A stretch of DNA of 64,000 bases, taken from the NCBI GenBank assembly GCA_013298025.1, contig JAAFJE010000005.1, positions 124,001 through 188,000 of the forward strand, written 5' to 3'. The notes beneath the pieces are model-generated. The model had not been told where the DNA came from. It ran no database searches and worked only from the letters and a program-made list of their open reading frames with translations. How positions within the stretch are numbered: the first letter of the stretch is position 1; every line of letters starts with the position of its first letter. The DNA comes from Cytophagales bacterium (GTDB lineage Bacteria; Bacteroidota; Bacteroidia; Cytophagales; Spirosomataceae). Shown piece by piece: positions 1 to 64,000 of this stretch. A program made the translations under genes and the position numbers.

Positions 1-2
1 AA

Positions 3-995
3 GGCGATTTTGCGCAGTCGGTTTTGGGGGCTTTACAACACAATTTTGAACAAAAGGAACAAAGTATTATTTTTCAAAACCGAAGAGGCTACGCCCCTTA
101 TATTCAATGCGACGACTGCGACACCATCGCTTCTTGTCCGAATTGCGACGTAAGTCTTACCCATCATTACAGCCAACACGAACTTCGCTGTCATTACTGT
201 GGCTATCATGAAGCCATGTACAAAACTTGTCAGGCTTGTGGTTCGGTGAAATTACGCAGCAGAGGATATGGCACCGAAAAAATAGAAGAAGAATTACAAG
301 AACTCTTTCCTAGTGCTAAAATTGCCCGCATGGATTTAGATACTACTCGTACCAAAACCGCCTTTCAAACCCTTATCAACGAAGTAGAAAGCGGTGCGAT
401 TGATATTTTGGTAGGTACACAGATGATTTCTAAGGGTTTAGATTTTGAAAAAGTAAGTTTGGTCTGTATTTTCGATGCCGACCGCATCATTCATTTTCCC
501 GATTTTAGGGCATCGGAAAGAGCCTTTCAGTTGTTTACGCAAGTGGCAGGGCGTGCAGGGCGTAGGAATATTCAGGGAAAAGTGCTGATTCAAACCAATA
601 ATCCACAACAAAAGCTGTTGCATCAAATTGCCCAAAACGACTACGAAGGACTCTATCAAAGCGAAATAGAAGAACGGCAAGCCTTTGCGTATCCGCCTTT
701 TACCCGCCTTATTCGCCTTACAATCAAGCACACAGAAGAAGCGTTAGCCAACAAAACAGCACAAGCTTTGAGTAATAAACTAGCCGAAAAACTGAGCAAA
801 CAGCGAGTGCTAGGCCCAGAAAAACCCTTGGTAGAACGCATACGCAACCAATTTATTTATGAAATTTTAATTAAACTAGAAAAAAGTATCAACCTCAAAG
901 GAGCGAAACAATACATTCACGAACAAGTAGAAAGCATCATCACCGATAAGCAGTTTAAAGGAGCAAGCATTATTATTGATGTGGATTGTATGTAG
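3..995 (+). CDS. priA: Primosomal protein N' (replication restart helicase PriA), C-terminal part
   Basis: PriA is a 3'-5' DNA helicase that reloads the replisome at stalled forks. The frame is open from the window edge, so the start and the first helicase motifs lie upstream. Visible are the zinc-binding cysteine clusters typical of PriA (CDDCDTIASCPNC, then CHYCGYH and CQACGS) within the first 80 residues. The helicase C-lobe follows with GTQMISKGLDFEKV and the arginine-finger motif VAGRAGRR. The end MDVDCM-like tail (IIIDVDCM) is normal for the family. No second gene follows in the same unit; 203 bases separate it from the restriction island. The family call is firm; only completeness is unknown. 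Confidence 0.95.
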   Translation, partial: GDFAQSVLGALQHNFEQKEQSIIFQNRRGYAPYIQCDDCDTIASCPNCDVSLTHHYSQHELRCHYCGYHEAMYKTCQACGSVKLRSRGYGTEKIEEELQELFPSAKIARMDLDTTRTKTAFQTLINEVESGAIDILVGTQMISKGLDFEKVSLVCIFDADRIIHFPDFRASERAFQLFTQVAGRAGRRNIQGKVLIQTNNPQQKLLHQIAQNDYEGLYQSEIEERQAFAYPPFTRLIRLTIKHTEEALANKTAQALSNKLAEKLSKQRVLGPEKPLVERIRNQFIYEILIKLEKSINLKGAKQYIHEQVESIITDKQFKGASIIIDVDCM

Positions 996-1197
996 GAAGA
1001 TGAGCTTTCTTTGAGATAAGAAATGCCATCTTTTTCATGGAGAAAGCGGAAATGGCGTTGTACGTAAACCGTGGAAAAGTTATCAAAGGCGACAAAAAAT
1101 CTAATTTCCTAAAATTCTCCTAACAATGCACTTCTACTGCATTTTTACCTATTTACTTTGCAGTATCAAAATAAAAACAAGGATTAACAATTGATAT

Positions 1198-2976
1198 ATG
1201 AGTAATAACAGAACGGATGTTGGGTTTATTTTTCAGATTACCGATAAGGTGCTTTGGAATGTGTTTAAGAAAAATGAAATTGGTGATGTGCTATTACCTT
1301 TTGTGGTTATCCGTCGTTTAGACTGTATCCTCGAACCTGTGAATACGAAGGTAAGAGATGCCTACAATAACTTTAAAGAAAAAGTATCAGAAGATAAACT
1401 CGACCCCATCTTGCGTAAAGCCGCAGGCGGTTTGCAGTTTTATAATACGTCAAAACATACCCTCGATTCGCTCAAAGAAAACCCCAAAACCATCGAGATT
1501 GATTTCAATAATTACCTCAATGGCTTTAACAAGGAAGTGCGTGATATTATTGAAAACTTTCAGTTTGATAAAGTGATTGCTCGTCTGGTGAAAAACAAAC
1601 TCCTTTACCGAATGATTGATGCTATATGTAAGGTGGACTTACACACCGACAAAGTGGACAATCACGGCATGGGCTATATCTTTGAAGAGTTGATTCGTAT
1701 CTCAAACGAACAAAGCAACGAAACGGCTGGTGAACACTTTACGCCTCGTGACGTAATCGAGCTTATGATTAAAGTGGTTTTTAGCACCGAAAAAGAAACC
1801 CTCTCTCAAGCGGGTATCATTCGCACCATCTATGACCCTGCTCTCGGAACGGGCGGTATGATTAACTTGGCTAAAAACTATGTACTTGACGAACTCTGCC
1901 AAGATGCCGAGTACAAACCAACTATCAAGACTTACGGACAGGAGATAAACGAACAGTCTTACGCCATTGCCAAATCGGAAGCATTGATTACAGGCGAAAA
2001 TGCCGACAATATTCGCCACGGGAATACTTTTACCGAAGACCGATTTGCTGATAAGCATTTCCATTATATGTTTGCCAATCCGCCTTATGGCGTTACTTGG
2101 AGCAAAGATGCAGCCTTTATCCAAAACGAAAGTGCCAATCCTGCTGGTAGGTTCTACGCTGGTTTGCCAGGGACAAGTGATGGACAATTGCTGTTTTTGC
2201 AACACATGATTAGCAAAATGGAACGTGAAGGCAGTAAAATTGCCGTTGTCACCAATGGCTCGCCTTTGTTTACGGGCAATGCTGGCGGTGGCGAAAGCGA
2301 TATTCGTAAATGGATTATCTCTAACGATTGGCTCGATTGTATCGTAGCCTTGCCCAAAGATTTGTTCTATAACACGGGTATCAATACCTACGTATGGTTT
2401 TTGGATAATAACAAACCTCCCCACCGCCGTGGTAAGGTACAGTTGATTAATGCCAATGTACCCGAAGATAAAGCCAATGGAATTGAGGGATTTTGCCGAC
2501 CAGAAAAACGTAGCCTCGGCAATAAACGCAATAAAATTGAGCCTTTTCATATTGAAAAACTGATAGAAATTTACCAAAGCTTTGAAGCAGGTACGTACTG
2601 CAAAATATTTGATAACGAAGACTTTGGCTATTATCAAATTACAGTAGAACAGCCTGAATATGACGACAATGGCAATATTGTAAAAGATAAAAAAGGGAAA
2701 ATTAAAGCCGATAGTAAAAAGCGTGACAAAGAGAATATCCCTCTTAGCCAAGACATTGAAACCTATTTTGCCAACGAAGTTTTACCACACGTACCCGATG
2801 CGTGGATAGACTACGACAAAACTCGTATTGGCTATGAAATAAACTTTACGAAGTATTTCTACGAATACAAAGGCTTACGCCCTTCGGCTGAAATCAAAGC
2901 CGAGATTGAAGCCCTCGAATTTGGTAACGAAAACCAAAAAGGTATTGCTCAATTATTAAAAGAATTGTTAGGATAA
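1198..2976 (+). CDS. hsdM: Type I restriction-modification DNA methyltransferase subunit (HsdM)
   Basis: Adenine-N6 methyltransferase subunit of a type I restriction-modification enzyme; with HsdS it methylates the host recognition sequence. An HsdM N-terminal helical domain covers about residues 10-150. The SAM-binding motif I DPALGTGGM is at 213-221 and the catalytic motif IV NPPYG at 294-298. Length (592 aa) is on the long side but within the family. It is the first gene of the island and is followed after 5 bases by the DUF1016 fragment, then hsdS, a nuclease gene and hsdR. The ATG at 1198 has no clear ribosome-binding site, as usual for Bacteroidota. Confidence 0.96.
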   Translation: MSNNRTDVGFIFQITDKVLWNVFKKNEIGDVLLPFVVIRRLDCILEPVNTKVRDAYNNFKEKVSEDKLDPILRKAAGGLQFYNTSKHTLDSLKENPKTIEIDFNNYLNGFNKEVRDIIENFQFDKVIARLVKNKLLYRMIDAICKVDLHTDKVDNHGMGYIFEELIRISNEQSNETAGEHFTPRDVIELMIKVVFSTEKETLSQAGIIRTIYDPALGTGGMINLAKNYVLDELCQDAEYKPTIKTYGQEINEQSYAIAKSEALITGENADNIRHGNTFTEDRFADKHFHYMFANPPYGVTWSKDAAFIQNESANPAGRFYAGLPGTSDGQLLFLQHMISKMEREGSKIAVVTNGSPLFTGNAGGGESDIRKWIISNDWLDCIVALPKDLFYNTGINTYVWFLDNNKPPHRRGKVQLINANVPEDKANGIEGFCRPEKRSLGNKRNKIEPFHIEKLIEIYQSFEAGTYCKIFDNEDFGYYQITVEQPEYDDNGNIVKDKKGKIKADSKKRDKENIPLSQDIETYFANEVLPHVPDAWIDYDKTRIGYEINFTKYFYEYKGLRPSAEIKAEIEALEFGNENQKGIAQLLKELLG

Positions 2977-2981
2977 ATACG

Positions 2982-3576
2982 ATGGACTTACAACAAAACA
3001 ACGACCAACTTTTTAGCCAAATTGTTGATTTAATTGAACTTACCAAGACCAAAACTATACAGCAAGTAAACACCAACCTTACCTTGCTGTATTGGCACAT
3101 TGGCAAACACATAAACGAGCATATTTTGCAGCATGAAAGAGCAGAATATGGGAAACAAGTCATTAAAAATTTATCTATACAGTTAACCGAACGTTACGGG
3201 AAAGGCTATGGTGAAAGGTCTTTGTTTAATATGGCTCAATTTCACCTTTTTTTTCCCGAAAACATTTTGCAATCACTGATTGCAAAATTGACATGGACAC
3301 ATTTTGTACAGTTACTTGCTATCAAAGAACCGCTCCAACGAGAGTTTTATGCCACCTTGTGCCATAATGAGCATTGGAGTGTGCGTACCCTCAAAGAACG
3401 CATCAACTCGATGCTCTATGAACGCACAGCATTGAGCAAAAAACCAGAGCATACACATAGCTACCTATTTTACCGAACTACCCGACGTAGAGCTACTCAA
3501 ACAAAAACTAAGGCAGTCTATTGCCAATGCTAAAAGTAGATGGGATAATACCCCAGAGGACAATAACAACATTTGA
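2982..3576 (+). pseudogene. DUF1016 (YhcG-like) protein, internally deleted and frameshifted
   Basis: The first ~150 residues match the DUF1016 N-terminal domain (LLYWHIGKHINE, ERAEYGKQVIKNLS, SLFNMAQFHLFFP, LTWTHFVQLLAI). They are clearly paralogous to the start of the intact gene at 4945. After ALSKKPEH, near position 3450, the PD-(D/E)XK nuclease domain expected next is missing. A +1 frame then reads IATYFTELPDVELLKQKL and ends at TGA 3574-3576, which resembles a DUF1016 C-terminal tail. In the original frame translation stops at 3533 after a low-complexity tail (TTRRRATQTK). I infer an internal deletion that joined the two ends out of frame. The remaining DUF1016-N domain could still be expressed as a 183-residue protein without nuclease activity. 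It sits 5 bases after hsdM and 4 bases before the hsdS start. Confidence 0.7.
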
Positions 3577-3580
3577 ACGA

Positions 3581-4945
3581 ATGAAACCATACGAAAAATA
3601 TAAAGACAGTGGCGTTGAATGGATTGGCGAAATCCCTGAGCATTGGGTTGTATCAAAAATTCGTTATTGTTCAACAAGTGTAAAAACGGGTAAGACTCCA
3701 CCAACTGAAAACGAATCATACTTTGAAGAAGGGCAAATTAACTGGTTTGGTCCTGGAGATTTCAAAACTCTATTTTTAAGGGACTCTTCTAGAACAATAA
3801 CAGAAAAAGCAGTCAATGAATTAAAATTAGAGCTATATCCCGAAGGGACAGTTTTACTGATAGGGATAGGAGCTACATTGGGTAAAGTTGGAATAATAAA
3901 TGCTCCAAGCTATTCCAATCAACAGGTGAATGCTATTATTTTTAATAGCTACATCAATCCTCAGTATGGTTTGTTTTTCCTTGATGTGTTTAAAGAAATA
4001 ACAGCTAACGAAGCCAGTTCATCTACGATGGCTATCTTAAATCAGTCAAAAACTAAGGACTTACTTTTATTAAAACCCACACTCCAAGAACAAACCGCCA
4101 TAGCCAAATACCTCGACCACCAAACGGCTATCATTGATGAATTGATTGAGAAAAAGACCAAACAAATCGCTTTACTCAAAGAAAAACGCCAAGCCATCAT
4201 CAACGAAACCGTAACCAAAGGCTTAGACCCAACTGCCAAAATGAAGGATAGTGGAGTTGACGGGGGCGACCATCGCTGGTTGGGAGAGATTCCTGAGAGT
4301 TGGGAAATAACTCCATTAAAGCACCTTGCTACATTAAAAGGAAGGTTGGGGTGGAAAGGGCTTAAAGCAGATGAATATGTTCCAGAGGGATTTGGCTTTT
4401 TATCTACACCAGATATTAAAGGAGATACAATTGACTTTAATTCAATAAATTATATTACAGAAGAACGTTATCTTGAATCTCCTGAAATTATGTTAGAGGT
4501 TGGAGATGTTCTTTTGGTAAAAGATGGTTCAACTTTAGGAATAACTAATATTATTAAAGAATTACCTATTCCATCAACAGTAAATTCTTCAATTGCTGTG
4601 ATAAGGATAAATGATACCAAAAAACTTCTTCCTGAGTATTTATTAGCACTTTTAAGTTCAAATGCCTTACAAACGGTAGTTAATAAGTTAAAAGCAGGTC
4701 AGGGTGTTCCTCATTTATTTCAAAAGGATATAAAAAACTTTTTAATTTTGATTCCTGCTTTGGGAGAACAGAAGAAAATTATCGAATATATTGACGGTTT
4801 AAAAGAAAAAGTAAACACTATCATAAGAAGAAGTGAGTTACAAATCGAAAAGCTCAAAGAATACCGTCAATCGCTTATATCGGAGGCGGTTACGGGCAAG
4901 ATAGATGTACGAGGGTGGGTAGCAACAATACAACCAAAATTATAA
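3581..4945 (+). CDS. hsdS: Type I restriction-modification specificity subunit (HsdS)
   Basis: HsdS recognises the bipartite DNA target and bridges HsdM and HsdR. The protein is a tandem duplication. Two target-recognition domains each open with a KDSGV...GEIPE.W signature (near residues 7-20 and 225-250). Each is followed by a helical spacer: EQTAIAKYLDHQTAIIDELI with a KTKQIALLKEKRQAII helix, and later EQKKIIEYIDGLKEKV. I chose the ATG at 3581 because MKPYEKYKDSGVEWIGEIPE is the usual beginning; the 20 codons upstream belong to the DUF1016 tail in another frame. The two recognition domains are visibly more AT-rich than the spacers, consistent with domain exchange. The stop overlaps the next start (TAATG). 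Confidence 0.95.
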   Translation: MKPYEKYKDSGVEWIGEIPEHWVVSKIRYCSTSVKTGKTPPTENESYFEEGQINWFGPGDFKTLFLRDSSRTITEKAVNELKLELYPEGTVLLIGIGATLGKVGIINAPSYSNQQVNAIIFNSYINPQYGLFFLDVFKEITANEASSSTMAILNQSKTKDLLLLKPTLQEQTAIAKYLDHQTAIIDELIEKKTKQIALLKEKRQAIINETVTKGLDPTAKMKDSGVDGGDHRWLGEIPESWEITPLKHLATLKGRLGWKGLKADEYVPEGFGFLSTPDIKGDTIDFNSINYITEERYLESPEIMLEVGDVLLVKDGSTLGITNIIKELPIPSTVNSSIAVIRINDTKKLLPEYLLALLSSNALQTVVNKLKAGQGVPHLFQKDIKNFLILIPALGEQKKIIEYIDGLKEKVNTIIRRSELQIEKLKEYRQSLISEAVTGKIDVRGWVATIQPKL

Positions 4946-5949
4946 TGGAAATCAAGCGAGGTTTCATAGAGCAAATACAGGCCATCATTGCTTCGGCACG
5001 AGCAAGGGCTATTCGTAGTGTGGATACCGAAAGAGTGCTAATGTATTGGCAAATTGGTAAGGCAATATTTGAAGAAGAGCAGCAAGGTAAAGAAAGAGCC
5101 TCCTACGGAGAATTTCTCATAAAAAACCTTGCTCAAGCCCTCGAACCCCAACACGGTTCGGGCTTTTCTTACAGGCAATTAAATTTATTTCGTCAGTTTT
5201 ATCGCACTTTCCCAATTGTGAACGCACTGCGTTCACAATTCAGTTGGACACACTACCGCACCCTCATACGCATTGAAAATCAAGATAAAAGAGCATTTTA
5301 CATAGCCGAAACGGACAAAAACAATTGGACGGCACGGCAATTAGAACGTCAAGTAAATAGCCAATTATTTGAAAGACTTTTATTAAGCAACGATGTACAG
5401 TCGGTATTGGCCGTTGCAAGAGAGGAAAAACTACCTACCGATGCCAAAGAAATCATCAAAGACCCAATGGTATTAGAGTTTTTAGGATTGAAAAGAGAAA
5501 CTGCCTATTACGAACGGGATTTAGAAACGGCAATCATCACACACCTACAAGAGTTTATTTTGGAGTTGGGCAATGGTTTTGCCTTTATGGCGAGGCAAAA
5601 ACGCATTCATATCGAAGGCGACGAGTTTTTTATAGACCTTGTTTTTTTCAACCGTCTTTTGCAGTGCTTTGTACTCATCGAAATAAAAACAACCAAACTC
5701 ACCCACCAAGATATTGGGCAATTACAGATGTACGTCAATTATTATGACCGCTACGAAAAGCAAGCATTTGAGAATCCAACCATTGGTATCTTACTCTGCA
5801 CTGATAAAAACGATGCCGTAGTAAAAATCACATTGCCCGAAAACAATAGCACTATTATCGCCAGTAAATATCACTTGTATTTACCTACCGAAGAGCAATT
5901 AATAGCAGAATTGAAAAAAGAATTAGAAAAAATAGAAAAAGAAGAATAA
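4945..5949 (+). CDS. DUF1016 / YhcG-family PD-(D/E)XK nuclease
   Basis: Intact 334-residue member of the YhcG family: an N-terminal DUF1016 helical domain (about 1-150) followed by a predicted PD-(D/E)XK nuclease fold. The nuclease core is visible as D231 in FFIDLVFF and E246-x-K248 in LIEIKT, with HQDIGQLQMYVNYYDR downstream. The start is the ATG at 4945, overlapping the hsdS stop by one base, which indicates translational coupling. Its place between hsdS and hsdR suggests a role tied to the restriction enzyme, for example DNA processing or control of restriction. This is inference: the family's biochemistry is poorly known. It is the undamaged paralogue of the fragment at 2982. Confidence 0.85.
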   Translation: MEIKRGFIEQIQAIIASARARAIRSVDTERVLMYWQIGKAIFEEEQQGKERASYGEFLIKNLAQALEPQHGSGFSYRQLNLFRQFYRTFPIVNALRSQFSWTHYRTLIRIENQDKRAFYIAETDKNNWTARQLERQVNSQLFERLLLSNDVQSVLAVAREEKLPTDAKEIIKDPMVLEFLGLKRETAYYERDLETAIITHLQEFILELGNGFAFMARQKRIHIEGDEFFIDLVFFNRLLQCFVLIEIKTTKLTHQDIGQLQMYVNYYDRYEKQAFENPTIGILLCTDKNDAVVKITLPENNSTIIASKYHLYLPTEEQLIAELKKELEKIEKEE

Positions 5950-6169
5950 ATGAGTTTACTCAATTTTATCGACCACCTAACAGATAATTTTAAGTAAAAA
6001 AACAATTTCATCATTGGTATTGACGAAATTAGATTAAGTTTAGTAATTTTCCCTGAGAGAAAACATCCCATGCCATATTAAGAAAACGTAATTTTTTAAT
6101 ATGACATTCGTGATAAGTTAATAAAAGCATAAAAAATTAATATGTGCGTTCTAATTATAATAGCAAGCA

Positions 6170-9160
6170 ATGGCAACAGGAACAAAAGAAATACACTTTG
6201 AAGAACACATCGTGAAGTATCTCACCAAAACGGCACAACCTGAATTTCCTGAGTATGTAGAAAAAGATAACAGTTGTTACGATAAAGAATTATGCTTGAT
6301 TCCAGAAGATGTCATTGGTTTTATCAAAGATACACAACCCAAAAAGTATGAAGCCCTTACGCTACAATATGGCACAAACACCGATGCTAAAATTGTGGCA
6401 CGAGTAGCCGAAAGCCTCAATAAAAACAAAACACTCCATGTTTTGCGTGAGAAAATCAAAGACCGAGGGCAAAACCTTGATTTGGTTTACTTCAAGCCTA
6501 CGCACAGTAAAACACCAGAGCATCAAGAATGGTACGCCAAAAATAGATTAACCGTTATTCGTCAGCTTAAATACTCGAAGAAAAACGAAAAGTCGATAGA
6601 TATAGTCTTGTTTGTCAACGGCATTCCTGTCATTACAATGGAGCTAAAAAATGCCCTTACGGGGCAATATTTGCACCATGCCATCAAACAATACATCGAA
6701 GACCGAGACCCCAAAGAACCACTTTTGGAGTTTAAACGCTGTTTGGTACATTTTGCAGTCAGTACCGAGCAAGTAAGTATGACCACCGAACTCAAAGGAA
6801 AGAGTACGTTCTTTTTGCCATTCAACAAAGCCTTGGTGAATGAAGACGCAAACGGCTACGCTACCTCGTATCTATGGGAAGACATACTGACCAAAGACTC
6901 CTTACTCAATTTGCTACAAAACTATATCAATGTACAGGTTGATAAAGAAAAGTATTACGATAATCAGACAAAAACCCTCAAAGAAAAGGAAAAAGTCCGC
7001 TTGATTTTTCCACGTTTTCATCAGCGTAGAGCCGTAGAAAATCTACTTTTAGCCGTTCGTAATGAAGGCGTTGGCGGAAAATATTTGATTCAGCATTCGG
7101 CAGGTTCGGGCAAATCGAATACAATTTCATGGCTGGCACACCGTCTTTCAGATTTTTATCAACACCCCAACGATGCCAAGGCATTATACAACAGTGTACT
7201 TGTCGTAACGGATAGAAAAGTGTTGGATAAACAAATTCAAGACAATATTCGTCAGTTTGAACAAGTACCTGGCACAGTTGCGTATATAGACAACAACAAG
7301 ACAAGTAAAGACCTAAAAGATGCCATTGAGCAAGGGAAACGAATTATTATTACAACCCTTCAAAAATTTCCAGTCATATCTGATGTAATTGCTCAAAATA
7401 AAGATAAAACCTATGCTGTTATCATAGACGAAGCCCACAGCTCGCAAGCAGGCGAATCGGCGAGGCATTTACGAAAAGCACTTTCGTTGGAAGAAGCAGA
7501 AAAAGCCGAGGGAGAAGTAAAATCGTTAGATGAAATAATAGCCGATGAAATAAAAGCCAAAGGCGACCAAAAAAACATTTCGTTTTTTGCTTTTACAGCC
7601 ACGCCAAAGCCCAAAACCCTAGAGCTTTTTGGTACAGTTCGCAACGGACAAAAAGAAGCTTTCGACCTTTACACAATGGAACAAGCCATCAAGGAGGGTT
7701 TCATCAAAGACGTACTAAAAAACTATATGAGCTGGCAACGTTACTATAAGCTCATCAAACGCACAGAAATAGATGACAAAGAATATGAAAAGAAAAAAAC
7801 GGTAAGGCTATTATCGTCTTATGTTGACCTTCAAGACCACGCCATAGAGAAGAAAGCTCGAATAATGATAGAGCATTTTGTATCGCAAACACAGAATGAA
7901 ATACAAGGCAAAGCACGAGCCATGCTCGTAACTCGTTCGAGGCTTCACGCCGTAAGATTCAAGCGAAAGTTTGATGATATAATGCGAGAAATGAAGTTGC
8001 CTTATGGTGCTTTGGTTGCTTTTAGTGGCACGGTAACAGACGCTGAAACCAACGAAGACTACACCAAAGAAAGCATGAATAATTTGGGTGGTAAAATAGA
8101 CATTCCTGATGCCCTCAAACTTCCACAGTTCCGAATTTTGATAGTAGCCAATATGTATCAGACGGGTTTTGATGAACCACTGCTACATACCATGTTTGTA
8201 GATAAAAAATTAGGGGGAACAAGTACCGTTCAAACCCTCAGTCGTTTGAATAGAACAACCCAAGGGAAAGATACGACGATGGTTTTAGATTTTGTGAACG
8301 ACCCAGCAAAAATCCAAGCCGATTTTCAGTTATACTACGGTAGCAACTACATGGAGCTTGACGACCAAACCGACCCTAACAGTTTATATGATGTACAGCA
8401 AATCATAGAAGCCTTTCAAATCATTTATCAAAATGATTTAGAAGCGTATGCGAGCCTGTTTTTTTCAAAAGAGGACAACAAAGAAAAGCTACAACCCATT
8501 CTGAACGAAGTAGTTAAGCGATACAATCAGCAATTAGATGAAGACGAACAAGCAAACTTTAAGGCTCATACTAAGAGTTTTGTGAGGTTATACCGTTTTT
8601 TGTCACAAATCATCACCTTTACAGACGTAGCCTTAGAGAAGTACTATGTTTTTTTGTCGGATTTGTACAAAAAGCTACCCGCAACGATTAGTACTTTGCC
8701 CACAGAAGTATTAGAAGAAATAGATTTAGAAAGCTATAAACTGCAACATCAGTTTACGATAGATTTAGCCCTTGAAAGCCACGACAACGCCATGAAGGGA
8801 ATGACCGCTGGAGGCGGAGGACAAACAGCCGATGAGGAATATGAGTGGCTCACCCAAATTATCAGAGTATTAAATGAAACATACGGCTTGGATTTGAAAG
8901 ACGAAGACAAAGTAGATTTTGAGCGAATGAAAACAAACATTTATGCCAATGCAGAACTCATGAGTTACTTTAATGATAAAAATAGTAAAGCTAATATTCA
9001 AGATAAATTCAACGAGGAGATTGATAATGAGCTACTTAATTTTATCAATACCAAATTAGAGCTATACAATAAGCTATCAGAGGATAAAGTCAACCTTATG
9101 TTTAAGCGGCTTTGGTTTAATGATATTTATGACCAAAGAGTACGAGGAATTGTGAGGTGA
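6170..9160 (+). CDS. hsdR: Type I restriction enzyme endonuclease/translocase subunit (HsdR)
   Basis: Motor and nuclease subunit of the type I enzyme; it translocates unmodified DNA and cleaves at a distance. The N-terminal nuclease core shows SIDIVLFVNGIPVITMELK (E158-x-K160). The SF2 helicase part has Walker A AGSGKS (about 311-317), the DEAH box at 420-423 (VIIDEAHSSQ), FAFTATPKPKT, and later LIVANMYQTGFDEP and QTLSRLNR. The C-terminal helical region (residues 800-996) matches the HsdM/S-docking part. The length of 996 residues is normal. It follows the nuclease gene after a 220-base gap holding only AT-rich sequence and a possible 15-codon frame (5950-5997). Confidence 0.96.
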   Translation: MATGTKEIHFEEHIVKYLTKTAQPEFPEYVEKDNSCYDKELCLIPEDVIGFIKDTQPKKYEALTLQYGTNTDAKIVARVAESLNKNKTLHVLREKIKDRGQNLDLVYFKPTHSKTPEHQEWYAKNRLTVIRQLKYSKKNEKSIDIVLFVNGIPVITMELKNALTGQYLHHAIKQYIEDRDPKEPLLEFKRCLVHFAVSTEQVSMTTELKGKSTFFLPFNKALVNEDANGYATSYLWEDILTKDSLLNLLQNYINVQVDKEKYYDNQTKTLKEKEKVRLIFPRFHQRRAVENLLLAVRNEGVGGKYLIQHSAGSGKSNTISWLAHRLSDFYQHPNDAKALYNSVLVVTDRKVLDKQIQDNIRQFEQVPGTVAYIDNNKTSKDLKDAIEQGKRIIITTLQKFPVISDVIAQNKDKTYAVIIDEAHSSQAGESARHLRKALSLEEAEKAEGEVKSLDEIIADEIKAKGDQKNISFFAFTATPKPKTLELFGTVRNGQKEAFDLYTMEQAIKEGFIKDVLKNYMSWQRYYKLIKRTEIDDKEYEKKKTVRLLSSYVDLQDHAIEKKARIMIEHFVSQTQNEIQGKARAMLVTRSRLHAVRFKRKFDDIMREMKLPYGALVAFSGTVTDAETNEDYTKESMNNLGGKIDIPDALKLPQFRILIVANMYQTGFDEPLLHTMFVDKKLGGTSTVQTLSRLNRTTQGKDTTMVLDFVNDPAKIQADFQLYYGSNYMELDDQTDPNSLYDVQQIIEAFQIIYQNDLEAYASLFFSKEDNKEKLQPILNEVVKRYNQQLDEDEQANFKAHTKSFVRLYRFLSQIITFTDVALEKYYVFLSDLYKKLPATISTLPTEVLEEIDLESYKLQHQFTIDLALESHDNAMKGMTAGGGGQTADEEYEWLTQIIRVLNETYGLDLKDEDKVDFERMKTNIYANAELMSYFNDKNSKANIQDKFNEEIDNELLNFINTKLELYNKLSEDKVNLMFKRLWFNDIYDQRVRGIVR

Positions 9161-9192
9161 GGGAGTAACCATTTTCTTTTCCATATATAGCT

Positions 9193-9231
9193 AATTTTAA
9201 GGCCTGATGGTTATTTTCAAACCTTAAAATT
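9193..9231. terminator. Hairpin after hsdR
   Basis: A 10-bp perfect inverted repeat (AATTTTAAGG / CCTTAAAATT, 19-base loop) begins 33 bases after the hsdR stop. There is no T run on the + strand, so termination is only a possibility. Confidence 0.4.
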
Positions 9232-9453
9232 ATTGAAAGAACTCAGGCTAATCACATTTTTGCGTCAATGATTGCCTTTTGTAAACTGGAGTTACTCAAG
9301 TTTAAAGTTGGCTGTAACCATTTTGCTCTAAAAGCTAAACTATATATCAAAGCTCTTCAAGCTTCCTATTCAGAATTACAAAAATTCAAGGAAGAAGATG
9401 TTTTTAGAATTGATACTAAACAGGATGCCAACATTTTGGAGGCTGCCTGCTAA
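9229..9453 (+). pseudogene. Transposase C-terminal remnant (probable)
   Basis: The frame from 9229 reads ERTQANHIFASMIAFCKLEL followed by NHFALKAKLYIKALQASYSEL. This resembles the C-terminal end of DDE transposases in Bacteroidota, where a NHIF...CKLE...NHFALK pattern closes the catalytic domain; I recall the pattern but cannot name the IS family. No upstream catalytic part is present, and the frame opens only a few codons after a stop. It lies between the restriction island and the 3' end of tRNA-Asp, so it may mark past insertion. A small unrelated protein starting at ATG 9268 is the alternative. Confidence 0.45.
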
Positions 9454-9548
9454 TACAATTTTTTTAATATTCAAAATTTTTGACCTGCGAAAGGTCAGGT
9501 ATTAATTATCGTCCAATTGGGATGACACTAGAGAGGGCTATAAAAGCA

Positions 9549-9577
9549 AAAAGCTCAGAAATTTCTTTCTGAGCTTC
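9549..9577 (-). terminator. Terminator of tRNA-Asp
   Basis: On the minus strand, right after the tRNA, a hairpin with arms AAGCTCAGAAA / TTTCTGAGCTT is followed by TTTTTGCTTTTA, a typical intrinsic terminator. Confidence 0.8.
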
Positions 9578-9654
9578 TGGCGGTCTGGACGGGACTCGAA
9601 CCCGCGACCCCATGCGTGACAGGCATGTATTCTAACCAACTGAACTACCAAACC
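9578..9654 (-). tRNA. tRNA-Asp (anticodon GTC)
   Basis: The reverse complement folds as a complete cloverleaf of 77 bases including an encoded CCA. The acceptor arms are GGTTTGG / CCAGACC with one G-T pair. The D arm contains AGTTGGTTA. The anticodon stem CATGC / GCATG encloses the loop CTGTCAC with anticodon GTC (plus strand 9618-9620). The T arm is GCGGGTTCGAGTCCCGT. It is a single tRNA gene with its own terminator at lower coordinates. Its 3' end faces the restriction island; no duplicated tRNA 3' segment was found at the island's other end, so use as an integration site is not supported. Confidence 0.97.
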
Positions 9655-9760
9655 GTTTCACAATTGAATTGCCGTTCGTACTGCGTTTCTGAATTGTGAT
9701 GCAAAATTACTTGTTTTTTTGTACAATGCAAATACATTTGTAAAAAAAAAGCAAAAAAAT

Positions 9761-10282
9761 ATGAAACCTGCCCAAAAAAGCGAATACCCTCAGCATAAAT
9801 ATTTTTCAAGATATATCGAATATTCTGATGCTCAGGATGTTATTGTACTATTGAAAAATCAACAAGAAACGATTATCCAACTCTTCCAACATTTGCCCGA
9901 AGACAAACAAAACTATCGTTATGCCGAAGGCAAATGGTCGGTGAAAGAGTTGCTAGGACATATCACCGATACCGAGCGAATTTTTTCGTATCGTTCTTTG
10001 TGTATTGCTCGTGGCGAACAGGCTTCTTTGCCGGGGTTTGATGAGGATGCCTATGTGGCGATGGCCAATTTTTCGGAACAAAGCCTAGCCGATTTGCTCG
10101 AACAATACCGTTTGGTACGCAGTAGCTCTATTGCCTTGTATGCTTCTATGACCGACGAAATCGCCGCTCGTATGGGCAATGCCAGTGGCTTTGCGGTATC
10201 GGCTCGGGCGTATGCTTGGGCTATCGCTGGCCACGAAGCTCACCATTTGACTATCTTGAAAGAAAGATACGGACTAGCGTAA
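9761..10282 (+). CDS. DinB family metal-dependent protein
   Basis: A 173-residue member of the DinB/YfiT four-helix family, a group of metal-binding proteins that includes thiol transferases; the substrate is unknown. The family signature is clear: GKWSVKELLGHITDTERIF with H67, and the C-terminal GHEAHHLTILKERYG with H158, H161 and H162, giving the usual three-histidine metal site. The ATG at 9761 is chosen because the sequence before it is an A-rich spacer. It is monocistronic and converges with proA across a hairpin. Confidence 0.85.
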   Translation: MKPAQKSEYPQHKYFSRYIEYSDAQDVIVLLKNQQETIIQLFQHLPEDKQNYRYAEGKWSVKELLGHITDTERIFSYRSLCIARGEQASLPGFDEDAYVAMANFSEQSLADLLEQYRLVRSSSIALYASMTDEIAARMGNASGFAVSARAYAWAIAGHEAHHLTILKERYGLA

Positions 10283-10290
10283 GTATTTAT

Positions 10291-10319
10291 GATGTAGCTG
10301 CCATCTGTGCAGCTACATC
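10291..10319. terminator. Hairpin between convergent DinB gene and proA
   Basis: An 11-bp perfect inverted repeat (GATGTAGCTGC / GCAGCTACATC, 7-base loop) sits between the two converging stops. T runs are short on both sides, so it may act in both directions but weakly. Confidence 0.55.
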
Positions 10320-10335
10320 TGTACTAAAGTTCAAG

Positions 10336-11607
10336 CTACCAACGTACTTGTCCGTCGCCAGCTACAATCCATTTTTCTGTAACCAATTTTTCTAAAGCAA
10401 ATGGCCCACGGGCATGGAGTTTTTGGGTTGAAATGCCAATTTCTGCCCCCAAACCAAACTGTCCGCCATCGGTAAAGCGTGTCGAAGCATTGGTATATAC
10501 GGCTGCGGCATCTACTTCTTGCACAAACTTATCGCACAAGGCTTGGTCTTGCGAAAGAATGGCTTCCGAATGGCGAGAAGAGTACTGGGCTATGTGTTGC
10601 AAAGCGTCCTCAATGCCCGACACTACTTTGATAGAACATTTATAGTCTAAAAATTCTCTACCAAAATCGGCTTCTTGGGCTTCTTGAAGGTTTTTGAAAC
10701 CTGCTTCTTGCAAAATGCGAAGGGCTTTGTTATCGGCAAATACTTCTACGTTCCATTTTTCAAAATCGGCAATTAATCTTGGTAAAAAGTCTTCGGCAAC
10801 GGCTTCATCAACCAACACGGTGTCTAAGGAATTGCAAACAGACGGACGAGAAACTTTGGCATTCACCACAATTTGTGCTGCTTGGGTCAAATCGGCTGTT
10901 TTTTCTACGTATGTATGACAAACGCCTGCACCGGTTTCGATGGTGGGTACTAAAGAATGTTGACGCACAAACTGAATCAACGACTCAGAACCTCTCGGAA
11001 TAATGAGGTCCACATAACGAACCGCCGTCAGCAATTCTTTCACAAACGCCCTGTCGGTTGGCAACAACGTGATACAAGCAGGGTTTACGCCAAATTCTTC
11101 TAATACTTGGTGAATCAGGCTTATCAAATACGTATTGGTGTCGAAGGCATCGGAACCCCCACGCAACACCACGGCATTGCCCGAACGCAAACAAAGGGCC
11201 GTTACATCGACCGTTACATTGGGACGAGATTCAAAAATTACACCAATTACACCCATCGGTACGGCTACTTTCTTTATTTTTAAGCCATTGGGCAATACAC
11301 TTTCGACTAAAACTTGTCCCGATGGGTCTGTAAGGTTGGCTACATCGTGCATACTAGCCGCCAAATCTTCGATACGCTTGGGCGTAAGCATGAGGCGGTC
11401 GTATTTGGGGTCGCTGGGCGACATCCGCGCTAAGTCTTTTTCATTTTCGGCTACAATGTGGTCGATATTGGTCACAAGCACTGCTGCCAAACGATGTAAA
11501 ATAGCTTTTTTCTGCTCGTCGCTCAAGGCTCTCACTGCCGATGCGGCAGCGTGCGTTTGTGCCAAAAGCGGAACAATACTGGTGTGAGCAATCGCTTCTA
11601 CTTCCAT
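10336..11607 (-). CDS. proA: Gamma-glutamyl phosphate reductase (glutamate-5-semialdehyde dehydrogenase)
   Basis: Second step of proline synthesis: NADPH-dependent reduction of gamma-glutamyl phosphate to glutamate-5-semialdehyde in the cytosol. The protein (423 aa from ATG 11607) shows the ALDH-superfamily layout of ProA: MGVIGVIFESRPNVTVD, LRSGNAVVLRGGSDA, the catalytic cysteine in RPSVCNSLDTVLV, and TDGGQFGLGAEIGISTQKLHARGP near the end. A TTG at 11637 would add ten residues; the ATG is preferred. The usual partner proB is not adjacent here. Confidence 0.96.
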   Translation of the reverse strand: MEVEAIAHTSIVPLLAQTHAAASAVRALSDEQKKAILHRLAAVLVTNIDHIVAENEKDLARMSPSDPKYDRLMLTPKRIEDLAASMHDVANLTDPSGQVLVESVLPNGLKIKKVAVPMGVIGVIFESRPNVTVDVTALCLRSGNAVVLRGGSDAFDTNTYLISLIHQVLEEFGVNPACITLLPTDRAFVKELLTAVRYVDLIIPRGSESLIQFVRQHSLVPTIETGAGVCHTYVEKTADLTQAAQIVVNAKVSRPSVCNSLDTVLVDEAVAEDFLPRLIADFEKWNVEVFADNKALRILQEAGFKNLQEAQEADFGREFLDYKCSIKVVSGIEDALQHIAQYSSRHSEAILSQDQALCDKFVQEVDAAAVYTNASTRFTDGGQFGLGAEIGISTQKLHARGPFALEKLVTEKWIVAGDGQVRW

Positions 11608-11847
11608 GATGTTGGTTAACTGATGATTATCCAACAAATTTCGGAAAGTTTTTGTTAAGAATTAAATAAGTCGTGACGCAAATTTAAGTTGAATAAATGT
11701 TTTTATTAATTTCTTAATAATCAATGTTTTGTGTTTTTGCAATGCAGATTCGAGTTGTCAATTATACGTGTTTTATGGCATACTTAGAAAGACTGCCTTA
11801 TGTTTTCTATAAAATATGCTATCTTTTTTTTCCTTTTTTTTATAAAA
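11608..11847. other. AT-rich divergent intergenic region proA/blaI
   Basis: This holds the promoter side of proA and the upstream part of the blaI control region. Apart from poly-T/poly-A stretches (11823-11849) I see no gene or repeat. Confidence 0.5.
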
Positions 11848-11883
11848 AACTAAATAAGTAGTTGTAAAACTAAAAAATTAGTT
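11848..11883 (+). promoter_or_regulatory. Two BlaI-type operator dyads in the blaI promoter
   Basis: Two copies of AACTA-N6-TAGTT lie at 11848-11863 and 11868-11883, 20 bases centre to centre, so on the same DNA face. They are followed directly by ATAACTTTATC, a near match to the Bacteroidota -7 box, so a bound repressor would cover the space between the -33 and -7 elements. BlaI/MecI family repressors bind such short dyads as dimers and usually autoregulate. Binding by the adjacent gene product is inferred. Confidence 0.65.
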
Positions 11884-11950
11884 ATAACTTTATCTCAACA
11901 AAATCAATCTACCATTTACCAAGTATTCCATCATTTTTAGGAAGAACCTT

Positions 11951-12328
11951 ATGCAATCAATAGATAAAGAACTAACCAAAGCCGAAGAACAAATCATGCA
12001 AGTCCTTTGGCAAATCGACAAGGGTTTTGTCAAGGACATTTTAGACCACTTGCCAGAGCCCAAGCCAGCCTACAATACCGTTTCGACGATTGTGCGGATT
12101 TTACAGGAAAAGGGCTTTGTGAGCCATAAAGCCTATGGCAAATCGCATGAATATTTTCCAGTGATTAGCAAAGAGCAATACAAAACTTTTGCTACTGAAA
12201 AGCTTGTGGAGGGCTATTTTGAAAACTCGCTTTCTAGTTTGTTTTCGTTTTTTTCTAAAAAAGGAAAACTCGATGTAAAGGAAGCCGACGAGATTTTAGC
12301 CTTGATTCAAAACATGAAAAAAGAATAA
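11951..12328 (+). CDS. BlaI/MecI/CopY family transcriptional repressor
   Basis: A 125-residue winged-helix repressor. LTKAEEQIMQVLWQIDKGFVKDILDHL and YNTVSTIVRILQEKGFVSHKAYGKSHEYFP are the BlaI DNA-binding domain. The C-terminal half (EGYFENSLSSLFSFFSKKGKLDVKEADEILALI) is the dimerisation region, which in characterised systems is cleaved after sensor activation. The gene heads a cluster with exbD, an M56 peptidase/TonB fusion, a SIMPL protein and tonB. Two dyads upstream suggest autorepression. The signal is unknown; beta-lactam sensing should not be assumed because no penicillin-binding sensor domain is visible in the partner. Confidence 0.92.
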   Translation: MQSIDKELTKAEEQIMQVLWQIDKGFVKDILDHLPEPKPAYNTVSTIVRILQEKGFVSHKAYGKSHEYFPVISKEQYKTFATEKLVEGYFENSLSSLFSFFSKKGKLDVKEADEILALIQNMKKE

Positions 12329-12375
12329 GGCTGTATCCATTTTTGATGAAACGTACTTAAAAGTTCGACATAACA

Positions 12376-12876
12376 ATGGCAGAAATCAACACCTCCGACT
12401 CGGGTGGCAAAAAGCACCGCAAACGCTCGTCCACCAAAATCGACATGACTCCGATGGTTGACCTCGGTTTTTTGTTGATTACCTTTTTTATGCTTGCCAC
12501 CACCTTGGCAAAGCCCGTTACCATGCAACTGGCAATGCCCGATAAAACCGTCAGCGATTTTCCCGTAACTATCAGAGAATCACAATCGCTCACGGTTATT
12601 GTAGGGAAAAACAACCAAGTTTTTTATTACCAAGGATTAGCCGACGACCCAAGTGTGGTCATGCAAAAAACCAATTTTTCAGACAATGGCATCAGAAAAG
12701 TGCTATTTGATTACAAAGCTCGTATCGGCGACCCTTTTACCGTCGTTATTAAATCGACTGAAAATGCCAAGTACCGCAATATGATTGATTTGCTCGACGA
12801 GCTTACGATTACGGGTAACAAACGGTACGCCATCGTGAATACCATGACCAACGAAGAACGACAAAAAATAGATTAA
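12376..12876 (+). CDS. ExbD/TolR family biopolymer transport protein
   Basis: ExbD-type protein of the inner-membrane proton-driven motors that energise TonB or TolA. One transmembrane segment near residues 30-48 (VDLGFLLITFFMLATTLA) is preceded by the conserved KIDMTPMVDLGF signature with the proton-path Asp. A periplasmic domain follows. The 166 residues are normal. No ExbB motor partner lies in the window; the gene is instead placed between blaI and an M56/TonB sensor-like gene, an unusual position. It starts 47 bases after blaI and ends 42 bases before the next gene, so co-transcription is likely. Confidence 0.9.
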   Translation: MAEINTSDSGGKKHRKRSSTKIDMTPMVDLGFLLITFFMLATTLAKPVTMQLAMPDKTVSDFPVTIRESQSLTVIVGKNNQVFYYQGLADDPSVVMQKTNFSDNGIRKVLFDYKARIGDPFTVVIKSTENAKYRNMIDLLDELTITGNKRYAIVNTMTNEERQKID

Positions 12877-12918
12877 TTGACCAGATAAACCATCCTAGAA
12901 CGCTTAACTGAAAACACT

Positions 12919-14250
12919 ATGAACTGGCTACATTACCTTTTGCAAGTAAATCTTTACCTCGTATTGTTTTATGGTTTTTACCATGTAGCCTTACGAAAAG
13001 AAACTTTTTTTCACCTCAATCGGGTGTATTTGTTGGGTGCGGCGGCGTTATCGTTTTTTATTCCTCTGATACAATCGACTTGGGTGAGGGCTTGGGATGT
13101 AACCGAACGGGTGTCGGAGCAGTTGACCGTGGTGTATGTTCCCTTGACCAAGGTGACAACCGCTACACCTGCACAGACGGCTTGGCCTATTGGGATGTTG
13201 CTGGCGTTTGTGTATATTACGGGTGTGTTGGTGGGTGTAGCTCGCCTGAGCTTACGTATGGCGTATTTGGGCAATTTGTTGCGGGGCAAACACAAAGGCG
13301 AACAGCCCAAACAGGCTTTTTCATTTTTCAATTTTCTGTTTGTCAGCCAAGATTTACCGATGCGTCAGGTGATACTGGAGCATGAGTACGTACACATCCG
13401 ACAGTTACACTCGGCCGATGTGTTGTTGTTTGAATTAATTGCTATTTTCAACTGGTTTAATCCAGTGCTGTGGCTGTACAAAAAGGCGATTCGATACATT
13501 CATGAATTTATTGCCGACGACATTGCCAGTCGCCAACAACCCAGCAAAGAAGCCTATGCGATGATTTTATTTAATGAAGAATTTGGGGTAAAAGCTGTGC
13601 CTATTGCCAATAACTTTTTCAACCAATCTTTACTCAAAACTCGTGTGATGATGTTGTTGAAAGAGCGTTCTCATAAACAAGCGATGTTGCGTTATGGATT
13701 GGTTCTGCCACTCTTTTTGTGGATGGTCATTATTTCGTCGGCGAGTCTTTCCAATCCTCAAACATTCAAACGCATTGCACAGAAAATCAGTACAATCACT
13801 CGTCCAGAAAAAAGTAAGCCCAGCAAATCGGCACGACAAGTATTGAGCGAAGCAGGCATTGATGTTTCGCAAGCCACCCTCGTAAGTTCGACTATCGCCG
13901 AAGAATTGCAAGCCGAAAAACAAGCCCGTCTTACGGATTCGACCAACCAAAAAGAGGAGGAAATATTTACCGTAACACAACAAATGCCTTCGTTTCCGGG
14001 CGGACAAAAAGCGTTGCAGGCTTATCTTGCTCAAAATATCAAAGCTACAGGTGCGAAAGGTACGGTATATACGCAATTTATTGTAAACAAAGATGGTTCA
14101 TTACAAAATTTTAAAGTCTTGAATGAAACAGACCCTAAATTAGCCACAGAAGCTATGCGTGTGCTGCGTGCCATGCCAGCATGGGAGCCAGGCCGCCAAG
14201 ACCAACGTCCCTTGCGTTGCTATATGATTTTACCTATTCGTTTTGAATAA
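12919..14250 (+). CDS. M56 (BlaR1-type) membrane metallopeptidase fused to a TonB C-terminal domain
   Basis: Integral membrane zinc peptidase of the BlaR1 family with a periplasmic TonB domain in place of the usual ligand-binding domain. Membrane segments are visible near residues 5-25, 36-53, 91-113 and about 255-275. The zinc motif H155-E-Y-V-H159 lies in a cytoplasmic region (EHEYVHIRQLHS), with IHEFIADDIA as the third-ligand helix. The last ~90 residues (MPSFPGGQKALQAYLAQNI, VYTQFIVNKDGSLQNF, LRAMPAWEPGRQ) are a TonB C-terminal fold. Family knowledge suggests it cleaves the BlaI partner after a periplasmic signal; the TonB end suggests that signal may involve an outer-membrane receptor (inference). 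Confidence 0.9.
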   Translation: MNWLHYLLQVNLYLVLFYGFYHVALRKETFFHLNRVYLLGAAALSFFIPLIQSTWVRAWDVTERVSEQLTVVYVPLTKVTTATPAQTAWPIGMLLAFVYITGVLVGVARLSLRMAYLGNLLRGKHKGEQPKQAFSFFNFLFVSQDLPMRQVILEHEYVHIRQLHSADVLLFELIAIFNWFNPVLWLYKKAIRYIHEFIADDIASRQQPSKEAYAMILFNEEFGVKAVPIANNFFNQSLLKTRVMMLLKERSHKQAMLRYGLVLPLFLWMVIISSASLSNPQTFKRIAQKISTITRPEKSKPSKSARQVLSEAGIDVSQATLVSSTIAEELQAEKQARLTDSTNQKEEEIFTVTQQMPSFPGGQKALQAYLAQNIKATGAKGTVYTQFIVNKDGSLQNFKVLNETDPKLATEAMRVLRAMPAWEPGRQDQRPLRCYMILPIRFE

Positions 14251-14275
14251 ACCTTTTTAAAAGCTTTTCTCAACT

Positions 14276-14986
14276 ATGAAAAAACTATTGACGCTGGTAT
14301 GTATATGCCTGCATGGCATCGCTTTTGCCCAAACTTCACAAGAAATTACGGTAGAAGGTTTCGCTCGTGTGTTGGTTACACCCGATGTAGCCGTTTTGAA
14401 AATCAGTATTGCCAAAAGAGATATACAACAAAATTTGGCTTTGCAAAAGCTCAACGAAACAAGTAAGCAATTGTTGAATTTCCTGCACAAACAAGGCTTT
14501 AGCGACAAGCAAATGGTCATCAGCGAGTTTTCGATTCAGCCCAACAATAATTATCAAAACAATAGCAAAACCTACGAGGCATCTAATAGCTTCAAAATCA
14601 CCTTTGCCTTAGACACCAAGCGTTTAGATTATTTTTACGGTCGTTTGCAAGGGCAAAATTTCAGCGATGTACAAGTCGATTTTGAAACAGCTATTTCGGA
14701 TTCACTCCAACAAGTTTCCAACGAAAAAATCACCGCTTTGGTCATCCAAAATGCCAAGGCGAAAGCCCAACTCATTGCCAAATCTTTAGAAGCAAAAGTA
14801 GGAAAAGTGAAGTCGGTGTTGAGGCAAATGCCAGTGCAAGAAGAAAGAATATTACGCTTTGTGGCATCAGAAACCAAAGGCGATAAAGAAGTAGTGCCAC
14901 CACCACCACCTACAGCGTTCAGAAATTTATCAGTTGAACCAATAGAGCTCACCGACAGTCTGGTAATAGTTTTCACCCTTGAATAA
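14276..14986 (+). CDS. SIMPL domain (DUF541) secreted protein
   Basis: A 236-residue periplasmic protein with a signal peptide (MKKLLTLVCICLHGIAFAQ, cleavage expected after about residue 18) and a SIMPL/DUF541 domain: EITVEGFARVLVTPDVAVLKISI, VISEFSIQPN, YEASNSFKITFALD. Members of this family are secreted or periplasmic proteins of mostly unknown activity. The gene follows the M56/TonB gene after 25 bases and probably belongs to the BlaI-controlled cluster. A proline run (PPPPPP) sits near the C-terminus. Confidence 0.88.
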   Translation: MKKLLTLVCICLHGIAFAQTSQEITVEGFARVLVTPDVAVLKISIAKRDIQQNLALQKLNETSKQLLNFLHKQGFSDKQMVISEFSIQPNNNYQNNSKTYEASNSFKITFALDTKRLDYFYGRLQGQNFSDVQVDFETAISDSLQQVSNEKITALVIQNAKAKAQLIAKSLEAKVGKVKSVLRQMPVQEERILRFVASETKGDKEVVPPPPPTAFRNLSVEPIELTDSLVIVFTLE

Positions 14987-15024
14987 ATCTTTTATGTAGT
15001 TTTCGTATAGCCGTTATCCGTTAT

Positions 15025-15058
15025 TGAGTGAGTTAGTGATTGAGTGAATTAGTGAATT
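15025..15058 (+). repeat. GAGTGA-word repeat (family 3)
   Basis: A short array of variants of GAGTGAATTAGTGA. The same words occur at 44821-44850 and, reversed, at 48112-48147; weaker related strings occur near 22650 and 59408. Confidence 0.6.
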
Positions 15059-15107
15059 TAAAATTTAATTCATTGGTTTTTAAATACTTATGGAAAAATG
15101 AATAGTA

Positions 15108-15216
15108 GGTGCACGGATAACCGATACACAGATAACGGATAGCAGGTACACAGATAACGAATAGCAGATACACGGATAACGGATAGCAGATACACAGATA
15201 CACCGATAACAGACAA
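15108..15216 (+). repeat. 22-base tandem word repeat GATACACGGATAACGGATAGCA (family 2, about 4 copies)
   Basis: Degenerate tandem copies built from the words GATACAC, GATAAC and GATAGCA fill the 3' UTR/intergenic space before tonB. The words recur at 24989-25034. The region has no start codon or credible coding sequence. Confidence 0.75.
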
Positions 15217-15244
15217 CCCACAACAAGTAAACTTCTCAATCATC

Positions 15245-16045
15245 ATGGAAAATTTAGATGACATTGTTTTCGCCAAGCGGAACAAGCAGTACGGTGCGTA
15301 TTCGCTTCGCACTTCGTATGGAAACGTAGTAAAAAAAGCGACCATTTTAGGCGTTACGTTTTTCAGTTTGGCCTTGGCTACGCCCTTGCTTTGGGCTTTG
15401 CGAAAGACCAACGACAAAGTGTATGTGGAGGCTAATTTAAGCAAAGTACAGCTTCCGCCACCACCGCCCGAAGAACCCAAAGTACTTGAGCCACCCAAGC
15501 CTGTAGCGCCAGTTGCCCCTGTAAAAACCATCAAGTTTAATCAAATTGAAATTCTACCCGATGAAAAAGTAATAGACGAGTTGCCTCCAACCCAAGAAGA
15601 ATTGACGAACTCTAAAGCAGTGATTGGTTCGGCGAATATCGAAGGCGAAATTGGCGATGCTCCGCCTGTTGAAAGTGAGCCTACACCCCCTGTCATCGAA
15701 CCACCTGTTAGTATTGAAAAAGCCGAAGAACCCTTTACAACCGCCGAAGTCATGCCCGAATTTCAGGGAGGCTTGGGAGCTTTGGGTAAGTTTTTACAGA
15801 AAAATTTACGCTATCCTTCACAAGCCCAAAGTGCAGGCATTGGCGGGAAAGTGTATGTACAGTTTATTATCGGCAGAGATGGAAGCATCAGTCATACCGA
15901 AGTGATGCGAGGCATTGGTTTTGGTTGCGACGAAGAAGCCTTGCGTGTCATCAAACTGATGCCCAAATGGCTGCCCGGCAAGCAATCGGGCAGGTCGGTG
16001 CCTGTGCGTTTTACTTTGCCGATTTCTTTTCTGATGCAGGAGTAA
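15245..16045 (+). CDS. tonB: Energy transducer TonB
   Basis: TonB-family protein carrying energy from the inner membrane to outer-membrane transporters. It begins with the Bacteroidota-type cytoplasmic segment (MENLDDIVFAKRNKQYGAYSLR). A single membrane helix lies near residues 33-52 (ATILGVTFFSLALATPLLWAL). A proline-rich spacer (PPPPPEEPKVLEPPKPVAP) follows, and the C-terminal TonB domain ends with MPEFQGGLGALGKFLQKNL, GKVYVQFIIGRDGSI and MPKWLPGKQSG. It is the last gene of the BlaI-headed cluster, though separated from the SIMPL gene by a repeat-filled 258-base gap. Its TGA/TAA end is followed within 2 bases by the first word array. Confidence 0.93.
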   Translation: MENLDDIVFAKRNKQYGAYSLRTSYGNVVKKATILGVTFFSLALATPLLWALRKTNDKVYVEANLSKVQLPPPPPEEPKVLEPPKPVAPVAPVKTIKFNQIEILPDEKVIDELPPTQEELTNSKAVIGSANIEGEIGDAPPVESEPTPPVIEPPVSIEKAEEPFTTAEVMPEFQGGLGALGKFLQKNLRYPSQAQSAGIGGKVYVQFIIGRDGSISHTEVMRGIGFGCDEEALRVIKLMPKWLPGKQSGRSVPVRFTLPISFLMQE

Positions 16046-16047
16046 GG

Positions 16048-16531
16048 AATTTGAAAGTGTGCTGATTTGAAGATTTGAAAATGGAGTTGATAATTTGAAA
16101 GTGTGTTGATTTGAAGATTTGAAAATGGAGTTGGCAATTTGAAAGTGTGCTGATTTGAAGATTTGAAAATGGAGTTGGCAATTTGAAAGTGTGCTAATTT
16201 GAAAATTTGAAGATGGAGTTGATAATTTGAAAGTGTGCTGATTTGAAGATTTGAAAATGGAGTTGGCAATTTGAAAGTGTGCTAATTTGAAAATTTGAAG
16301 ATGGAGTTGATAATTTGAAAGTGTGTTGATTTGAAGATTTGAAGATGGAGTTGATAATTTGAAAGTGTGCTGATTTGAAGATTTGAAAATGGAGTTGGCA
16401 ATTTGAAAGTGTGCCAATTTGAAGGTTTGAAAATGGAGTTGGCAATTTGAAAGTGTGCTAATTTGAAAATTTGAAGATGGAGTTGGGAACTTGAAAGTGT
16501 GTCAATTTGAAGATTTGAAAATGGAGTTGGC
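16048..16531 (+). repeat. Tandem array of eleven 44-base units (TTTGAAG word family 1)
   Basis: Eleven units of exactly 44 bases start 2 bases after the tonB stop. Each reads AATTTGAAAGTGTGNNN, then ATTTGAAGATTTGAAAATG (or AATTTGAAAATTTGAAGATG), then GAGTTG plus two or three variable bases. Unit length is constant although bases vary at a few fixed positions. Open frames through it on the minus strand are artefacts of the periodicity. Confidence 0.95.
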
Positions 16532-16664
16532 AATTTGAAAATCCCCATCTTCAAATCTTCAAATTGGCACATCTTCAAATTGGCACATCTTCAAATCTTC
16601 AAATTGGCACATCTTCAAATTGGCACATCTTCAAATCTTCAAATCAACACATCTTCAAATTAGC
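16532..16664 (-). repeat. Reverse-oriented half of the word array
   Basis: From 16540 the same words appear on the opposite strand (CATCTTCAAATCTTCAAAT, TTGGCACATC) with a different spacing, up to 1 base before the stop of the response regulator. Together the two halves can form a very long imperfect hairpin and may end transcription from both sides (inference). Confidence 0.9.
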
Positions 16665-17357
16665 CTAATCTATCGAAAACATATAACCTACACCTTTGAG
16701 GGTTTTGATATAACTTTCAGGGATTTTTTCACGCAGTTTACGGATGTGTACATCTACGGTACGCTCAACTACATATACATCTGAACCCCACACTTTTTCT
16801 AATAATTCATCCCGACTAAAAACCTTATTGGGGTGGTGTGCAAGGAAGGAGAGCAATTCAAATTCTTTTTTGGGCATCACCAAGGGTTTACCGTTGTTGA
16901 GTACCGTATAGTTTACACGATTGATAAACAAACTTCCTATTTCCAACTTATCTTCTGTTTCGGCTTGTTGGGCATCACGACGCAAGATAGCCTTCAAACG
17001 GCTCAACAAAGCTCTTGGCTTGATAGGCTTCACCACGTAGTCGTCGGCACCAACGTCGAAAGCAGCTACTTCTGTGTATTCTTCTGCTCTGGCTGTGAGG
17101 AATAAAATGTACGTTTCTTTAAATTCTGAGAGTAATCTGATTTGGCGTGCTGTTTCGATGCCGTCCATTTTAGGCATCATTACATCTAACAAAACAAGGT
17201 CTGGTTTAAATTTTTTGACCACTTCTAAAGCTTGCAGTCCATCGGCGGCAGAAGCAATATCGTAGCCCTCTTTCGTAAGGTTGTACTCTAACAGTTCGAT
17301 GATGTCTGGATCGTCATCCACCAACAAAATTTTTGCGGGTTGTAGCGTGTTGCTCAT
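16665..17357 (-). CDS. OmpR/PhoB-family response regulator
   Basis: A 230-residue DNA-binding response regulator. The receiver domain (1-120) has the acidic pair in KILLVDDDPD, the phosphoacceptor Asp in LVLLDVMMPKMDG, and the conserved Lys in DYVVKPIKPRAL. The C-terminal winged helix (about 130-230) is PhoB-like: MPKKEFELLSFLAHHPNKVFSRDELLEKVWG, RTVDVHIRKLREKI, TLKGVGYMF. No histidine kinase is adjacent. The 383-base gap upstream of it probably contains its promoter and that of the divergent transporter gene. Confidence 0.94.
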   Translation of the reverse strand: MSNTLQPAKILLVDDDPDIIELLEYNLTKEGYDIASAADGLQALEVVKKFKPDLVLLDVMMPKMDGIETARQIRLLSEFKETYILFLTARAEEYTEVAAFDVGADDYVVKPIKPRALLSRLKAILRRDAQQAETEDKLEIGSLFINRVNYTVLNNGKPLVMPKKEFELLSFLAHHPNKVFSRDELLEKVWGSDVYVVERTVDVHIRKLREKIPESYIKTLKGVGYMFSID

Positions 17358-17740
17358 AATAGATTGGTATTAGTCGTTGAGTGTTAGTGTTGCGTTCGAG
17401 AGGCGACAAGCTCCACTCGAAGAAGTTTGGCTACTTTCCTAACCCCCAATAGCCACTACAAAATTAGTTATCTCAATATTAACGAATTATTAATTTTTTA
17501 TTGAGCCAATGTTTACAGATTCAAGAATAGCCACCTAAGTGACCTCAAACGTGGGTTTGTCATTTTTTTAGAAAAATACAAAAAAAATAGATAACTCTGA
17601 GGAAGAATGCTAAATTAGGTGTTAATAACGAAGCATAATGCTGTTGTGGGAATGTAGGTAAAAGTGTGGCAGCTCTTTTATTAGCTTTTTCATGGCATTA
17701 ACGATTGTATATAAAACTTTACCCTAAAGCCTTTTATTGA
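17358..17740. other. Divergent intergenic region
   Basis: This lies between the response regulator and the AI-2E transporter genes. It is AT-rich with several A/T runs and must hold two divergent promoters. I see no repeat, RNA or small gene I can support. Confidence 0.4.
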
Positions 17741-18802
17741 ATGTTGTCGGAAACAAAATTATCTTCTTCAAGCAAATTACTTATTGGTCTGTTGACTGTC
17801 ACCATTCTGGTCTGGTGGATGTACGTACTAAGAGAAATTTTGGTATTAGTTGCCTTTTCGGTACTGTTTTCTATGTTGCTCTTTCCGCTTTGTCATCGGC
17901 TCGAACAATGGAAATTGCCCCGAACCTTGGCTATAGCGGCTTGTTTACTGGTGTCTTTTTTAATTGTTGCGGGCATTATTGCCTTGGTTGCCATGCAGTT
18001 GGTCGATTTTAGCGATACTTTTCCTGCTTTCCAGAAAAAAGGCGAAAACTTCATCAATACGCTCCAGTCTTGGGCTTCGCATAATTTGCATATTAGCCGT
18101 AAAAAACAAGTAACCGAACTTCGCAACCAGTCTATCAATTTGTTGAAAAACAGTGGCGAAATCATCACCAATACGCTCAGTACAACCATCAATTCGCTGT
18201 CGTCGGCTTTGCTGATTCCGATTTTTGTTTTCTTTTTTCTATTGTATCGAGATTTTTTTAGAAAGTTTTTTTACATGGTTTTTGGGCGTGGACATCGCAA
18301 TCGTATTGATTTGATTTTTCGTAGAATTTACCTCGTGGTACAGGGCTATTTGTTGGGTTTGTTGAGCGTAATTCTAATTGTAGCAGGCCTAAACACCTTG
18401 GGTTTGTGGATATTAGGCATAGAATATGCGTTGTTCTTTGGCGTTTTAGCAGCTTTTCTGTTGTTGATACCCTACATTGGCATCATGATTGGTTCGTTGT
18501 TGCCTATTCTGATGGCACTTATCACCAAGGATTCGCCGATGTATGCCGTAGGCGTAGCTGGGGTGTTTATGTTTGTCCAATTTTTAGAAGGTAATTTTAT
18601 CACACCACATATTGTTGGCTCGAAAGTGAGCATCAACCCGTTAGCAGCGATGATTGCCTTGATTCTTGGCGGACAAATCTGGGGTATATCGGGCTTGGTA
18701 TTGGCTTTGCCTTTGGTGGCTATTCTCAAAGTGGTTTTCGACAATGTGCCATCGCTCAAGCCATTTGGATACCTGCTCGGCGAAGCCGAACATCGGAGGT
18801 GA
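17741..18802 (+). CDS. AI-2E family transporter (PerM/YdiK-like membrane protein)
   Basis: A 353-residue polytopic membrane protein of the AI-2 exporter superfamily. Hydrophobic segments lie near residues 12-50, 66-88, 150-175, 205-235, 240-275 and 305-335. The family-typical region IPYIGIMIGSLLPILMAL is followed by FLEGNFITPHIVGSKVSINPLAAMIALILGGQIWGI. Substrates in this superfamily vary and include autoinducer-2 and Na+/H+, so none is assigned. It is transcribed divergently from the response regulator, and its stop codon is directly followed by a word array. Confidence 0.9.
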   Translation: MLSETKLSSSSKLLIGLLTVTILVWWMYVLREILVLVAFSVLFSMLLFPLCHRLEQWKLPRTLAIAACLLVSFLIVAGIIALVAMQLVDFSDTFPAFQKKGENFINTLQSWASHNLHISRKKQVTELRNQSINLLKNSGEIITNTLSTTINSLSSALLIPIFVFFFLLYRDFFRKFFYMVFGRGHRNRIDLIFRRIYLVVQGYLLGLLSVILIVAGLNTLGLWILGIEYALFFGVLAAFLLLIPYIGIMIGSLLPILMALITKDSPMYAVGVAGVFMFVQFLEGNFITPHIVGSKVSINPLAAMIALILGGQIWGISGLVLALPLVAILKVVFDNVPSLKPFGYLLGEAEHRR

Positions 18803-19172
18803 TGTGGAGATTTGAAAATTTGAAAATTTGGAGATTTGAAGATGTGGTGATTTGAAGATGAGCGATTTGAAAATTTGAAAATTTGGTGATTTGAAGATGT
18901 GGTGATTTGAAAATTTGGTGATTTGAAGATTTGAAAATGGGTAGGAGGGGGTAATTTGAAAATTTGGTGATTTGAATACCGTAAATTGACGCATACATTT
19001 TCAAATATTTACATCAAAACATCATCATCCAATCCTACATCTTCAAATCACCAAATTTTCAAATCTTCAAATCCCCACATCTTCAAATCTTCAAATCAAT
19101 CATCTTCAAATCTTCAAATCAATCATCTTCAAATTTTCAAATCAATCATCTTCAAATCCCCCAATCCTCCTG
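18803..19172. repeat. Second strand-switching word array (TTTGAAG family)
   Basis: This fills the whole gap between two convergent stops. From 18803 to about 18975 the plus strand carries GATTTGAAAATTTG, GATTTGAAGATG and TGTGGTG words. After a switch zone near 18976-19035 the complementary words (CATCTTCAAATCTTCAAATC) continue to about 19165. Unlike the first array there is no fixed period. Confidence 0.9.
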
Positions 19173-19910
19173 CTACAAACTCAATAATTCTTTGAATCGA
19201 ATGGCTTGGCGGCGAGAGATTTCGATTTTATCGCCACTTTCACGTAGGGTTACTTGTAAACCTCCTGAAAACCAAGGCTCTATCTTTTGGATATACTTCA
19301 GGTTGATGATATGTTTACGGTTGGCACGGAAGAATACTTTCGGGTCGAGGCGTTCTTCTAAGGCATTGAGCGACTTCAACACCAAGGGCTTTTGGTCGTC
19401 GAAATACAAACGTACATAGTTGCCCATCGACTCAAACAAACGCACATTGCCCAAACGCACAAACCAACATTTTTCGCCATCTTTTACAAACACTTGGTCG
19501 TTTTCGCTCAAGACACTTGCCCCTTCTTTTACCGATTCTGTGATTTGTTTTTGACGCTCAAACTCCTCTTCTACTTTTTGAATTGCCTCGCTCAAACGAT
19601 GCAATTCGATGGGTTTCAACAAATAATCTAAGGCATTAAATTCAAAAGCCTTAATGGCATATTCGTCATAAGCCGTCGTGAAAATTACCTCTGGCACATT
19701 GCCGTCGAGTTCGGCCAACAAATCGAAACCCGTTTTGCCGGGCATCTGAATGTCTAAGAAAAGTAAGTCGGGATGCAACTCATCAATCAATTGTATCGCC
19801 TCGTCGGCATTGGGGGCTTCTCCTATGATATTGATTTTAGGAAAATTTTCTAGCAAGCGTTTCAATTCATTTCTTGCCAAACGTTCGTCATCTACGATAA
19901 TAGCTTTCAT
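19173..19910 (-). CDS. LytTR-family response regulator
   Basis: A 245-residue regulator with a receiver domain (1-120; KAIIVDDERLARNEL, phosphoacceptor in LLFLDIQMPGKTGFD, Lys in LDYLLKPIEL). It ends with a LytTR DNA-binding domain from about residue 145 (VFVKDGEKCWFVRLGNVRLFES, NALEERLDPKVFFRANRKHIINLKYI). LytTR regulators bind DNA through a beta fold and often control cell-envelope or polysaccharide genes. The matching kinase gene is just upstream, 69 bases from this start, so the two form one operon and signalling pair. Confidence 0.95.
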   Translation of the reverse strand: MKAIIVDDERLARNELKRLLENFPKINIIGEAPNADEAIQLIDELHPDLLFLDIQMPGKTGFDLLAELDGNVPEVIFTTAYDEYAIKAFEFNALDYLLKPIELHRLSEAIQKVEEEFERQKQITESVKEGASVLSENDQVFVKDGEKCWFVRLGNVRLFESMGNYVRLYFDDQKPLVLKSLNALEERLDPKVFFRANRKHIINLKYIQKIEPWFSGGLQVTLRESGDKIEISRRQAIRFKELLSL

Positions 19911-19979
19911 AATGCTAGTCGAATAAGGGCTTTTTTAAGCTGTTAAATGGGCGGTTGAAGAGACGGAAGTTCCGATTTT

Positions 19980-21077
19980 CTACACCTTGATATGTACCAT
20001 ATTGGTGATTTTTGCAAAAGGATTATCTTTGTTTTCGGTTACTTGCGATGGAACTGGAATGGTTATTTCTGCCGAAACAACCTCTTTTGATGCTTGGTAA
20101 ATGTTGAATTTAGAAGCTGGACCAAAAAGCAATTCGAGGCGATGGGCTGTGTTTTCGAGTCCAAAACCACCCGAATCGGTTGTTTCGAGTACGCCTGTAT
20201 TGCTGATAATAATCACAATTTTATCTTCTACAATTTTGGTTTCTAGGCTTACAAAACCACCTTTTACAGGCTTAGAAACACCGTGTTTGATGGCATTTTC
20301 TACGAGCGTTTGTAGCAACATCGGAGGCACTTGACAGGTGAGTGTTTCGGGATAAATGTTTTTCCGAATTTGTAAACGCTCTTCGTAACGAATTTTTTCT
20401 AAAGCCAAATAATCTTCTACCGTTCTGAGTTCTTCTGCCAACGAAACCGTTTTTCTTCTATCGGCAAGCAAGGAGCTTCGTAAAATATTCGACAACTGCG
20501 TAACGGCTTTTTGGGCTTTTTCGGGTTCTTCCAAAATCAAAGCCCTGATGCTGTTGAGGGCATTGAACATAAAATGTGGGTTCATTTGGGCCCGCAAAAC
20601 CTTCGATTCGGTTTCTCGAATAGATGATTCTAGGCGAAGTTTTTCTATTTCAACCTCCGATTTTCTTTCAAAATAATGGGCGGCATAGTAGAAAAGTGTC
20701 CAAATCATCAATGGTTTCATAAAGCTAAAAACGTATTGCAACACAAAAAACACCGACCAAAAATCGGTATGGTCTTTTTCACGCAATAAGTACGAATCTA
20801 AAGGAATATTAATCAGGGCCATCAACACCGACATGGTAAGCACCGATAGTAAAATACGAGGCACAACCTGCTGAATGGGCAATTCGACCCAACCGTATTT
20901 ACGAATGACCTTCCTGAAATTATGCGTAATAAAAATCGCAAAGGCGGCGTTGAGGTCGGCTGCAATGAACCAATCTATCGACCATCCAAACGAATTGACA
21001 TAAATCAAGGCTTCGTTGGCGAGCCACGTAAGCCAACCAACCAATTGCAAGGTCCAATATAATTTTAATTTTGGCAT
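19980..21077 (-). CDS. LytS-type sensor histidine kinase
   Basis: Membrane histidine kinase of the His_kinase (LytS/YehU) family, partner of the LytTR regulator. Four hydrophobic segments occupy about residues 5-125. The phosphoacceptor motif QMNPHFMFNALNSIRALI is near residue 167. The ATPase domain follows with VPPMLLQTLVENAIKHGVSKP and NTGVLETTDSGGFGLENTAHRLELLFG. I use the ATG at 21077 (MPKLKLYWTLQLVGW); an ATG at 21140 would add 21 residues and cannot be excluded. There is no extracellular sensor domain of size, so the signal may be sensed within the membrane. Confidence 0.92.
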   Translation of the reverse strand: MPKLKLYWTLQLVGWLTWLANEALIYVNSFGWSIDWFIAADLNAAFAIFITHNFRKVIRKYGWVELPIQQVVPRILLSVLTMSVLMALINIPLDSYLLREKDHTDFWSVFFVLQYVFSFMKPLMIWTLFYYAAHYFERKSEVEIEKLRLESSIRETESKVLRAQMNPHFMFNALNSIRALILEEPEKAQKAVTQLSNILRSSLLADRRKTVSLAEELRTVEDYLALEKIRYEERLQIRKNIYPETLTCQVPPMLLQTLVENAIKHGVSKPVKGGFVSLETKIVEDKIVIIISNTGVLETTDSGGFGLENTAHRLELLFGPASKFNIYQASKEVVSAEITIPVPSQVTENKDNPFAKITNMVHIKV

Positions 21078-21297
21078 ATCTATCAATGGATTTACTGGTA
21101 AAATTAAGAAGTTTTTCGACAAAACATTCCTTACAAACATATCGCTTAGTCAAAAATAGCAAAAACTTACATCGAGCAAAAGCAATGCCTTTTTGATGTA
21201 TCTACAGCAAAATAAGAAAGATTAGGGCGAAAAGTACGGACAAAATGAGTAAACGGAAAATCGAAGGGATAAAAGGCTGGTGGGCTGTGTGAAAATA

Positions 21298-21327
21298 AAA
21301 GGTTCGGAGATGAGCTTCCGAACCTTT
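21298..21327 (-). terminator. Intrinsic terminator of the phosphatase gene
   Basis: A perfect 11-bp stem AAAGGTTCGGA / TCCGAACCTTT lies 10 bases past the stop at 21337, reading leftward, followed by a TTTTATTTTC tract on the minus strand. Confidence 0.85.
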
Positions 21328-21336
21328 AGAAAATGA

Positions 21337-21987
21337 TTATAAACCTAACAAATGCGTTGTGTCGCATTCGAGTTCGGCATAAAAGCGTTCGGCTTCGTAG
21401 TCATAAATCAATTTATACAAACACAAATTGCTATGCTCGAAAGTATCCATTTCGCTGAGAGGCTTGTCGAGGAGCATGGTCAAAATAATACGCATCGCTC
21501 TGCCGTGCATGGCTACAAGCACCGTCGATTCTTCTCGGCGAGAAAGGATGGTGTCGATAACGGGCTTTTGGCGCGCAATTACTTCAACAGGGCTTTCGCC
21601 TCCTTCCGACTGCATATCTACGATGCCCGACACCCAGCTATCAATCAATATTTTGTAATATTCGTCGTCTTGGGCATTTGGCACGTGTCCTTCTCTGATA
21701 CCCCAGCTAATTTCGTTCAAGCCAGCGTGTTGCTCCCAAGGAATGCCCATTTCGATAAACTTTCTTACCGACTGGTGGGTACGGCGTAGTACCGAAGTAT
21801 AAATTTTATCGAAGGCAATATGTTTGTAAGCTTCATAAAAAGCATCTGCTTGGGCATGACCTCGCTCGTTTAGTTCAGAGTCAACGCCACTTCCTTGCAC
21901 AATGCCAAGGCGATTAAACTCTGTTTCGCCGTGACGAATAAGGTAAATGGTTTTTTGGGAAAGATGCTGCTTATCAGGATTCGACAT
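21337..21987 (-). CDS. Histidine phosphatase family protein (phosphoglycerate-mutase-like)
   Basis: A 216-residue cytosolic phosphatase of the branch with catalytic His in an RHG motif. YLIRHGETEFNRLGIVQGSG has the nucleophile, YTSVLRRTHQS the second Arg, and VLVAMHGRAMRIIL the second His. Substrates range from sugar phosphates to cobalamin precursors, and none is indicated here. The ATG at 21987 is preferred because the extra 14 residues upstream (MWQFLNPRAKLTIR) do not look like family sequence. It is monocistronic with its own terminator. Confidence 0.9.
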   Translation of the reverse strand: MSNPDKQHLSQKTIYLIRHGETEFNRLGIVQGSGVDSELNERGHAQADAFYEAYKHIAFDKIYTSVLRRTHQSVRKFIEMGIPWEQHAGLNEISWGIREGHVPNAQDDEYYKILIDSWVSGIVDMQSEGGESPVEVIARQKPVIDTILSRREESTVLVAMHGRAMRIILTMLLDKPLSEMDTFEHSNLCLYKLIYDYEAERFYAELECDTTHLLGL

Positions 21988-22117
21988 GCGGATGGTTAGT
22001 TTGGCACGTGGGTTTAAAAATTGCCACAAAAATACAGTTTTTACGTCAAATCCCCATCTACTGCTTCAAAAATACCTCTATCTTTAACCATTAATTTAAA
22101 AATGAGTAATTTTGACT

Positions 22118-22540
22118 ATGCTAAATACTAATATTTCTCTGGCCCAACTAAACGCCATGAGCCAGCATAATATGCTGGGACACTTAGGAATAGAGTTTCT
22201 TGAAGTACATCCTGATTACCTTCTCGCCCGTATGCCCGTTGACCACCGAACGCATCAACCTATGGGCTTGCTGCATGGCGGGGCTTCTGTGGTACTGGCC
22301 GAGTCGCTTGGCAGTGTGGCTTCTATGCTTTGTGTGGCCGACCCACAGAAACAGGCGGCCGTAGGGGTCGAAATCAATGCTAATCACCTCAAATCGGTGA
22401 AAAGTGGCTATGTATATGGCAAATGCAAAGCCCTCAAAATTGGGCGAAGTATCCATGTCTGGAACATCGAAATTAGCAACGAAGCCCAAGAATTGATATG
22501 CGTAAGTCGTCTTACAACCATGATTATCGACCGTAAATAA
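22118..22540 (+). CDS. Hotdog-fold acyl-CoA thioesterase (PaaI/MenI-like)
   Basis: A 140-residue single-domain hotdog thioesterase: MLGHLGIEFLEVHPDYLLARMPVDHRTHQPMGLLHGGASVVLAESLGS contains the HGG...E active-site region. The second half is VGVEINANHLKSVKSGYVYGKCKALKIGRSIHVWNIEI. It is upstream of and co-directional with isochorismate synthase (234 bases apart). Hydrolysis of 1,4-dihydroxy-2-naphthoyl-CoA in menaquinone synthesis is therefore a reasonable but unproven role. The ATG at 22118 is taken rather than a TTG two codons earlier. Confidence 0.85.
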   Translation: MLNTNISLAQLNAMSQHNMLGHLGIEFLEVHPDYLLARMPVDHRTHQPMGLLHGGASVVLAESLGSVASMLCVADPQKQAAVGVEINANHLKSVKSGYVYGKCKALKIGRSIHVWNIEISNEAQELICVSRLTTMIIDRK

Positions 22541-22774
22541 TGCTTTTTTTTGAAACAAGAAAAATCTAATTTACGTTATATTTGAAAACGCTTAAACCTG
22601 CATTTTAAATCAAAATGCTAAACAATTCATCAACAGATAAGTATCAATGAAAAATGGTGAATTAGCTAATGGTGAATGAGTGTTTTGAGTTTATATTCTA
22701 TTTTAATCTAACGTAATTTTGCAAGATTACTTAGATTAATCATTTATCGTTCATCTTAAATTATTTGTAAAAAT

Positions 22775-24010
22775 ATGACTCCAACTTCGGAAACTCATAT
22801 TTCTATCCAAACGCCACAATTGGAATCTTTCTGGCAAACTGCTTTTGCCGAAGGACTCCCCGTTGCGGTTTGGCGACTCCCTAGGGCTACAGAAAAGCAA
22901 TTGCTTATCGACCTTTCAGGACGAATTAGTACTACGCCCATCGACCTAGAAGAGCTTCCTTTAGGCTTTGCGATGAGTCCTTTTGAGGGTGAATCGTTAT
23001 TTCTAAAAGGAGATTTGTACTGTGTATTTGATGCCCAACATCAACTTCTTAATGAAGAAGGTATCAACGAAGCGGGTACCGATTTTATCAAAAAAGTACA
23101 ACGTAGGGAAGAGCAACAGCCCATTGCTCAGGCAACAACCAACCAACCGAACAACACCACCAATCAAGTTGCTATTCCTGCTACTTCGTCGATTTACAAC
23201 GAAATGATTTATGCCGAAATGGTTGCCGAAGCCATCGAAGCGATTCAAGCAGAGCAAATGCAAAAGGTGGTTTTATCTCGTACCAAAACCATTACATTGC
23301 CCGACAATTTTATAGCGATAGATGCTTTTCAAAAGCTTTGCGTAGCTTATCCGAATGCCTTTGTTTCGCTGGTTTATCTGCCTCATGAAAAGGCTCTTTG
23401 GCTGGGTGCAACGCCCGAAACGCTGATTAGCATGGATAAAAACGGGATTTTCAAAACAATGTCGTTGGCTGGTACACAATCGGCTATTGGCCCTTCTGGC
23501 GAATATTACCGACCATCAGACATCCGTTGGTCGTCGAAAGAGATTGAAGAACAAGCTTTTGTAAGTCGCTATATTATAGAGTGTTTCAAGAAAATTCGTT
23601 TGCGTGAATACATCGAAATCGGCCCTAAAACCGTACAGGCAGGAAACTTGATGCACTTGCGAACAGATTATACAGTAGATACCAACGAAGTGAATTTTCC
23701 ACAATTGGGTACGGTGATGTTGCAATTGTTGCATCCGACTTCGGCTGTTTGTGGTACGCCCAAAAATGCAGCTTTACAGTTTATCAACCAACACGAGTTG
23801 CACGCCCGTGAGTTTTACAGTGGTTTTTTGGGGCCTGTAAACGTGCAACAAGAAAGTCATTTGTTTGTCAATTTGCGTACCATGAAAATTCAGGGCAACC
23901 AAGCCACCATTTATGCTGGTGGCGGTATCACCGAAGATTCTGTTCCGATAAAAGAGTGGCAAGAAACCGAAATGAAAAGCCAAACATTGTTGGGCGTTAT
24001 TTTGGGCTAA
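22775..24010 (+). CDS. menF: Isochorismate synthase
   Basis: Chorismate-binding enzyme converting chorismate to isochorismate, the entry to menaquinone or siderophore synthesis. The 411-residue protein shows the conserved ADC/ICS core: QAEQMQKVVLSRTKTI, LGATPETLISMDKNG, MSLAGTQ, SSKEIEEQAFVSRYI, LHPTSAVCGTPKNAALQFI, REFYSGFLGPV and IYAGGGITEDSVPIKEWQETEMK. The distinct N-terminal region (1-130) is typical of MenF/EntC forms. Respiratory NADH dehydrogenase genes elsewhere in the window and the thioesterase next door favour menaquinone. Its stop overlaps the end of the convergent membrane-protein gene by 4 bases. Confidence 0.93.
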   Translation: MTPTSETHISIQTPQLESFWQTAFAEGLPVAVWRLPRATEKQLLIDLSGRISTTPIDLEELPLGFAMSPFEGESLFLKGDLYCVFDAQHQLLNEEGINEAGTDFIKKVQRREEQQPIAQATTNQPNNTTNQVAIPATSSIYNEMIYAEMVAEAIEAIQAEQMQKVVLSRTKTITLPDNFIAIDAFQKLCVAYPNAFVSLVYLPHEKALWLGATPETLISMDKNGIFKTMSLAGTQSAIGPSGEYYRPSDIRWSSKEIEEQAFVSRYIIECFKKIRLREYIEIGPKTVQAGNLMHLRTDYTVDTNEVNFPQLGTVMLQLLHPTSAVCGTPKNAALQFINQHELHAREFYSGFLGPVNVQQESHLFVNLRTMKIQGNQATIYAGGGITEDSVPIKEWQETEMKSQTLLGVILG

Positions 24011-24522
24011 ATGGCTGCCAATTTTCCTAAAGTAAGCAATACTTCGGCTGCTTCTGTGGGTTTTTGTGTACCAATCAAAAACCTACTTTGGTCTTCCAAA
24101 ATCAATTGAATACCCTGATTACCAGCTACATTATAGGCTTTTCCGACTTCGCCGAAGCCAATCCGATAGCCCCAACCGCCGTATTCGCCAATGGGGTCGT
24201 AGGTGCGTACTTGTATTGTCGTAACGGCCTCCCAAGGAAAGGCCCGATAGGAGCGTTGAAAAGGATAAAAGCGTACATAAATGCCTTGAGCGTTGATGAT
24301 GGTCTGCAAACTCACCCAACGAATCAAAACCGAAAAAAGTAACATCAGCGATGCCGAAATAATGAGGGCGGTATCGCTCATGGGATTGTCGCCAAAAGGT
24401 GTGTGCAACACCAATTGTTTGTATAAACCATACAAAAACGTAGCATTCGACCCAGCCAAAACGAGCCAAATCCACACTTGATTGAAGCGTTGTTTTTCTG
24501 AAAAAAGAGCATTACTTGTCAT
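24007..24522 (-). CDS. Two-helix membrane protein with PH-like domain, unknown function (DUF6141-like)
   Basis: A 171-residue protein with two hydrophobic segments (about 17-36 and 52-72) followed by a cytoplasmic beta-rich region: GIYVRFYPFQRSYRAFPWEAVTTIQV, EYGGWGYRIG, GKAYNVAGNQGIQLILEDQSRFLIGTQKP. The pattern of two membrane helices plus a small PH-like domain occurs in Bacteroidota proteins of unknown function; I recall DUF6141 but cannot confirm. The ATG at 24522 is preferred over a TTG two codons earlier. It converges with menF and overlaps its stop, so the two mRNAs are antisense at their 3' ends. Confidence 0.7.
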   Translation of the reverse strand: MTSNALFSEKQRFNQVWIWLVLAGSNATFLYGLYKQLVLHTPFGDNPMSDTALIISASLMLLFSVLIRWVSLQTIINAQGIYVRFYPFQRSYRAFPWEAVTTIQVRTYDPIGEYGGWGYRIGFGEVGKAYNVAGNQGIQLILEDQSRFLIGTQKPTEAAEVLLTLGKLAAI

Positions 24523-24592
24523 AGGCAAGCCAAGGTAAGTTTGTTGAATGTTGAAAGATGTGTGTTGGTATTAAACAACTGATACACAAAAC

Positions 24593-24626
24593 AAACAGCA
24601 TTTGTCCTAAGACAATGCTGTTAAAC
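24593..24626 (-). terminator. Hairpin after the receiver-like gene
   Basis: AACAGCATTTGTC / GACAATGCTGTT form a 12-bp stem with one bulged T. It is nested in an outer 11-bp inverted repeat, GTAAGTTTGTT (24534-24544) and AACAAACTTAC (24623-24633). Confidence 0.55.
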
Positions 24627-24652
24627 AAACTTACAAATTTCTGAGGATATTT

Positions 24653-24958
24653 TTAGCCTAAAACTTTGCCCTTTTCTAAAGCATAGCGAATTTCGCCTAC
24701 CAATAGCCCACTACCACCGCCATAATGCTGAATCACGGGAATAGAGGGTTTTTGCTGAAAATGCTTACGAAGCGTCGCTTCTTCTGTGTCGCTGAGACCA
24801 CTGCCGAGCAATACGCCATCGAAATGTTGCTCAGAAAACCATGCACAAGCTTCCGTAATACAATGCGTTGATACAGCTTCCCAATCGGGCTGCTGTTGAA
24901 TCAACCGTAGCACCACCGCACAGATGGATTCGTGTTTATGTACAACAAGAAATTTCAT
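24653..24958 (-). CDS. Degenerate receiver-domain protein lacking the phosphoacceptor Asp
   Basis: A 101-residue stand-alone protein resembling a response-regulator receiver: it begins MKFLVVHKHESICAVVLRLI and has FDGVLLGSGLSD where receivers normally read ..LLLD..... The acidic pair is absent (VHKHE instead of VDDDE-like) and the phosphoacceptor position is Gly. The usual Lys loop is replaced by IPVIQHYGGGSG. It is therefore a pseudo-receiver, probably phosphorylation-independent, or a decaying gene. It lies between pirin and a convergent hairpin. The family call is moderate because the sequence is short and divergent. Confidence 0.55.
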   Translation of the reverse strand: MKFLVVHKHESICAVVLRLIQQQPDWEAVSTHCITEACAWFSEQHFDGVLLGSGLSDTEEATLRKHFQQKPSIPVIQHYGGGSGLLVGEIRYALEKGKVLG

Positions 24959-24988
24959 AGAAAAGAATATTGGTTTTTGGGGTTGTTT

Positions 24989-25034
24989 GTTATCGGTTGT
25001 CCGATAACAGGCAACCGATAACAGACAACAGATT
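24989..25034 (-). repeat. GATAAC-word hairpin after the pirin gene (family 2)
   Basis: A perfect 11-bp stem GTTATCGGTTG / CAACCGATAAC (12-base loop) is followed by ATAACAGACAACAG. The words are those of the 15108-15216 array. It starts 3 bases beyond the pirin stop and likely forms the 3' end of its mRNA. Confidence 0.65.
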
Positions 25035-25037
25035 TAC

Positions 25038-25757
25038 CTAGATTTCCATAGGAACATCCATCAACAAAATTTCAGCATCTGGACTAAGGGCTTTCAATTC
25101 AAAGCCTTCGGTGTTCCAAATACCGTAGCCATCACGGGTTTCAAGTGGTTGTCCATCAAGGCTGAATGAGCCTTTCAAGACAAACGCATAAACGCCATTG
25201 CCTTCTTTTTTGATTTGATAATGCGTATTCACACCTTCGTCGAATGTACCGATATGAAACCAAGCATCTTGATGCACCCACACGCCAGCATCGCTTGGGT
25301 CGGGCGATAAAATTTGCTGTAGTTTATTGTGACGGTCTTCCAAATTCATCGCCATTTGGTCGTAGCGAGGGGTCACATTTTTCTTATTAGGAAACATCCA
25401 AATTTGTAAAAACTTGGTGTCTTGGTCTTTATTGCGGTTGTATTCGCTGTGATACACGCCTGTACCAGCACTCATCACTTGGATGTCGCCGTGTTGAATC
25501 ACGGCTACGTTGTTCATGCTATCTTTATGCTCTAAATCGCCTTCCAACGGAATCGAAATGATTTCCATGTTGTCGTGTGGGTGTGTACCAAAACCTCTAC
25601 CTGCCGCTACGTGGTCGTCGTTCAATACACGCAAAACGCCAAAGTTCATACGTGCAGGATTGTAATAATTCGCAAAGCTAAAAGTGTGATAGCTTTTGAG
25701 CCAACCGTGATTCGCAAATCCACGGGTTTGGGCTTTATGCAAAATTGACTGTGCCAT
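25038..25757 (-). CDS. Pirin family protein
   Basis: A bicupin of 239 residues. The N-terminal cupin has the metal ligands of the pirin/YhhW group in FGTHPHDNMEIISIPLEGDLEHKDS and AGTGVYHSEYN. The C-terminal cupin is the less conserved half (HIGTFDEGVNTHYQIK...). Some family members act as quercetin dioxygenases or redox-sensitive regulators; the role here is unknown. The ATG at 25757 (MAQSILHKAQTRGFANHGWLKSYHTFSF) is the normal family start. There is no operon partner apart from possible read-through into the receiver-like gene. Confidence 0.93.
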   Translation of the reverse strand: MAQSILHKAQTRGFANHGWLKSYHTFSFANYYNPARMNFGVLRVLNDDHVAAGRGFGTHPHDNMEIISIPLEGDLEHKDSMNNVAVIQHGDIQVMSAGTGVYHSEYNRNKDQDTKFLQIWMFPNKKNVTPRYDQMAMNLEDRHNKLQQILSPDPSDAGVWVHQDAWFHIGTFDEGVNTHYQIKKEGNGVYAFVLKGSFSLDGQPLETRDGYGIWNTEGFELKALSPDAEILLMDVPMEI

Positions 25758-26111
25758 AATTGTTGGTGTAATCCATGTGGTATTACATGACAAAGATGGC
25801 AGGATTGGGAGGGCAAAAACATTGAACTAGGACAAGAAAACGAGCAAAAGAAAAAAATTAGAAAAAAAAATACTTTCACTCAATCCGATAATTCAGGCAT
25901 TTGCGTAGATATGTTTGAAGAGCGAAAGCATAAGATGTGCTTTTTGATAACTGTTTTTTTTGTTTAAATTCCTTATTTTGTGGTAGTTATCCACAGTTGC
26001 AACGTTTGTTGGCTGTACAAAAGTTTTGAATGATTGTTTTAAAATTCCCATTCAATCACGCATGATTCAGTACACATATTTAACCCTTACTTTGTATAAT
26101 TTATTTAAGTT
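25758..26111. other. Intergenic region with one perfect DnaA box
   Basis: AT-rich divergent spacer. It contains a single consensus DnaA box TTATCCACA at 25987-25995 and a poly-A stretch near 25850-25870. No cluster of boxes or origin-like repeats was seen, so it is not proposed as an origin. Confidence 0.4.
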
Positions 26112-26540
26112 ATGAAACCCTTGTATAACTCATTACGCAATTTGGTCTTTGGTGCGGCTGGCTGTTTTGTAGCCTTTGTCGTATATGCCAATTGGGAAAA
26201 ACCCAGTCTTGCCGAATCCTTGCAGCTCAAGCCTATCGAGCTGCGTGTATTCAATTTGGTAGGAGCAATCACCCCATACGACAGCCTACGCCTGAGCGAG
26301 GCAATGTTGGTGCAAAAAGGCATTACAGCCGTCTGTATCAATGCCGCACAAAAGACCCTGAGTGTTACGTTTTATCCAGACCAAACCACCGAAAAACAAC
26401 TCATGCTTCGCCTAGCCAGCGTGAAAATACAGGCACAGAAAGTAGATTTTTCGGCAGTGCAAGGTCCACAATGTCCTATTCCGATGCAGTACATCGACTA
26501 TTTTACCAATGCCAAACGAGCCTTGTGTTTCCGTAACTAA
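26112..26540 (+). CDS. Small membrane-anchored protein with HMA-like region, unknown function
   Basis: A 142-residue protein with one N-terminal membrane helix (about 9-27, LVFGAAGCFVAFVVYANW). The rest looks like a ferredoxin-like heavy-metal-associated fold without the CxxC motif: IELRVFNLVGAITPYDSLRLSEAMLVQKGITAVCINAAQKTLSVTFYP, TEKQLMLRLASV. It precedes the lipoprotein haemoglobin gene by 135 bases in the same direction. A role in metal or haem handling is only a guess. I do not recognise a named family. Confidence 0.6.
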   Translation: MKPLYNSLRNLVFGAAGCFVAFVVYANWEKPSLAESLQLKPIELRVFNLVGAITPYDSLRLSEAMLVQKGITAVCINAAQKTLSVTFYPDQTTEKQLMLRLASVKIQAQKVDFSAVQGPQCPIPMQYIDYFTNAKRALCFRN

Positions 26541-26675
26541 CCTACCAATTACGGAAGTTTATAGCAAGTCCATTTCCAAAATCTATATCCGTTTTTTCAA
26601 TTGATTTTTCGCAACAATGCTGTTTTGCGGATAGATAGCCTTTTGCATTCTTTTACTTATAAATATTTTAAAATC

Positions 26676-27137
26676 ATGAAAAAAATGTATTTTTCATGGG
26701 GAGTATTCCTCATGGCAGGCACGCTTATGTTCAGTGCTTGCAAAAACGAAGAAACGGCTGTGCCAACACCAACCTTGTATGCCCGCTTGGGAGGCAATTC
26801 GGCGATTTCGGCTGTGGTTGACCAATTTATTGCCAATGTAGCGGCCGACACCCGTATCAATGCTTTCTTTGCGGCGGCGGCATCCGACCAAGCACGTTTG
26901 ACCAAGCTACGCAACAACCTTATCAACCAAATTGGCGAAGCGACAGGCGGTAGTGAAAAATATACTGGTCTTGATATGAAAACGGCACACAAAGGCATGA
27001 AAATCACCGATGCCCACTTTACAGCATTGGTAGAAGATTTGGTTGCATCGCTCGATAAATACAAAGTAGGCAATACCGAAAAAACCGAACTCCTCACAGC
27101 TTTGGCTGCCATGAAGGGTGATATTGTAGGACAATAA
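26676..27137 (+). CDS. Lipoprotein with group I truncated haemoglobin domain
   Basis: A 153-residue protein beginning with a lipoprotein signal peptide (MKKMYFSWGVFLMAGTLMFSAC; lipid-modified Cys expected at 22). A truncated haemoglobin domain follows: TLYARLGGNSAISAVVDQFIANVAADTRINAFF, and GLDMKTAHKGMKITDAHFTALVEDL with the probable proximal His. The B10 position, usually Tyr in FY.RV, is Ile here (FIANV), which should alter ligand binding. Most truncated haemoglobins are cytosolic; an exported, lipid-anchored one is less usual. It is followed by a strong terminator and then hemA. Confidence 0.85.
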   Translation: MKKMYFSWGVFLMAGTLMFSACKNEETAVPTPTLYARLGGNSAISAVVDQFIANVAADTRINAFFAAAASDQARLTKLRNNLINQIGEATGGSEKYTGLDMKTAHKGMKITDAHFTALVEDLVASLDKYKVGNTEKTELLTALAAMKGDIVGQ

Positions 27138-27156
27138 TGTGGTACAAACTATCAGC

Positions 27157-27195
27157 AAACAATCGCTGTAAACCTAGCAAACACAGCGATTGTTT
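27157..27195 (+). terminator. Intrinsic terminator of the haemoglobin gene
   Basis: A perfect 13-bp stem AAACAATCGCTGT / ACAGCGATTGTTT is followed by TTATAT, 20 bases after the stop codon. Confidence 0.85.
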
Positions 27196-27416
27196 TATAT
27201 ATGTGCTATTTCACCCAAAATCATAAAGTAAACTGATAAAAATCATCTTCGAGCATTGGTTTTTTTGTGTAACTCGCAGTGTGAAATTTTGTTATCAAAA
27301 ATAGTACATTTTTAAGATGGTTTCATAAAAAAGCTTGTTTATTTATACTCTTTCTAAATTACACGTAAGTATAAATAATTAGCTAAAAAAGGCGTAATTA
27401 ATGCACATTCATGTTG

Positions 27417-27424
27417 TAATTTTG
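27417..27424 (+). promoter_or_regulatory. hemA promoter -7 box
   Basis: TAATTTTG fits the Bacteroidota TAnnTTTG consensus and lies 23 bases before the hemA ATG. No good -33 TTTG was found at the expected distance. Confidence 0.5.
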
Positions 27425-27447
27425 TAATCTGGAATTAGTAAAGGGTC

Positions 27448-28719
27448 ATGCAAAATTTATTCAAATCAGTCAGTTTATCATACAAAACCGCTCCGTTAGC
27501 AGTACGTGAGCAAGTAGCTTTGAATGAAGAAGAAATCAAGCGTTTTTCTTTGAAAATCCGTGAGTTTTTCGACATTCAGGAAATACTTATTGTTTCTACT
27601 TGCAATAGAACAGAGGTGTATTATGTATCGGCTGAAAACCGTAACGAAGCCATTATCAAACTCATTTTACTTGAAAAAGGTATTCTCGATACGGCCGAGT
27701 ATTTTGCATATTTCCAACAATTTAATACCCAAGCCGAGGCTGTACAACATTTGTTTGAAGTAGCTACAGGCTTACACTCGAAAGTGGTAGGCGATTTACA
27801 AATCCCGAACCAAGTCAAGCAATCCTACCAAATTGCTGCCGACCTCAACCTTGCTGGGCCTTTCTTGCATCGGTTGATGCACACCATTTTCTTTGCTAAT
27901 AAGCGTGTTGCCCAAGAAACTGCCTTCCGTGACGGTGCGGCTTCTACTTCGTATGCTGCCGTGGCTCTTACCGAAGAAGTAACACAAAATATTGCTTTGC
28001 CTAAAGTTCTCATTTTGGGCTTGGGCGAAATTGGTATTGATGTGTGCAAAAATATGGCTGATAAAAACTTTGCCGAAATTACGGTGATGAACCGTACCCG
28101 TGCCAAAGCTGAAAAAATAGCCGAAGGACAGCATTTTAGAATCGCCGATTTTGCCGATTTATACGAAGAAGTAAAAAGAGCCGATGTGATTATTTCGTCG
28201 GTAATGATAGATAAACCTTTGATTACAAAAGAATTGGTTGCTTCGATGCAAATTCTTACGTTCAAGTATTTCATTGATTTATCAGTACCAAGAAGTGTAG
28301 AAGAAAACTTAGAGGAAGTGGCTGGCGTATTGGTTTATAATATTGATACCCTTCGCCAAAGAGCCGACGAAGCGTTGCAAAATCGTTTAGCGTCTATTCC
28401 GCAAGTAGAAAATATCATTGCCGAGGCAATTGTTGGCTTTGAAGATTGGTCGAAAGAAATGGTTGTTTCGCCCACGATTAATAAACTAAAAAATGCTTTG
28501 GAACAAATCCGTAAGGAAGAAATGGCAAGACATTTGAAAAACCTTACGCCCGAAGAATCGGAAAAGCTAGAAAAAATTACGATGGGCATTGTACAAAAAA
28601 TCATCAAATTGCCTGTCCTACAACTCAAAGCCGCTTGCAAACGTGGCGAAGCCGAGCAGTTGGTCGATGTATTGCACGAGCTATTCGATTTAGAAAAAAG
28701 TACTACGCATCATGCCTAA
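27448..28719 (+). CDS. hemA: Glutamyl-tRNA reductase
   Basis: First committed step of C5-pathway tetrapyrrole synthesis: NADPH-dependent reduction of glutamyl-tRNA to glutamate-1-semialdehyde. The catalytic Cys is in VSTCNRTEVYYV (about residue 52). AVQHLFEVATGLHSKVVGDLQI is the conserved substrate region, LILGLGEIGIDVCKNM the NADPH-binding loop, and the C-terminal dimerisation helices follow (about 310-423). The length of 423 is normal. It is a single gene ended by a strong terminator shared with the convergent gcvP. Confidence 0.96.
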   Translation: MQNLFKSVSLSYKTAPLAVREQVALNEEEIKRFSLKIREFFDIQEILIVSTCNRTEVYYVSAENRNEAIIKLILLEKGILDTAEYFAYFQQFNTQAEAVQHLFEVATGLHSKVVGDLQIPNQVKQSYQIAADLNLAGPFLHRLMHTIFFANKRVAQETAFRDGAASTSYAAVALTEEVTQNIALPKVLILGLGEIGIDVCKNMADKNFAEITVMNRTRAKAEKIAEGQHFRIADFADLYEEVKRADVIISSVMIDKPLITKELVASMQILTFKYFIDLSVPRSVEENLEEVAGVLVYNIDTLRQRADEALQNRLASIPQVENIIAEAIVGFEDWSKEMVVSPTINKLKNALEQIRKEEMARHLKNLTPEESEKLEKITMGIVQKIIKLPVLQLKAACKRGEAEQLVDVLHELFDLEKSTTHHA

Positions 28720-28742
28720 AAATCAAAAGATATTTCCATAAT

Positions 28743-28781
28743 AAAAAAAGCCCTTTGATTCATAACCAAAGGGCTTTTTTA
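28743..28781. terminator. Bidirectional terminator hemA/gcvP
   Basis: The stem AAAAAGCCCTTTG / CAAAGGGCTTTTT is flanked by A and T runs, suitable for both convergent genes. Confidence 0.9.
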
Positions 28782-28795
28782 TGGACTTGTCTGTC

Positions 28796-31678
28796 TTATT
28801 GCATATAAGCCTCCACTGGCACACAAGCACAAATCAAGTTGCGGTCGCCGTAGGCAGAGTCGATGCGAGAAACTGTTGGCCAAAACTTATTCGCTTTCAC
28901 GTAAGGCAACGGAAACACCGCTTTTTCTCTTGAATAAGGGCGGTTCCAATCTTCCGACATTACTACGAATTGTGTATGTGGTGCATTTTTCAATACATTG
29001 TTGGTTTTCTCGGCTTCTCCTTTTTCGATGGCCGCAATTTCTTCCCTAATCGCAATCATGGCATCGCAGAAGCGGTCGAGTTCGGCTTTCGATTCCGATT
29101 CTGTGGGTTCTACCATCAAGGTACCAGCCACAGGGAACGACAAGGTAGGTGCATGGAAACCGTAGTCCATCAGGCGTTTGGCGATGTCTTCGGCTTCGAT
29201 GCCTGCCGATAATTTAAACGGACGACAATCTAAAATCATTTCGTGGGCACAACGACCTTCTGAGCCTGTATAAAGTACAGGATAGTGATTTTCTAAACGA
29301 GCCTTGATATAATTGGCATTCAAAATGGCTGTTTCGGTAGCGTGAGTCAAGCCTTCGCCTCCCATCATGGCAATGTATGCATACGAAATGGTAAGGATAC
29401 TAGCCGAACCATAAGGAGCAGCCGATACCGCCGAAATGCCCAATTGTCCACCAGCATCTTTCACCACCGCATGAGCAGGTAAAAACGGTGCTAAATGAGC
29501 TGCTACGCCGATAGGCCCCATGCCCGGGCCACCGCCACCGTGAGGAATACAGAAGGTTTTATGTAAATTGAGGTGACAAACATCCGCTCCGATAGTTGCA
29601 GGAGAGGTAAGTCCTACTTGTGCATTCATGTTTGCTCCGTCCATATATACTTGTCCGCCAAACTGGTGAATCAAGTCGCAAATTTCTTTGATAGATTCTT
29701 CAAAAACACCGTGCGTAGAAGGATACGTAACCATCAAACATGAAAGGTTATCGGCATATTGCTCGGCTTTGGCACGCAAATCGGCTACGTCGATGTTGCC
29801 GTTTTCATCGCATTTGGTCACAACTACTTTCATGCCTGCCATCACAGCCGAAGCAGGATTTGTGCCATGTGCCGACGATGGAATGAGGGCTACATTGCGG
29901 TGTACATCGCCTCGTGACTCGTGGTAGGCACGAATCACCATCAAGCCAGCGTATTCGCCTTGTGCTCCAGAGTTGGGCTGAAACGACATTTGTGCAAAGC
30001 CCGTGATTTCGCATAACCATTGGTTGAGGTCGGCAATCATTTGGGTATAGCCTTGTACTTGGTCTTTAGGAGCAAATGGGTGAATGCTGCCAAATTCTTT
30101 CCAAGTCACTGGAATCATTTCGGTGGTAGCATTCAACTTCATGGTACAAGAACCCAACGAAATCATGGAGTGTACCATCGACAAATCTTTGTTTTCTAAT
30201 TGCTTCAAATAACGCAACATTTCATGCTCAGAATGGTAAGAATTGAACACTGGATGCGTCAAATAAGCACTGTTGCGAGCAAGGGTAGCAGGAAACGCAA
30301 AGTCGATTTGCTCGAACAAAGCCTCAAGGTCGATGCTTTGCTGACTTACGTTGGCAAATACATTGACAATATTGGCTACGTCTGCCAAACCGCAAGTTTC
30401 GTCTAAAGCAATGCTTACAGCCGAGTTGTTTTCGTCGTAATAAAAATTGATTTCTTGGGCGATTGCTGCTGCTTGAATAGCCGCTAGGTCTGTTACTTTT
30501 ACTTTAATGGTATCAAAATAAGCCGCATTACTTACGTCAAAACCTAGTTTGCTTAGGGCTAAAGCAGTGAGGTTGGTCAAGCCATGTACACGCTCGGCAA
30601 TGGCTTTGATGCCTGCTGGGCCGTGATAAACAGCGTAAGCGGCTGCCATAACCGATAGCAATACTTGGGCTGTACAGATATTAGAAGTAGCTTTTTCACG
30701 ACGAATGTGTTGCTCACGGGTTTGTAAAGCCATACGTAAGGCACGATTGCCTTGGGCATCTACCGAAACTCCAATGATACGTCCCGGAATATGGCGTTTA
30801 AAATCTTCTTTTGTGGCAAAGAAAGCAGCATGGGGCCCTCCGAAGCCCATTGGTACACCAAAACGCTGTGACGAACCAATCACTACATCGGCACCCATTT
30901 CGCCTGGCGATTTCAACAAAGTTAAGGCCAACAAATCGGCGGCAACTACTACGTTGATGTTCAGTTCGTGGGCAGTGGCAATCAGGTCGGTATAATCAAA
31001 AACCGAGCCGTCTGAGGCTGGGTATTGCAAGCATACGGCATAAATATCTTCTTGCGTAAGGTCAACGGTGCGGTGGTCGCCAACAAGCACTTTGATGCCT
31101 AGTGGTGTGGCACGTGTCAACAATACGTCGATGGTTTGCGGATGGCAAAGTTCTGATACAAAAATGGTATCGGCGTTTTTCTTGCTGCCTTTGCGTTGTC
31201 CATGTAGCATAGTCATGGCTTCGGCGGCGGCTGTACCTTCGTCGAGCAAGGAAGCGTTGGCAATTTCCATTCCAGTCAAATCAATAATCATGGTTTGGTA
31301 ATTGAGCAACATTTCTAAGCGTCCTTGGGCAATTTCGGCCTGATACGGCGTGTATGCCGTGTACCAAGCTGGATTTTCGAGGATGTTGCGAAGAATAACC
31401 GTAGGCGTGAATGTATCGTAATAGCCTAAACCGATATGTGATTTGAACGTTTTGTTTTGTTCGGCCAATTTCTTAAAATCTTTCAAAAATTGGGTTTCGG
31501 TTTTAGGGGCAGGTAATTGTAGTGATTGAGGCAAACGAATGGCCGAAGGCACAGTTTGGTTGATGAGTGTTGCTATCGAGTCAACGCCAATCACCTCGAA
31601 CATGGCCTTACGGTCGGCTTCGTTGGCGTTGTTATGGCGGTTCTCAAATTTTTCTTGATACTGAAAGTTAATCTTCAT
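28796..31678 (-). CDS. gcvP: Glycine dehydrogenase (decarboxylating), P protein of the glycine cleavage system
   Basis: A 960-residue PLP enzyme that decarboxylates glycine and passes the aminomethyl group to the H protein lipoyl arm. It is the full-length homodimeric form with two aminotransferase-like halves. The first half contains the glycine-binding region ([30 protein letters not shown]). The second carries the PLP lysine in [23 protein letters not shown]. The ATG at 31678 starts the normal sequence [16 protein letters not shown]; the longer frame to 31759 is not family-like. The gcvH and gcvT genes are not in the window. Confidence 0.96.
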
Positions 31679-31980
31679 TAAATGGATGAATTTGATGGAT
31701 ATTGGTCGAAAAATTGGCACAAATTTACGGAAATTCTTAGGTAATGTCCTATTATTCAAGAAGAAAACATCCGAATAAAACTTTCCTCTAAAGCTTTTTC
31801 CTTAATTTCAAGTACTTAACAAACAAGTTGTTTAGGACAAAATGTTCAAACTTTTATATAAAAAATATATTCTTGAAATAGTACAATTATGCCTGTGGCG
31901 TTTGGCAATCTACGCTAAAAAGATATGGGCTAATCTGTTGACTTGATAAGCAACAAAAAACAAGGTTTTTTAGAAAAAAA
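31679..31980. other. Divergent intergenic region gcvP / tyrosine leader
   Basis: AT-rich. It must hold the gcvP promoter. I looked for a glycine riboswitch-like structure and saw none. Confidence 0.4.
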
Positions 31981-32011
31981 TTTGTCAAGTTATTTTTTCA
32001 AACTAACTTTG
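31981..32011 (+). promoter_or_regulatory. Promoter of the tyrosine leader and operon
   Basis: TTTG (31981-31984), a 19-base spacer and TAACTTTG (32004-32011) match the Bacteroidota TTTG / TAnnTTTG promoter exactly. The predicted transcription start falls at about 32015, at or one base before the leader ATG. Confidence 0.75.
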
Positions 32012-32015
32012 AGCC

Positions 32016-32075
32016 ATGAATCAGACAATCAATACATACCGTGCTTATTATTACTACTATGCTTTGCCAGTATAG
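32016..32075 (+). CDS. Tyrosine-rich leader peptide (MNQTINTYRAYYYYYALPV)
   Basis: A 19-codon open frame with six Tyr codons, five of them consecutive (codons 11-15), starts right behind a consensus promoter and ends at TAG 32073-32075. The first base after the stop begins an RNA arm that can pair with the 5' arm of the downstream terminator. The genes that follow encode an aminotransferase and prephenate dehydrogenase, the last two steps to tyrosine. By analogy with known ribosome-mediated attenuators (trp, pheA, his leaders), stalling at Tyr codons when Tyr-tRNA is scarce would allow read-through. The peptide itself probably has no other function. No Shine-Dalgarno sequence is present. Confidence 0.85.
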   Translation: MNQTINTYRAYYYYYALPV

Positions 32076-32158
32076 GTCGGTTGTGTTATGTCTGTTAGGA
32101 TAAAGAAATCAAGAAAATAATCATACACAAACCGACTCATTGGGTCGGTTTTTTTTTT
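32076..32158 (+). promoter_or_regulatory. Tyrosine attenuator: antiterminator and terminator
   Basis: Segment 2, GTCGGTTGTGT (32076-32086), begins immediately after the leader stop codon. It is complementary to segment 3, ACACAAACCGAC (32125-32136), with one bulged base. Segment 3 contains AACCGAC (32130-32136), which instead pairs with segment 4, GTCGGTT (32144-32150), followed by ten T (32149-32158), a classic intrinsic terminator. The two pairings exclude each other. A ribosome at the leader stop would mask segment 2 and favour termination; one stalled at the Tyr run would leave it free. The mechanism is inferred from the geometry. Confidence 0.85.
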
Positions 32159-32216
32159 ACTATTCAATCCATCATTTTAGCCAGTTTGTAGCCGATTGTA
32201 TCGGTTTTTTGAAACA

Positions 32217-33392
32217 ATGATTATAAAACCTGCGTCCCGAATGAATTTGGTGCAAGAGTATTACTTCTCTACCAAATTGAAGCAAATTGCCGATATGCGT
32301 GCCAGTGGTATAGATGTCTTAAACCTCGGTATTGGGAGTCCCGACTTGCCTCCTTCTGCCGAAACAATCGATGCCCTAACCGACGCTGCGGCCCATCCGA
32401 AGCACCATGCCTACCAAAGTTATGTGGGCATTCCGGCACTTCGTGAGGCTTTTGCCCAATTTTATCAGCAGTATTATCATGTTTCGCTTAATCCTGTCAA
32501 CGAAATTTTACCACTCATTGGCTCTAAAGAAGGCATTATGCACATTGCTATGGCCTACTTGGAGGCAGGCGACGAAGTGCTAGTGCCTAATCCGGGCTAC
32601 CCAACTTATCGTGCGGCATCGTTACTTACGGGAGCTACAGTTGTAGAATATGAATTATTGGAAGAAAAAGGCTGGTTGCCCGATTTGAAGGCCTTGGCAA
32701 AAAGAGATTTGAGCAAAGTAAAATTGATGTGGGTCAATTATCCGCACATGCCAACGGGGGCAAAGGCTACTACGGCTTTCTTTGAAGAATTGCGTGATTT
32801 TGCTGTAGCACATCAAATTTTATTGGTCAATGACAATCCTTATAGCTTTATTCTCAATCCTGAGCCACAAAGTATGTTGGCGGTAGAAGGCATGAAAGAA
32901 GTAGCCATTGAACTCAATTCGTTATCGAAATCGCATAACATGGCTGGCTGGCGTATGGGGGTGCTGGTGGGTAAAGCCGATTATATCAATCCTGTGTTGC
33001 GTTTCAAGTCGAATATGGATTCGGGGATGTTTTTGCCTTTACAAATGGCGGCCGTGAAAGCCTTACAAAACCCAACGGCTTGGTTTGAAGCACTCAACCA
33101 AGTGTATAAAGTGCGTCAGCAAAAGGTATTTGAAATTATGGAAGTGCTGGGTTGCCAATACGACCCCCAGCAAACAGGTATGTTTGTATGGGCGAAAGTC
33201 CCCGAAACGGTCGCTTCGGGTTTTGCTTTAGCCGACGAAGTATTAGAACAATCGGCGGTATTTATTACGCCGGGTGGTATTTTCGGTTCGGCAGGCGAGC
33301 GTTATGTGCGTATTTCGCTTTGTGCCGAAGTAGCTGTTTTTGAAACGGCGATTCAGCGTATCAAGCAGTCGTACATTCCTGTTGTTTTGTAA
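32217..33392 (+). CDS. PLP-dependent aminotransferase, class I (probable aromatic/tyrosine aminotransferase)
   Basis: A 391-residue fold-type I aminotransferase: LNLGIGSPDLPPSAETIDAL, YQSYVGIPALREAFAQFY, VLVPNPGYPTYRAA, WVNYPHMPTGA, and the PLP lysine in ELNSLSKSHNMAGWRMG. On sequence alone the substrate is open (the LL-diaminopimelate and aromatic groups look alike). Its place between a Tyr attenuator and prephenate dehydrogenase argues for transamination of 4-hydroxyphenylpyruvate to tyrosine. The ATG at 32217 is preferred over 32196. It is 58 bases past the attenuator terminator and 85 bases before tyrA. Confidence 0.9.
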   Translation: MIIKPASRMNLVQEYYFSTKLKQIADMRASGIDVLNLGIGSPDLPPSAETIDALTDAAAHPKHHAYQSYVGIPALREAFAQFYQQYYHVSLNPVNEILPLIGSKEGIMHIAMAYLEAGDEVLVPNPGYPTYRAASLLTGATVVEYELLEEKGWLPDLKALAKRDLSKVKLMWVNYPHMPTGAKATTAFFEELRDFAVAHQILLVNDNPYSFILNPEPQSMLAVEGMKEVAIELNSLSKSHNMAGWRMGVLVGKADYINPVLRFKSNMDSGMFLPLQMAAVKALQNPTAWFEALNQVYKVRQQKVFEIMEVLGCQYDPQQTGMFVWAKVPETVASGFALADEVLEQSAVFITPGGIFGSAGERYVRISLCAEVAVFETAIQRIKQSYIPVVL

Positions 33393-33477
33393 TCATTCGA
33401 GATGGTAGCTTTTGGCTCAGAAATGAGAAAGCTAAAAGCTGCCATTGTTTCAGCGTATTTTCACAACTTTTCATTGT

Positions 33478-34326
33478 ATGGTTATTTCAGTTGTAGGCTT
33501 AGGACTCATCGGTGGCTCGATGGCCTTGGGTCTTAAAGAAAGTGGTTTTGCCGATACCGTTATTGGGGTCGATAATAAAACCGAACACGTGATAAAAGCC
33601 CTTGAACTACAGTTGGTTGACAAAGTGGCTTTGCTCGGCGATGCCATCAAGCAATCCGACATTATTATACTGGCGGTGCCTGTAGATGCTCTTGTGAGTT
33701 TATTACCACAAGTCCTCGATGACATCTTGCCTCATCAAGTAGTCATAGAAGTGGGTTCTACCAAGAAAAAAGTGGTAGATGCTGTAGTAACGCATCCAAA
33801 CAGAGCCAATTTTGTGGCAACGCACCCCATGGCAGGAACAGAATTTTCTGGGCCGGAAGCTGCTATCAGGCATTTGTTCGATCATAAAACTTGTGTGCTT
33901 TGCGATGTAGAGCAATCGAATCCTGATTTGGTAGCATTGATTGAAAAAATGTATGTAGAGGGGCTACAAATGCGTTTGAAATACCTCGACTCAACCGCCC
34001 ACGATATTCATACGGCGTATATTTCGCATATTTCGCATATTTGCTCGTTTGCTTTGGCGGCTACGGTTTTGGAGAAAGAAAAAGACGAAGATAGTATTTT
34101 TAATTTGGCAAGTTCGGGTTTTGAATCAACGGTGCGTTTGGCAAAATCGAACCCTGATACGTGGATTCCTATTTTCAGACAAAACCAAGAAAATATCATT
34201 GATGTGCTAGACGAATACATCAATACGCTTTTGAAGTTTAAGGGCTTGATGCTTGCCGATGGCTACGATAAGTTTAGAGAGTATTTGGTACAAGCCAACG
34301 ACATCAAACGCATCCTGAATAAATAA
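33478..34326 (+). CDS. tyrA: Prephenate dehydrogenase
   Basis: NAD(P)-dependent oxidative decarboxylation of prephenate to 4-hydroxyphenylpyruvate, the committed step to tyrosine. A Rossmann motif opens the protein (ISVVGLGLIGGSMALGLKESG). The family signature FVATHPMAGTEFSGPEAA is near residue 120, and the C-terminal helical dimerisation domain contains SHISHICSFALAATV and FESTVRLAKSNPDTW. The length of 282 suits a monofunctional TyrA without chorismate mutase or ACT domain, so feedback control may rest on the attenuator. The ATG at 33478 is selected because family proteins start just before the Rossmann strand. Confidence 0.94.
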   Translation: MVISVVGLGLIGGSMALGLKESGFADTVIGVDNKTEHVIKALELQLVDKVALLGDAIKQSDIIILAVPVDALVSLLPQVLDDILPHQVVIEVGSTKKKVVDAVVTHPNRANFVATHPMAGTEFSGPEAAIRHLFDHKTCVLCDVEQSNPDLVALIEKMYVEGLQMRLKYLDSTAHDIHTAYISHISHICSFALAATVLEKEKDEDSIFNLASSGFESTVRLAKSNPDTWIPIFRQNQENIIDVLDEYINTLLKFKGLMLADGYDKFREYLVQANDIKRILNK

Positions 34327-34328
34327 AA

Positions 34329-34360
34329 AAAGACCTTGAAGTATTTACTTCAAGGTCTTT
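34329..34360 (+). terminator. Intrinsic terminator of the tyrosine operon
   Basis: A perfect 13-bp stem AAAGACCTTGAAG / CTTCAAGGTCTTT with a 6-base loop, directly after the tyrA stop codon. Confidence 0.88.
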
Positions 34361-34709
34361 ACAAGTTGCTCAAATGGAAGCCATAAGAGCAAGCCTAGTA
34401 AATAGTTCTACACCTATTGAGTGCAAATTTATGGCAGGTTTTTGATATATGCAAGTGTTTACAAGAAAATATTATAAAAAAAATTATTATTAATTTTGTG
34501 TGTCTGATTATCAGTAATTTATGTTAAAATACTGATAAATTGAATGAATGTTGGAAATAAATAAACCAAAGGTCTTTCTCTTTGATAATGAATTACTTAG
34601 CTGAGATTTTCATAAAATAGATGCTGATATACCGCTCTTTTCCTTGTACCTTTGTGTAAATTTTTTTTGCTTATCAAACGCTACGTTTGTATTTCAACTT
34701 CGTATTAAT
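34361..34709. other. AT-rich spacer before the RNA helicase gene
   Basis: It contains TACCTTTG (near 34648), a good TAnnTTTG promoter box, about 60 bases before the helicase ATG. Nothing else is recognisable. Confidence 0.45.
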
Positions 34710-36044
34710 ATGACTTTTGACGAACTAAATCTCAATAAATTTTTATCGAATGCCCTCACAGACCTTGGACTGAGTACGCCAACGCCTATCCAAGAGCAGG
34801 TATTTTCGGTAGTGATGTCGGGAAGAGATGTGTGCGGTATTGCCCAAACAGGAACGGGTAAAACCTTTGCGTATTTATTGCCTTGTTTACGACTTTTTCA
34901 ATACAATAAAGACAAAGTAAAAACACCTCAGTTGATTATTTTGGTGCCTACTCGTGAGTTGGTGGCACAGGTATTGGAGGCGGTACAGCAACTGACCAAA
35001 TATATGAGTGTGCTTTCGGTGGGCATTTATGGTGGTACGAATACCAAACCTCAAACGGCGGCTATTCTGCAAGGCGTTGATATTTTGGTGGCTACGCCAG
35101 GGCGTTTGGTCGATTTTTTGCTCAATGGAACGGTAAAAACGAAAAATGTGAAAAGGCTTGTCATCGACGAATTTGATGAAATGCTCAACCAAGGCTTTAA
35201 AGCACAATTGGATATAATTTTCAATAAACTGCCCGAAAAACGCCAAAACCTCCTTTTCTCGGCTACGCTTACTCAGGAAGTAGAAACCTTGGTCGATACC
35301 TATTTTAATAGCCCCGCTCGCATCGAAACCGAGCCTGTAGGTACGCCTCATAGCAATATTACACAGTCGTATTATGAAGTACCTAATTTTTATACGAAAG
35401 TAAACTTGTTGAAATATTTGTTACAAAATGATGCCAGCATGACCAAAGTGTTGGTGTTTGTGGCGACAAAAAAATGGGCGGATAAACTGTACGAGCTATT
35501 AGAACCTGTTTTTCAATACAAAATTGATGTGATTCACTCCAATAAAAACCAGAATCACCGCTTCAATACGGTGAGCTTGTTTGACATTGGCTATTGCCAA
35601 GTAGTGATTGCAACCGACATCATCGCACGAGGCTTAGACATTGCTGAGGTGACGCACGTCATCAATTTCGATTTGCCAGACATACCCGAAAACTACATTC
35701 ACCGTATCGGACGCACGGGGCGTTATGACAAAAAAGGCATTGCTTTGTCGTTTGTGAATGAAGCCGAGCAAGAATATTTGCAAGCCGTTGAAGAACTGAT
35801 GCAGTATAAGCTTCCAACCGAAATATTTCCTGCGGATGTAGCCATTTCAAGCCAGTTGTTAGAAGAAGAAGTACCCAAGGTAAACATGAAATTTATCACC
35901 CGTTTGCCCGACATAGAAGCAGGAGGATTGGCCTATCATGACAAGGCTTCGCAAAACCAAAAAGTAAATGTGCGTCGCAATCGCCAAGCCGAATTGAAAC
36001 GAAAATATGGCAAATCTTACGAAAACCGCAGAAGAAAAGACTAA
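34710..36044 (+). CDS. DEAD-box ATP-dependent RNA helicase (RhlE-like)
   Basis: A 444-residue SF2 helicase. The Q motif is GLSTPTPIQEQVF, motif I is AQTGTGKT, Ia PTRELVAQV, Ib TPGRLVDF, III SATL, IV VLVFVATKKWADKL, V ATDIIARGLDI and VI HRIGRTGRY. Motif II reads DEFD rather than DEAD, a conservative variant known in the family. A basic C-terminal tail (RRNRQAELKRKYGKSYENRRRKD) probably binds RNA. It is likely involved in ribosome assembly or RNA turnover, including cold adaptation. The ATG at 34710 is chosen; the extension upstream crosses the promoter. Confidence 0.94.
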   Translation: MTFDELNLNKFLSNALTDLGLSTPTPIQEQVFSVVMSGRDVCGIAQTGTGKTFAYLLPCLRLFQYNKDKVKTPQLIILVPTRELVAQVLEAVQQLTKYMSVLSVGIYGGTNTKPQTAAILQGVDILVATPGRLVDFLLNGTVKTKNVKRLVIDEFDEMLNQGFKAQLDIIFNKLPEKRQNLLFSATLTQEVETLVDTYFNSPARIETEPVGTPHSNITQSYYEVPNFYTKVNLLKYLLQNDASMTKVLVFVATKKWADKLYELLEPVFQYKIDVIHSNKNQNHRFNTVSLFDIGYCQVVIATDIIARGLDIAEVTHVINFDLPDIPENYIHRIGRTGRYDKKGIALSFVNEAEQEYLQAVEELMQYKLPTEIFPADVAISSQLLEEEVPKVNMKFITRLPDIEAGGLAYHDKASQNQKVNVRRNRQAELKRKYGKSYENRRRKD

Positions 36045-36048
36045 AAAA

Positions 36049-36084
36049 TTAGGGTGATGCTTTATGATTAAAGCATCACCCTAA
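36049..36084. terminator. Bidirectional terminator helicase/lipoprotein gene
   Basis: A 16-bp perfect stem TTAGGGTGATGCTTTA / TAAAGCATCACCCTAA with a 4-base loop between convergent stops. A T run follows on the minus strand only. Confidence 0.88.
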
Positions 36085-36103
36085 ACTCATTTATCAGGAA
36101 AAA

Positions 36104-37066
36104 TTATTTCTGAATTTTCACATCAAAAGTAACCGTTCCAGCCGAGTAAGTACCTGTTTTGGTAATATTGGTTACACGAATCAAGCCTTTCTTCGTTTGT
36201 GTTCCTGACCCTTTCTTATACACATAAATTTTACCCGAAGCAATAGCAATCGACTGACTGGTAGAAGTAATCGAGAGGGCTTCTAAAGTAGCGTTGGTAG
36301 CAGCGTCGAAATCAACACCTACAGGTGCTTCTTGGAAGTAGGTTGGATTACCACCTGCCGTAGATGTACCAGCACAACTGGTATTAGAAGAAGGTACTGT
36401 GGTAGAATATCCTTGCGTAGTTCTTTCTGGGTTCGACAAGAATTGTGGGGCATCCGTAGTACGGTTTGAAGCGTAGGTAATGTCCACAAACTTGATGTTT
36501 GAGTCTAGGTCACACACAGGATAAATCACGCCAGTAGAAGAAGCAAAACGAGAACCCAAGGCATTAGTTTGACCTCCTAAAGTAATAGCCGACCAAGAGG
36601 CAATTTGTTCTTGTGAGCCAATGTTAATTTTCAAGGTTTTTCTCGAAATAGGGTTGCCACTGGTATTGTCTTGTACATCGAAGTGCAAATACACCACACC
36701 CGACGAAGGCGATACGGTGTATTCAAAAGTTTGGGTTTGCTCATCAACGTTTTTCAACTTCACTTCAAACAAAGGTTGGTCTGTTGCTCCACGGTAATTG
36801 GCTTGTGTAGCTACATAAACTCTTGCCACTTTAGGTTTACCGCCATCGGGTGTTTTTTTGATGACAAGCGTTACAGTTACGTTATCGCCCGAAGCAGCCG
36901 TTACGGTTGGGTTGGCGTTGAGAGCAGGGTCTGAAAAAGAGATGTCTAGCTTTCCTGTAGCTGCTGGTAATTCGTTGTTTACGGGCGTTACGGCATCGGG
37001 TACGCTGTTACAAGCGTAAAAAAACAAGCCCATTACTGTCAAAAAGAGTAGGGTAATTTTTCTCAT
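36104..37066 (-). CDS. Secreted lipoprotein of unknown function
   Basis: A 320-residue protein with a lipoprotein signal (MRKITLLFLTVMGLFFYACNS, Cys at about 19). The body is beta-rich and Ser/Thr-rich, with an Ig-like look (NVTVTLVIKKTPDGGKPKVARVYVATQ..., PSSGVVYLHFDVQDNTSGNP). It has a long Thr/Ser stretch and the ending GTYSAGTVTFDVKIQK. I recognise no named family. Surface exposure is likely. The ATG at 37066 is taken because the signal peptide begins there; the 34 residues upstream are not signal-like. It stands alone between two terminators. Confidence 0.75.
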   Translation of the reverse strand: MRKITLLFLTVMGLFFYACNSVPDAVTPVNNELPAATGKLDISFSDPALNANPTVTAASGDNVTVTLVIKKTPDGGKPKVARVYVATQANYRGATDQPLFEVKLKNVDEQTQTFEYTVSPSSGVVYLHFDVQDNTSGNPISRKTLKINIGSQEQIASWSAITLGGQTNALGSRFASSTGVIYPVCDLDSNIKFVDITYASNRTTDAPQFLSNPERTTQGYSTTVPSSNTSCAGTSTAGGNPTYFQEAPVGVDFDAATNATLEALSITSTSQSIAIASGKIYVYKKGSGTQTKKGLIRVTNITKTGTYSAGTVTFDVKIQK

Positions 37067-37166
37067 GGTTGTATGAATTTGATATGGATTAGTATTTGGA
37101 TTAAACAAGTATGATAAGCATAGTACAGATTCTACTGCAAAGTAGGCGAATGATTTAGAAATGGAC

Positions 37167-37206
37167 AAAAAAAACAGGCTTATTCACTGAATAATCCTGT
37201 TTTTTC
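37167..37206 (-). terminator. Terminator of bioB
   Basis: Inverted repeat AAAAAACAGG...TTATTCA / TGAATAA...CCTGTTTTTT. It reads as a hairpin followed by a T run on the minus strand, 88 bases past the bioB stop and just upstream of the lipoprotein gene. Confidence 0.75.
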
Positions 37207-37294
37207 TTTTATTGTGTATGTAAGGCTTTCAGCAAAACCTTGTTTGGGAAGTAATATTTTACAACGAAAGAAGGGAACATCTTTTTCAGTTGTA

Positions 37295-38329
37295 TTACAA
37301 AACGTCCACTTCGCTAATACCCAAGGCTTTACCTGCTGTAGGCGTTACTTGAAAAGCTACGGGTGCTTTGCTTTCGTCTTTGAAGGCTTCTCTTGGTTTG
37401 ATGCTCAAAATTTGGAACAACTCTTTGTCTTTATTAACGGCTGGATTGGGAGTCGTGAGCAACACATCGCCTGAAAACACAGAGTTTGCCCCTGCCATGA
37501 AGCAAAGGGATTGTCCTTCGTAAGATAATTCTAAACGACCTGCCGACAAGCGAACCATTGATTTTGGCATGATGATACGAGCCGTTGCGATGGTACGTAC
37601 CAAATCCCAGATAGAAGCTGGTTCTTGCCCTTCTAAAGGTGTTCCTGCAATCGGAACGAGGTTGTTGATAGGCACTGAATCGGGATGCTTAGGCATATTT
37701 GCCAAGGTTTGTAGCATTCCTACTCTATCTTTAGACGATTCTCCTAAGCCAATGATACCACCCGAACATACCGACAAATTGGCTTTACGCACATTGTCGA
37801 GGGTATTGAGGCGGTCGTCGTAAGTTCTTGTCGAAATTACATCGCTGTAGTGTTCTTCACTGGTATCAACGTTATGATTATAAGCATACAAGCCTGCGTC
37901 TTTGAGCTTTTGGGCTTGTTCGGCTGTAAGCATACCCAATGTACAGCATACTTCCATGCCCATGCCATTTACGCCTTTCACCATTTCTAAAACCTTATCA
38001 AAGTCACGGTTGTCACGTACTTCACGCCAAGCAGCACCCATACAAAAACGTGAGCTACCAGCGTCTTTTGCTCTTCCGGCGGCAGCCAAAACCTCGTCAA
38101 CCTCCATGAGTTTTTGCACTTTCACATTGGTATGATAGCGAGCCGCTTGCGAGCAGTAAGAGCAATCTTCGGGGCATCCGCCCGTTTTGATAGACAACAA
38201 GGTACTTACTTGTACTTCTTGTGGGTCGTGGTATTGACGATGCACCGTAGCGGCACGATACACTAACTCTAAGAATGGAAGGTTATAAATTTCTTCTATT
38301 TCTTCTCTGGTCCAATTATTTCTAACCAT
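37295..38329 (-). CDS. bioB: Biotin synthase
   Basis: Radical-SAM enzyme inserting sulfur into dethiobiotin. The [4Fe-4S] motif CPEDCSYC is near residue 53, and the Arg/Cys/Asn residues for the [2Fe-2S] cluster and substrate follow in [37 protein letters not shown] and [11 protein letters not shown]. The length of 344 is normal. No other biotin gene is adjacent. A BirA site was not identified upstream. The start at 38329 ([16 protein letters not shown]) is the family start. Confidence 0.96.
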
Positions 38330-38392
38330 ATCGATTTATTTAAAGTATTGGAAAGTTTGCGACGGTTCGCATTCGTTACAGTACCAAAATTA

Positions 38393-38430
38393 AAAAGGAC
38401 TTCTTGTATCACCAAACAAGAAGTCCTTTT
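38393..38430 (-). terminator. Intrinsic terminator of sppA
   Basis: A perfect 15-bp stem AAAAGGACTTCTTGT / ACAAGAAGTCCTTTT (8-base loop) lies 25 bases past the sppA stop, followed by a TTAATTTT tract on the minus strand. Confidence 0.88.
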
Positions 38431-38454
38431 GTACATGATATTTACCAAAATTAC

Positions 38455-40230
38455 CTACTTAAATTCTATCGCAAAAGGCATTAATGCAAGGAAGCCCTCT
38501 TGTTTTTTTACCATTTGTACTTGTTTTACGTAGCTGGCAAATTCACCAAATTGGGCTTGTAGCATTTTATTTTCCATTTCTTCTTCTTTGTTGTCGAAAA
38601 GTTCTTCAAAGAAAGATTTAGGCGTTGGATAGTATTTCACTCGGTAGTCGTCGCCTTTGATTTTGGCGGCACGAGCGGCTACTTCGACGGCTTTGTTCAA
38701 ATCGCCTAATATATCCACCAAGCCGTTGGCTTTGGCTTGTGCTCCCGTCCATACTCGGCCACCTGCCAACGATTTGAGCTTTTCGATGCTCATTTTTCTG
38801 CCTTTGGCTGCTTTGCTCGTGAAGGTTTCGTAGCCTGCATCGGTGCGTGCTTGGAACCAATTTTTTTCAAACTCATCCATTTCTCGTGTTACGGTAGGAA
38901 AATCTGAGTGTGCATTGGTACTTACACGGTCGTGGGTGATGCCTAGTTTATTTTTAAGGAATGCTTCAAAATTAAAGAATTGTGAAAAAATACCAATCGA
39001 ACCAGTAATGGTTGTGGGTTGCGCCACAATGGTATCGGCTCCCATAGCCATGTAATAACCTCCTGAAGCAGCGTAATCGCTCATCGACGCAATCACGGGC
39101 TTTTCTTTTTTAGCTAATTGAATTTCTCGCCACATCACATCAGAAGCCAACGCCGAACCGCCTGGGCTGTCGATGCGTAAAACAATGGCTTTCACTTTTT
39201 TATCGTCACGGGCTTTTCTCAAATCGGCTACAAAATCGTCGGAACCGATATTGCCCTTGCTGGCTTTTGCTCCTTCTATTGTGCCTTCGGCTACAATCAC
39301 GGCAATGCGGTTATCGGATTCGTTGAGCGGAAGCACCGATTCCGCTTTGAGGAATTTAGACAGCCCAACAAAGCTAATTTTCTCGTCGTTGGCAAGGCCT
39401 GTTTTCTTTTTAAGGTCGCTTTCAAATTCGTCAAAATATCCGACATGGCTCACCAATTTTGCTTGTAAAGCTCCTTTGGGCTGATACGCCGAAAGCTCGT
39501 CGGCCACTTTCTTCAACGATTCTAAGCTTACGTTGCGTGCGATGGCAACTTGTCCCATCACGTGGTCGTTGATAGAGGTAAGTAAGGAATTATACTGAGC
39601 ACGGTTGGCATCGCTCATGTTTTCACGAAGGAAGGGCTCTACTGCCGATTTGTATTCTCCCACCCTAAACACAACGGGCTTGATGTCTAATTTATCGAGT
39701 GTTCCTTTAAAAAATGTCACTTCGGCACTGATACCGTTAAAGTCGAGTCCACCAGCGGGATTGAGGTAAATTTTATCAGCAACCGATGAAACGTAATAGC
39801 CTTTTTCAGAAAAAGATTCGCCATAGGTATAAATAAACTTGCCTGATTTTTTGAAGGCTAATAACGCATTTCTGATTTCTTCGAGTTGGGCATAGCCTGC
39901 CATCGGATAATGTGCCTGCAAATAAACGCCCTTGATGTGGCTATCTTTGGCGGCTCTGGCAAGGGCTTCTCTGATTTGCGTTAGCCCTACGTCTTCTTGG
40001 TTATCGGCAAAAGGCCCGCCCAAGTTTTTCAAAGGATTGTCGTCTTCGGCAGCATTTTCCACAATCGGATGATTGAGGTCGAGCTTCAAAACGCTATTGT
40101 CTTTCAGCGTTACTTGGTCTTCCGAACTGCCAATGGCAGCTCCAATACCAATCAATAAAAAGAAGCTCAGTATGGTAAATACAAACAGACCAACGATGGT
40201 CGCAAACACATATTTGAGGAAATTGAGCAT
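38455..40230 (-). CDS. sppA: Signal peptide peptidase SppA, 67K type
   Basis: Membrane-bound serine protease with a Ser/Lys dyad that degrades signal peptides after cleavage. The long form (591 aa) carries two tandem ClpP-like domains after one N-terminal membrane helix (about 8-32). The catalytic Ser is in LRIDSPGGSALASDVMW of the second domain; the catalytic Lys is expected in the first domain (FRVGEYKSAVEPFLR). SMSDYAASGGYYMAMGADTIVAQPTTITGSIG is highly conserved. It is transcribed alone with its own terminator. Confidence 0.95.
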   Translation of the reverse strand: MLNFLKYVFATIVGLFVFTILSFFLLIGIGAAIGSSEDQVTLKDNSVLKLDLNHPIVENAAEDDNPLKNLGGPFADNQEDVGLTQIREALARAAKDSHIKGVYLQAHYPMAGYAQLEEIRNALLAFKKSGKFIYTYGESFSEKGYYVSSVADKIYLNPAGGLDFNGISAEVTFFKGTLDKLDIKPVVFRVGEYKSAVEPFLRENMSDANRAQYNSLLTSINDHVMGQVAIARNVSLESLKKVADELSAYQPKGALQAKLVSHVGYFDEFESDLKKKTGLANDEKISFVGLSKFLKAESVLPLNESDNRIAVIVAEGTIEGAKASKGNIGSDDFVADLRKARDDKKVKAIVLRIDSPGGSALASDVMWREIQLAKKEKPVIASMSDYAASGGYYMAMGADTIVAQPTTITGSIGIFSQFFNFEAFLKNKLGITHDRVSTNAHSDFPTVTREMDEFEKNWFQARTDAGYETFTSKAAKGRKMSIEKLKSLAGGRVWTGAQAKANGLVDILGDLNKAVEVAARAAKIKGDDYRVKYYPTPKSFFEELFDNKEEEMENKMLQAQFGEFASYVKQVQMVKKQEGFLALMPFAIEFK

Positions 40231-40470
40231 AAATTTGATGGGTTTTCTAAACGGGCTTTTACAAGCTTCGTGCTAATGTTATAATGTTTTGGTTTTTTGT
40301 ACAAAATTATAAGAAGTAAAGTTTATCTTACAAACGACCCATAGGAATGACACCTCAACTAAGCCAAATGACGACTTTACTCATTTCAAAAATATAAAAC
40401 AGCCTTACGAAAAATAAGTTTTTGTGTTTAGTGGAAAAATGTAAGGATAGGAGGTGAAAGGACATAAAAA

Positions 40471-40494
40471 AAGGTCAACGCTTGCGTTGACCTT
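40471..40494 (-). terminator. Terminator of the ppa unit
   Basis: A perfect 11-bp stem AAGGTCAACGC / GCGTTGACCTT with a 2-base loop and a T run on the minus strand. It follows the stop of the DUF2007-like frame by 4 bases, so that frame is inside the ppa transcript. Confidence 0.88.
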
Positions 40495-40498
40495 TTCG

Positions 40499-40684
40499 TT
40501 AGCTTTGTTCTTCAAAATACGCCAATAGCGATGTAGCTACCTCGGCATCTTTTTCTAGCACTTGCAACACGTATGCTTCTTCTTGGGCGAGTTCTGCTTT
40601 GATGCCAGCAATCGACAATTTTTCTTGCAACGATTCGGCTTGTGGCAAATCGCCATATTCGGCAACGGTGACAAGCTCTAAGCT
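40499..40684 (-). CDS. DUF2007-like small frame in phase after the ppa stop, no start codon
   Basis: Directly after the TGA of ppa, and in the same frame, 61 codons read SLELVTVAEYGDLPQAESLQ and continue to EKDAEVATSLLAYFEEQS before TAA. This is the pattern of DUF2007 (putative signal-transducing, PII-like fold) proteins, which normally start MELVTVA.... Here the expected Met codon is TTA, and no ATG, GTG or TTG exists in frame. Options are read-through of the TGA giving a pyrophosphatase-DUF2007 fusion, a non-canonical start, or a recently damaged gene. Its position before the terminator shows it is transcribed with ppa. Confidence 0.55.
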   Translation of the reverse strand, partial: SLELVTVAEYGDLPQAESLQEKLSIAGIKAELAQEEAYVLQVLEKDAEVATSLLAYFEEQS

Positions 40685-41299
40685 TCAACCGAACATATTG
40701 CGGTAATCTTCACGAGATTTCAAAATTACTTGGTGAGCCACTTCGCTGTTATATACAGCGTCGATGTCAACGGCTACTTTCTCTTCGCCTGGAATGTTTT
40801 TGTAGGTAAGGAAGTAGTGAACCAAACGGTCGATGATACCTTTAGGGCAATCAGAAATGTCTGTCCATTTGCCATACATCGAGTCGCCTTTCAATACAGC
40901 AATGATTTTGTCATCAGCTTCGCCTTTGTCAATCATACGAATACCACCGATAGGAATAGCCTCGCAAATGATGTCGCCGTGTGTGATAGCACGCTCGGTC
41001 AAAACCAAAATATCAAGTGGGTCGCCATCGCCTTTTTCGATTGATTTGCCCGATTCGGTACGTGCCAATTCGGCAGTCAATTCGCCACAATACGTTTGAG
41101 GTACGAAACCGTACAAGGCAGGAACGATGTTAGAGAATTTTTGTGGACGGTCGATTTTCAAGAATCCCGTTTCTTTGTCGATTTCATACTTCACTGTATC
41201 GGTAGGTACAATTTCGATAAAAGAAGTAACTACTTTCGGCATGTCTTGTCCGATTTGGATACCATGCCAAGGGTGAGCCTTATAAAAATTTCTTTGCAT
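40685..41299 (-). CDS. ppa: Inorganic pyrophosphatase (family I)
   Basis: Hydrolyses pyrophosphate and so pulls biosynthetic reactions forward; a soluble cytosolic enzyme. The family signature EKGDGDPLDILVL carries the metal-binding aspartates. Other conserved parts are YEIDKETGFLKIDRP, VPALYGFVPQTYCG, IPIGGIRMIDKGEADDKIIAV and VHYFLTYKNIPGE. The length of 204 is normal for bacterial family I with a short C-terminus. The stop is TGA at 40685-40687, after which the same frame continues open for 61 codons (see the adjacent feature). Confidence 0.95.
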   Translation of the reverse strand: MQRNFYKAHPWHGIQIGQDMPKVVTSFIEIVPTDTVKYEIDKETGFLKIDRPQKFSNIVPALYGFVPQTYCGELTAELARTESGKSIEKGDGDPLDILVLTERAITHGDIICEAIPIGGIRMIDKGEADDKIIAVLKGDSMYGKWTDISDCPKGIIDRLVHYFLTYKNIPGEEKVAVDIDAVYNSEVAHQVILKSREDYRNMFG

Positions 41300-41419
41300 A
41301 ATTATTCTTGCAGTGTTTACTGCGGGTAAGTAAAAGTTGTGTTAACAGACTGTACTGCTGTTTGCTTGTAGGCCACAGTGTAGCACAGGGTATGACTAAC
41401 TATAAATGGTTTAATCATT

Positions 41420-42127
41420 TCATACGATGGATGCAGCTTGAGGGCATAAATGGATATTTTTTTTAAAGTTATCGAAAATTTTTTCTTGTAAAAATTCAAT
41501 ATCAATGCCTCGTATGGTAGCTACTTTTGCAAAGATACTTGATATTGTGCAATTCTTATCGTCTGTTTCAAGAAATAACTGCTCAATTGGCATAGCTGGC
41601 AACAAACGGGCTATATGACTTTGGCTTTGTAAAACGGCTGTGCCAACCGATATAAAAAACTGTTTATCAAGGAGTTGTTTCATAATTTGTTCATTGGAGT
41701 TGAAGCCGTGAATTATCCAAGAAACGTTATTTTTTACCATTTTTTTACATTGAATTATTTCAGGAAAACTTCTCACACAATGGATTATCAAAGGCTTTTG
41801 CAAAGATTGAGCTAAGGCTATGTGTTGCCGAAACACTTGTATTTGAAAAGTCCAATCAGTTGCCACCAGTCGGTCGAGTCCTGTTTCGCCAATCATCAAT
41901 ACTTTCGGATGCACCGCCAACCGTTGTAAGCAAGCCCAATCTTGCTCGATTGTTGTGGGGTTGATATACCAAGGGTGCAAGCCCAACGAAAAATATTGGT
42001 TCGGCTGGCTTCCTTCCAACTCGGCATGTAAAAGGGCTTCGTTGGGGACTTTTACATCAATGCTTTTGATGGCTAGTTGTGGACTTTCCGTAGAAAATTG
42101 ATGCGTATGGAGGTCGATAAAAAACAT
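41420..42127 (-). CDS. TatD family metal-dependent hydrolase
   Basis: A 235-residue TIM-barrel deoxyribonuclease-like protein: MFFIDLHTHQFS gives the first two metal histidines, LMIGETGLDR the bridging Glu, LIIHCVRS and WIIHGFNS further histidines, and LFLETDDKN the catalytic Asp. The sequence is a divergent, short TatD. I use the ATG at 42127 just before the DLHTH strand; an ATG at 42238 would add 37 residues that do not resemble the family and would reach into the divergent def promoter. Confidence 0.85.
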   Translation of the reverse strand: MFFIDLHTHQFSTESPQLAIKSIDVKVPNEALLHAELEGSQPNQYFSLGLHPWYINPTTIEQDWACLQRLAVHPKVLMIGETGLDRLVATDWTFQIQVFRQHIALAQSLQKPLIIHCVRSFPEIIQCKKMVKNNVSWIIHGFNSNEQIMKQLLDKQFFISVGTAVLQSQSHIARLLPAMPIEQLFLETDDKNCTISSIFAKVATIRGIDIEFLQEKIFDNFKKNIHLCPQAASIV

Positions 42128-42297
42128 ACAGCTTTGTGCATTTACAACGTGAAAATAGCCAAATAAATCGTACTTCTGTGATATTGTAGCCGAAATCTGT
42201 CCGCTCAAATCCGCTTTTTTTATGTAACTTTGTGCCATATAATTATTCTAGTGAACGAATTGGGTGAAAAAGCACCTTTCAAAAGCGACATAAACCA

Positions 42298-42876
42298 ATG
42301 ATTTATCCGATTATTCCTTATGGCGATGCCATTTTACGTAAAGTGTCGGTCGATATAGAAAAAGATTCGATAGACGTGAAAAAACTTGCCGAAGATATGT
42401 TTGAAACCATGTATGCGGCTTCGGGCGTAGGCTTGGCAGCTCCACAAATAGGGCTGAATATTCGTATGTTTGTGGTTGATGGTCGTCCTTTTAACGAAGG
42501 TGAAGACCTCGACGAGCGTGACAAAGACCCTTCGTTGGTTGATTTTAAAAAGGTGTTTATCAATGCCGAAATTCTCGAAGAAGAAGGCGATGAATGGGGC
42601 TTTGAAGAAGGCTGTTTGTCTATTCCGGGCATTCGTGCCGATGTTTTTAGACCAGAATTTGTCAAAATAAAATACCTCGATACCGACTGGAACGAGCATA
42701 CAGAAGTATATGAAGGCTTGGCGGCACGGATTATTCAGCACGAATACGACCACATCGAAGGCATTTTGTTTACCGACCACCTCAATCCTGTGAAAAAACG
42801 CTTGCTCAAAAATAAGTTGGCCGATATTTCAAAAGGAAAAGTAAAGGTTGATTACAAAATGAAATTTAGCCGTTAA
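42298..42876 (+). CDS. def: Peptide deformylase
   Basis: Removes the formyl group from the N-terminal Met of nascent proteins at the ribosome. All three motifs are present: GVGLAAPQIG (43-52), EGCLS (104-108) with the metal Cys, and HEYDH (148-152) with the two metal histidines and catalytic Glu. The length of 192 is normal, with an acidic insertion (NEGEDLDERDKDPS) common in Bacteroidota. It is a single gene with its own terminator. Confidence 0.96.
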   Translation: MIYPIIPYGDAILRKVSVDIEKDSIDVKKLAEDMFETMYAASGVGLAAPQIGLNIRMFVVDGRPFNEGEDLDERDKDPSLVDFKKVFINAEILEEEGDEWGFEEGCLSIPGIRADVFRPEFVKIKYLDTDWNEHTEVYEGLAARIIQHEYDHIEGILFTDHLNPVKKRLLKNKLADISKGKVKVDYKMKFSR

Positions 42877-42923
42877 AAAAAATCCATCAGTCCAAGGTTT
42901 TAGGGCTTGATGGATTTTTTTTT
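42875..42923 (+). terminator. Intrinsic terminator of def
   Basis: AAAAAATCCATCA / TGATGGATTTTTT stem with a T run on the plus strand, starting inside the def stop codon region. Confidence 0.88.
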
Positions 42924-43050
42924 GTGCGATAAGGAGCTTTTATTTTTGTCAAAATAATAATTTTAATATAATTTTTTTGAAAAAATAGCAATAAAATAAC
43001 ATACTTCTTATTTAATTCAAAAAAAGCTAGTTTCAGAAAAGAACATCCTG

Positions 43051-43058
43051 TAATTTTG
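43051..43058 (+). promoter_or_regulatory. Promoter -7 box of the aspartate aminotransferase gene
   Basis: TAATTTTG, a match to TAnnTTTG, lies 69 bases before the ATG. TTTC at 43031 is an imperfect -33 element. Confidence 0.45.
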
Positions 43059-43127
43059 TGCAATTTTTTGGGGGTATAAGACAAATATGCTTCCTATTTT
43101 CATTTCAAATCCGAAATAACAAAAACA

Positions 43128-44330
43128 ATGTCTGTTGAATTATTATCCAGTCGAATCAACGCACTAGAAGAGTCGGCTACGTTGGGCATGACCAAGAAAG
43201 CCCGTGAATTAGCGGCACAAGGTCATAAAGTTATCAGTTTATCTGTGGGAGAACCAGACTTCAAAACACCAAAGCATATTTGCGATGCTGCCAAAGATGC
43301 CATTGATGCTGGTTTTCATGGTTATTCGCCAGTGGCGGGGTATCCAGACCTTCGCAAGGCGATTGCTGATAAGCTCAAGCGTGACAATAATCTCAATTGG
43401 GGACCCGAACACATTGTTGTTTCGACAGGTGCAAAACACGCTTTGGCTAATGCTATTTCGGTATTGATTAACCCCGGCGATGAGGTGATTATTTTTGCAC
43501 CTTATTGGGTTTCTTATTCTGAAATGGTCAAATTGGCAGAAGGTACTTCGGTGATTGTTGAAGGTTCTTTCGACAACAACTTCAAGGTTACGCCTGAGCA
43601 ATTTGAAGCGGCTATTACACCTAAAACCAAATTGGTGATGTTTGCTTCGCCCAACAACCCCACTGGCTCGGTGTATTCGGAAGATGAATTGAGAGCGATT
43701 GCGGCGGTTGTAGAGAAGCATCCAAATATCTTTGTATTGGCTGACGAAATTTACGAATATATCAATTTTACAGCAGGCGGTCATTTCTCTATTGGCTCGA
43801 TTCCTGCCATCCACGACCGTGTTATTACCGTAAATGGCGTAGCGAAAGGCCATGCCATGACAGGCTGGAGAATTGGTTTTACTGCTTCGGCCAAATGGAT
43901 TGCCGAAGGATTAGAAAAACTACAAGGACAAGTTACGTCGGGTACTTGCTCGATTGCACAAAAAGCAGCAGTAGCGGCTTTCAACGGGCCATTAGACGAA
44001 GCCTATAAAATGAAAGAAGCCTACGACCGTCGCCGTCATTTGGTGGTAGGATTGTTGCGTGAAATTCCGGGTTTCAAAGTAAATATGCCAGATGGTGCAT
44101 TTTATGCTTTCCCTGATATTAGCTACTATTTTGGTAAATCAGATGGCAAAACGACCATCAACAACTCAGACGATTTCTGTATGTGGTTGTTGGCTGAGGC
44201 ATTTGTTGCCACAGTGGCAGGCTCTGGTTTTGGTGCACCCAACTGTATGCGTATTTCTACGGCGGCAGCCGATGCACAATTGGCAGAAGCTTGCGAGCGT
44301 ATCAAAACGGCTGTAGCAAAATTGCAATAA
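43128..44330 (+). CDS. Aspartate aminotransferase (class Ib)
   Basis: A 400-residue PLP enzyme interconverting aspartate/oxaloacetate and glutamate/2-oxoglutarate. SLSVGEPDFKTPKHI, GFHGYSPVAGYPDLRKAIA, FASPNNPTGSVYSEDEL and VLADEIYEYI are class I landmarks, and the PLP lysine is in VNGVAKGHAMTGWRIGF (the usual motif reads SKAYAMTGWRIG). The C-terminal MRISTAAADAQLAEACERI binds the substrate carboxylate through Arg. It could also accept prephenate or aromatic substrates, as some class Ib enzymes do. It is monocistronic. Confidence 0.93.
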   Translation: MSVELLSSRINALEESATLGMTKKARELAAQGHKVISLSVGEPDFKTPKHICDAAKDAIDAGFHGYSPVAGYPDLRKAIADKLKRDNNLNWGPEHIVVSTGAKHALANAISVLINPGDEVIIFAPYWVSYSEMVKLAEGTSVIVEGSFDNNFKVTPEQFEAAITPKTKLVMFASPNNPTGSVYSEDELRAIAAVVEKHPNIFVLADEIYEYINFTAGGHFSIGSIPAIHDRVITVNGVAKGHAMTGWRIGFTASAKWIAEGLEKLQGQVTSGTCSIAQKAAVAAFNGPLDEAYKMKEAYDRRRHLVVGLLREIPGFKVNMPDGAFYAFPDISYYFGKSDGKTTINNSDDFCMWLLAEAFVATVAGSGFGAPNCMRISTAAADAQLAEACERIKTAVAKLQ

Positions 44331-44343
44331 GTCAAAGACAATA

Positions 44344-44391
44344 GCTCAAAAAAAAGCCCTCGCAAATGCTTGCTAGGGCTTTTTTTTGAGC
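44344..44391. terminator. 17-bp palindromic terminator overlapping the acetyltransferase 3' end
   Basis: Perfect arms GCTCAAAAAAAAGCCCT (44344-44360) and AGGGCTTTTTTTTGAGC (44375-44391) lie between convergent genes. The right arm encodes the last residues and part of the stop codon of the acetyltransferase. Confidence 0.9.
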
Positions 44392-44813
44392 ATTTTATAA
44401 TGTTGAATTTCGCCAAAAAGTAAATACGATTCGGCAATAATCGTGTATCCGATAGATTGATAAAACTGTACGGCGTTGTCACGGGCATCGAGGATAATTT
44501 CGGTCATGCCTAGTTGCCAAGCTTTTTCTTCTAAAAACTGCATCAATAATTTTCCTACGCCTTTTCCTTGGGCTTGGCTCGAAACAGCTACACAACGCAC
44601 TTGTCCTTGTTGGGGCGAATTGGCCTGTAAACGTGCTACGCCTACAACGGCTTGGGTTTCGGTATCAATGGCTAGGGCGTGCTCGGCGGAGGCTTCATCG
44701 GGCAAGACTTCGCTTCCTTGTGGCTGCCCCCACGGTTGGCGTAATACCGCAAAGCGTAAGGCATAATACGCCTCCCATTGTTGAGGTGTATCGGGTTGCT
44801 GAATCTGAATCAT
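44373..44813 (-). CDS. GNAT family N-acetyltransferase
   Basis: A 146-residue acetyl-CoA-dependent acetyltransferase. VAVSSQAQGKGVGKLLMQFLEEKA is motif A with the R/Q-x-x-G-x-G/A pyrophosphate loop, and MTEIILDARDNAVQFYQSIGYTI is motif B. The N-terminal YYALRFAVLRQPWGQPQGSE resembles the ElaA-like/putative GNAT group. The substrate is unknown. Its last codons (LKKKP, TAG) form one arm of the terminator palindrome, so the coding end and the terminator are shared. Confidence 0.88.
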   Translation of the reverse strand: MIQIQQPDTPQQWEAYYALRFAVLRQPWGQPQGSEVLPDEASAEHALAIDTETQAVVGVARLQANSPQQGQVRCVAVSSQAQGKGVGKLLMQFLEEKAWQLGMTEIILDARDNAVQFYQSIGYTIIAESYLLFGEIQHYKMLKKKP

Positions 44814-44820
44814 CGTAGGA

Positions 44821-44850
44821 TTGAGTGAATTAGTCAGTGAGTTGTGAGTA
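44821..44850 (-). repeat. GAGTGA-word repeat (family 3)
   Basis: ATTGAGTGAATTAGTCAGTG and GAGTTGTGAG variants lie immediately upstream of the acetyltransferase start; same vocabulary as 15025-15058 and 48112-48147. Confidence 0.5.
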
Positions 44851-44924
44851 GCGTTTTCCTTTTCAAGAGATTTAAGCCAGAAAAATCGCTTGAAAAGGAA
44901 ATGACTATGGGCAAATGCCCCTGT

Positions 44925-45581
44925 TTATTTAAGCGGAATAATCAGCTTTTCGCCTCTTTCTGTGAAGTCTTTTTTCTTTTTGTTGGCTTGCATCAACAAC
45001 TCTTTGCTTACGCCATATTTAGAAGCGACTACACGCAGTACATCGCCAGGGCCTACCGTGTGTACGGCACGCACTTTCACTTTCAGCTTTGTTACGCCCA
45101 CCTTGATACCGTTGGGTTCTACGTTGGGGTTGAGTTTTTGAAGGGCTTCCCATTTCAGGTTATAGCGATTGGCTATACCGTAAAAAGTTTCGCCAGCTTG
45201 TACCGTATGTGAAATTTCTTCGCCCTTGCCAAGGTCCGAAACTGCTGCTTTTTCGCTTTTATCAACTGTTTTGGTCGGCGTTTTTTCAGGCTGTTTCTCC
45301 TTGGTTTTAGTTTGCTCTTCGGCATCAGTCGGTGTTGTTTCTTCGGAGGCATCGCTGCTTTCACCTTCTTCTTTTACTTCGGGCAAGCTACTCGACTCAC
45401 CTACGACCGAAAGGCTATCGTTACCGATGTTGGTTAGCTCGTTGTCGGAAATAGAACTATCAGAAAGGTACTGCCAGCCTACAAACAACAAGGCTGCGAT
45501 GATTCCGACCAATACCGTAAGGGTAATGGTGGGGAGTTTTGAAGATTCTTCTACTGGACGAGGATTTCGTTTTTCTTCCAT
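44925..45581 (-). CDS. LysM-domain membrane protein
   Basis: A 218-residue protein with one membrane helix near residues 22-40 (TLTVLVGIIAALLFVGWQYL) and an acidic Ser/Thr/Lys-rich linker (about 55-125). A LysM domain follows (EEISHTVQAGETFYGIANRYNLKWEALQKLNP), then a second weaker one (VHTVGPGDVLRVVASKYGVSKELLMQANK). LysM binds peptidoglycan N-acetylglucosamine, so the protein probably tethers to or senses the cell wall from the inner membrane. It stands alone; the next gene is the HEPN gene after 172 bases. Confidence 0.88.
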   Translation of the reverse strand: MEEKRNPRPVEESSKLPTITLTVLVGIIAALLFVGWQYLSDSSISDNELTNIGNDSLSVVGESSSLPEVKEEGESSDASEETTPTDAEEQTKTKEKQPEKTPTKTVDKSEKAAVSDLGKGEEISHTVQAGETFYGIANRYNLKWEALQKLNPNVEPNGIKVGVTKLKVKVRAVHTVGPGDVLRVVASKYGVSKELLMQANKKKKDFTERGEKLIIPLK

Positions 45582-45753
45582 GATATTTATAGATTTTCTC
45601 TCACCGTTGGTACGACAAATGCGTAAGGAATGAAGGAACAGTACCAGGTTGTTTTATCCTTACATTTTGTATCTGTCTCAGAAAGAATTAAGACCAAATT
45701 ATTTTTGTTCATTTAGTACTCTTGTACACTTACTACAATATGTGCAGGAGCTT

Positions 45754-46380
45754 TTAGGTAGTTACGATTTGATAGATTGCTTTACAAAGTTTGTCTATAA
45801 ATTCAATGGCTTGCAATGTTGTTTCTCTATCTCTTGGCCGCTTTCTCTGAGTCAAGTGGTCAAAATCTGCTTCGTGAGCAATTTTATGCCTTTGCCAAAC
45901 AATATTTGCTAATTCCCTTCTAACATCATCACCCTTTTGTGATAACTCGACACCAAGTTTAGTCCAAAGTTGCTTAATACCTAACAAAAGCAGTGCTGAT
46001 TCAATTTGCTTAGGGTCTTGATAAGGGTTTTTTGAATTAACTTTTCGTATGTACTCCCCTAAAATTAAAGATTTATCATTAGGACTTGGTGCGTTTATAA
46101 TTTGCACTAATGTTTGCATATCTACTTGAAAGTCATTGAAAGGCTTTACAAAGTCTGATGGTATAACTCTATTACCTTCAAATGTATGAACTAATCCGAA
46201 ATGTAGAGTATCACTAATGAAATTATCCATAGCACTCACAGCTAAAACAATTTCTGCCCTTAAAATTTCGGATAAATCTAAGGTTTTCCCTACATCGTTC
46301 TGTTCCAGATATTGGTAAATAGCATCAAGTTGTTTGACACTATCAATATTGAGTTTGAAGGTGTCAATTGCTTGTTGCAT
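45754..46380 (-). CDS. HEPN-domain protein (RiboL-PSP-HEPN-like), candidate RNase/toxin
   Basis: A 208-residue helical protein. The C-terminal part contains ELANIVWQRHKIAHEADFDH with the HEPN catalytic pattern R-x4-H (R164, H169). The N-terminal helix VLAVSAMDNFISDTLHFGL resembles the RiboL-PSP/MAE-type HEPN groups described in conflict systems. Metal-independent RNase activity is known for many HEPN proteins and is inferred here. Its start overlaps the end of the upstream ParA-like gene by 17 bases, so both are translated together. Both genes are clearly more AT-rich than the flanking purE and LysM genes, which suggests acquisition by transfer. Confidence 0.75.
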   Translation of the reverse strand: MQQAIDTFKLNIDSVKQLDAIYQYLEQNDVGKTLDLSEILRAEIVLAVSAMDNFISDTLHFGLVHTFEGNRVIPSDFVKPFNDFQVDMQTLVQIINAPSPNDKSLILGEYIRKVNSKNPYQDPKQIESALLLLGIKQLWTKLGVELSQKGDDVRRELANIVWQRHKIAHEADFDHLTQRKRPRDRETTLQAIEFIDKLCKAIYQIVTT

Positions 46381-47401
46381 TGTTTGTTCGGATTATAATT
46401 TCGTTAGCAAAATAATCATAGATGTTGTTAAACCACTCTCTTGTAGTTCGCTGATTTTCTTCTGTTAAGTCAGCATCGGGTACTTCAAAAATAGGTATAT
46501 TTTTTTGCTGAGAGATTACCCCCAATTTATAGTAATCTGAAAATTCAGCCAAGCAATATTTGCTTTGGCTCTGCCTTTCTTGTTGAGGGTATTGATGATA
46601 TAAGTTATCGTCAAGTAACATCCCCACACTTCTCAAATTAGGTATTAGGAATTCATTAACAGTATTACCAATTCTATCCATCATTTGTTGATGATTGAAT
46701 TGAGGTCTGCCGTTACTTAGATTAAATTTATTACAAGTAAACCCTAAAAATTTAGGCGTGTTTAATGGTAATGGATAGAATGATTCTTTGAATACTTCTC
46801 TTGCTTTTTTCGCCCAAGTTTCCCATTCAGGTAGTTTGGTAGCTAATGAGCGAATTGACTGTACTGAAAAATAATCAACAGAAGTGGGAATAACAAAATA
46901 ATCGCTTGAAATCAACAAGTCTTGATTGATAGCACTTAGGCTTGGGTTCATATCAATTAAAACAAAATCAATCTGATACCTTTCAGCCGTTTTTTGAATG
47001 AGATAATCAAACGAACCGGGTAGGTTCTGCATTGAGGTTAGAAAACTACTCAAATTGAATGACATACTGAGTTGGGTGTCGCTGCCTGATAAATCCAAAC
47101 TACCTGGCATAACAAATAAGTTTGGAATTGTTGACGATAAACACTCTCCCGCAGAAATTAGAATAGGTTGTGAGTCAAAAGCGGGTGCCAAATAACTCTT
47201 TATATTGTTTTTAGGATGATTTTCGTAATGATTTTCATAACCTTCCACTCCAAGTATTTGTAATGTAAGATTACATTGCGTGTCAGCGTCTATCATCAAT
47301 ACATTTTTGCCTTTTTGGGCAAGCATTGCACCCAAATTGAAAAGACTTGTGGTTTTTCCTACTCCGCCTTTGTGATTAAAAAAAGCAATTTTTATAGCCA
47401 T
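46364..47401 (-). CDS. ParA-family ATPase paired with a HEPN gene
   Basis: A 345-residue ParA/MinD-type P-loop ATPase: IAFFNHKGGVGKTTSLFNLG is the deviant Walker A with both lysines, VLMIDADTQCNLTL is A', and VLIDMNPSLSAINQDLL is Walker B. The long central and C-terminal region (TPKFLGFTCNKFNLSNGRPQ, NLRSVGMLLDDNLYHQ) is similar to ParA-like proteins found outside partition loci. No parB or parS-like repeats are near, so plasmid partition is unlikely. The 17-base overlap with the HEPN gene suggests a two-gene module in which the ATPase controls or localises the RNase (inference). Confidence 0.8.
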   Translation of the reverse strand: MAIKIAFFNHKGGVGKTTSLFNLGAMLAQKGKNVLMIDADTQCNLTLQILGVEGYENHYENHPKNNIKSYLAPAFDSQPILISAGECLSSTIPNLFVMPGSLDLSGSDTQLSMSFNLSSFLTSMQNLPGSFDYLIQKTAERYQIDFVLIDMNPSLSAINQDLLISSDYFVIPTSVDYFSVQSIRSLATKLPEWETWAKKAREVFKESFYPLPLNTPKFLGFTCNKFNLSNGRPQFNHQQMMDRIGNTVNEFLIPNLRSVGMLLDDNLYHQYPQQERQSQSKYCLAEFSDYYKLGVISQQKNIPIFEVPDADLTEENQRTTREWFNNIYDYFANEIIIRTNNATSN

Positions 47402-47516
47402 TTTTATTGTTATTTTTTATCTACGCTTAACCTCAACACTCGCCCATACACCAACCGACTGAAATACCTTCAATTTAGTCATTCGTTTGATACAATGAAT
47501 CAAAAAAGCCTAATTT

Positions 47517-48005
47517 TTATCCAAGGGTTTTTTGGAGTTCGGCCACCATGTCATCTACTTTGCTGCTCAACTGCGTTTTATATGCCGCTAATGTTTCGGC
47601 AATGGCAGGGTTTTCGATACCCAACATCTGAACTGCCAAAATGCCTGCATTTTTTGCTCCGTTCAGGGCAACGGTTGCCACTGGCACGCCGCTAGGCATT
47701 TGTAAAATAGAAAGAACCGAGTCCCAGCCATCAATAGAATTAGACGATTTGACGGGTACACCAATCACGGGCAGGGTCGTAACCGATGCCACCATGCCGG
47801 GCAAATGTGCCGCACCGCCAGCACCAGCAATAATCACTTTGATGCCTCTTGCTCTGGCTGTTTGGGCATATTCAACCATTTTGAGGGGCGTGCGGTGAGC
47901 CGATACAATATCTATTTCATACGATACGCCAAGTTCTTTGATTACGTCGGCAGCTTCTTGCATAACTTTCAAATCTGAAATGCTGCCCATGATAATTCCT
48001 ACCAT
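47517..48005 (-). CDS. purE: 5-(carboxyamino)imidazole ribonucleotide mutase (PurE class I)
   Basis: Purine synthesis: converts N5-CAIR to CAIR. The 162 residues show [34 protein letters not shown] with the catalytic His, [18 protein letters not shown] and [39 protein letters not shown]. The ATG at 48005 is the family start; the frame extending to 48056 overlaps the spacer. It lies downstream of purK (143 bases), which supplies its substrate. Confidence 0.95.
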
Positions 48006-48111
48006 TGTTGCTGTGATTAAAATATAAGTAAAATACCATGATAAGTATCCATGCAAAATGTAAACGAAGGGTGTAAGTGTTTGAAAATGAAATATTTATT
48101 TTATGATTCAA

Positions 48112-48147
48112 TTTGCTCAATCACTCAATCACTCATTCACTCAACAT
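48112..48147 (-). repeat. GAGTGA-word repeat between purK and purE (family 3)
   Basis: On the minus strand this reads GTTGAGTGAATGAGTGATTG followed by AGTGATTGAGC, beginning directly after the purK stop. Same words as 15025-15058. Confidence 0.65.
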
Positions 48148-49287
48148 TTAGCTGATAACTTTGAGGGTTTGTTTGACTTGTTCGACTTTTGCCTTGAGCG
48201 AGTCTAAATCGTTGTCCACTACGGTGATATGTCCCATTTTTCGGAAAGGTTTTGTTACCTTTTTACCGTACAAAAACGGATAAACGCCTGCCAAAGCCAA
48301 GGCTTCGTTCATGCCTACATACAGGGCATCGCCACTGTAGCCGTCTTCGCCAAGCAAGTTGACCATAGCGGCTTTGCTGTGGGCGGTGGTATCGCCTAAA
48401 GGCAAGCCCAATACAGCCCTCAAATGTTGCTCAAACTGAGAAGTATGGTTGGCTCTAATAGTATGATGACCACTGTTGTGGGTGCGAGGAGCTACTTCGT
48501 TGATGAGTACTTCTCCTTCTTTGGTCAAAAACATTTCTACCGCCAATAAGCCCACGATATTGAGTTTTTGGGCGGTTTGTATGGCTATCGCTTTCGCACG
48601 AAGATTTATTTCTTCCGATACTTCGGCTGGGGCAAAAAGGTATTCAACCAAGTTGTGTTCTGGATGAAAAACACATTCTACCGTTGGGAAAGTTTGGCAT
48701 TCGCCTTGCTCGTTGCGTGCTACAATCACGGCAATTTCTTTGGCGAAATCAACGGCTTTTTCCAATAAACTGGGAGCTTCAAAAGCCAAATGCACGTCGT
48801 TTGCCGAAGCAATGCGTTGTACGCCCTTGCCATCGTAGCCGCCTTTGCCCAATTTGTTGAACGCAGGTAAGAAATCGACCTGGGCCGCCACAGCCGCTTT
48901 GTTGTCGGTTAAAACAAAATCGGCGGTAGGGAGTTGATTATCTTGATAGAATTGCTTTTGTACCCGTTTGTCTTGGATGATTTCTAGTACTTCGGGCTGA
49001 GGAAATACTTTCTTGCCCTCGGCTTGCAATTGCTTTAAAGCTTCAAGGTTTACGTTTTCGATTTCAATAGTAATCACCTCGCAGTCTTGTCCGAATTGAT
49101 ATACGGTATCGTAATCTAAAAACGACCCACAGACAAATTCAGGAGCAATTTTAGCACAAGGGGCATTAGGGTCGGGGTCTAATGCTTTTACATGAATATC
49201 TAAATCAATGGCAGCTTGTAAGAGCATCCGTCCAAGTTGCCCGCCGCCTAAAAGACCTAATTTGAAATTTTTCGAGAATAATGGCAT
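48148..49287 (-). CDS. purK: N5-carboxyaminoimidazole ribonucleotide synthase
   Basis: ATP- and bicarbonate-dependent carboxylation of AIR to N5-CAIR; ATP-grasp enzyme of 379 residues. KLGLLGGGQLGRMLLQAA is the N-terminal Rossmann-like loop, FVLTDNKAAV...LPAFNKLGKGGYDGKGV the ATP-grasp lid, and LAVEMFLTKEGEVLINEVAPRTHNSGHHTI the metal/ATP site. Together with purE it forms the two-step route used instead of class II PurE. The ATG at 49287 is used; an ATG at 49299 would add four residues. Confidence 0.95.
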   Translation of the reverse strand: MPLFSKNFKLGLLGGGQLGRMLLQAAIDLDIHVKALDPDPNAPCAKIAPEFVCGSFLDYDTVYQFGQDCEVITIEIENVNLEALKQLQAEGKKVFPQPEVLEIIQDKRVQKQFYQDNQLPTADFVLTDNKAAVAAQVDFLPAFNKLGKGGYDGKGVQRIASANDVHLAFEAPSLLEKAVDFAKEIAVIVARNEQGECQTFPTVECVFHPEHNLVEYLFAPAEVSEEINLRAKAIAIQTAQKLNIVGLLAVEMFLTKEGEVLINEVAPRTHNSGHHTIRANHTSQFEQHLRAVLGLPLGDTTAHSKAAMVNLLGEDGYSGDALYVGMNEALALAGVYPFLYGKKVTKPFRKMGHITVVDNDLDSLKAKVEQVKQTLKVIS

Positions 49288-49391
49288 GATATTTAGCACG
49301 AAAACAAGAATCGTGTTTATTTGTGATGCAAAATTACTGCTAAATATTGAAAGGTTATTAAATTTGTTGCGTATTCAATAATTGATAATGT

Positions 49392-49955
49392 ATGAAAAAC
49401 TCAATAAACCTTCGTTTTGGGGTAATAGCGGGCATGATAGCCGTAGCAACGGTTAGTCGTTTTTTGTTTGTAAACACGCCTTCTATGGCCAATTTTTCGC
49501 CAGTAGGGACTATCGCTTTGTTTGGAGGAGCTTATTATACAAGCAAACGTTGGGCTTATGCTATCCCGATGCTGGCATTGTGGCTTTCTAATTTGGTGCT
49601 GAATAATGTTTTTTATAAACAATGGTATCCTAGCTTTTCGTGGGGGGTAGAACCTAGCGTATTTGTGAGCATTGCATTGATGGTGACTATCGGGCACGTG
49701 ATGTTGAAAAAAGTATCGCTTATCAACCTATTGGCTTCCAACCTTGTAGCTACTTTGGCGTTTTTCTTGTTGTCAAACTTTTTTGTTTGGTATGGTGGCA
49801 CCATGTATAGCCAAGATTGGCAAGGACTTACGCTATGTTATGTCAATGGTTTAGCGTTTTTAGATAATACGCTTGTAAGTAACCTCTTCTTTTCTACGGT
49901 GATGTTTGGTAGTTTCGAGTGGATGAAACGGAGCGTTAAAAGCTTGGCTTTGTAA
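49392..49955 (+). CDS. DUF6580-type integral membrane protein
   Basis: A 187-residue protein with five or six hydrophobic segments (FGVIAGMIAVATVSRFLF, SPVGTIALFGGAYY, WAYAIPMLALWLSNLVL, VFVSIALMVTIGHVML, INLLASNLVATLAFFLLSNFFVW, VSNLFFSTVMFG). The motif NFSPVGTIALFGGAYY and the late CYVNGLAFLDNTL are typical of Bacteroidota DUF6580 proteins, which resemble S components of ECF transporters. A substrate cannot be named; no riboswitch was seen upstream. It is divergent from purK. Confidence 0.75.
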   Translation: MKNSINLRFGVIAGMIAVATVSRFLFVNTPSMANFSPVGTIALFGGAYYTSKRWAYAIPMLALWLSNLVLNNVFYKQWYPSFSWGVEPSVFVSIALMVTIGHVMLKKVSLINLLASNLVATLAFFLLSNFFVWYGGTMYSQDWQGLTLCYVNGLAFLDNTLVSNLFFSTVMFGSFEWMKRSVKSLAL

Positions 49956-50006
49956 GATTTCAAGGCGGCGACTGTGGTTGCCGCTTTTTATTTTCCCTGT
50001 TGCCGT

Positions 50007-50771
50007 ATGAAATTCGACAAATATTTTCCGACCGCACAACTCAGCCCCTATATCAAATATTTGGTAGTGTCGGAACAAGCGTTGGAGGGGACATACAAAG
50101 TTTTTCCATCGCCAGGGCTTGTGCTTGGATTTCAGTACAAAGGACAACTCAGCAGCCTAGAGCAAACCACCGCAAGCCCATTGGCATCGGCAGGCATTAC
50201 GGGCATGACGGATGGTTTTAGGGTGTTTAAAAATTCGGCTGAGATAGGCACAATTTTGGTTTATTTTACCGAAATAGGTTTTACGCATTTTACTTCTAAT
50301 CCAGCAAACGAATTGTTCAATTTGAGTCTTTCACTGGATAATATTTTTGATAAAAATGAGGTAGCCACAGTAGAAGAAAAATTAGCTCTTGCCAGTACCG
50401 ACCAGCAGCGAATCAAGCTTGTGGAGCGGTTTTTACTAACGCAACTAAAAGATATTCAGACGGATAAACTTATGTTGGAAGCCGTAAAGCTCATTTACCA
50501 AAGCAACGGAACGGTGCGTATCAAAGAGCTGAACGAAAAATTATGTATCAGCCAAAGTCCTTTTGAAAAGCGTTTCAGAAAAGTAGTTGGAACAACACCT
50601 AAAAAATTTGCATCTATTGTTCGTTTCAATGCGGTGCTTGCCACAATGAATCCAGCCAAATCGTTAACCGAGATTTGCTACGAAAATCATTTCTTCGACC
50701 AAGCACATTTTATCAAAGACTTCAAACAATTTACAGGCGATACGCCCGAAAACTTCAAGCGTCTTTTGTAG
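50007..50771 (+). CDS. AraC family transcriptional regulator
   Basis: A 254-residue regulator. The N-terminal region (FDKYFPTAQLSPYIKYLVVSEQA, YKVFPSPGLVLGFQYKGQL) is the DUF6597-type sensing domain common in Bacteroidota. The C-terminal AraC DNA-binding domain has two helix-turn-helix motifs: TVRIKELNEKLCISQSPFEKRFRKVVGTTPKKF and LTEICYENHFFDQAHFIKDFKQFTGDTPENF. The ATG at 50007 fits the domain start. The gene immediately downstream (DUF1398, 134 bases) may be its target, as such pairs are common, but this is inference. Confidence 0.92.
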   Translation: MKFDKYFPTAQLSPYIKYLVVSEQALEGTYKVFPSPGLVLGFQYKGQLSSLEQTTASPLASAGITGMTDGFRVFKNSAEIGTILVYFTEIGFTHFTSNPANELFNLSLSLDNIFDKNEVATVEEKLALASTDQQRIKLVERFLLTQLKDIQTDKLMLEAVKLIYQSNGTVRIKELNEKLCISQSPFEKRFRKVVGTTPKKFASIVRFNAVLATMNPAKSLTEICYENHFFDQAHFIKDFKQFTGDTPENFKRLL

Positions 50772-50905
50772 AAAAACGATTTTTTACAATCACAGCGATG
50801 CCAAACTTTGCACTTTTGTATCGTAATTATCATGCTAAAACAGGTATAAAATAGCCTTTCTTTACGCATGAAAATCAATCGTTTTACCATTCAAAAGCAA
50901 GAAAA

Positions 50906-51295
50906 ATGTTTACAGCAGACCAAATCAAAGCGGCACACAGCCAAGTAAAATCAGGGGCAGATTTTCCTGCATACATTCAAGCCATCAAAGCCTTGGGCGT
51001 AACGCACTACGAAGCATTTGTCGTAGATGGCCACACCGATTATCACGGTGGCGACAACCATACAGCAACCGTTCCAGCAAAATACGAGGCATTGACCATT
51101 GCCGATACAGCCAATATTGCCGTATTTAAAGCTGAATTGCTCGCACACCAACAAGGCAAAACAAATTATCTGACGTTTATTCAAATGTGTGCCAGCACAG
51201 GGATAGAAAAATGGGCAATCTGTATGGATAAAATGACCTGTACTTATTACGATAAAGCAGGCAACGAAGTGCTAATTGAGCAAATTCCGGAGTAG
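50906..51295 (+). CDS. DUF1398 (YbcV-like) protein
   Basis: A 129-residue cytosolic protein of the DUF1398 family: FTADQIKAAHSQVKSGADFPAYIQAIKALGVTHYEAFVVDGHTDYHG and FIQMCASTGIEKWAICMDKMTCTYYDKAGNEVLIEQIP. The family has no assigned activity. It lies behind the AraC regulator. The end is followed by two nested hairpins. Confidence 0.88.
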   Translation: MFTADQIKAAHSQVKSGADFPAYIQAIKALGVTHYEAFVVDGHTDYHGGDNHTATVPAKYEALTIADTANIAVFKAELLAHQQGKTNYLTFIQMCASTGIEKWAICMDKMTCTYYDKAGNEVLIEQIPE

Positions 51296-51307
51296 GAGAG
51301 TGGGCTA

Positions 51308-51351
51308 ATATTGGACGTTCTTTGTTGTTATTTAGTAACAACGTCCAATAT
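51308..51351. terminator. Hairpin after the DUF1398 gene
   Basis: Arms ATATTGGACGTT / AACGTCCAATAT (12 bp) enclose a second possible stem GTTGTTA / TAACAAC that shares the right arm, so two folds compete. It lies 12 bases after the stop codon. Confidence 0.65.
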
Positions 51352-51382
51352 CTCAGGGCTCTGATTACTGGACAAAATGAAT

Positions 51383-51446
51383 AAAAGCGAGAAAAAAGTT
51401 GTTGTGAATGTGCGAAAAACCAACAACAACTTCTAGTCTCGCTTTT
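51383..51446. other. Nested inverted repeat, possible structured RNA
   Basis: The outer stem AAAAGCGAGA / TCTCGCTTTT and inner stem AAGTTGTTG / CAACAACTT form a 64-base two-part hairpin. GGACAAA occurs directly repeated on both sides (51370 and 51447). The rest of 51447-51650 is AT-rich with no gene I can support. Confidence 0.5.
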
Positions 51447-51650
51447 GGACAAATTATAAGACTGATTTACCCAAAAGCCATAAAAACCTTGTTTGTTATT
51501 ATTTGTAGTATTATTGTTAAAGAAAACGTAAATCTCAACAAACTTAAAAATCAAGTTGGTGTGATTCCCGATAAGAATGATGGTAATTAATATAATGAAG
51601 TTACACGCGTGCGTCGGCTGTGGTTATTTTAATAAAAACCGGTTTAAAAA

Positions 51651-53267
51651 CTAATTATGAAGTATTTCCAATAATTCCACTTCAAAAACCATTATAACAG
51701 CGCCAAGCGGAAAATTAGGATCGGCTGGTCTGTCTTTTAGCTGAGTATCGGCACCGAGGGATGGCGGGATGGTAAACCTGTATTTACTGCCCGGGCTCAT
51801 TAGCTTCAAGCCTTCGCTCAACCCGGGAAGCAACAATGCCATCGAGAGGTTTACTGGGCCTGCCGTCGCTCTTTCATCTTTTACTTCGTTACCAACAATC
51901 ATTGTTCTTTTAAACTTATAGCTCACCTTGTCCGATAATGTGGGCTTGATGCCAGATTGTGGTTGAAGTATCTCGTATTGCAAACCGCTTGCTGTGGTAA
52001 TTACATCTGGCTTCAACTTGTTTTCGGACAAATAGCGGGCTGCCTGTTCTGCTTTTACCGCTGTAGCATTAGCAGGCTGTACAGACGGAGCGGGCGTAGG
52101 CGGCGGAGTGGTTGCAGACGAACGGGCAGGTACAGGCTGCGGTTTTGGCGGGGTGGTATAACGTTTAACCCCGCCCGGTGCCCCAGCTGTAACCGCCCAT
52201 GGCCCAAACCAGCCATCACGGCTATTGTTGTTAGTAAGCGGTGTGTGCTGCCCGTTTTTCCACAGCATGTACATCATATTGTCCTGATCAATGCCCACGA
52301 TATAAACGTCATGGCCTGATACGGCTATCGACGTAGGGTACGGGCTTGGATACTGGCCTTTGCCTCCGATGAGGTCCATCTGCACGCCATTTTTCCAATA
52401 CTTTCCCACGCCACCATTTGCGAAGCCAGGGTATAGGGCTTTTGCACTATAGGAGCCTATTATTCCTGTTACATACACATCATTGCCGGCCACGGCTATT
52501 GCTGTAGCTAAGCTTTCTTCCGAAGTAAGTATGGTAGTAGTGCCGTTTTTCCAGTAAGCCGCCTTATCATTCTTCGAACCTACGGCATATACATTCCCGT
52601 TTACTATCTCTATTTTTTCTACCCGGTCCAATCCGTTGGCAAGCGTTTGTACCAGTTGCCCATTTTTCCAGTATACAGGTTTGTAAGCATAAGCAACCCT
52701 ACCTATAATGTACAGGTCATCGCCAACAATCGCCATCGAAACAACAGTTGTTTCCTCTTCGTATCCGTTATCACTAATAGGGCCTGGTAGCAACACTTCC
52801 TGCCCGTTTTTCCAATACCTGGCCTGTGCAAGGTTTCTGGATGAGTAAGAAGCTCTTTTTTCTCCATTTCCACCCACATAAACGTCATTCCCTGCTACGG
52901 TTATTGCACTTGCGTTTCCGGGGCCTACCGAAGTGTTCGCAAGCTGCACCAACTGGCCATTTTTCCAATACACTGCCTTTTTACCCAGACAGCCCGCAAC
53001 ATAAACGTCGTTGCCCACAACACATATAGCGGCACCATAACTTTCTTTCGTACTTTCATCCGCGCCTGCAAGCGGCAAACCCGGCTTCATATTTTTAAAA
53101 TACGAGGCCATATAATACTCCCCATTGCCGTTACCAACCCCTGCCATATAAATATCGGACACACTTTGCGGTTGGACTTTTTTTATCTGGGCTACGGCGG
53201 TAAATAAGGCAGCGGATGAATTAAAAAAAATCAGAAAAACAAACAGGGGTAATTGTTTTGTAGCCAT
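51651..53267 (-). CDS. Secreted protein with six WKNG repeats and a degenerate FKBP-type domain
   Basis: A 538-residue protein with a signal peptide (about 1-26). Residues 35-350 hold six repeats of the type GNDVYV.G......A.YWKNG...L, probably a beta-propeller-like fold. A Pro/Ala linker (PARSSATTPPPTPAPSVQP) follows, then a FKBP-like peptidyl-prolyl isomerase domain (ASGLQYEILQPQSGIKPTLSDKVSYKF..., LPGLSEGLKLMSPGSKYRFTIPPSLG). The usual FDSS and PGW active-site residues read DERA and PGL, so isomerase activity is doubtful. Codon use looks GC-richer than the DNA around it, and element debris lies upstream, both hinting at transfer. Confidence 0.8.
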   Translation of the reverse strand: MATKQLPLFVFLIFFNSSAALFTAVAQIKKVQPQSVSDIYMAGVGNGNGEYYMASYFKNMKPGLPLAGADESTKESYGAAICVVGNDVYVAGCLGKKAVYWKNGQLVQLANTSVGPGNASAITVAGNDVYVGGNGEKRASYSSRNLAQARYWKNGQEVLLPGPISDNGYEEETTVVSMAIVGDDLYIIGRVAYAYKPVYWKNGQLVQTLANGLDRVEKIEIVNGNVYAVGSKNDKAAYWKNGTTTILTSEESLATAIAVAGNDVYVTGIIGSYSAKALYPGFANGGVGKYWKNGVQMDLIGGKGQYPSPYPTSIAVSGHDVYIVGIDQDNMMYMLWKNGQHTPLTNNNSRDGWFGPWAVTAGAPGGVKRYTTPPKPQPVPARSSATTPPPTPAPSVQPANATAVKAEQAARYLSENKLKPDVITTASGLQYEILQPQSGIKPTLSDKVSYKFKRTMIVGNEVKDERATAGPVNLSMALLLPGLSEGLKLMSPGSKYRFTIPPSLGADTQLKDRPADPNFPLGAVIMVFEVELLEILHN

Positions 53268-53347
53268 TGTTTTATGAGAATTGTTAAGGGGTATTTGAAA
53301 TAAGTTAACAATAACGTTACGGTAATCAGGGCTACCGCACTAAAATG

Positions 53348-53600
53348 CAGGGCAATTGCATCAAAAAATGAACAAAAAAGATATTTTACAGAATAAAATT
53401 TGGCAAACATGATTAATTTTTAATTTCGTTATGTTTTACTCAAAGCTAAAATGAAATTATTTAACCTTTGAGATTTTCTATTATACAAATTTTAGACGAG
53501 AATTTATTGTGAAATCCTAAAATCAAGAACTTAAATCATTTCTGCCAAATATTATTTCGTATTTTTCTTAAATAGTTTAAAATTTGATGCAATTGCCCTG
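53348..53600. mobile_element. MITE-like element with 18-bp perfect terminal inverted repeats
   Basis: CAGGGCAATTGCATCAAA (53348-53365) and its exact complement TTTGATGCAATTGCCCTG (53583-53600) bound a 253-base AT-rich segment without a coding frame. No clear target-site duplication is visible, so this may be an old or one-sided remnant. The 546-base gap that contains it (53268-53813) otherwise holds only the transposase fragment and the promoter of the FKBP-like gene. Confidence 0.5.
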
Positions 53601-53610
53601 AAAAAGAGGT

Positions 53611-53757
53611 ATGAAAAAAACTAAAATTGAGATTGTCTTTGGTTTTTTAAAACGATTTAAAGTCTTTTCAACCAAATATCGTAATCGTGAAAAAGGTTTG
53701 GGCTAAGATTCAATTTATTCGCTGCTATTATCAGTTTCAGTTGGGACACTTCTAAAT
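53611..53757 (+). pseudogene. IS5-like transposase C-terminal fragment, frameshifted
   Basis: The frame from 53611 reads KTKIEIVFGFLKRFKVFSTK then YRNREKG. After a one-base shift near 53695 it continues FGLRFNLFAAIISFSW to a stop at 53757. This is the end of IS5-group transposases (VE..F..LK.F......RYRNR.KRFGLRFNLIAAI pattern). The catalytic part is absent. Its nearness to the inverted-repeat element suggests both come from the same insertion history. Confidence 0.6.
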
Positions 53758-53813
53758 GACTTTTGAAAGAACTCTAGTACTTTTTAATAATTCAGTTTGT
53801 TACAGCGTATTTC

Positions 53814-54374
53814 CTAATTCAACCGTGGGTCGGTTGGATAATTTGCCATTACCTTGAAATCGCCGCCCATTGTTTTGAGAATCGAACGCCAAAAATCTTC
53901 TGAAGGTGTATCGAAAATAAACGAGGTATTGGTTTGCGAAACAATCCAAGCGTCTTGTTTGAGTTCGCCATCGAGTTGCCCTTCTTCCCAGCCCGAATAT
54001 CCAACAAAGCACCGCACATCGTTGGGGTGCAGTACACCATTGTTGAGGTGGATTTTCATTTGAGCAAAATTTCCTCCCCAAAACAGCCCTTTGACCAATT
54101 CTTTGCCGCCTTCTACCAAATCGGGGCGGCGGTGAATATAGTGCAAGGTATTCTGCTGTACAGGCCCGCCAATGTATAGCGGCACGTCGGGATAAATGTT
54201 GTCTTCAAGCACATCTGCTAAAAAAAGTTCTGACACTTGGTTGAGTATCAACCCAAAAGTACCATCGGTGTCGTCGTGTGCACAAATCAGCACAACGCTT
54301 CTTTCAAAATTGGGGTCGCTTATGAATGGCTCAGAGATAAGCAAACTCCCACTAATAACCTTTCTGTGCTTCAT
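53814..54374 (-). CDS. YqgE/AlgH family protein (UPF0301)
   Basis: A 186-residue member of the YqgE/AlgH family. GSLLISEPFISDPNFERSVVLICAHDDTDGTFGLILNQ is the family's hallmark beginning. It continues with VPLYIGGPVQQNTLHYIHRRPDL, RCFVGYSGWEEGQLDGELKQDAWIV and FIFDTPSEDFWRSILKTMGGDF. The molecular function is unknown; some homologues affect alginate regulation. It is transcribed away from folK. Confidence 0.93.
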   Translation of the reverse strand: MKHRKVISGSLLISEPFISDPNFERSVVLICAHDDTDGTFGLILNQVSELFLADVLEDNIYPDVPLYIGGPVQQNTLHYIHRRPDLVEGGKELVKGLFWGGNFAQMKIHLNNGVLHPNDVRCFVGYSGWEEGQLDGELKQDAWIVSQTNTSFIFDTPSEDFWRSILKTMGGDFKVMANYPTDPRLN

Positions 54375-54576
54375 AATATTAATGATTTATCTGTGTCGAA
54401 TAATGTTTATGAAGGGGCAATAGCCAATGCTCGTCGAGTGGACAGGATGCTTGCCTTGGGTGCTTCTCGCATTTAGCGGATACGTAAAAGTGTGCAAACG
54501 GGTATTATTGCGTAACTTTGTCCACTTTTTACTATCCGAAGCTCTATTTTGGATAATTCTTTTTATTAAAAATAAT

Positions 54577-55077
54577 ATGCAAGAGGCAAATCTCCAAAAA
54601 GTTTATTTATCCTTGGGTTCAAATTTGGGCAATCGAATCGAAAATTTGCGTGTGGCTTTACAAGCCCTTGAAAAAAATGTAGGAACAATTGATTCGTTGT
54701 CAAAGATTTATGAAACTGCCCCTTGGGGAAAATTAGACCAAGCTGGATTTTTAAATTTAGTGGTGTGTATCAGGGCTTTTTTGCCCAATCCGATGGCTTG
54801 TTTGACGGCTATTCAGGCCATAGAGCAGTCGCAAGGAAGACAAAGAGTAGAAAAATGGGGCGAAAGAACCATTGATATTGATATATTGTATTGGGAAGAT
54901 GTTATTGTATGCCACCACGAACTTACCATTCCGCATCCTTTGATGCAGTATCGTAAGTTCGTGTTGGTACCTTTGGCCGATATTGCTCCTGAATTTATCC
55001 ATCCTATTTTACGAGAAAATACACGTACATTGTTGGATAAATGCCCCGACGAAGGGGCAATCGACGAGTGGCTTTAG
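54577..55077 (+). CDS. folK: 2-amino-4-hydroxy-6-hydroxymethyldihydropteridine pyrophosphokinase
   Basis: Folate pathway: transfers pyrophosphate from ATP to 6-hydroxymethyl-7,8-dihydropterin. The 166 residues include [62 protein letters not shown] (the metal-binding signature with its two Asp) and [23 protein letters not shown]. The ATG at 54577 is chosen; the frame extends 50 codons upstream but into sequence unlike the family. The stop overlaps the stop of the convergent DUF3050 gene by 4 bases. Confidence 0.94.
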
Positions 55078-55862
55078 GCTTCTTGCAAAGCAATATTGGC
55101 TATGCTTGCTTCAACGCCATCCCATAATTTCTGACGCATTTCTAAAGCTTGGTAGGCGTATTGGGTTGCTTCTTGCCATTTTTGGGCATCGTTGCCACAA
55201 AGCTCTTGTACCATTGCCAAGGCCAAATGCCCGTGATGGTCGCCATCAACTTCGATATGTCTTTCGAGATAATAGGTAAACTTGGCTACCTTTTCGGGCA
55301 TACTGGCGTTGAGGTCTTTTACCATCGCAATGAACATCGTAGGAATCAAATCTTCTCGTCCAAAAGTAAATACGGCGGCTATGATATGCGGTTTGTTGGT
55401 GGCAATTACGTCGAAAGTAAAACGTACAAAATCACGCACGTGGCTCGCAATATCGAGTTGAGCAAAGGCTTCGTCGAGGTTTTTGCCTGCTTGCAACTCG
55501 GCTATTAATGCTTGGATAGGAGCGGTATTGGCACCCGCTTGTTGCATGGCTTCGAGGTACATTTCAAAATGGCTGAGGCGTTTGCCTTCGGCATCGAGGT
55601 CGCTTTCTTCGCCATTTACAATCTCGTTGATGAGGTAACGGGTATTGCCATTGCCTACCGGCACCCACGGCAGTTCGACGCAAGTAAGTTGGCGTTGTAG
55701 GGCTTTGAGCAAAGACATAAAATCCCATACGGCAAAAACATGGTCTTGCATAAAAGCCTGCAAGTGTTCGAGTTGACTAATTTTGCTATACACAGCATGG
55801 TTAGTCAGGCTGGCTCTTAGTGGTTGAATGGCCAAAGTTATACTAGCTAAGGAGGTATTCAT
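55074..55862 (-). CDS. DUF3050 protein (haem-oxygenase-like fold)
   Basis: A 262-residue all-helical protein of the DUF3050 family: [73 protein letters not shown] and [27 protein letters not shown]. The conserved His/Glu pattern suggests a diiron or haem-oxygenase-like scaffold; the reaction is not known. The ATG at 55862 is preferred to 55874. Spacing to recG is 27 bases (recG is upstream), so the two may be co-transcribed. Confidence 0.88.
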
Positions 55863-55889
55863 AATTATTAACAAGTTGTTAAGAAAAGG

Positions 55890-57989
55890 CTAACTGATTC
55901 TAGCCCAGTTGTTTTGATGTATATTATGTGCTTCTATTTGTTCTTTAATCATGCTGTATTGAGGCAATTCGAGCAAGTAATCTTTGTCTAAAATTTCTTG
56001 TGCACAAGCCCGTGCTACCTTCAATATTTCGCCATCTTTGGCTAAATCGGCTATTTGTAAATCAATAATACCGCTTTGCTGTGTGCCCGACAAATCGCCT
56101 GGACCACGGAGTTGTAGGTCAACGTCGGCTATTTCAAAGCCATCGTTTGTTCGCACCATTGTTTCGATGCGGGTACGGCTTTCTTTCGACATCTTTACGT
56201 CGGTCATCAAAATGCAATAGCTTTGTTCTGCTCCTCGCCCAACACGGCCACGCAATTGGTGCAATTGCGACAGCCCAAAGCGTTCGGCACTTTCTATCAC
56301 CATCACCGAGGCATTCGGCACATTTACGCCCACTTCGATAACGGTAGTTGCCACCATGATTTGTGTTTCGGCTTTGACAAAACGTTGCATTTCAAAATCT
56401 TTATCGACAGGCTTCATTTTACCGTGTACAATACTCACTTGGTATTCGGGAAAAGCCCTTACTACACTTTCGTAGCCATCCATCAAGTCTTTGTAATCTA
56501 GCTTTTCAGATTCTTCAATCAACGGATACACAATATATACTTGTCGCCCTTTTTTGATTTCATCTCGCATAAAGCCAAACACATTCAGGCGATGAGCGTC
56601 GTAGCGATGCACCGTTTTGATGGGCTTTCGTCCGGCAGGCAATTGGTCGATGACCGACACATCTAAATCGCCGTACAGCGTCATTGCCAAGGTGCGAGGA
56701 ATAGGCGTGGCTGTCATGACCAAAATATGCGGATGGATATACTTATTTTTTTCCCAAAGCTTTGCTCTTTGAGCCACTCCAAACCGATGTTGCTCGTCGA
56801 TTATGCACAAGCCCAAGTTTTTAAATTGCACTATATCTTCGAGTAAGGCGTGCGTTCCTACAATAATTTTTACCGTTCCCGACAAAAGCCCTTCGTGAAT
56901 GGCGGTGCGTGCTTTCTTCTTGGTCGAGCCTGTAAGTTTTTCTATACTAATACCCAGTTTTTCGGCAAAAGGTTTTAGTCCATTGTAATGCTGCTCGGCT
57001 AGAATTTCGGTTGGTGCCATCAAACACGCCTGAGCACCATTGTCTATGGCCAATAGCATACAAATAAACGCCACGATGGTTTTGCCCGAACCCACATCGC
57101 CTTGCAACAGGCGGTTCATTTGTCTTCCCGAACGCATATCGTCGAAAATTTCTTTGATTACACGCCTTTGGGCTTGGGTCAGTTGAAAAGGCAAATATTT
57201 TTCGTAAAAATCTTTTAGTAAAAAAGCACTTTTAAAAACTTGTCCCTCGTAATCAACTCTTCGTAGCACTTTTTGTTTGATAAGGCGTAGCTGATTGTAG
57301 AATAATTCTTCAAATTTGAGCCTTCGTCTGGCTTGTCGCAACCATTCGGCAGAAGCAGGCAAATGGATATTGTACATGGCTTCTTTCTTGCCTATCAGCT
57401 TGTAGCGTTGCAGGAGTTCGTCGGGCAGGGTTTCTCTGATGGCTTGATACGTCTTTTCGAGCAAATTCTTTTGCATAGCCGCAATCGCTTTCGATTCGAT
57501 GTAACGTTTGCGAAGCTTTTCTGTAAGCCCATACACCGGCACAAAACCACTACCATGCTCGTTGGCAGGCGTAAGTAGCTCTACTTCGGGGTGTTGCATT
57601 TGTGGTCGTCCTTGAAAAAACGAAGGTTTACCATACAGTACATACTCAGCCCCTATTTTCAGGTGCTTTTCTACCCAACTGATCCCTTGAAACCAAGTGA
57701 GTTCCAACGCTCCTGTGGTATCCATAAATACCCCCGTGAGGCGTTGTTTGAAGCCCTCGCCAACCAACTCCAAGCTGCGGAGTCGGCCTTTGATTTGTAC
57801 ATATTCCATGCCGTCTTGCAAAGCCGCTATGGTATGAAATTGCGTGCGGTCTTCGTAACGAAAAGGATAGTATTGCAACAAATCGCCAAAAGTGAAGATT
57901 TGAAGCTCGGTATTCAACAAACTTCCTCGTTGAGGGCCAACACCTTTGAGAAGTTCAATTTTAGTATCGAAAATAGACGATTGCATCAT
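55890..57989 (-). CDS. recG: ATP-dependent DNA helicase RecG
   Basis: Remodels stalled forks and branch-migrates Holliday junctions. The 699-residue protein has the N-terminal wedge/OB region (FTFGDLLQYYPFRYEDRT, VQIKGRLRSLELVGEGF). The SF2 core follows: LLQGDVGSGKTIVAFI (Walker A), MAPTEILAEQHY, LCIIDEQHRFGVAQR (DEQH box), MTATPIPRTLAMT, VATTVIEVGVNVPNASVMVIE and QLHQLRGRVGRG. The C-terminus has the RecG-specific LRGPGDLSGTQQSG motif. The start is taken at the ATG 57989; a TTG two codons earlier is possible. Confidence 0.96.
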   Translation of the reverse strand: MMQSSIFDTKIELLKGVGPQRGSLLNTELQIFTFGDLLQYYPFRYEDRTQFHTIAALQDGMEYVQIKGRLRSLELVGEGFKQRLTGVFMDTTGALELTWFQGISWVEKHLKIGAEYVLYGKPSFFQGRPQMQHPEVELLTPANEHGSGFVPVYGLTEKLRKRYIESKAIAAMQKNLLEKTYQAIRETLPDELLQRYKLIGKKEAMYNIHLPASAEWLRQARRRLKFEELFYNQLRLIKQKVLRRVDYEGQVFKSAFLLKDFYEKYLPFQLTQAQRRVIKEIFDDMRSGRQMNRLLQGDVGSGKTIVAFICMLLAIDNGAQACLMAPTEILAEQHYNGLKPFAEKLGISIEKLTGSTKKKARTAIHEGLLSGTVKIIVGTHALLEDIVQFKNLGLCIIDEQHRFGVAQRAKLWEKNKYIHPHILVMTATPIPRTLAMTLYGDLDVSVIDQLPAGRKPIKTVHRYDAHRLNVFGFMRDEIKKGRQVYIVYPLIEESEKLDYKDLMDGYESVVRAFPEYQVSIVHGKMKPVDKDFEMQRFVKAETQIMVATTVIEVGVNVPNASVMVIESAERFGLSQLHQLRGRVGRGAEQSYCILMTDVKMSKESRTRIETMVRTNDGFEIADVDLQLRGPGDLSGTQQSGIIDLQIADLAKDGEILKVARACAQEILDKDYLLELPQYSMIKEQIEAHNIHQNNWARIS

Positions 57990-58216
57990 ATTCAAAGGAT
58001 TCTAGTCAGTAGATGAGCCAATAGCCAAAAAACACCCACAAAGCCGATTTTATCGACGCATGAATTATGACAAATTTAGCAGAAAGCTTCCTTTTTCTCC
58101 TTTGTTTACTCAGAAAAATCCTATTTATTCGTTATAGATACGCAGGTATAGGCTTCGAGGATTGAGCTTCCTTGTGTTTTTTTTCAAAAAAACTATCGAA
58201 AGCACAACAGACCCTG

Positions 58217-58224
58217 TAAATTTG
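58217..58224 (+). promoter_or_regulatory. nuoB promoter -7 box
   Basis: TAAATTTG matches TAnnTTTG exactly, 58 bases before the nuoB ATG. A GCCTCC/GGAGGAC...GAGGC-containing stretch (58233-58262) follows in the 5' UTR. Confidence 0.55.
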
Positions 58225-58282
58225 TACCGCTAGTAGCCTCCTTTTGGGTGGAGGACAGAGGCTTCGTTTAAATGGATTTGAC

Positions 58283-58831
58283 ATGAAAGGTTTACTAGAC
58301 CAACAATTTGAGGAAGATAATATTGTCTTGAGTCAGGTAGAAGACCTGCTCAACTGGGCAAGGCTGAGTTCGTTGTGGCCCATGGGCTTTGGCTTGGCTT
58401 GCTGTGCCATAGAAATGATGCAAACGATGGCTTCGGGCTATGACCTCGACCGCTTTGGGGTGTTTCCTCGCCCTTCGCCTCGGCAGTCGGATGTAATGAT
58501 TGTGGCTGGCACAGTTACGTTTAAAATGGCCGACCGCCTCAGACGTTTGTACGAGCAAATGCCAGAGCCTCGCTATGTGATTTCGATGGGAAGTTGCTCT
58601 AATTGCGGTGGCCCTTATTGGGAGCATGGCTACCACGTGGTAAAGGGCGTTGACCGCATTGTGCCTGTGGATGTATATGTGCCGGGGTGTCCGCCTCGAC
58701 CAGAAGCTTTGATTGGTGGTTTTTTGAAATTACAAGAAAAAATTAGGCAACATACCCTTGTAGCCCCACAAGCGATTTTAGACATAGAAGCCCAAGAAGC
58801 ACGTAACCAAAAGCCTGACTTTGCTGTATAA
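58283..58831 (+). CDS. nuoB: NADH-quinone oxidoreductase subunit B
   Basis: Complex I subunit carrying the terminal iron-sulfur cluster N2 next to the quinone site. The four Cys ligands are visible: the CC pair in [11 protein letters not shown], one in [12 protein letters not shown] and one in [14 protein letters not shown]. The length of 182 is normal. The ATG at 58283 starts a family-typical N-terminus. nuoC follows after 49 bases, but nuoA is not upstream and nuoD is not downstream, so this is a detached pair rather than a full nuo operon. Confidence 0.95.
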
Positions 58832-58880
58832 TATCCTGATAGTTAGGCTTGTGAGTCAAAAGACTTGAAAACATATTGAC

Positions 58881-59354
58881 ATGATACAAACAACCATACA
58901 AGAAATAATTGTTGCAACCTTGGGCGATGCTACCATCGAACAAGCCAACGAACAGTATCTTCAAATTGTTCCAGAAAAACTGCCAGCGGTTTGCCAGTTG
59001 ATACATACGCATGAGACTTGTTATTTCGATATGTTGTCTTGCTTGACTGGCCTAGACAATGGCACAACGCAGCAGACAATGGAGGTAGTTTATAACCTAT
59101 ACTCCATTCCTTATGAGCAGAAACTTACGCTCAAAGTAGTTGTGCCAAGAGAAAATCCTGTTGTGCCAAGCGTAAGCCATCTGTGGAAAACCGCCGATTG
59201 GCACGAACGAGAAGCCTTCGATTTATTGGGTATTATTTTCAGCAATCATCCGAATTTAAGAAGAATTTTATTGCCAGAAGATTGGGAAGGACATCCCCTT
59301 CGGAAAGATTACCAAGCACAAGAATACTATCATGGCATACAAGTGAAATATTAA
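58881..59354 (+). CDS. nuoC: NADH-quinone oxidoreductase subunit C
   Basis: The 30-kDa-type subunit of complex I. The signature WHEREAFDLLGIIFSNHPNLRRILLPEDWEGHPLRKDY is complete, and the N-terminal half includes ETCYFDMLSCLTGLD. The 157 residues are a normal stand-alone NuoC without fused NuoD. It ends the short nuoBC unit; the next gene, an exporter, starts 158 bases on and is unrelated. Confidence 0.94.
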   Translation: MIQTTIQEIIVATLGDATIEQANEQYLQIVPEKLPAVCQLIHTHETCYFDMLSCLTGLDNGTTQQTMEVVYNLYSIPYEQKLTLKVVVPRENPVVPSVSHLWKTADWHEREAFDLLGIIFSNHPNLRRILLPEDWEGHPLRKDYQAQEYYHGIQVKY

Positions 59355-59512
59355 GTAAGCGTGTAAAATTAATTGTAGTTAAAAATGTAAGTTTTTGAAA
59401 ATCAAAACACTAATTCACTAACTGACGATTCACAATTTTGCATAATTGTTCATTTACCATAAAAAGATATTAACAAAAACTTGTACGCAAGTACGCAAAC
59501 ATACCATAACTC

Positions 59513-61339
59513 TTGAAAACGTATTTTCGCATTTTGCAATATACCACTTCTCTGAAAAAGTATATTGTACCTTATTTCATTCTTTCATTACTCGCAAGTT
59601 TATTTGGTATTTTAAATTTTACGTTGTTAGTACCTTTACTAAATGTATTGTTTAATAACGTGAGCCCTACTTTGGTGCTACAAAAGCCCGTTTTTGACCT
59701 ATCGCCTAATTATTTTACGGCTTTATTCAATTATTATTTTTACGATATGCTCCAAACCAACGGACGTATCGGGGCCTTGCAATATGCCTGTGGGGCAATT
59801 ATTGCCTCAGTAACATTCGCCAATATTTTCCGTTATCTTTCGCAAAGATTACTCAAAACGGTCGAAGCCGAAACCATCGCTTCGCTACGAGAGGCGATTT
59901 TTACGAAAACGGTTAGCTTACATTTGGGTTTTTTCAACAACGAACGCAAGGGAAATTTGATGTCGCATTTGACAACCGATATACAAGAAGTAGAAAATTC
60001 TATTGCTCGTGCCTTTACGGCATCGCTAAAAGAGGTTTTTTCGTTGGTCATGTTTTTTACTTTTTTGTTTAGTCTTTCGGTAAAACTGACCTTGTTTTCT
60101 ATGCTTATTTTGCCTGTTTCGGGCGGTGCTATTGCCATGATTGCTCGAAAATTGAGAAGAAATGCCAAAGAAGTACAAGAAAACCTGAGTAGTATTGTTA
60201 GTACGCTCGACGAGGTTTTTGGGGGAATGCGGGTGGTAAAAGCTTTCAATGCCGAAAAAGCCATTGTTCGACAGTTTACCCAAATCAACCAAACCTATAA
60301 AAAATCGGTTTTACGCATGGTGTATCGCCAAGAAATGACCTCGCCAACCTCCGAAACACTTGGTGTATTGGTGGTAGCTGGTATTTTGTTGTACGGTGGG
60401 TCGTTGGTTATCAACAACGAAGGGGGCTTTAGTGCGGCTACTTTTATTGGTTTTATTGCCTTGTTTTCGCAGGTACAACGCCCTGCCAAGGTGATTGCCG
60501 ATGCCTTTAGTGGGGTACAACGAGGCATTGCTTCGGCCGAACGCATCGTAAACCTGATAGATACCGTGCCGAGTATTCAGGATAAACCCAATGCCATTGA
60601 TTTGCCTATTTTTGCAAAATCTATTGTTTTCAATAACGTAGGTTTTAGTTATGACGGAGAAAGACAGGTTTTGCACCAAATTTCTTTTGAAATTCCGAAA
60701 GGAAAAACCGTTGCATTGGTAGGAGAATCGGGAGGAGGAAAATCGACACTTGCCGATTTAGTGCCTCGTTTTTATGACCCAACACAAGGACAAATCTTGA
60801 TTGATGGCATTGATTTACGAGATATTTCTGCCGAATCGTTGCACAAACAAATGGGCATCGTGACGCAAGAATCTATTTTGTTTAATGATACCATCGAAAA
60901 CAATATCACGTTTGGAAGCGACGCTACGCCAGAGGCGGTTGTGGAAGCGGCGAAAATTGCGAACGCCCACCAGTTTATCAGCCAATCGCTCGAAGGATAC
61001 CAAACCAAAATTGGCGACCGTGGTAGCCGTTTGTCGGGCGGACAACGCCAGCGTTTGAGCATTGCACGGGCGGTGTTGAAAAACCCACCGATTTTGATTT
61101 TGGACGAAGCTACGTCGGCCCTTGATACCGAATCGGAAAAATTGGTGCAAGAAGCTCTCACCAATTTGATGAAAAATCGTACTACCTTGGTAATTGCCCA
61201 CCGTTTGAGTACCATTCAAAATGCTGATAAAATTATTGTGATTAGCAAGGGTCGTATCGTAGAAGAAGGTACACACGAAAGTTTGTTGCAAATCCCGAAT
61301 GGCTATTATGCCAAATTAAGCAATATGCAAGCCAATTGA
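59513..61339 (+). CDS. ABC exporter, fused permease/ATPase (MsbA-like)
   Basis: A 608-residue half-transporter: six membrane helices within about 1-320, then a nucleotide-binding domain with VALVGESGGGKSTLADLVPRFY (Walker A), VTQESILFNDTIENNI (Q loop), SRLSGGQRQRLSIARA (signature) and PPILILDEATSALD (Walker B, catalytic Glu). Similarity to MsbA suggests lipid A-core flipping, but substrates of this group differ. The start is a TTG at 59513 (TTGAAAACG), since no ATG lies near; the preceding repeat of ACGCAAGTACGCAAAC is non-coding. Confidence 0.9.
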   Translation: MKTYFRILQYTTSLKKYIVPYFILSLLASLFGILNFTLLVPLLNVLFNNVSPTLVLQKPVFDLSPNYFTALFNYYFYDMLQTNGRIGALQYACGAIIASVTFANIFRYLSQRLLKTVEAETIASLREAIFTKTVSLHLGFFNNERKGNLMSHLTTDIQEVENSIARAFTASLKEVFSLVMFFTFLFSLSVKLTLFSMLILPVSGGAIAMIARKLRRNAKEVQENLSSIVSTLDEVFGGMRVVKAFNAEKAIVRQFTQINQTYKKSVLRMVYRQEMTSPTSETLGVLVVAGILLYGGSLVINNEGGFSAATFIGFIALFSQVQRPAKVIADAFSGVQRGIASAERIVNLIDTVPSIQDKPNAIDLPIFAKSIVFNNVGFSYDGERQVLHQISFEIPKGKTVALVGESGGGKSTLADLVPRFYDPTQGQILIDGIDLRDISAESLHKQMGIVTQESILFNDTIENNITFGSDATPEAVVEAAKIANAHQFISQSLEGYQTKIGDRGSRLSGGQRQRLSIARAVLKNPPILILDEATSALDTESEKLVQEALTNLMKNRTTLVIAHRLSTIQNADKIIVISKGRIVEEGTHESLLQIPNGYYAKLSNMQAN

Positions 61340-61516
61340 GGACTACATTTGCGGTTCAGGCAAAGAGTTTATTGGGATGTTATCTCCTAAAAAAGTTTGA
61401 TAAATAATTTAGTTTTTAACCCATAAAACTGTCAAGTTTTTTAGGAGAGGCAATTACTTAATTCTCCGAACTTTCGGTAAAAATCGGGTGTTGTGTCAAG
61501 ACATATTCGTTTATTT

Positions 61517-62053
61517 ATGCACAGAGATACATTACTGAATTTGCTTCAACAGCACCGTCCGTTCGATGCAACCGAAGCACAATTTTTGACCGACACCCTC
61601 GCTTTTGTACAAGCTAATCCGGCTTGTTTTGAACGAAGTTTAGCCATTGGGCATATCACTGGCTCGGCTTGGATTATCGACCGAACACAAACCCACACCT
61701 TACTAACGCATCACCGCAAACTGAACCGATGGTTTCAGACAGGCGGGCATTGCGACGGCGACCCCGATGTGTTGGCGGTGGCACGCAGAGAAGCCGCAGA
61801 AGAAACGGGTTTGCTAGGTATCAAGCCCCTTTCAACAGCCATTTTTGACATAGACGTACATCTCATTCCAGCCAAAGGAACAGAGCCGGCTCACTGGCAT
61901 TATGACATCAGGTTTTTGCTAGAAGCCTCACTCGACGAGCCCTTGGTGATAAGTGCCGAGTCGAAAAATTTGGCTTGGGTGAAGCTTTCGGAAGTAGCAG
62001 CGTTGAACAATAGCGCATCGCTTTTGCGGATGGTCAAAAAGACAACCATGTAG
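61517..62053 (+). CDS. NUDIX hydrolase
   Basis: A 178-residue pyrophosphohydrolase. The Nudix box is visible as GGHCDGDPDVLAVARREAAEETGL (GX5-X-X7-REUXEEXGU with the first Glu replaced by Asp). FERSLAIGHITGSAWIIDRTQTHTLLTHHRKLNRWFQTGGHCDG is the strand region before it. The substrate is unknown. I use the ATG at 61517; a GTG at 61493 is possible. Its stop codon TAG is part of the GTAGAGCC repeat that forms the downstream palindrome. Confidence 0.87.
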   Translation: MHRDTLLNLLQQHRPFDATEAQFLTDTLAFVQANPACFERSLAIGHITGSAWIIDRTQTHTLLTHHRKLNRWFQTGGHCDGDPDVLAVARREAAEETGLLGIKPLSTAIFDIDVHLIPAKGTEPAHWHYDIRFLLEASLDEPLVISAESKNLAWVKLSEVAALNNSASLLRMVKKTTM

Positions 62054-62100
62054 AGCCGAGGCATTGCCCGTAGAGCCGAGGCATTGCCTCGGCTCTACAT
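62048..62100. repeat. GTAGAGCCGAGGC palindromic repeat between convergent genes
   Basis: Two direct copies of GTAGAGCCGAGGCATTGCC (from 62050 and 62070) are followed by the reverse complement GCCTCGGCTCTACAT. The second copy pairs with it as a 13-bp stem with a 3-base loop (62070-62098); the first can pair as a 16-bp stem (62048-62063 with 62085-62100). It contains the NUDIX stop codon and reaches to 8 bases before the nadA stop. Confidence 0.85.
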
Positions 62101-62107
62101 GGGGTAT

Positions 62108-63097
62108 TTATTTACTGATGTCTAACATCGCTTTGAGGGCTTTCAAGGCTGGTTCTATCACCTCTTCCGATACCTGAATTTCGGGAAGTTCGTAGAACAT
62201 CGCATTGTAAAGTTTTTCTAAGGTATTCATTTTCATGTATGGGCATTCAGAACACGCACAGGCATTTTTCTCGTTGGCAGGTGCCGGAATAATGCGTTTA
62301 TGCGGTACAGCTTCTTTCATTTTGTGTAAAATCCCTGCTTCGGTAGCCACAATAAACTCTTGACAATCAGAAGTTTTGACAAAATTCAACAAAGCCGTTG
62401 TAGAACCCACAAAATCAGCTTGCGACAAAATCACCTCTTTACATTCGGGGTGAGCAATGAGCAAGGCATTGGGGTTTTCCTCCTTTACTTTTTTGAGTTT
62501 TTCTAAAGAAATATCAATATGCACAATACAAGCCCCATCCCATAAAATCAATTCTCTGCCTGTTTTGTTGGCTACGTATTTTCCTAAATTGGCATCAGGA
62601 GCAAAAATAATTTGCTTGTCGGCAGGGATAGACTCTACTACTTTTACGGCATTAGAAGACGTACAAATAATATCGGTCATTGCCTTGATGTCGGCAGTAC
62701 AATTGATATAACTCACCACAACAGCCTCTGGGTATTGAGCTTTGAAAGCCGCAAAAGCTTCTTTCGGTGCAGCGTCGGCAAGGGAGCAACCAGCGTTGAG
62801 GTCGGGCAATACCACTTTTTTATCAGGATTGAGAATCTTGGCCGTTTCACCCATAAAATGCACCCCACAAAACACAATCATACTAGCATCGGTGGTTTCG
62901 GCAGCTTGGGCCAAGGCAAGGCTATCGCCCAAAAAATCGGCTAAATCTTGTATTTCGGCATCGACGTAGTAATGAGCCAAAATCACCGCATTTTTTTCTT
63001 TCTTTAAACGCAAAATCGCTTCTTTCAAATCGTTGCCTTTATAAGGCACAGAACGGCTCACATAGCCAACTTTATTTGCTTCGTCGAGTAAATTCAT
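62108..63097 (-). CDS. nadA: Quinolinate synthase
   Basis: [4Fe-4S] enzyme condensing iminoaspartate with dihydroxyacetone phosphate to quinolinate in NAD synthesis. The 329 residues include [59 protein letters not shown] with the first cluster Cys, [14 protein letters not shown] with the second, and [12 protein letters not shown] with the third. It follows nadC with 5 bases between, so the two are one operon. L-aspartate oxidase or dehydrogenase is not present in the window. Confidence 0.96.
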
Positions 63098-63102
63098 GGT
63101 TG

Positions 63103-63960
63103 TTATTTTACGGCTTTAAGACTCAAATCTAAACTTTTGATTTGGTGTGTCAATGCACCACTAGAAATATAATCTACACCACATTCGGCATATTGGCGGA
63201 TGGTGGTTTCGTTGATACCGCCAGACGCTTCTGTGATATACTGCCCATTGATGAGCCTCACTGCTTGACGTAAATCATCGAAACTGAAATTGTCGAGCAT
63301 GATGCGTTGCACTTGTCCGATGGCAAGAACCTCCTCCAATTCGGTTAGGTTGCGTACTTCGATTTCGATAGCCAAGTTTTTTTGCGTTGTTTGCAAATAC
63401 GCCAAGGCTTGTGCAATGGCATTGCCGATTCCTCCTGCATAGTCAACGTGGTTATCTTTAATCAAAATCATGTCGAATAAAGCATAACGATGGTTCACAG
63501 CTCCCCCGATGCGACAAGCCCATTTTTCACAAAGTCGAAAATTAGGTGTTGTTTTGCGGGTATCGAGCAGTTGCGTTTTTGTACCTTCGAGCAATTGCAC
63601 CATTTTGTGCGTATAAGTAGCAATACCCGACATCCGTTGCATACAGTTGAGTACCAAGCGTTCTGCTGTGAGGATAGACCTAGCAGCACCTTCTACCGTT
63701 AGAACGATTTGTCCTTTTTCGATAGCCATGCCATCAGATAAATGCGTCGCCACAGCAAGCGAGGCATCTACTTCGGCAAAAATCATTTTTGCCAATTCGA
63801 CACCAGCCAAAATACCTTGGTCTTTTACCAGTAATTGTGCTTTGCCGATGGTGTTTGCTGGCACGGTCGCCAACGAAGTATGGTCCCCGTCGCCTACATC
63901 TTCTACAAGTGCCTTTTGTATGAATTCTTTGATGTAAGAAGCTTCTAAATAATTAAACAT
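63103..63960 (-). CDS. nadC: Nicotinate-nucleotide pyrophosphorylase (carboxylating)
   Basis: Quinolinate phosphoribosyltransferase: makes nicotinate mononucleotide from quinolinate and PRPP with loss of CO2. The 285-residue protein has [81 protein letters not shown] with the substrate-binding Arg/Lys residues, [11 protein letters not shown] and [28 protein letters not shown]. It is the first gene of the nadC-nadA unit; 40 bases upstream remain in the window. Confidence 0.96.
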
Positions 63961-64000
63961 ACGTGAACGCTGATTGTTTTGTGCCTCAAAAGTAAGAAAA

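What the first reader, a model, noticed from the sequence alone, without database searches (positions are those of the whole stretch)
32016..32158. Complete tyrosine-responsive ribosome-mediated attenuator in front of an aminotransferase-tyrA operon
Seen directly: a 19-codon leader with six Tyr codons (five consecutive). An arm GTCGGTTGTGT starts at the first base after its stop codon and is complementary with one bulge to ACACAAACCGAC (32125-32136). That arm also pairs with GTCGGTT (32144-32150), followed by ten T. Downstream genes make tyrosine. The geometry fits attenuation of the trp/pheA type, but tuned to Tyr codons, in a Bacteroidota-like genome. I do not know a described Tyr leader of this type in the phylum.
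Basis: partly seen in the sequence, partly recalled or inferred. Interest (0 to 1): 0.85.

Follow-up and report, generated by a model that had tools for sequence, protein, structure and literature searches.

The report
Tyrosine-sensing attenuator upstream of tyrA operon
A short tyrosine-rich reading frame followed by a switchable RNA stop signal sits in front of tyrosine-making genes in a Bacteroidota bacterium, and its relatives show it is one branch of a wider set of such switches that appear to follow which aromatic amino acid the downstream genes make.

Summary
In detail: at 32016-32075 lies a 19-codon ORF, MNQTINTYRAYYYYYALPV, followed by mutually exclusive arms 2:3 and 3:4, a U-tract, and an aminotransferase (AT)-tyrA pair. 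An arm 1 pairs with arm 2. The 24 nearest loci fetched all have a Tyr-rich leader before the AT. Arm 2 pairs better with its own arm 3 than with permuted ones. The last Tyr codon lies 13-19 nt before arm 2 in 25 of 25. A sigma-A-type box 4-5 nt before the ATG in 20 of 25 predicts a leaderless transcript.

The wider picture is larger than the finding. In Bacteroidia, pheA-containing operons carry Phe/Tyr(/Trp)-codon leaders: 28 of 32 class/order genomes with pheA, and 41 of 41 pheA-linked loci with room upstream, 32 of these with two leaders in series. In this lineage no pheA is linked and the leader is almost purely Tyr (8% Phe against 40-75%). Leader codons thus track operon content.

Most likely it is a trp/pheA-type ribosome-mediated attenuator tuned to Tyr-tRNA. 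Leader-peptide attenuation was already suggested in Flavobacterium psychrophilum. There are no expression data.

The parts
31982..32011 (+). Bacteroidota sigma-A-type promoter: TTG at 31982-31984, 19 nt, TAACTTTG (TAnnTTTG box) at 32004-32011; predicts transcription start at about 32016, the A of the ATG
   Evidence: pattern and position; the same pattern occurs 8 times on + and 14 times on - in 64 kb. Box position -12 to -5 relative to the start site from PMC9723704 (passage). Same promoter pattern 4-5 nt before the leader ATG in 20 of 25 Tyr leaders.
32016..32075 (+). Leader ORF MNQTINTYRAYYYYYALPV*, six Tyr codons (codons 8 and 11-15)
   Evidence: Tyr-rich leader in all 24 of L002-L025 and in 18 of 18 family genomes with aminotransferase identity of at least 66%, own genome included.
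32022..32041 (+). Arm 1: 32031-32036 and 32038-32041 (with 32022-32027) pair with arm 2 and its 3' extension (32078-32087, 32089-32094)
   Evidence: MFE/centroid fold, duplex and shuffles.
32076..32087 (+). Arm 2 (antiterminator 5' arm), starts at the first base after the stop codon
   Evidence: Sequence.
32125..32138 (+). Arm 3: pairs with arm 2 (32125-32136) or with arm 4 (32129-32138)
32142..32151 (+). Arm 4 (terminator 3' arm)
   Evidence: 3:4 pairing in 90 of 90 cells with changes on both sides in 3 of 10 pairs over 9 sequences.
32149..32158 (+). T run of the intrinsic terminator
32217..33392 (+). Aminotransferase class I/II (Aminotran_1_2), first structural gene
   Evidence: Best NCBIfam models are LL-diaminopimelate aminotransferase-like but below their cut-offs; its place next to tyrA suggests an aromatic aminotransferase (inference).
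33445..34326 (+). tyrA, prephenate dehydrogenase (listed ORF starts at TTG 33445; a likely ATG start at 33478)
   Evidence: (NF006307, 347.9 bits, above its cut-off of 295).

Best explanation
A ribosome-mediated transcription attenuator tuned to tyrosine. Transcription starts at or next to the leader ATG, so the leader is probably translated from a leaderless RNA. When Tyr-tRNA is scarce the ribosome stalls on codons 11-15, covering arm 1 but leaving arm 2 free. Arm 2 pairs with arm 3, the 3:4 terminator cannot form, and RNA polymerase reads into the aminotransferase and tyrA. When Tyr-tRNA is plentiful the ribosome runs to the stop codon and covers arm 2, which begins at the next base. Arm 3 then pairs with arm 4 and transcription ends at the U tract. 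With no translation, arm 1 holds arm 2 and termination is the default. Shown by sequence and comparison: the ORF, its conservation, the arms and their matching within genomes, the geometry, the promoter pattern and the operon. Inferred: translation, stalling, termination and the response to tyrosine. It is the Tyr-only branch of a family of aromatic leaders in Bacteroidia.
For: A Tyr-rich leader at the same place in 24 of 24 nearest loci and in 18 of 18 family genomes with the orthologous aminotransferase, own included. Last Tyr codon to arm 2 is 13-19 nt in 25 of 25 Tyr leaders. Arm 2 pairs better with its own arm 3 than with permuted ones: 2 of 5000 permutations as good, for 14 representatives of the 25. 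The 3:4 stem has changes on both sides in 3 of 10 pairs and 90 of 90 cells paired, 1 of 500 shuffles reaching the covariation score. Folding the RNA left free by a ribosome on the Tyr run, up to the end of arm 3, gives -14.4 kcal/mol on average against -2.4 with the ribosome at the stop codon; stalled is at least 4 kcal/mol more stable in 26 of 26 (25 Tyr leaders and L076). Full-length RNA without a ribosome favours the terminator (mean probability 0.91). Leader codons follow operon content: 13 Phe to 148 Tyr in the 25 leaders without linked pheA (10 of the 13 Phe lie before the Tyr run, read), against 40-75% Phe by group in pheA-linked leaders. The same genome has a trpE leader with Trp-Trp-Trp and a terminator.
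Against: No transcript or growth data. At equilibrium the stalled state does not always beat the terminator: mean terminator-stem probability in state A is 0.43, it stays above 0.8 in 9 of the 25 Tyr leaders (L003, L005-L009, L011, L018, L022) and in L076, and in L022 it is higher than with the ribosome at the stop. The switch must then rely on 2:3 forming before arm 4 is made. The 1:2 pairing beats both shuffle controls at 5% in only 10 of 25 (L006-L009 and L018 clearly do not). In one search the 2:3 energy is not under 5% of shuffles for L010 (8.2%), L018 (8.0%), L012, L015 and L021 (the last three with a mis-picked terminator) or L076 (33%). In the swap test some foreign pairs bind better than the own pair, e.g. 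window arm 2 with L016 arm 3; the result is one of means. Within the nearest nine sequences 2:3 covariation is thin: one double change among 11 pairs. tyrA follows the aminotransferase in 20 of the 24 loci; in L003 and L009 the contig ends, but in L006 and L008 the aminotransferase stands alone and still has the leader.
Confidence: 0.88

Rival explanations
1. The attenuator is real but the signal is not tyrosine alone: it reports general aromatic or translation stress, as the C. glutamicum aroR leader (Phe-Tyr-Phe) is reported to respond to Phe and not Tyr.
For: PMC11802643 passage on aroR. In the wider family the leaders mix Phe, Tyr and Trp.
Against: In this lineage Phe codons are nearly absent from the run although TAY to TTY is one base change (13 Phe, 148 Tyr over 25 leaders; 3 of the 13 Phe in the run, read), and the window's operon has tyrA but no pheA.
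Confidence: 0.07
2. The terminated leader RNA or its peptide also acts in trans, as S. meliloti rnTrpL/peTrpL do.
For: A leaderless leader ORF inside a terminated RNA is the same anatomy as rnTrpL (passages of PMC10117765).
Against: No target was sought; the residues outside the Tyr run vary between genera.
Confidence: 0.15
3. A riboswitch or T-box rather than a leader peptide controls the terminator.
For: A terminator upstream of an amino acid gene is also typical of these (recalled).
Against: No Rfam family reaches its gathering score in the window region or at the leaders of the 11 loci tested; the conserved feature across genera is the coding capacity for Tyr, with arm sequence changing.
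Confidence: 0.02
4. A small Tyr-rich protein gene with an ordinary terminator, unrelated to the downstream genes, or a chance ORF.
For: The ORF and terminator would look alike in isolation.
Against: Same position upstream of the aminotransferase in all 24 nearest loci, arms 2 and 3 matched by genome, only such candidate with a run of 5 in 64 kb apart from its other-frame overlap.
Confidence: 0.02

Closest known systems
E. coli trp and pheA (pheL) attenuators
   Same: Leader ORF with codons of the operon's product, arms 1:2, 2:3, 3:4, intrinsic terminator before the first structural gene.
   Different: Tyr codons instead of Trp/Phe; predicted leaderless start; arm 2 begins directly after the stop codon. 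Arm anatomy of trp/pheL is recalled; their codon logic is in passages of PMC11802643 and PMC1183508.
C. glutamicum aroR leader upstream of aroF (Neshat 2014, as told in passages of PMC11802643)
   Same: Leader peptide with Phe-Tyr-Phe before an aromatic pathway gene.
   Different: Reported to respond to Phe and not to Tyr; here the run is Tyr only and the operon is AT-tyrA.
5' element upstream of pheA in Flavobacterium psychrophilum and other Flavobacteriaceae (PMC9723704)
   Same: Same phylum; structured 5' element, no Rfam match, authors name leader-peptide attenuation for amino acid operons; probably the same family as the pheA leaders found here (inference).
   Different: The passages and section read give no leader sequence, codon specificity or distribution beyond the family; supplements could not be read. 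The window's leader is Tyr-only and precedes AT-tyrA.
Salmonella mgtCBR tandem attenuators (PMC3641672, abstract and outline read)
   Same: Two short ORFs in series on one leader RNA, as in the relatives with pheA-AT-tyrA operons.
   Different: Senses ATP and proline; the Bacteroidia pairs both carry aromatic codons. The window has a single leader.
S. meliloti trpL / rnTrpL
   Same: Leaderless leader ORF starting at the first base of the RNA (passages of PMC10117765).
   Different: Trp, alphaproteobacteria; trans action described there, untested here.

Membership tests
Classical ribosome-mediated transcription attenuator (trp/phe/his type) | Short leader ORF with a run of codons for the amino acid made by the operon | tested here: met
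   6 Tyr codons of 19 before AT-tyrA; conserved in 24 of 24 nearest loci.
Classical ribosome-mediated transcription attenuator (trp/phe/his type) | Intrinsic terminator (3:4) between leader and first gene | tested here: met
   present in all 25 Tyr loci together with hand reading. Automatic picks failed for L012, L015, L021 and for L016.
Classical ribosome-mediated transcription attenuator (trp/phe/his type) | Mutually exclusive antiterminator (2:3), arm 2 covered when the ribosome reaches the stop codon | tested here: met
   weaker cases are told under evidence against.
Classical ribosome-mediated transcription attenuator (trp/phe/his type) | 1:2 hairpin that protects against read-through without translation | tested here: inconclusive
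   Better than both shuffle controls at 5% in 10 of 25 (window, L002, L004, L005, L010, L011, L012, L016, L017, L024); not in the other 15, e.g. L006-L009, L018.
Classical ribosome-mediated transcription attenuator (trp/phe/his type) | Leader translated; read-through rises when the cognate aminoacyl-tRNA falls | not testable with these tools
   Needs expression data.
T-box or other Rfam leader family | Match to a curated covariance model at its gathering score | tested here: not met
   no match at any leader.
C. glutamicum aroR-type leader | Phe-Tyr-Phe leader before a DAHP synthase operon | tested here: not met
   No Phe in the window's leader; the ORF after tyrA looks like a DEAD-box helicase, no aroF among the ORFs listed up to 38500 (names recalled).
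Aromatic leaders of Bacteroidia (defined here) | Leader with at least 6 aromatic residues in 10 codons, terminator, upstream of pheA/AT/tyrA genes, arm 2 matched to arm 3 | tested here: met
   Window leader scores 6 with a terminator; family. Some nearest relatives score 5 (e.g. L003, L004, L009, L013).

The most novel reading that the evidence does not exclude
Bacteroidia control aromatic amino acid synthesis with a class-wide family of leader-peptide attenuators, often two in series on one transcript. When pheA left the operon in the lineage of this window, selection rewrote the leader from mixed Phe/Tyr codons to Tyr only and moved its promoter so that the leader became leaderless. That gives the first attenuator specific for tyrosine and a natural record of how codon specificity of an attenuator is retuned.
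Probability: 0.55. Interest if true: 0.75.

Novelty: new variant of a known kind. Interest (0 to 1): 0.62.

Why it matters
Tyrosine regulation is mostly known through repressors such as TyrR and through T-boxes (recalled); a leader-peptide switch reading Tyr codons alone was not found in my searches. Translation initiation in this phylum does not rely on Shine-Dalgarno sequences (passage of PMC9723704), so a predicted leaderless leader shows how attenuation may work there. The comparison gives a testable rule, that leader codons follow the genes in the operon, plus a large set of tandem leaders in which two stop signals in series may combine Phe and Tyr supply. None of the leaders in the 12 sources scanned matched an Rfam family, so such operons would be annotated without their regulation.

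Tried and rejected
T-box or riboswitch: no Rfam match at a leader in the window or in 11 loci (the only hit was a SAM riboswitch in L076). Phe leader on the unlinked pheA: none seen in the own genome; of 29 further family pheA loci, scanned 600 nt upstream, one weak hit at 6 or more (L186, TTG start, 564 nt upstream, scattered aromatics). His leader before hisG: none on the coding strand. Plasmid copies: no match. Aromatic leaders outside the class: 0 of 28 fetched other-class pheA loci with a T run; one ORF without a T run in L094.

Errors found and corrected: one search ignored strand for minus-strand loci; one search repeats it on both strands, which revealed the Trp leader of the own trpE and the leader in L113. 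One search shifted the start of L004 by one codon; one search mended it. mis-picked the terminators of L012, L015 and L021, and that of L016; sequences were read by hand. One search reported an out-of-frame ORF for L002 and missed the first leader of L061 that one search shows. In one search the L161 slice is on the wrong strand, and alignments A2 and A3 were not used for counts. Dropped before a count: L027b (no strict terminator). Representatives only in the swap tests: 14 of 25 Tyr leaders; 12 of 34 first leaders, 12 of 34 second leaders (11 after the drop) and 24 of 38 others. Weak members: L116a, L116b and L068b pair poorly.

Literature limits: Lopatovskaya 2010, a comparative study of attenuation, is not held and was seen only as a reference; it may contain Bacteroidetes predictions. 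Of the four papers listed only PMC11802643 was opened; the three listed were not opened. No supplements were read.

Full report
What is there. The 19-codon ORF, the three arms and the T run are at the stated coordinates, with the small correction that two of the ten T belong to arm 4. The terminator is a 10-bp stem with a 3-base loop, and the region folds better than shuffles (z -2.5). Downstream are an aminotransferase and a prephenate dehydrogenase; upstream lies a glycine dehydrogenase-like gene on the other strand (name recalled from the protein sequence). An arm 1 inside the ORF pairs with arm 2, which completes the classic four-arm layout. In 64 kb there is no second candidate with a run of 5 apart from an overlapping ORF in another frame.

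Conservation. A scan of genome contigs gave 80 loci with a related aminotransferase, the best 80 of 580. All 24 of the nearest (L002-L025; record titles name Flectobacillus, Arcicella, Pseudarcicella, Siphonobacter, Aquirufa, Sandaracinomonas, a MAG called Spirosoma fluviale and other MAGs) have a Tyr-rich leader before it. The runs differ: YYYYY, YYYY, YYYAGYY, YYSYY, YRYYY. The DNA between leader and gene differs in length and sequence, so coding for Tyr is what is kept. tyrA follows in 20 of the 24; in L003 and L009 the contig ends, and in L006 and L008 the aminotransferase is followed by unrelated genes on the other strand, yet the leader is there. A second draw of 61 family genomes overlaps the first in species. 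In 18 of 18 with an aminotransferase at least 66% identical the leader is present; these include the own genome, 13 whose leader peptide also occurs in the first set, and 4 with new peptides (L155, L159, L161, L163). Of 12 fetched loci with a distant aminotransferase (50-55%), 11 have no ORF with 6 or more aromatic residues in 10 codons within 600 nt, and one (L165) has a weak TTG-start hit. Seventeen further distant ones were not fetched, and 14 genomes have only matches of 49% or less.

Arms. The last Tyr codon begins 13-19 nt before arm 2 in 25 of 25 Tyr leaders. Arm 2 binds its own arm 3 better on average than those of other representatives: mean -15.4 against -12.6 kcal/mol in permutations, 2 of 5000 as good, 14 representatives; some foreign pairs are stronger than the own pair. 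On nine close sequences the 3:4 stem is paired in 90 of 90 cells with changes on both sides in 3 of 10 pairs; the 2:3 stem is paired in 92.9% of 99 cells with one double change. In L155 one position is changed together in arms 2, 3 and 4. A simple ribosome model was used: RNA is free from 12 nt past the A site. It gives a stable fold up to arm 3 when the ribosome is on the Tyr run (mean -14.4) and almost none when it is at the stop (-2.4), in 26 of 26 counting L076. At full length the terminator still wins in many relatives even in the stalled state (mean 0.43; above 0.8 in 9 of 25), so order of synthesis must matter. The 1:2 pairing beats both shuffle controls in 10 of 25.

Promoter. TTG-N19-TAACTTTG ends 4 nt before the ATG. 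In F. psychrophilum the TAnnTTTG box spans -12 to -5 (PMC9723704, passage), which puts the start on the A of the ATG. The same spacing of 4-5 nt, with the full promoter pattern, is seen in 20 of 25 Tyr leaders; L010, L011, L016, L018 and L022 differ. Leaderless mRNAs are reported as 5.5% in F. psychrophilum and 5' UTRs under 10 nt as about 3.7% in B. thetaiotaomicron (passages), so this would be unusual for the phylum. Leaderless leader ORFs are known for S. meliloti trpL and C. diphtheriae ilvB (passages of PMC10117765 and PMC5784534).

The wider family. In Chitinophaga, Hymenobacter, Saprospiraceae and others the operon is pheA-AT-tyrA, often followed by aroF, and in Chitinophaga by aroB and aroA (by similarity to L048 ORFs, gene names recalled). 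Before pheA lie short ORFs such as MIQQTTFGYFYGFYFFWYQE and, about 150 nt on, MLQRFSLYFFYFFFYFFYVVKAGTLL, each followed by a terminator. Of 44 loci with pheA upstream of the aminotransferase, 41 have at least 400 nt of room and all 41 have at least one such leader, 32 of them two; of the 3 short ones 2 have one. Of the 12 loci without pheA upstream in L026-L081 one (L076, Tyr-only) has a leader by these criteria; L069 and L074 show a GTG-start Phe/Tyr ORF that fails the strict terminator test. On the reverse strands of all 80 loci the same criteria give 5 hits at 6 or more aromatic residues and none at 8 or more, against 63 forward at 8 or more; one forward hit of 6 lies elsewhere (L005). Second leaders lack a TAnnTTTG box within 45 nt in 31 of 32 (8 of 32 first leaders also lack one), which fits one transcript through both. 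The swap tests give 0 of 5000 permutations as good for first leaders (12), second leaders (11) and others (24).

Distribution. Of 148 phylum genomes 128 have a pheA match. I took the pheA regions of all 32 from the same class or order, the own genome apart. In 28 of 32 there is a leader with at least 6 aromatic residues in 10 codons and a T run, within 360 nt upstream of pheA (this scan used a T-run rule; of the 28, 21 were given to the hairpin search, which found one in each, poor in L116). L117, L118, L134 and L146 have none. In 28 fetched loci of other classes there is none with a T run.

Retuning. In the own genome pheA is a separate gene, a chorismate mutase-prephenate dehydratase fusion by its length and sequence (recalled), without a leader; 29 more family loci likewise but for one weak hit. 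Leaders without linked pheA hold 13 Phe and 148 Tyr codons over 25 leaders. Leaders of pheA-linked operons hold 40-75% Phe by group. The same genome also has a Trp leader, MKQTIKNTAWWWQLTNLG, with a terminator before trpE. The simplest account is that attenuation is a standing habit of these bacteria and that codons in the leader follow the operon. The direction of change (mixed to Tyr only) is inferred from distribution; no tree was built.

Novelty. PMC9723704 (start of abstract in a listing, passages and section 19 read) already reports clues of leader-peptide attenuation and a conserved 5' element before pheA and hisG in Flavobacteriaceae. The review PMC11802643 (passages) reports the aroR Phe-Tyr-Phe leader that ignores Tyr. 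PMC3641672 (abstract and outline) calls the Salmonella tandem attenuators a singular example. Searches turned up no Tyr-only leader in what I opened. A 2010 comparative study could not be read. Hence a new variant of a known kind.

Noticed in passing
L084, minus strand, 2102-2158 (own genome, upstream of trpE): Trp leader MKQTIKNTAWWWQLTNLG followed by a terminator-like hairpin and T run before trpE: a second attenuator candidate in the same genome.
   Followed up: partly
L032, L048, L057, L066 and 28 further loci between L027 and L077, upstream of pheA: Two aromatic leader ORFs in series, each with its own terminator, before pheA-AT-tyrA operons; 32 of 41 pheA-linked loci with room.
   Followed up: yes
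L120, L127, L130, L135, L139, L143: Operons pheA-aroF in which no AT or tyrA match was seen carry leaders with about equal Phe and Tyr (24 Phe, 27 Tyr, 3 Trp in six).
   Followed up: partly
L045 (292-342) and L049 (240-290): pheA separated from AT by more than 2 kb has its own Phe-rich leader MTISNTFFYFSFYFFG (12 Phe, 4 Tyr in the two).
   Followed up: partly
L006 and L008, downstream of the aminotransferase (5171 onward): The aminotransferase stands alone, without tyrA, followed by unrelated genes on the other strand, and still keeps the Tyr leader.
   Followed up: partly
L165-L176 (family genomes with a distant aminotransferase): Family members whose best matching aminotransferase is only 50-55% identical lack the Tyr leader (11 of 12; one weak hit in L165), a natural contrast within the family.
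   Followed up: partly
L076 3824-3904: A Lentimicrobium MAG has MASASNNMYYYAYYYLN... before AT-tyrA-aroF-aroA without pheA: Tyr-only in a distant lineage, though its arm 2:3 pairing is weak.
   Followed up: partly
L076 2717-2816, minus strand: SAM riboswitch (RF00162), the only Rfam match among the 11 loci tested.
   Followed up: no
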